Assembly: GCA_030698575.1 (NCBI GenBank)
Contig: JAUYMQ010000610.1
Location: 1-12,518 of the forward strand
DNA: 12,518 nt
Direction of reading: 5' to 3'
DNA from: Deltaproteobacteria bacterium
GTDB lineage: Bacteria; JAUYMQ01
The notes beneath the pieces were generated by a model. It did no database searches, had not been told where the DNA came from, and was given only the letters and a program-made list of their open reading frames with translations. The translations under genes were made by a program, and so were the position numbers. Positions within the stretch are counted from its first letter, which is position 1, and the number at the start of each line of letters is the position of its first letter. This document shows, in pieces, positions 1 through 12,518 of the stretch.

Positions 1-56
1 GGAGCGCGAGGGTGGCGGGCACGTCCGGTCCCGCCCGAGCCAGTACGGGATAGGCC
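1..56 (+). other. Upstream edge of the window, possible tail of a preceding gene
   Basis: The first 56 bases hold too little to identify. One plus-strand frame (codons starting at base 3) runs open from the window edge and stops at TAG, bases 51..53, three bases before the ATG at 57. That would fit the end of an upstream gene in an operon with the metB-like gene. The other two plus frames are also open here, so the reading is weak. A modest Shine-Dalgarno-like GGGA lies at 47..50, six bases before the ATG. Confidence 0.2.
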
Positions 57-1295
57 ATGGCCAAGGATCGACGCGAGCCGAAGCAGCCCGGAGGGGGACG
101 TTCCGGGGAGAAGTCGCCGGACGGCAAGCCGGGAATAGGAACGCGGAGCGTGCGCGCCGGCGAGGATTCCCCGAACCCCTACCACTCCATCACCCAGCCC
201 ATCGTCCAGGCCGCCACCTACACGTTCCGCAACTCGGCCGAGCTGCTCGACTTCAAGGAAGGGCGAATCGAGCGCGACGAGTACGGCCGATACGGAAACC
301 CCACGGTCAGAGCGGTCGAGCGAAAGCTCGCGGCGCTGGACGAGGGCGAGGACGCGCTCCTTTTTTCTTCCGGCATGAGCGCGGTGACGACCACGCTGCT
401 GGCGTTCCTCGCCCCCGGTGCCCACATGATTCTCACCGAGGAGTGCTACCGGCGCACCCGGCAATTCTGCACGACTCTGCTCTCGCGTTACGGCGTCGAG
501 ACTTCTCTCGTGGCCCCGGGTGATGTCCAGCGGGTGGCTGCCCTCATCCGGCCCGAGACCCGCCTCATCCTGACCGAGTCGCCGACGAATCCCTACCTGC
601 ACGTCATCGATCTCGATGCGCTCACGGGCCTCGCCCGGGAGCGTGGCGTGAAGATCATGATCGACTCGACGTTCGCCACTCCCTACAACCAGCGGCCGCT
701 CACTTTCGGCGTCGATCTGGTGATACACAGCGGGACGAAGTACCTGGCGGGGCATAACGACGTGATGGCCGGGGCCGTTGTCGGCGGGGCGTCGCTCGTC
801 AGCGCGCTCCGTGATCTGCAGGGGATCCTCGGGTGTGTGCTCGATGCGCACGCCGCTTACCTCTTCCTTCGCGGACTCAAGACCTTCGAACTGCGCATGG
901 CACGCCACAACGAGAACGGCGCCGCGGTGGCGCGGTTCCTCGAATCGCACAGGAAGGTCCGGAAGGTCTATTACCCGGGCCTTGAAGGGCACCCTTCTTA
1001 CAAGGTGGCCCGGGAGCAGATGAGCGGCCACGGCGGCGTGGTGAGCTTCGAGATCGACGGCGACTTCGAGGCGTCGAACGCCTTCATCGACAGGCTTCGC
1101 ATCCCGCGCATCGCACCGAGCCTGGGGGGCGTGGAGAGCCTGGTCGAGAATGTGGCGCTGATGAGCTACTACGAACTCGGGCCGGAGGGGTGGCGCGAGA
1201 TGGGCATCGCCGACTCGCTGGTGCGCTACTCGGCGGGAATCGAGGACGCCGACGACATCATCGCGGATCTGAAGCAGAGCCTGGATCAGGTCTAG
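57..1295 (+). CDS. metB: Cystathionine gamma-synthase-type PLP enzyme (trans-sulfuration family)
   Basis: This 412-residue protein belongs to the Cys/Met-metabolism PLP-dependent family (fold type I). Members join cysteine to an activated homoserine (cystathionine gamma-synthase) or perform related beta- or gamma-eliminations in the cytoplasm. Visible hallmarks are YGRYGNPT at about 76-83 (Tyr/Arg contacts to PLP phosphate), SSGM at 104-107, the PLP-binding Asp in IDSTFATP (D203), and the Schiff-base lysine K228 in HSGTKYLAGHNDV. The AGHNDV wording and the ECYRRTR segment at about 129-135 resemble plant-type cystathionine gamma-synthases more than MetC lyases. This supports metB, but specificity (MetB, MetZ, MetC or a methionine gamma-lyase) cannot be settled from sequence alone. 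The first 28 residues are a Lys/Gly/Pro-rich extension of no clear function. The ATG at 57 has a modest GGGA six bases upstream. The gene ends in TAG with a TAA five codons later, and it converges on gspM. It has no evident link to secretion. Confidence 0.88.
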   Translation: MAKDRREPKQPGGGRSGEKSPDGKPGIGTRSVRAGEDSPNPYHSITQPIVQAATYTFRNSAELLDFKEGRIERDEYGRYGNPTVRAVERKLAALDEGEDALLFSSGMSAVTTTLLAFLAPGAHMILTEECYRRTRQFCTTLLSRYGVETSLVAPGDVQRVAALIRPETRLILTESPTNPYLHVIDLDALTGLARERGVKIMIDSTFATPYNQRPLTFGVDLVIHSGTKYLAGHNDVMAGAVVGGASLVSALRDLQGILGCVLDAHAAYLFLRGLKTFELRMARHNENGAAVARFLESHRKVRKVYYPGLEGHPSYKVAREQMSGHGGVVSFEIDGDFEASNAFIDRLRIPRIAPSLGGVESLVENVALMSYYELGPEGWREMGIADSLVRYSAGIEDADDIIADLKQSLDQV

Positions 1296-1313
1296 GTGCG
1301 AGCGGCGGGGTAA

Positions 1314-1337
1314 GGGGCCCTCGGGGCCCTCGGGGCC
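1314..1337. repeat. Short tandem repeat, 9-base unit ggggccctc
   Basis: The unit ggggccctc occurs twice in full (1314..1322 and 1323..1331), followed by a partial copy ggggcc (1332..1337). It sits in the 78-base gap between the convergent metB-like and gspM genes. Each ggggcccc-like block is nearly self-complementary, so the array could fold with itself in RNA. It may simply be slipped-strand expansion of neutral spacer. Confidence 0.6.
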
Positions 1338-1341
1338 AGAG

Positions 1342-1369
1342 GAAGGGGCGTGCCCGAGCGCGCCCCTTC
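1342..1369. terminator. GC-rich hairpin between convergent genes, likely shared terminator
   Basis: An inverted repeat forms an 11-pair stem: gaaggggcgtg (1342..1352) against cgcgccccttc (1359..1369), with one G-T wobble and a 6-base loop cccgag (1353..1358). It lies 46 bases after the metB-like stop and 5 bases after the gspM stop, so it could end transcription from both sides. Neither side has a run of T, so it is not a canonical intrinsic terminator. It may instead stall polymerase or protect 3' ends. The call rests on the stem and its position. Confidence 0.5.
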
Positions 1370-1373
1370 GGAT

Positions 1374-2024
1374 TCAGAGGGTGCCGGGAGCGCCAGCCGC
1401 ACCCGCCGCCTGGACCGGTTGGGCCCCGCGGGCAAGCGGCTCGAAGCTGGAGACCCGGAAGTTCACATCGAGGAACTGCGAGTTGTCGCTTCGCACCTTG
1501 ATGCGAAGCCGCTTGATCTTCAGCAGCTGGTTCGAATTCTCGATGCGGTAGAGGTAATCGACGAGCTGCTTCAAATTGACGTTCGACAGGCGGATCTCGA
1601 TCACGTTCTCCCTGTAGAGGTCGTTCGGCGGGGCGCTCTTCGGATCCATCGACGTGATCTTGTCCTTGACCTGCGCCTGGTTGGCCATGGTCTCGAGGCG
1701 CGAGAGCACGTTTCCCTGCGGTCCTGCCTGTATCGAGCGCTCGAGCGCCCCTACCTGGCCCTGGATCCGCTCGTAATCCGACTTCAGAATGAGCATCTCG
1801 CGGAGAGCGGCCTCCCGCGCCGCCACCCGGGCCCGGGAATCGTTCATCGGCCCCAGGAGGAGTCCCGAGATGGTCCAGTAGAGCACCCAGAGGCCGATAG
1901 CGATCGCCATGGCGGCGAGCATCTGCCGCTCCCGCGGCGTGCGCTGATCGATGAAGTCCGCGAAGCGGACCTGGTAGCCGTGAAGGGGCTCCATCCAGCG
2001 CGCCATGTTTTCCCGTAGCGCCAT
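1374..2024 (-). CDS. gspM: Type II secretion system inner-membrane protein GspM
   Basis: This 216-residue protein has the GspM layout: a short cytoplasmic N-terminus, one membrane helix at about 36-57, a heptad-like coiled-coil stretch at about 61-98, and a small C-terminal periplasmic domain at about 105-195 of the ferredoxin-like kind. The tail is Ala/Gly/Pro-rich. GspM pairs with GspL in the assembly platform that couples the GspE ATPase to the pseudopilus. The start is the ATG at 2024, one base after the gspL stop (TGA, 2026..2028). A strong GGGGAGGGG purine run inside the end of gspL (2032..2040) leaves about 7 bases of spacing, so the genes are probably translationally coupled. The reading frame is open far upstream of this ATG, but that part is Arg/Ser-rich and overlaps gspL in another frame, so it is a shadow. 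GspM sequences diverge widely, so the name rests on topology and on position after gspL. Confidence 0.85.
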   Translation of the reverse strand: MALRENMARWMEPLHGYQVRFADFIDQRTPRERQMLAAMAIAIGLWVLYWTISGLLLGPMNDSRARVAAREAALREMLILKSDYERIQGQVGALERSIQAGPQGNVLSRLETMANQAQVKDKITSMDPKSAPPNDLYRENVIEIRLSNVNLKQLVDYLYRIENSNQLLKIKRLRIKVRSDNSQFLDVNFRVSSFEPLARGAQPVQAAGAAGAPGTL

Positions 2025-2025
2025 G

Positions 2026-3642
2026 TCAGGTCCCCTCCCCGCCGTCGGCGGCGGGCGCCGCGGCAGGCGGTGGTGCCTCGGGCCGCACCTCGCGCGAACC
2101 CATGGTGATCGTGACGTCGAAGCTCTTGCCGCCGCCCCGGTCGGCCTGAACCTGCCCCACGTTGACTTCCTTGAAGAAAGGGATCTTCTCGAGCTCGGAC
2201 TTGACGCGCTCGGCCAGTTCGAAACTCTGCGTGATGCCCTGGAGGCGAATGCGGTCCTCGTCAATCGAGAGCATGCTCAGAGTGACATCCAGCCCGGGGG
2301 GAACACGGCTCGAAATCTCGCGAAGCACGTCGAGTGCGGTCACGTTGCCGGCGTAGAGCCCCAGGGTCTCGGTGCGGCGCTTCATCTCGGCCAGGCTCAG
2401 GCGCATCTGGGCCAGCGGATCGACGATGCGGGTGACATTGGGGTTCGTCTCGCGAAATACCTGCTCGATGCGGGCATCGATCTCCGCGCTGATCGCGCGG
2501 TTCTTCATCGTCTTGACGACAACGCTTCCGATCAGGAGCAGGAGGAGCGCCGTCGCTATGACCAGGCTCGGCATGAATTTCCGCCGGACAACGTCGAAGT
2601 CCCGGCGGTAAACGAACTCTTCGCGGCGCAGGTTGAGCTCGGAGACGGGCGCCGCGAGCGAGCCGCGAAGCGAAAGGCCCAGCGCCTGGGGCAGGATGGG
2701 CACTTCGTCCGCGCTCACCCGCCATATGAGCCGCTCGTCATTTCGCAGTGCCATTGGCGCGCAGGGGATGCCCACCCTGTCCTGAAGGAATTCCGCCATC
2801 CCTCGCGCCCGGGAAGTGCCTCCACAGAGGATTAGCTTGTCGGGGCGGCCGAGCTTGGTGTTCTCGGGGGCGGCGAGCGTGCGGTCGATTTCCTGCGCGA
2901 GGCGGTCGAGGGTCCGGGCGAAGACAGGCGTGGAACGCCCAAGCAGGCTGAGCCCCTCCTCGTGCTTGCGGCGCTCGGCCTCGGCAAGCTCGGCGCCGAG
3001 ATCCTGGGCCAGCGCGGCTGTCAGCGCCTTTCCTCCTATGGGAATGGTGCGGACCGAGTGAAGCTTGCGGTCGCGCAATCCGCTGAGGCAGGTCTTCTCG
3101 TGACCCAGATCGACGAGGAAGATGTACCCCTCTCCTCCCTCGATGAAGGGCGCGACGTTGGCGAGGGCGGTCGCGTCGAGCTCGAGAACTCGCGGATCGA
3201 CACCGCCCGATTCGAGCGTAGCCAGCAGATCTCCCAGCGCATCGCGCTGCACGAGTCCAACGAGCACGTCGGCGCCGGCCGCAGAGCGCTCGATCACCTG
3301 GTAGTCGAGAACCAGGTCTTCGATCTCGTAGGGTACTTGCGACTCGACCTCGAAGGGCACCGCCTGGCGGATCTTCTTCAGGTCACCGAAGGGTAGATGA
3401 AGCCGGCGGAAGGAGGCCATCTGGCCGGGGAACGCGCAAATCAAATCGGCGCCGGCAAGGTCTTCGTTCTGGCGGTACTTGGTAATGGCGCGCCGGATGG
3501 TTTCGGCGGCGCTTTCGTCGCTCGCGGCGTCCCTCGGCATCTGCATGAATCGGCGCACCTCGAGCCGACCCAGCCCGCCGCGGCTCAGGACCGCCTTCAC
3601 GCTGTAGCTTCCGATGTCGAGACCGAGCACGCGTCGATACAA
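2026..3642 (-). CDS. gspL: Type II secretion system protein GspL, PilM-like plus PilN-like fusion
   Basis: This 538-residue protein is the assembly-platform partner of GspE and GspM. Residues about 4-330 form an actin/PilM-like ATPase fold: phosphate-1 loop LGLDIGSYSVKAVL (6-19), phosphate-2 region FLVDLGHEKTCLSGL (175-189) and adenosine motif LILCGGTSRARG (270-281). Next come the PilN-like motif ELNLRREEF (335-343), one membrane helix at about 358-376, a coiled coil at about 380-425, and a PilN-like periplasmic domain at about 430-515 with a Pro/Ala tail. Textbook GspL proteins are nearer 400 residues with a less complete actin-like domain, so this copy looks like PilM and PilN of type IV pilus systems joined together. 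The start is TTG (3642..3640), supported by GGAG (3651..3654) eight bases upstream. A GTG four codons later is the alternative. The gene is separated from gspK by 138 bases and is followed after one base by gspM. Confidence 0.9.
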   Translation of the reverse strand: MYRRVLGLDIGSYSVKAVLSRGGLGRLEVRRFMQMPRDAASDESAAETIRRAITKYRQNEDLAGADLICAFPGQMASFRRLHLPFGDLKKIRQAVPFEVESQVPYEIEDLVLDYQVIERSAAGADVLVGLVQRDALGDLLATLESGGVDPRVLELDATALANVAPFIEGGEGYIFLVDLGHEKTCLSGLRDRKLHSVRTIPIGGKALTAALAQDLGAELAEAERRKHEEGLSLLGRSTPVFARTLDRLAQEIDRTLAAPENTKLGRPDKLILCGGTSRARGMAEFLQDRVGIPCAPMALRNDERLIWRVSADEVPILPQALGLSLRGSLAAPVSELNLRREEFVYRRDFDVVRRKFMPSLVIATALLLLLIGSVVVKTMKNRAISAEIDARIEQVFRETNPNVTRIVDPLAQMRLSLAEMKRRTETLGLYAGNVTALDVLREISSRVPPGLDVTLSMLSIDEDRIRLQGITQSFELAERVKSELEKIPFFKEVNVGQVQADRGGGKSFDVTITMGSREVRPEAPPPAAAPAADGGEGT

Positions 3643-3660
3643 TTCTGTGTCTCCACTCTT

Positions 3661-3677
3661 CGGGCGGGCGCCGCCCG
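3661..3677 (-). promoter_or_regulatory. Small hairpin in the gspL leader
   Basis: The inverted repeat cgggcg (3661..3666) and cgcccg (3672..3677) encloses a 5-base loop, seven bases upstream of the GGAG ribosome-binding site of gspL. If transcription starts near 3677, as the candidate promoter suggests, the hairpin would sit at the 5' end of the mRNA, where it could stabilise the transcript. In sequence this GC-rich it may also be chance. Confidence 0.3.
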
Positions 3678-3683
3678 GTGTTC

Positions 3684-3692
3684 ATTCTAGCA
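3684..3692 (-). promoter_or_regulatory. Candidate extended -10 promoter for gspL-gspM
   Basis: On the minus strand the bases read TGC TAGAAT: a five-of-six match to the sigma-70 -10 box (3684..3689) preceded by the TGn extension (3690..3692). No good -35 box is seen 16 to 18 bases upstream, which is tolerated by extended -10 promoters. It lies about 45 bases upstream of the gspL TTG, inside the only long gap (138 bases) of the gsp cluster. This suggests gspL-gspM can be transcribed separately from gspD-K. It is a motif match only. Confidence 0.35.
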
Positions 3693-3742
3693 GGCCCCGG
3701 GTATCACGCACGCACCCATCGTGCCGGTCGCCCGGCGGGAAG

Positions 3743-3768
3743 GGGGCGCTTCCCTGCATCGGCGCCCC
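3743..3768 (-). terminator. Hairpin just after gspK, possible weak terminator or mRNA end
   Basis: The arms ggggcgc (3743..3749) and gcgcccc (3762..3768) form a 7-pair stem with a 12-base loop, starting 12 bases downstream of the gspK stop. No U-run follows on the minus strand, so termination would be inefficient. Together with the downstream -10-like box it fits a partial transcript boundary between gspK and gspL. Confidence 0.35.
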
Positions 3769-3780
3769 GGGCCCGTTCCT

Positions 3781-4932
3781 TCAATCCATCCGCCAGTAGA
3801 GCACCCGGGGCTGGCCATCCTTGCGCTCAATGACCGCATCGAGCCGCGAGCGGCTCTCGTTCACTCGCGCCACGGCCCGGATGCGGAAGACATTGCTGGC
3901 GAACCCGAGCGTGGGCGAAAAGGCCGTTGTGGGATCCACACCGAGAAGATCCCGGAATTCCGTCAGATCGGCAATCCCGATGCCTTGTTTACGGGCATCG
4001 AGAATACGGCCCACGCTCTCCTCGCTGAGCGGCTCGGGTGAGGATGTGGCGTCGTTCTCGCGCATGCCGATTGAACGGAGCACGCGCTCGGGCGCCGTGT
4101 TTACGTTGATCGCCCCGCCCCCGTCAAAGGGGTAGACCGTCACCGCGTCGCGAATAAGGGCGAAGAGCTTGTCGTCGACGCCCTCCACGAGTTGCAGTTC
4201 CGCCACTGAATCGAAAGGGCCGTTCTTTGAGGAGTAGGCATCTTTCAGGCTGTTGTAATACTGATCCTCGAAGCTGCCGTCCGAGAGCCGCGTCTCGTCG
4301 CCGTCGACCCAGTCGGCCACGGCGTAGGCGAAGTCTTCTCCGTCGAAATCCTTGATTTCCCCCTCGTCCTTCCGGTCGAGCGAATCCAGCGCCTCCTGCA
4401 CCAGGATCTTCAGCTCGTCGAACACCGGCCGGTTGAGCTTCTGGGCGCCCGAGGCGTCGCGGATGATGATGGCGTTCACATTGACCCTGCCTGCGAGATC
4501 GTCCACCTCGACACGGAGCGACTCATTGGGCCGGAGCTGCAAATCGAGAAGATCCATTCGTGCCCAGGATTCCTGGAGTGTGTCGATCCCCGAAGCGCCG
4601 GCAGGCGCCCCCGCCTTTTTGCTCTTCTCCGTCGCGTCTGCTTCGTCGCGGGCCTTTTGCAGGAGTTCACTGACGGCTGTGTTCTCGGCCGGTGCGCCGC
4701 CCGTTCCCCCGCTCTCTGTCGCCGCCGCCGCGTCGTCCAGAAGGAGGCTGAGCGCGATCTCGTAACCCGATCGCGAGAGCGCGGATGCAAGCGCGGTGTC
4801 GCGCACATTGGCCGAAAGGCGCGAGTCGAGCCGCGTTCTGAAGCTGAAATCGATGATAACGGCCGTGAGCAGAGTGATAACGAGCACCACCATCAGAAGC
4901 GCGACGCCCCGCTCGCCATCACGGTTTCGCAT
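3781..4932 (-). CDS. gspK: Type II secretion minor pseudopilin GspK
   Basis: This 383-residue protein is the large tip pseudopilin. A short leader ends in ERG (residues 7-9), then a hydrophobic helix beginning VALLMVVLV runs to about residue 29. The usual Glu at mature position 5 is absent (Met here), as is typical of GspK and linked to its place at the pseudopilus tip. Family motifs include DLAGRVNVN (145-153), ADWVDGDETRLSDGSF with its acidic metal-site-like cluster (206-221), and the helix-hairpin-helix-like NVNTAPERVLRS (276-287). Residues about 66-118 are an Ala/Gly/Glu/Lys-rich low-complexity insertion between the helix and the globular domain. The ATG at 4932 is chosen because GGAGG lies five bases upstream and the leader length is normal. 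It overlaps the end of gspJ by 14 bases. Longer in-frame starts up to 5055 give only Arg/Pro-rich sequence inside gspJ. Confidence 0.92.
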   Translation of the reverse strand: MRNRDGERGVALLMVVLVITLLTAVIIDFSFRTRLDSRLSANVRDTALASALSRSGYEIALSLLLDDAAAATESGGTGGAPAENTAVSELLQKARDEADATEKSKKAGAPAGASGIDTLQESWARMDLLDLQLRPNESLRVEVDDLAGRVNVNAIIIRDASGAQKLNRPVFDELKILVQEALDSLDRKDEGEIKDFDGEDFAYAVADWVDGDETRLSDGSFEDQYYNSLKDAYSSKNGPFDSVAELQLVEGVDDKLFALIRDAVTVYPFDGGGAINVNTAPERVLRSIGMRENDATSSPEPLSEESVGRILDARKQGIGIADLTEFRDLLGVDPTTAFSPTLGFASNVFRIRAVARVNESRSRLDAVIERKDGQPRVLYWRMD

Positions 4933-5794
4933 CGGCGCCTCCGATTCCCGGCAGGACGGGGTTCGCTCCCCGCCCGGGGGGCGCGCCCTTGCCCGCCGAT
5001 TCTTTCTGAGGGTTCTTCCCGGACTCATCCTCCGATGCATCGCCCTCCGATTCATCGTCCTCGATGACGGTTTCGCCCTCCTGCGGCGGCGCGTTGCGGG
5101 TGATTGGTTCGATCCGGGGCGAGGCGACCGTCACATAGTCCCGGACGATTCCGCGGCCGTCGTCGAGGCTGAGCGTGATCTCCACAGCGCTCGGAAGGGC
5201 ATCGAGGGTGCGGATGTCCTCCGAGTTCCACAACTCGGTCCAATCACCGCCTTCCGGCTCCATGAAGCGAAGCTTGAACCCCTCAATCCCCTCGGCAAGG
5301 GAAACGGGAACGGGATCGTAGAACTGGGTTTCACCGGGCGGCGCGACACGTCGCCACTCCCGCCGGATGAGCGCGAGCTGCTGGCCCTCGCCGTTATCAG
5401 TAGGGCGCATCTCGCATTCATATGCGATGACGGACTGATCCGATTCATCGGCGTCCAGGGCGCGCTTCGTGTGGGCGAAAGTGGTGAACGACAGCTTGGC
5501 GGCCGGATGCCCATCGACGGTGTCCTCGGAGCCGTCGAAAAAGGTGTAGCGCGACTCCGGGGGGGCGTTCTCCGGGCGTTGGACGATGTACGCACTCTCA
5601 ATCTCACGGGAAAGGCGAGAGAGCACGAGCCTTGCGGTCATGTTGCTGTTCGTGCTCGCCGAGACCCGCTCGCGCGTGTCCATGACGGCCTGGAAACTCG
5701 AATAGACCATGCCGAGGACAATCGACGTGATCACGATCGCGATCATGACCTCGATTAGCGTGAATCCGCCGCGGTCGGTGGGCGCGCCTCTCAC
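4919..5794 (-). CDS. gspJ: Type II secretion minor pseudopilin GspJ
   Basis: This 291-residue protein has a 10-residue leader ending in RGG, followed by the prepilin site FTLIEVM with Glu at mature position 5 and a membrane helix to about residue 30. The globular part, about residues 40-235, contains helix-domain matches such as RLVLSRLSREIESAY (55-69) and strand elements like EGFKLRFMEP (171-180), as in GspJ. GspJ binds GspI and GspK at the pseudopilus tip. The start is GTG at 5794, whose bases overlap the gspI stop as GTGA. GGGAGG lies six bases upstream. The in-frame ATG at 5929 would add 45 non-pilin residues overlapping gspI and is rejected. From about residue 234 the C-terminus is a disordered-looking acidic tail (IEDDESEGDASEDESG) ending Gly/Pro-rich, beyond the normal end of the family. 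Confidence 0.92.
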   Translation of the reverse strand: MRGAPTDRGGFTLIEVMIAIVITSIVLGMVYSSFQAVMDTRERVSASTNSNMTARLVLSRLSREIESAYIVQRPENAPPESRYTFFDGSEDTVDGHPAAKLSFTTFAHTKRALDADESDQSVIAYECEMRPTDNGEGQQLALIRREWRRVAPPGETQFYDPVPVSLAEGIEGFKLRFMEPEGGDWTELWNSEDIRTLDALPSAVEITLSLDDGRGIVRDYVTVASPRIEPITRNAPPQEGETVIEDDESEGDASEDESGKNPQKESAGKGAPPGRGANPVLPGIGGADAKP

Positions 5795-6414
5795 TCTCCG
5801 CCTCCCGCCGGCGGGCCCGGGGCCGCCGGCGCCGGAGCTCCGACCGACGGCGGCGCATCGGTTTCCTCCGCGGGGATCGAGAGGTATTCGGTGAAGCTCA
5901 GCGAGCCTTCGCGCACCCCCGCCGGCCAAAAGACGGTCAGCGTGAGCTTCTGCATCGGTGTGGGCTCGGACTCCTTGCCGCCGCCGGCCAGCGCCGCGCC
6001 GCCACCGGCTTTATTGCCGCCCGTCCCGGCGCTGCCCGTCGCCTCGCTCTCCGATGACACTGTCTTTGGGGTCTCGAGCGCGGTGAAGTCGAAGGGCACC
6101 TCGACCTCCTCCATCTCCATCGTCCATCGCCAGTGCGGAAATGCCTCCCCGAAATCACCCTCGCTCTCCTCCTCGATCTCGTCCGTCTCGATTCGAAGGG
6201 CCGCGAGCCGCTCCTGGGCGAGAAGCGTCGCCGTGGTGATCTCCTGCGAGCTGGCCCGCAGGAGCACCGACTGGCTATTCGCGCGGAGCAGGCTCAGAAG
6301 CGCGATCGACAGGATCACCACCGCCGCCATGACCTCGATGATGGTGAAGCCCCTCGGGTCGGTGGCCGGATTCGCCGCGCGACTCGATGGGGACCGCCGG
6401 ACGGGCGCATTCAT
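5791..6414 (-). CDS. gspI: Type II secretion minor pseudopilin GspI
   Basis: This 207-residue protein has the leader ending DPRG (19-22), then FTIIEVMAAVVILSIALL, the prepilin cleavage site with Glu5 and the membrane helix. The segment TLLAQERLAALR (63-74) is typical of the GspI/PulI helix. Known family members are about 120-130 residues, so this one is long. The extra length is a Gly/Ser/Ala-rich insertion at about 117-152 and a Pro/Ala/Gly-rich tail from about 181. The terminal strand region (QKLTLTVFWPAG, 155-166) is preserved after the insertion. The ATG at 6414 overlaps the gspH stop as ATGA and has GGGAGG (6422..6427) seven bases upstream. GspI starts the tip complex with J and K. Confidence 0.9.
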   Translation of the reverse strand: MNAPVRRSPSSRAANPATDPRGFTIIEVMAAVVILSIALLSLLRANSQSVLLRASSQEITTATLLAQERLAALRIETDEIEEESEGDFGEAFPHWRWTMEMEEVEVPFDFTALETPKTVSSESEATGSAGTGGNKAGGGAALAGGGKESEPTPMQKLTLTVFWPAGVREGSLSFTEYLSIPAEETDAPPSVGAPAPAAPGPPAGGGE

Positions 6415-7076
6415 CGCCGATCCTCCCGCATCTCAACGTCGAATTGGACGTGTCCCGGCAGCACCTTTACCCGGCCGCTCACGGGCGAGGCGTAGAGCGT
6501 GTACTCGGCGCCACGCCTGTCGGCCATGTAGATCACGGTCGGCTCGACATAGCCGTCGGGAAAGAAATGGGTGTAGGCCTCTCCATCCGTTGTCTCCTCG
6601 ATGTACTGGGTTTCCACCGAGGTGATGATCACGCCTGCAGGAAGATTGACAGGTTGGGAGAGGATGCTCCGGTCGGCGACGTAGTAGGGGACGCCGGCCT
6701 CCTCGCCGCCGTTCCCGGCTCCCTCCTCGCTGCCGCTGTTGTCCCCCTCTTCGCCCCCCGGCTCGTCATCGTCGCCTGCCGGGTCCACGAAGCGATCGAG
6801 CCAGTAACGCGATGAGGCGAGATCGTATGTGAGACGCAGGGTCTCGTGGCGGAACACCGACTGGTGGAAGACATGCTCGATGGTGGCGGCAAGGCTGATC
6901 GCGCTGCGCTTGAGATCGGCGTGGGTGCGTTCGCGGAACTGCGGGAGCGCGAGCGTGAAAAGGAGCCCGATAACCACCAGCACCGCCACCATCTCGATGA
7001 GGGTGAAGCCGCGGGCGTCAGTCGCCCGGCGCAGCCGGGCGGGGGGTGATACGGCGTCGCGGGGGCCCCGGGTCAT
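6411..7076 (-). CDS. gspH: Type II secretion minor pseudopilin GspH
   Basis: This 221-residue protein has a leader ending in ARG (21-23), then FTLIEMVAVLVVIGLLFTLALP, a clear prepilin site with Glu5 and membrane helix. The C-terminal half holds beta-strand-like segments ending in a VSGRVKVLPG-type element (about 199-208), as in GspH/FimT-like pseudopilins. GspH joins the major GspG filament to the I-J-K tip. Residues about 101-128 form a strongly acidic, Gly-rich loop (DDDEPGGEEGDNSGSEEG). The ATG at 7076 overlaps the gspG stop as ATGA. No convincing Shine-Dalgarno precedes it, so translation probably depends on ribosomes finishing gspG. The amber codon in gspG might therefore lower gspH output too. 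The gene name fits both sequence type and operon position; a GspG-like or FimT-like label is the alternative. Confidence 0.88.
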   Translation of the reverse strand: MTRGPRDAVSPPARLRRATDARGFTLIEMVAVLVVIGLLFTLALPQFRERTHADLKRSAISLAATIEHVFHQSVFRHETLRLTYDLASSRYWLDRFVDPAGDDDEPGGEEGDNSGSEEGAGNGGEEAGVPYYVADRSILSQPVNLPAGVIITSVETQYIEETTDGEAYTHFFPDGYVEPTVIYMADRRGAEYTLYASPVSGRVKVLPGHVQFDVEMREDRR

Positions 7077-7642
7077 CGGGCGGCGGTGGACTGGCCTTCG
7101 TCCGGCGCGGCCTGCCAGTTGCCGATGTCGGCGCTCTCGCCGTCGCCCCCGTCCTGGCCGTCCTTGCCCCGCGTCCAGACATCGAAGCTGTCGGCGTTGC
7201 GAACACCGGGGCTCATGTACAGGTAGTCGTTGCCCCAGCGGTCCTTCGGCACGGCGCTCTGGCCCTTCAGGTACGGGCCGTTCCAGGCCGAGGGCGCCGG
7301 CTCACTGGTGGGCTTCAGAAGGAGCGACTCCAGCCCTTGCTCAGTGGTCGGGTAGAAACCGTTGTCGAGGCGGTACTGTGCGAGCGCGGTTTCGAGTCCC
7401 CCGATGTCGGCCCTGGATTTTACAATCTCGGCGGTGCCGAGCTGCTAGGTCAGGTTGGTGGCCACCACCGTCAGCAGGAGGCCGATGATGACGACCACGA
7501 CCATGATCTCGATCAAGGTGAAGCCCGATTGCGCTTTAGCCAGCCGCTCCAGCGCGCCTGCCGGGCGCGGCGTGGCCGCATTGACGCGCGCTTCTCCGGC
7601 GCGCCATCCGTCGAATGAGAAAACTTCGGAATTGATTTTCAT
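7073..7642 (-). CDS. gspG: Major pseudopilin GspG, interrupted by one in-frame amber codon
   Basis: GspG is the main subunit of the periplasmic pseudopilus. The frame runs from the ATG at 7642 (GAGAGG nine bases upstream) to TGA at 7073..7075, 189 codons before the stop. Codon 66 is TAG (7445..7447). Before it lie an unusually long 40-residue leader ending QSG, then FTLIEIMVVVVIIGLLLTVV, the cleavage site with Glu5 and the membrane helix. After it the frame stays open for 123 codons with the GspG core: ALAQYRLDNGFYPTTEQGLE (86-105), KDRWGNDYLYMSPG and the acidic calcium-site-like end KDGQDGGDGESADIGNW (about 160-176). Nothing else is broken. The final TGA overlaps the gspH ATG. As read, translation gives a 65-residue fragment lacking the globular domain, and no good internal start follows. 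Explanations are a sequencing or assembly error, a real recent nonsense mutation (for example CAG to TAG), or UAG readthrough. TAG also ends neighbouring genes here. Confidence 0.9.
7427..7441 (-). other. Hairpin three bases downstream of the gspG amber codon
   Basis: On the minus strand the bases after TAG read CAG, then CTCGGC, ACC, GCCGAG. That is a perfect 6-pair GC-rich stem with a 3-base loop starting three bases after the stop. Stems close behind a stop codon are known in some recoding signals. Here the same bases encode Leu-Gly-Thr-Ala-Glu in a GC-rich gene, so chance is a fair explanation. Confidence 0.35.
7445..7447 (-). other. In-frame UAG codon inside gspG
   Basis: The codon sits between Thr65 and Gln67 of GspG, at the junction of the N-terminal helix and the globular domain. 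Codons on both sides read as normal GspG sequence in one frame, so a single substitution, not an indel, explains the break. UAG is used as a normal final stop by the metB-like gene (1293..1295), gspE (9025..9027) and gspD (10802..10804), which argues against genome-wide reassignment. Confidence 0.9.
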
Positions 7643-7700
7643 GGTTGTGAACCTCTCGTCTTTGCTCGCCGCCCGGGCCTGACGCGCGGGCCGGCTGGCC

Positions 7701-8954
7701 TCACGCGATGATCTGGTTGATGTTGAAGATGGGAATCAGGATTGAAACGATGATCACGCCGACGATCCCCGCCATCACGAGGATCATCATCGGCTCGAGC
7801 CATGAAGTCATCTTTGCGATCGTGGTCTCGACCTCATTGTCGTAAGCCTCGGCGACCTTCGATAGCATTCCCTCCAGTTCGCCCGATCGCTCTCCGATCG
7901 CGATCATGTGCGTGAGGAGCGGCGGAAACTGCCCGCTTCGGGCGAGCGGCTGGGCGACGCTTGCTCCCTCCGTGATGCTCTCGCGTGCCTCGTCCAGCGC
8001 CTTCTCCAGGACCGCATTATCGACAATATTGCGCACGATTTCGAGGCACCGGATCAGCGGAATTCCACTGGCCAGAAGTGTCGAGAGCGTTTTCGAGAAC
8101 CGGGCCACGGCGATGATTCGCACGAGGTGCCCCACCACCGGAACCTTCAGGGTGAAGGCATCCCACACGGGCCGGCCCTGCTCGCCGGCTTTCCACCTCT
8201 GGAACAGCGCCGTGACCAGAAGTGCGGCCCCCGCCACGGCCCACCAAAAGCGCGCCATGAAATCCGAGACCTTGATGAGGATCACGGTCGCGAGGGGCAG
8301 CGGCTGATTGAGGCTCTTGAAGATCTCCGTGAGCTTGGGCACGACGAAGGTTACGAGCACTGCGATGAAGACCGTGGCCATGACCGTCATCACCACGGGA
8401 TAGACGGTGGCCGCCGAGATCTTGTTTTGAAGCCGCACCTGGCTCTCGAGGTAGTCGGCCAGACGATCCAGGACGATTTCGAGCGCGCCGCCGGCCTCTC
8501 CCGCGCGGATCATGTTCACGTAGAGGGGCGAGAAGATGCTTCCGTGCTGGGCCATGGCGTCCGCGAGAGAAACCCCCTCGTTCACGCGCTGGCGAATCTG
8601 CCCGATCGCCAACTGGAGCTTGGGATTGTCCACCTGATCGATGAGAGCGGTCAGCGCCTCGACCAGCGGGATCCCGGCGCCGACCAGAGTCGAGAGCTGC
8701 CGCGTGACAATGGCCTTGTCGCTCTCGCTCACGCGGGTGAGAAGTTGTGTGAGGGAGAACTGCTTCCCGAGAGCCTCGCCGATGAGGGCGCTCGAGGCCA
8801 CGCCGCGGAGATTCTGTCGCTCCTCGTTCAGCTCGGTTGTGAAGATTCCCGAGCGGCGGAGCTTCTGCCGTGCCGTCTTGGGCGTGTCGGCGTCGATGAT
8901 CCCATGGGTGCTGTTACCCGAGGCGTCGAGCCCCTTGTACGCGTAGACTGCCAT
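7701..8954 (-). CDS. gspF: Type II secretion inner-membrane platform protein GspF
   Basis: This 417-residue protein is the polytopic core of the inner-membrane platform. It begins MAVYAYKGLDASGN, the usual GspF start. It has two T2SSF repeats, at about 77-200 and 280-402, each with an LxxGIPLxxxL element (VGAGIPLVEAL at 91-101 and LASGIPLIRCL at 294-304) and a GExxGxLE-like element (AGEAGGALE at 151-159 and IGERSGELE at 353-361). Membrane helices lie at about 184-206, 236-252 and 388-411, and the length is close to the family norm. The ATG at 8954 is chosen because the family N-terminus starts there. A longer in-frame start at 9104 adds an Arg-rich stretch overlapping gspE. GGGAG about 13 bases upstream is the best ribosome-binding site. 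Spacing is 70 bases after gspE and 58 before gspG. Confidence 0.95.
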   Translation of the reverse strand: MAVYAYKGLDASGNSTHGIIDADTPKTARQKLRRSGIFTTELNEERQNLRGVASSALIGEALGKQFSLTQLLTRVSESDKAIVTRQLSTLVGAGIPLVEALTALIDQVDNPKLQLAIGQIRQRVNEGVSLADAMAQHGSIFSPLYVNMIRAGEAGGALEIVLDRLADYLESQVRLQNKISAATVYPVVMTVMATVFIAVLVTFVVPKLTEIFKSLNQPLPLATVILIKVSDFMARFWWAVAGAALLVTALFQRWKAGEQGRPVWDAFTLKVPVVGHLVRIIAVARFSKTLSTLLASGIPLIRCLEIVRNIVDNAVLEKALDEARESITEGASVAQPLARSGQFPPLLTHMIAIGERSGELEGMLSKVAEAYDNEVETTIAKMTSWLEPMMILVMAGIVGVIIVSILIPIFNINQIIA

Positions 8955-8981
8955 TGCGGCTCGCACGCTCCCGATCCGTGA

Positions 8982-9010
8982 GGAGGGTTGCCTCCCGTGG
9001 ACTGCGGGAG
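8982..9010 (-). promoter_or_regulatory. Overlapping alternative hairpins in the gspE-gspF gap
   Basis: On the minus strand two stems share bases. CTCCCG (9005..9010) pairs with CGGGAG (8992..8997) across a 7-base loop. GGAGG (8991..8995) can instead pair with CCTCC (8982..8986) across a 4-base loop. The two cannot form together, and the gap leads directly to the gspF start. Such a pair could tune gspF translation or mark an mRNA processing site. There is no independent support. Confidence 0.25.
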
Positions 9011-9024
9011 AGAGAGGATGTGCC

Positions 9025-10779
9025 CTAGTTGATCTCGTCGTCCGACGTGACGCGCAGCACTTCCTCGATGGTCGTCGCGCCGGCCACCACGCGGCGAGCT
9101 CCATCCATGCGCAGCGTCCGCATGCCGTTCCGGAGCGCCACCTGCTTGATCGTGCCGGAGTCGGCGTTCTTGAGAATCAGTTTTCGCACGGCGTCGTCGA
9201 CGAGCATCAGTTCGTAGATGGCGGACCGGCCGGAATAGCCTGTGTTCTTGCACCGCTCGCACCCGTTCGCCCGCATCACCGCGCCGCTACCGCCGTTCGC
9301 CTGCGTGAGTCCCAGCTGCTGCAGTTCCAGCTCCGTCAGATTGCTCTCCTCCGCGCAGTTCCTGCAAGCGAGCCGGACGAGGCGCTGGGCGTAGATGGCG
9401 ACGAGTGAGCTGGCCACGAGAAAGGGCTCGATCCCCATGTCGATGAGGCGCGTGACGGCGCCGGCGGCATCGTTCGTGTGGAGCGTGCTGAACACGAGGT
9501 GGCCCGTGAGGGACGCCTGGATGGCGATCTCGGCGGTCTCGGTGTCGCGCGTCTCCCCAATCAGAATCACGTCGGGATCCTGGCGGAGGATCGACCGGAG
9601 CGCGTTCGCGAAAGTCAGATTGATCTTGGGGTTCACCTGGATCTGGCCGATCCCCGCGAGCTGGTACTCCACCGGATCCTCGACCGTGATGATGTTCTTG
9701 TCAGGCGTGTTGATCGTCTGCAGCGCCGCGTAGAGCGTCGTGGTCTTGCCGCTTCCGGTGGGGCCCGTCACCAGGATGATGCCGTGGCTTCGCCGGATCA
9801 GCTTTTCCGTTACCGCGAGGTGATCGGGCATGAGCCCGATCTCGGAGAGATCCAGGAGAATATTCGAGCGATCGAGGAGGCGCATCACGATCCGCTCGCC
9901 GAAAGTCGTCGGGATGGTCGAGAGGCGGATGTCAACGTCGCGGCCGGCGATCTTGATGCCTATGCGCCCGTCCTGCGGCAGCCGTTTCTCGGCGATGTTC
10001 AGGCGTCCCATGATCTTCACGCGCGAGGCGATGCTCGACTGGAGGCGCTTCGGCGGCTTCAGCACCTCGTAGAGGATTCCGTCGATGCGGTAGCGCACGA
10101 CGAGCTCCTTCTCGAAGGGCTCGATGTGCACGTCGCTCGCCCGGTCCTTCACGGCCTGGTAGAGCAGCGAATTGACCAGGCGGATGATCGGCGCTTCGTC
10201 GGCGGCGTCGAGGAGATCCTGCGGCTCCTCGAACTCGGCGGTGGAAAGCCCGATGAGCTCGTGGCCTTCGAGATCCTCGATTGCTTCCTGCGTGGCGCCC
10301 GACTCGCGCTGATAGACCAGGTTGATCGCATTGAGGATGACGCCGGGCTTCGCCAGCACGACCTCGACATCGGTCTGGAGCAGCATGCGCACGTCGTCGA
10401 GCGCGTAGAAATCCAGCGGATCGGCCATGGCGATGGTGGCCGTGCCGTCCTTCTGGCGGAGCGGGATGAGCGTGTACTGCTTGGCGAAGTTGATGGGGAT
10501 CTTGGCGACCAGCTCTGGATCAATGTCCTCCAGCGCGATCTTGGGAAGAAACTCGATGCTCATCTGCTCGCCGAGGGCTTCGAGGAGGTTTTCCTCGCTG
10601 ATGGCCTTCATGCCGAGCAGGATCTGCCCCAGCCTTCCGCCCTTCTCGATCTGGATACTGCGTGCCTCGTCAATCTGATCGTCGGTGAGGCCCATGCGCT
10701 GCTTGAGAATCGCCGCCAGGGGCTGCCTGCTCGTCGCCACGTTGCCACTCGCTTCCAGGGCCACTTTTCGCGAAACCAC
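9025..10779 (-). CDS. gspE: Type II secretion cytoplasmic ATPase GspE
   Basis: This is the hexameric secretion ATPase of the PulE/VirB11 family, which powers pseudopilus assembly through GspL and GspF. Counting from the GTG start (584 residues), the N-terminal GspE-N/MshEN-type domain spans about 20-150. The catalytic domain has DGILYEV (233-239), Walker A GPTGSGKTTT (339-348), an Asp-box region around ITVEDPVEYQ (364-373), Walker B DVILIGETRD (403-412) and His-box STLHTNDAAG (431-440). A zinc-binding four-cysteine module follows, CRNC at 472-475 and CERC at 507-510, separated by a 31-residue loop. The start is GTG at 10779, with AAAGG ten bases upstream and 22 bases after the gspD stop. An ATG at 10842 would overlap gspD by about 40 bases and adds Ser/Pro-rich residues. 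The C-terminus ends in TAG. All key catalytic motifs are present, so it should be active. Confidence 0.95.
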   Translation of the reverse strand: MVSRKVALEASGNVATSRQPLAAILKQRMGLTDDQIDEARSIQIEKGGRLGQILLGMKAISEENLLEALGEQMSIEFLPKIALEDIDPELVAKIPINFAKQYTLIPLRQKDGTATIAMADPLDFYALDDVRMLLQTDVEVVLAKPGVILNAINLVYQRESGATQEAIEDLEGHELIGLSTAEFEEPQDLLDAADEAPIIRLVNSLLYQAVKDRASDVHIEPFEKELVVRYRIDGILYEVLKPPKRLQSSIASRVKIMGRLNIAEKRLPQDGRIGIKIAGRDVDIRLSTIPTTFGERIVMRLLDRSNILLDLSEIGLMPDHLAVTEKLIRRSHGIILVTGPTGSGKTTTLYAALQTINTPDKNIITVEDPVEYQLAGIGQIQVNPKINLTFANALRSILRQDPDVILIGETRDTETAEIAIQASLTGHLVFSTLHTNDAAGAVTRLIDMGIEPFLVASSLVAIYAQRLVRLACRNCAEESNLTELELQQLGLTQANGGSGAVMRANGCERCKNTGYSGRSAIYELMLVDDAVRKLILKNADSGTIKQVALRNGMRTLRMDGARRVVAGATTIEEVLRVTSDDEIN

Positions 10780-10801
10780 GGCCCTGATACCTTTGGGGGG
10801 T

Positions 10802-12518
10802 CTACTCGGAAAGCTCCACGACGAAGGGGACAGCCCCGTCATCGTGAAATTCCTTCGCCAGTTTCGACGCGACCCGGCTCGCCTCGGAGTCCTTGTCGAA
10901 TCGCCCGACGCGCACGCGGTGGGCGACGGCGCCTTCGTCCGTGACGGCCGAACTCAGGTAGACGTCGTACTTCTGGGCCCGGAGCTTGTCCACCAGGTTT
11001 TCCGCCTGATCGCGGTCGGTGAAGGCGCCCACCTGCACGGTGAAGCCTCCCGGCTCCGGCACCGCGCTCGTTTCGGGCGCGGGTGCCGCTGCGGCCAGCT
11101 TTGCCGGCGGCTCGGTGGCGTCTCCGGCTTCGCTCGCGCCATCGTTCAGCACGCCGCCCGTCACGTCGTCCTCCGCCGGGGCCTTCGCCTCGGGCGCGCC
11201 GCCGATGACTTCTTCCTTGCGGCCGGGGCTGGCCTTGGGCGCCGCTGCGTCGGGCGAGGCGCCCTCCGTCAGGTTCTTCTGCTTGATGTCCTTCAGGGCC
11301 TCGTCGATGGGGCTCCGCCGGCGGCGCAGGTCGTATTCCTCTTCATACTCGTCGAGGGTCTTCCCCTCGGCCGCGGCCTTTGTTTCCTTTTCCCTTTCCT
11401 CCCGCTCCTCCTTGTCGGTCTTCCGGAGCGCCTCGCGGGACTTCGCCTCGAACTCCTTCTGCTTGTAGTTGGTCACCTGCCGGAGATCGTCGGGGGTGCG
11501 GATGATGTGGGGCGTCAGGAAGACGATGAGGTTCACCTTGCGCATCGTCTTCGATTTGTTCTTGAAGGCCCAGCCGAGGCCCGGGATGTCGCCCAGCCAG
11601 GGCACGCGGTTCGAGGACTTCCCGAGGCTCGAGGAGATGATGCCGCCGATGACCACCGTCGCCGCGTCGGCGACATAGACCGTGTTCTTGATGGAACGTT
11701 TCGTGAGGATGGGGAGGCCCAGCTCCCCGCCCGCCACCTCGGTGATCTCGTTCTCGATGTCGAGGCGGACACTGTTCCCCTCGCTGATCTGGGGGGTGAC
11801 GCGCAGGATGACGCCCACGTCCTGCCGCTCGAAGGAGTTGTTGACCAGCGTGTTGTCGTCCACAATTCCGGTGCCGGAGGTGGTACTCGAGATTGCGGCG
11901 GTCTGGATGGGGATGTTCTGGCCGACCTGGATCTCCGCCTCCTCGTTGTCGGTCGTCAGGATGTTGGGAGAGGAAAGGATGTTCGTGTCTGTCCTGGCGG
12001 CCGACGCCTGGATCACCGCGCGGATGACCGGCACCGGGACAACCTTCTCTGTCACTACGCCCGTAACGGGGTCCGTCTCCTTGATTTTGACGTTGACCGC
12101 GTGGAAGCCGGAAACCAGCGCTCCGAAGAGCGGATCGAGGCCGGCCGCCCCTCCGCCGCTCAGGATGGTGTCCAGCTCACCCCCATCGATGATTCCCGGC
12201 GTACCCGTGGCGGGGAAGGTGGACCCGAAGATCCCGCCCTTCTTGGGATCGTTGTTGTCGAAGAAACTCCCTCCGGCCAGGCCTACGCCCGTGTTCAAGG
12301 TATTCGGCCCGACGCTCACCTCGAGGATGAGGGCCTCGACGAGCACCTGGGGGCGCTTGATGTCGAGCTTGGCGATGACCTGCCGCAAGGTCTCGTAGGC
12401 TTCCGGCGGCGCCTCGATGATGAGCGCGTTGGTCGGGGCGTCGAAGGCGATCTTCACGTTCTCGGCGAGCTGAGCCACCGTGGCGACCACGGCCGCCGGC
12501 ACGCCTTCGGGCGCCCCG
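10802..12518 (-). CDS. gspD: Outer-membrane secretin GspD with C-terminal SPOR domain (5' partial)
   Basis: The frame is open to the window edge, so signal peptide and domains N0 to N2 are outside. The 571 visible residues start in the last N domain (FDAPTNALIIEAPPEAYETL). The secretin domain runs from RPQVLVEALILEVSV (about 57-71) to VNLIVFLTPHIIRTPDD, and includes NILSSPNILTTDNEEAEI, the DVGVILRVTPQIS strand and the VPWLGDIPGLGWAF signature. It forms the outer-membrane channel through which folded exoproteins leave. After it come a charged, probably helical stretch (rich in Glu, Lys and Arg) and an Ala/Pro/Glu-rich linker of together about 110 residues. The last 80 or so residues (bases about 10805..11050) match a SPOR domain: FTVQVGAFTDRDQAENLVDK, then HRVRVGRFDKDSEASRVA. 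SPOR domains bind denuded peptidoglycan glycans. This domain would sit where pilotin-binding S domains lie in other secretins. The gene stops in TAG, 22 bases before gspE. Confidence 0.93.
   Translation of the reverse strand, partial: GAPEGVPAAVVATVAQLAENVKIAFDAPTNALIIEAPPEAYETLRQVIAKLDIKRPQVLVEALILEVSVGPNTLNTGVGLAGGSFFDNNDPKKGGIFGSTFPATGTPGIIDGGELDTILSGGGAAGLDPLFGALVSGFHAVNVKIKETDPVTGVVTEKVVPVPVIRAVIQASAARTDTNILSSPNILTTDNEEAEIQVGQNIPIQTAAISSTTSGTGIVDDNTLVNNSFERQDVGVILRVTPQISEGNSVRLDIENEITEVAGGELGLPILTKRSIKNTVYVADAATVVIGGIISSSLGKSSNRVPWLGDIPGLGWAFKNKSKTMRKVNLIVFLTPHIIRTPDDLRQVTNYKQKEFEAKSREALRKTDKEEREEREKETKAAAEGKTLDEYEEEYDLRRRRSPIDEALKDIKQKNLTEGASPDAAAPKASPGRKEEVIGGAPEAKAPAEDDVTGGVLNDGASEAGDATEPPAKLAAAAPAPETSAVPEPGGFTVQVGAFTDRDQAENLVDKLRAQKYDVYLSSAVTDEGAVAHRVRVGRFDKDSEASRVASKLAKEFHDDGAVPFVVELSE

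Follow-up and report, generated by a model that had tools for sequence, protein, structure and literature searches.

The major pseudopilin of type II secretion, GspG, is defined by the families TIGR01710 and PF08334. One of the three stop codons, UAG, is also the codon of pyrrolysine. A pyrrolysine system has been described in some marine deltaproteobacteria (Kivenson et al. 2021, PMC8318568), and single stop codons within otherwise conserved bacterial genes were collected by Belinky et al. (2021, PMC7918605), who kept only stops found at the same position in at least two genomes to exclude sequencing error. In the literature on nonsense errors in metagenome-assembled genomes, we found nothing directly usable.

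The gspG gene described here lies in a 12,518-nucleotide window, by which we mean the whole stretch of DNA analysed. It is like described GspG genes in its full-length match to TIGR01710 and PF08334, its prepilin motif and its place in the order gspD-E-F-G-H-I-J-K-L-M, and it differs from them in that a single TAG breaks its frame 3' of the region for the N-terminal helix. As in the set of Belinky et al. (PMC7918605), a single stop interrupts an otherwise conserved gene; however, here it was seen in one genome. With pyrrolysine recoding in bacteria (PMC8318568), the locus shares a UAG inside a gene, whereas here no match to a pyl gene reaches its cut-off, the interrupted gene is not that of a methylamine methyltransferase, and TAG is a common terminator. 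We put the probability at about 90% that the gspG TAG is an isolated base substitution in an otherwise normal gene, with no amino acid inserted at it. The features discussed are listed in Table 1.

Table 1. Positions of the interrupted gspG gene, of TAG-terminated genes in the window, and of other genes with in-frame stops in the same draft assembly.
Feature	Location	Positions	Strand	Remarks or basis
gspG, type II secretion major pseudopilin, interrupted frame	window	7073..7642	-	ORF reading and domain matches
In-frame TAG, codon 66, context ACC TAG CAG	window	7445..7447	-	sequence
gspG 5' of TAG: leader, GFTLIE cleavage/methylation motif, hydrophobic helix; 65 codons	window	7448..7642	-	PF07963, TIGR02532
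gspG 3' of TAG: GspG globular domain, conserved, undamaged; 123 codons	window	7076..7444	-	PF08334, residues 63-176
gspE	window	9025..10842	-	own terminator TAG 9027..9025; reading UAG would add 36 codons
gspD, clipped at contig end	window	10802..12502	-	own terminator TAG 10804..10802; reading UAG would add 43 codons
metC-like gene (PLP-dependent cystathionine gamma-synthase/beta-lyase-like)	window	57..1295	+	ends in TAG, reading it would add 5 codons; sequence resemblance, no family search
hisF, single-copy in assembly, TAG at Glu of GAGEILLTS motif	L246 (G000:C490)	hisF 3209..2451, TAG 2702	-	
PEP-CTERM protein gene within run of similar genes, TAG; adjacent paralogue intact	L173 (G000:C335)	13061	+	
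Phage gene near contig end, TAG	L182 (G000:C1)			
Histone-deacetylase-like gene, TAA		90 bases from contig end		
Arsenite-methyltransferase-like gene, TGA at expected Cys of DLWAG(C)IAGAL	L243	940	+	

We found that the gspG frame opens at ATG 7642 and runs through 65 sense codons, the TAG (7447..7445) and 123 further sense codons to a TGA (7075..7073) that overlaps the ATG of gspH at 7076. If the TAG is taken to stand for a residue, the translation is an equivalog-level, full-length match to TIGR01710 (161.8 bits versus a cut-off of 88.85; profile positions 1-134 of 134). PF08334 is likewise matched over all 108 model positions (E = 5.6e-35, 121.4 bits), and the TAG falls inside this match. 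Hence, the frame spanning the TAG is no chance open reading frame. The prepilin peptidase cleavage/methylation motif and the hydrophobic helix are also present (PF07963 at residues 36-60 and TIGR02532 at residues 38-60); the interruption of the frame is the one respect in which the gene departs from a GspG. The original prediction of a frame that continues past the TAG, keeps the GspG domain and ends on the gspH start codon was therefore borne out by both the sequence and the two families.

No ATG, GTG or TTG occurs in frame in the 45 codons 3' of the TAG, so re-initiation cannot easily make the second half of the protein. We found no second lesion in the gene, and codon usage 3' of the TAG is still typical. 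The TAG lies about 5 kb inside its 12.5-kb contig, away from the ends, a point against the reading that we prefer below. A search of the assembly with PF08334 returned no second true gspG, a check that the original prediction had named; the other matches, on contigs C265 and C597, are more divergent pseudopilin-like proteins.

The neighbours of gspG are gspM, gspL (PilM-like), gspK, gspJ, gspI, gspH, gspF, gspE and gspD. Every other gsp gene had been taken to be uninterrupted, and this holds for those present; it does not extend to the whole type II secretion system, as the N-terminus of gspD is cut off and gspC is absent from the window.

The draft assembly comprises 4.13 Mb in 653 contigs, with 91.6% completeness and 4.6% contamination. 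From it, we took an 831-kb sample, in which about 724 kb was called coding, as 684 coding segments, by a dicodon model with a best-frame test. Among the 600 predicted genes with a stop in this sample, 360 end in TGA (60%), 168 in TAG (about 28%) and 72 in TAA. A UAG reassigned to sense would be expected to be rare or absent as a terminator; TAG is neither, and we rejected genome-wide reassignment because of this share. The gene pairs ribH/nusB, hslV/hslU and rplO/secY are each separated in frame by a single TAG only; hence, efficient decoding of UAG would remove the sole in-frame stop and fuse them. A search of the assembly for the PCRF domain gave no match for either RF1 or RF2, despite the 91.6% completeness. 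Since RF2 must exist where 60% of genes end in TGA, the lack of both factors probably reflects missing sequence in the draft, and nothing on the loss of RF1 follows from it.

Across about 105 GspG homologues, nearly all of which are 31-53% identical to the protein, we found Ser (36) and Gly (34) most often at position 66, along with Pro, Asp, Arg, Asn, Ala, Gln, Glu and Lys. Judged from this alignment, the position is variable and tolerant, neither catalytic nor conserved in GspG, and nothing about it points to a special residue. The best GspG relatives (from GTDB r220 or the distant set; 44-53% identical) have a sense codon at the place of the TAG. No close relative with the same TAG was found, the nearest GspG compared being only 44-53% identical.

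We also surveyed the 831-kb sample for other genes interrupted by same-frame stops, using a best-frame score filter followed by reading by eye; this census is partial and of limited sensitivity. Including gspG, five isolated nonsense codons were found, four TAG and one TAA, in unrelated genes (Table 1). The interrupted hisF is adjoined by an intact hisA-like gene. The contig with the interrupted phage gene (L182) and L193 are phage-like contigs binned with the genome, and the other long frames of L182 have no internal TAG. The arsenite-methyltransferase-like gene was left out of the count. The related NCBIfam families are selenoproteins, but no tRNA-Sec reaching the cut-off was found in the assembly; the gene may be a selenoprotein or an error.

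By codon usage, the substitutions per codon that give a stop amount to 0.239/3. Five nonsense codons in about 241,000 codons then correspond to about 2.6e-4 substitutions per base, a rough lower bound from a partial scan. Such a rate is plausible for a draft consensus. Codon usage further predicts that TAG makes up 50-56% of random nonsense changes, so the observed four of five is within expectation (p about 0.27, binomial). We found no interruptions of the frameshift type in the sample, in which the candidates were ordinary gene junctions and sensitivity for frameshifts is limited; hence, base substitutions fit better than general gene decay. Taken together, scattered lone substitutions in unrelated genes, with no frameshifts and in a fragmented draft, are what consensus or strain errors would be expected to leave. 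More generally, recoding should be proposed for a single in-frame stop in a fragmented draft only after comparison with how often such stops occur in the rest of that assembly.

On the reading that we prefer, a single-base substitution would have put the TAG at codon 66 of gspG. We infer that this base is either young or absent from most of the living cells. For its origin, we favour an error in the consensus of the fragmented draft or a base from a minority strain. A genuine null allele, newly arisen in the population that was sequenced, is possible and distinctly less likely; if the TAG is genuine and unread, the product would be the leader and N-terminal helix of the pseudopilin only, and the secretion system would be non-working in that strain. 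Both origins had been among the options of the original prediction, and the otherwise undamaged gene, the 653-contig draft and the same kind of lesion in unrelated genes speak for them. Its further option, readthrough of the UAG, did not fare as well, given that TAG terminates gspD and gspE in the same operon, that no pyl gene scores above cut-off and none of the detected tRNAs carries a CUA anticodon, and that the residue is tolerant of change. The observation stands and is an ordinary one, and the recoding reading is unsupported.

Weak amber decoding is, of the alternatives to an undecoded substitution, the one that survives best, and we consider it very unlikely. In one form, the TAG would be genuine and a suppressor or near-cognate tRNA would read it to a low or moderate extent, with little full-length GspG made; in another, held equally improbable, the lineage has a weak natural amber-decoding tRNA that is missing from the draft, so that interrupted genes such as gspG and hisF yield less product and UAG is still a usual terminator. 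Four of the five nonsense interruptions are TAG, two of them in the single-copy conserved genes gspG and hisF, which would suit such decoding; however, most random nonsense changes here are expected to be TAG. Conserved in-frame stops with purifying selection downstream have been reported in bacteria (PMC7918605), but about 28% of the predicted genes in the sample end in TAG, including gspE and gspD of the very operon in question, and efficient reading would fuse the three gene pairs named above. Because TAG would have to serve as both terminator and sense codon in one operon, and the decoding tRNA was not found, we give functional readthrough little credence. If UAG were decoded here, the bacterium would be a new case, one in which a frequent terminator is also read within essential or operon-critical genes.

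The tRNA evidence comes from a search with RF00005, which gave 42 candidates; their anticodons were assigned by ARAGORN for 41 and by eye for one, a degenerate Lys-like tRNA. None of the 42 has a CUA anticodon, in a set that is incomplete (no tRNA for Trp or Phe was called) and from a model that may miss tRNA-Pyl. Since a suppressor could thus be missing from the set, the absence of a CUA tRNA is moderate evidence against decoding.

An old pseudogene, in a lineage that has lost type II secretion, is a shade less likely again. Such a loss begins with a single nonsense codon, as seen here, but gspG has no second lesion, the other gsp genes are open, and the codon usage downstream of the TAG is that of a typical gene.

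Pyrrolysine at the gspG TAG has next to no chance and was rejected on the searches for its machinery: UAG is its codon and some marine deltaproteobacteria have the system (PMC8318568), but in this 91.6% complete genome the best matches to the PylS C-terminal domain and to PylD reach 25.5 and 21.1 bits versus cut-offs of 178.15 and 150.05, which the Methanosarcina control genome passes, and position 66 is not catalytic or conserved in GspG.

Three of the detected tRNAs are unusual. Two Leu-like tRNAs (L166, minus strand, 3917..3834, and L171, plus strand, 8067..8150) have long variable arms, C33, and the anticodons CUC and CAC; the five usual tRNA-Leu anticodons are all present beside them. These two tRNAs may be non-functional, may cause missense reading or may have a role outside translation. 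The Lys-like tRNA (TTT; L172, plus strand, 2901-2956) is degenerate, with its 3' half unpaired, as if truncated or disrupted.

In the window itself, the secretin encoded by gspD carries a C-terminal SPOR (peptidoglycan-binding) domain at residues 484-551 (58.6 bits), which, to our knowledge, GspD proteins do not usually have.
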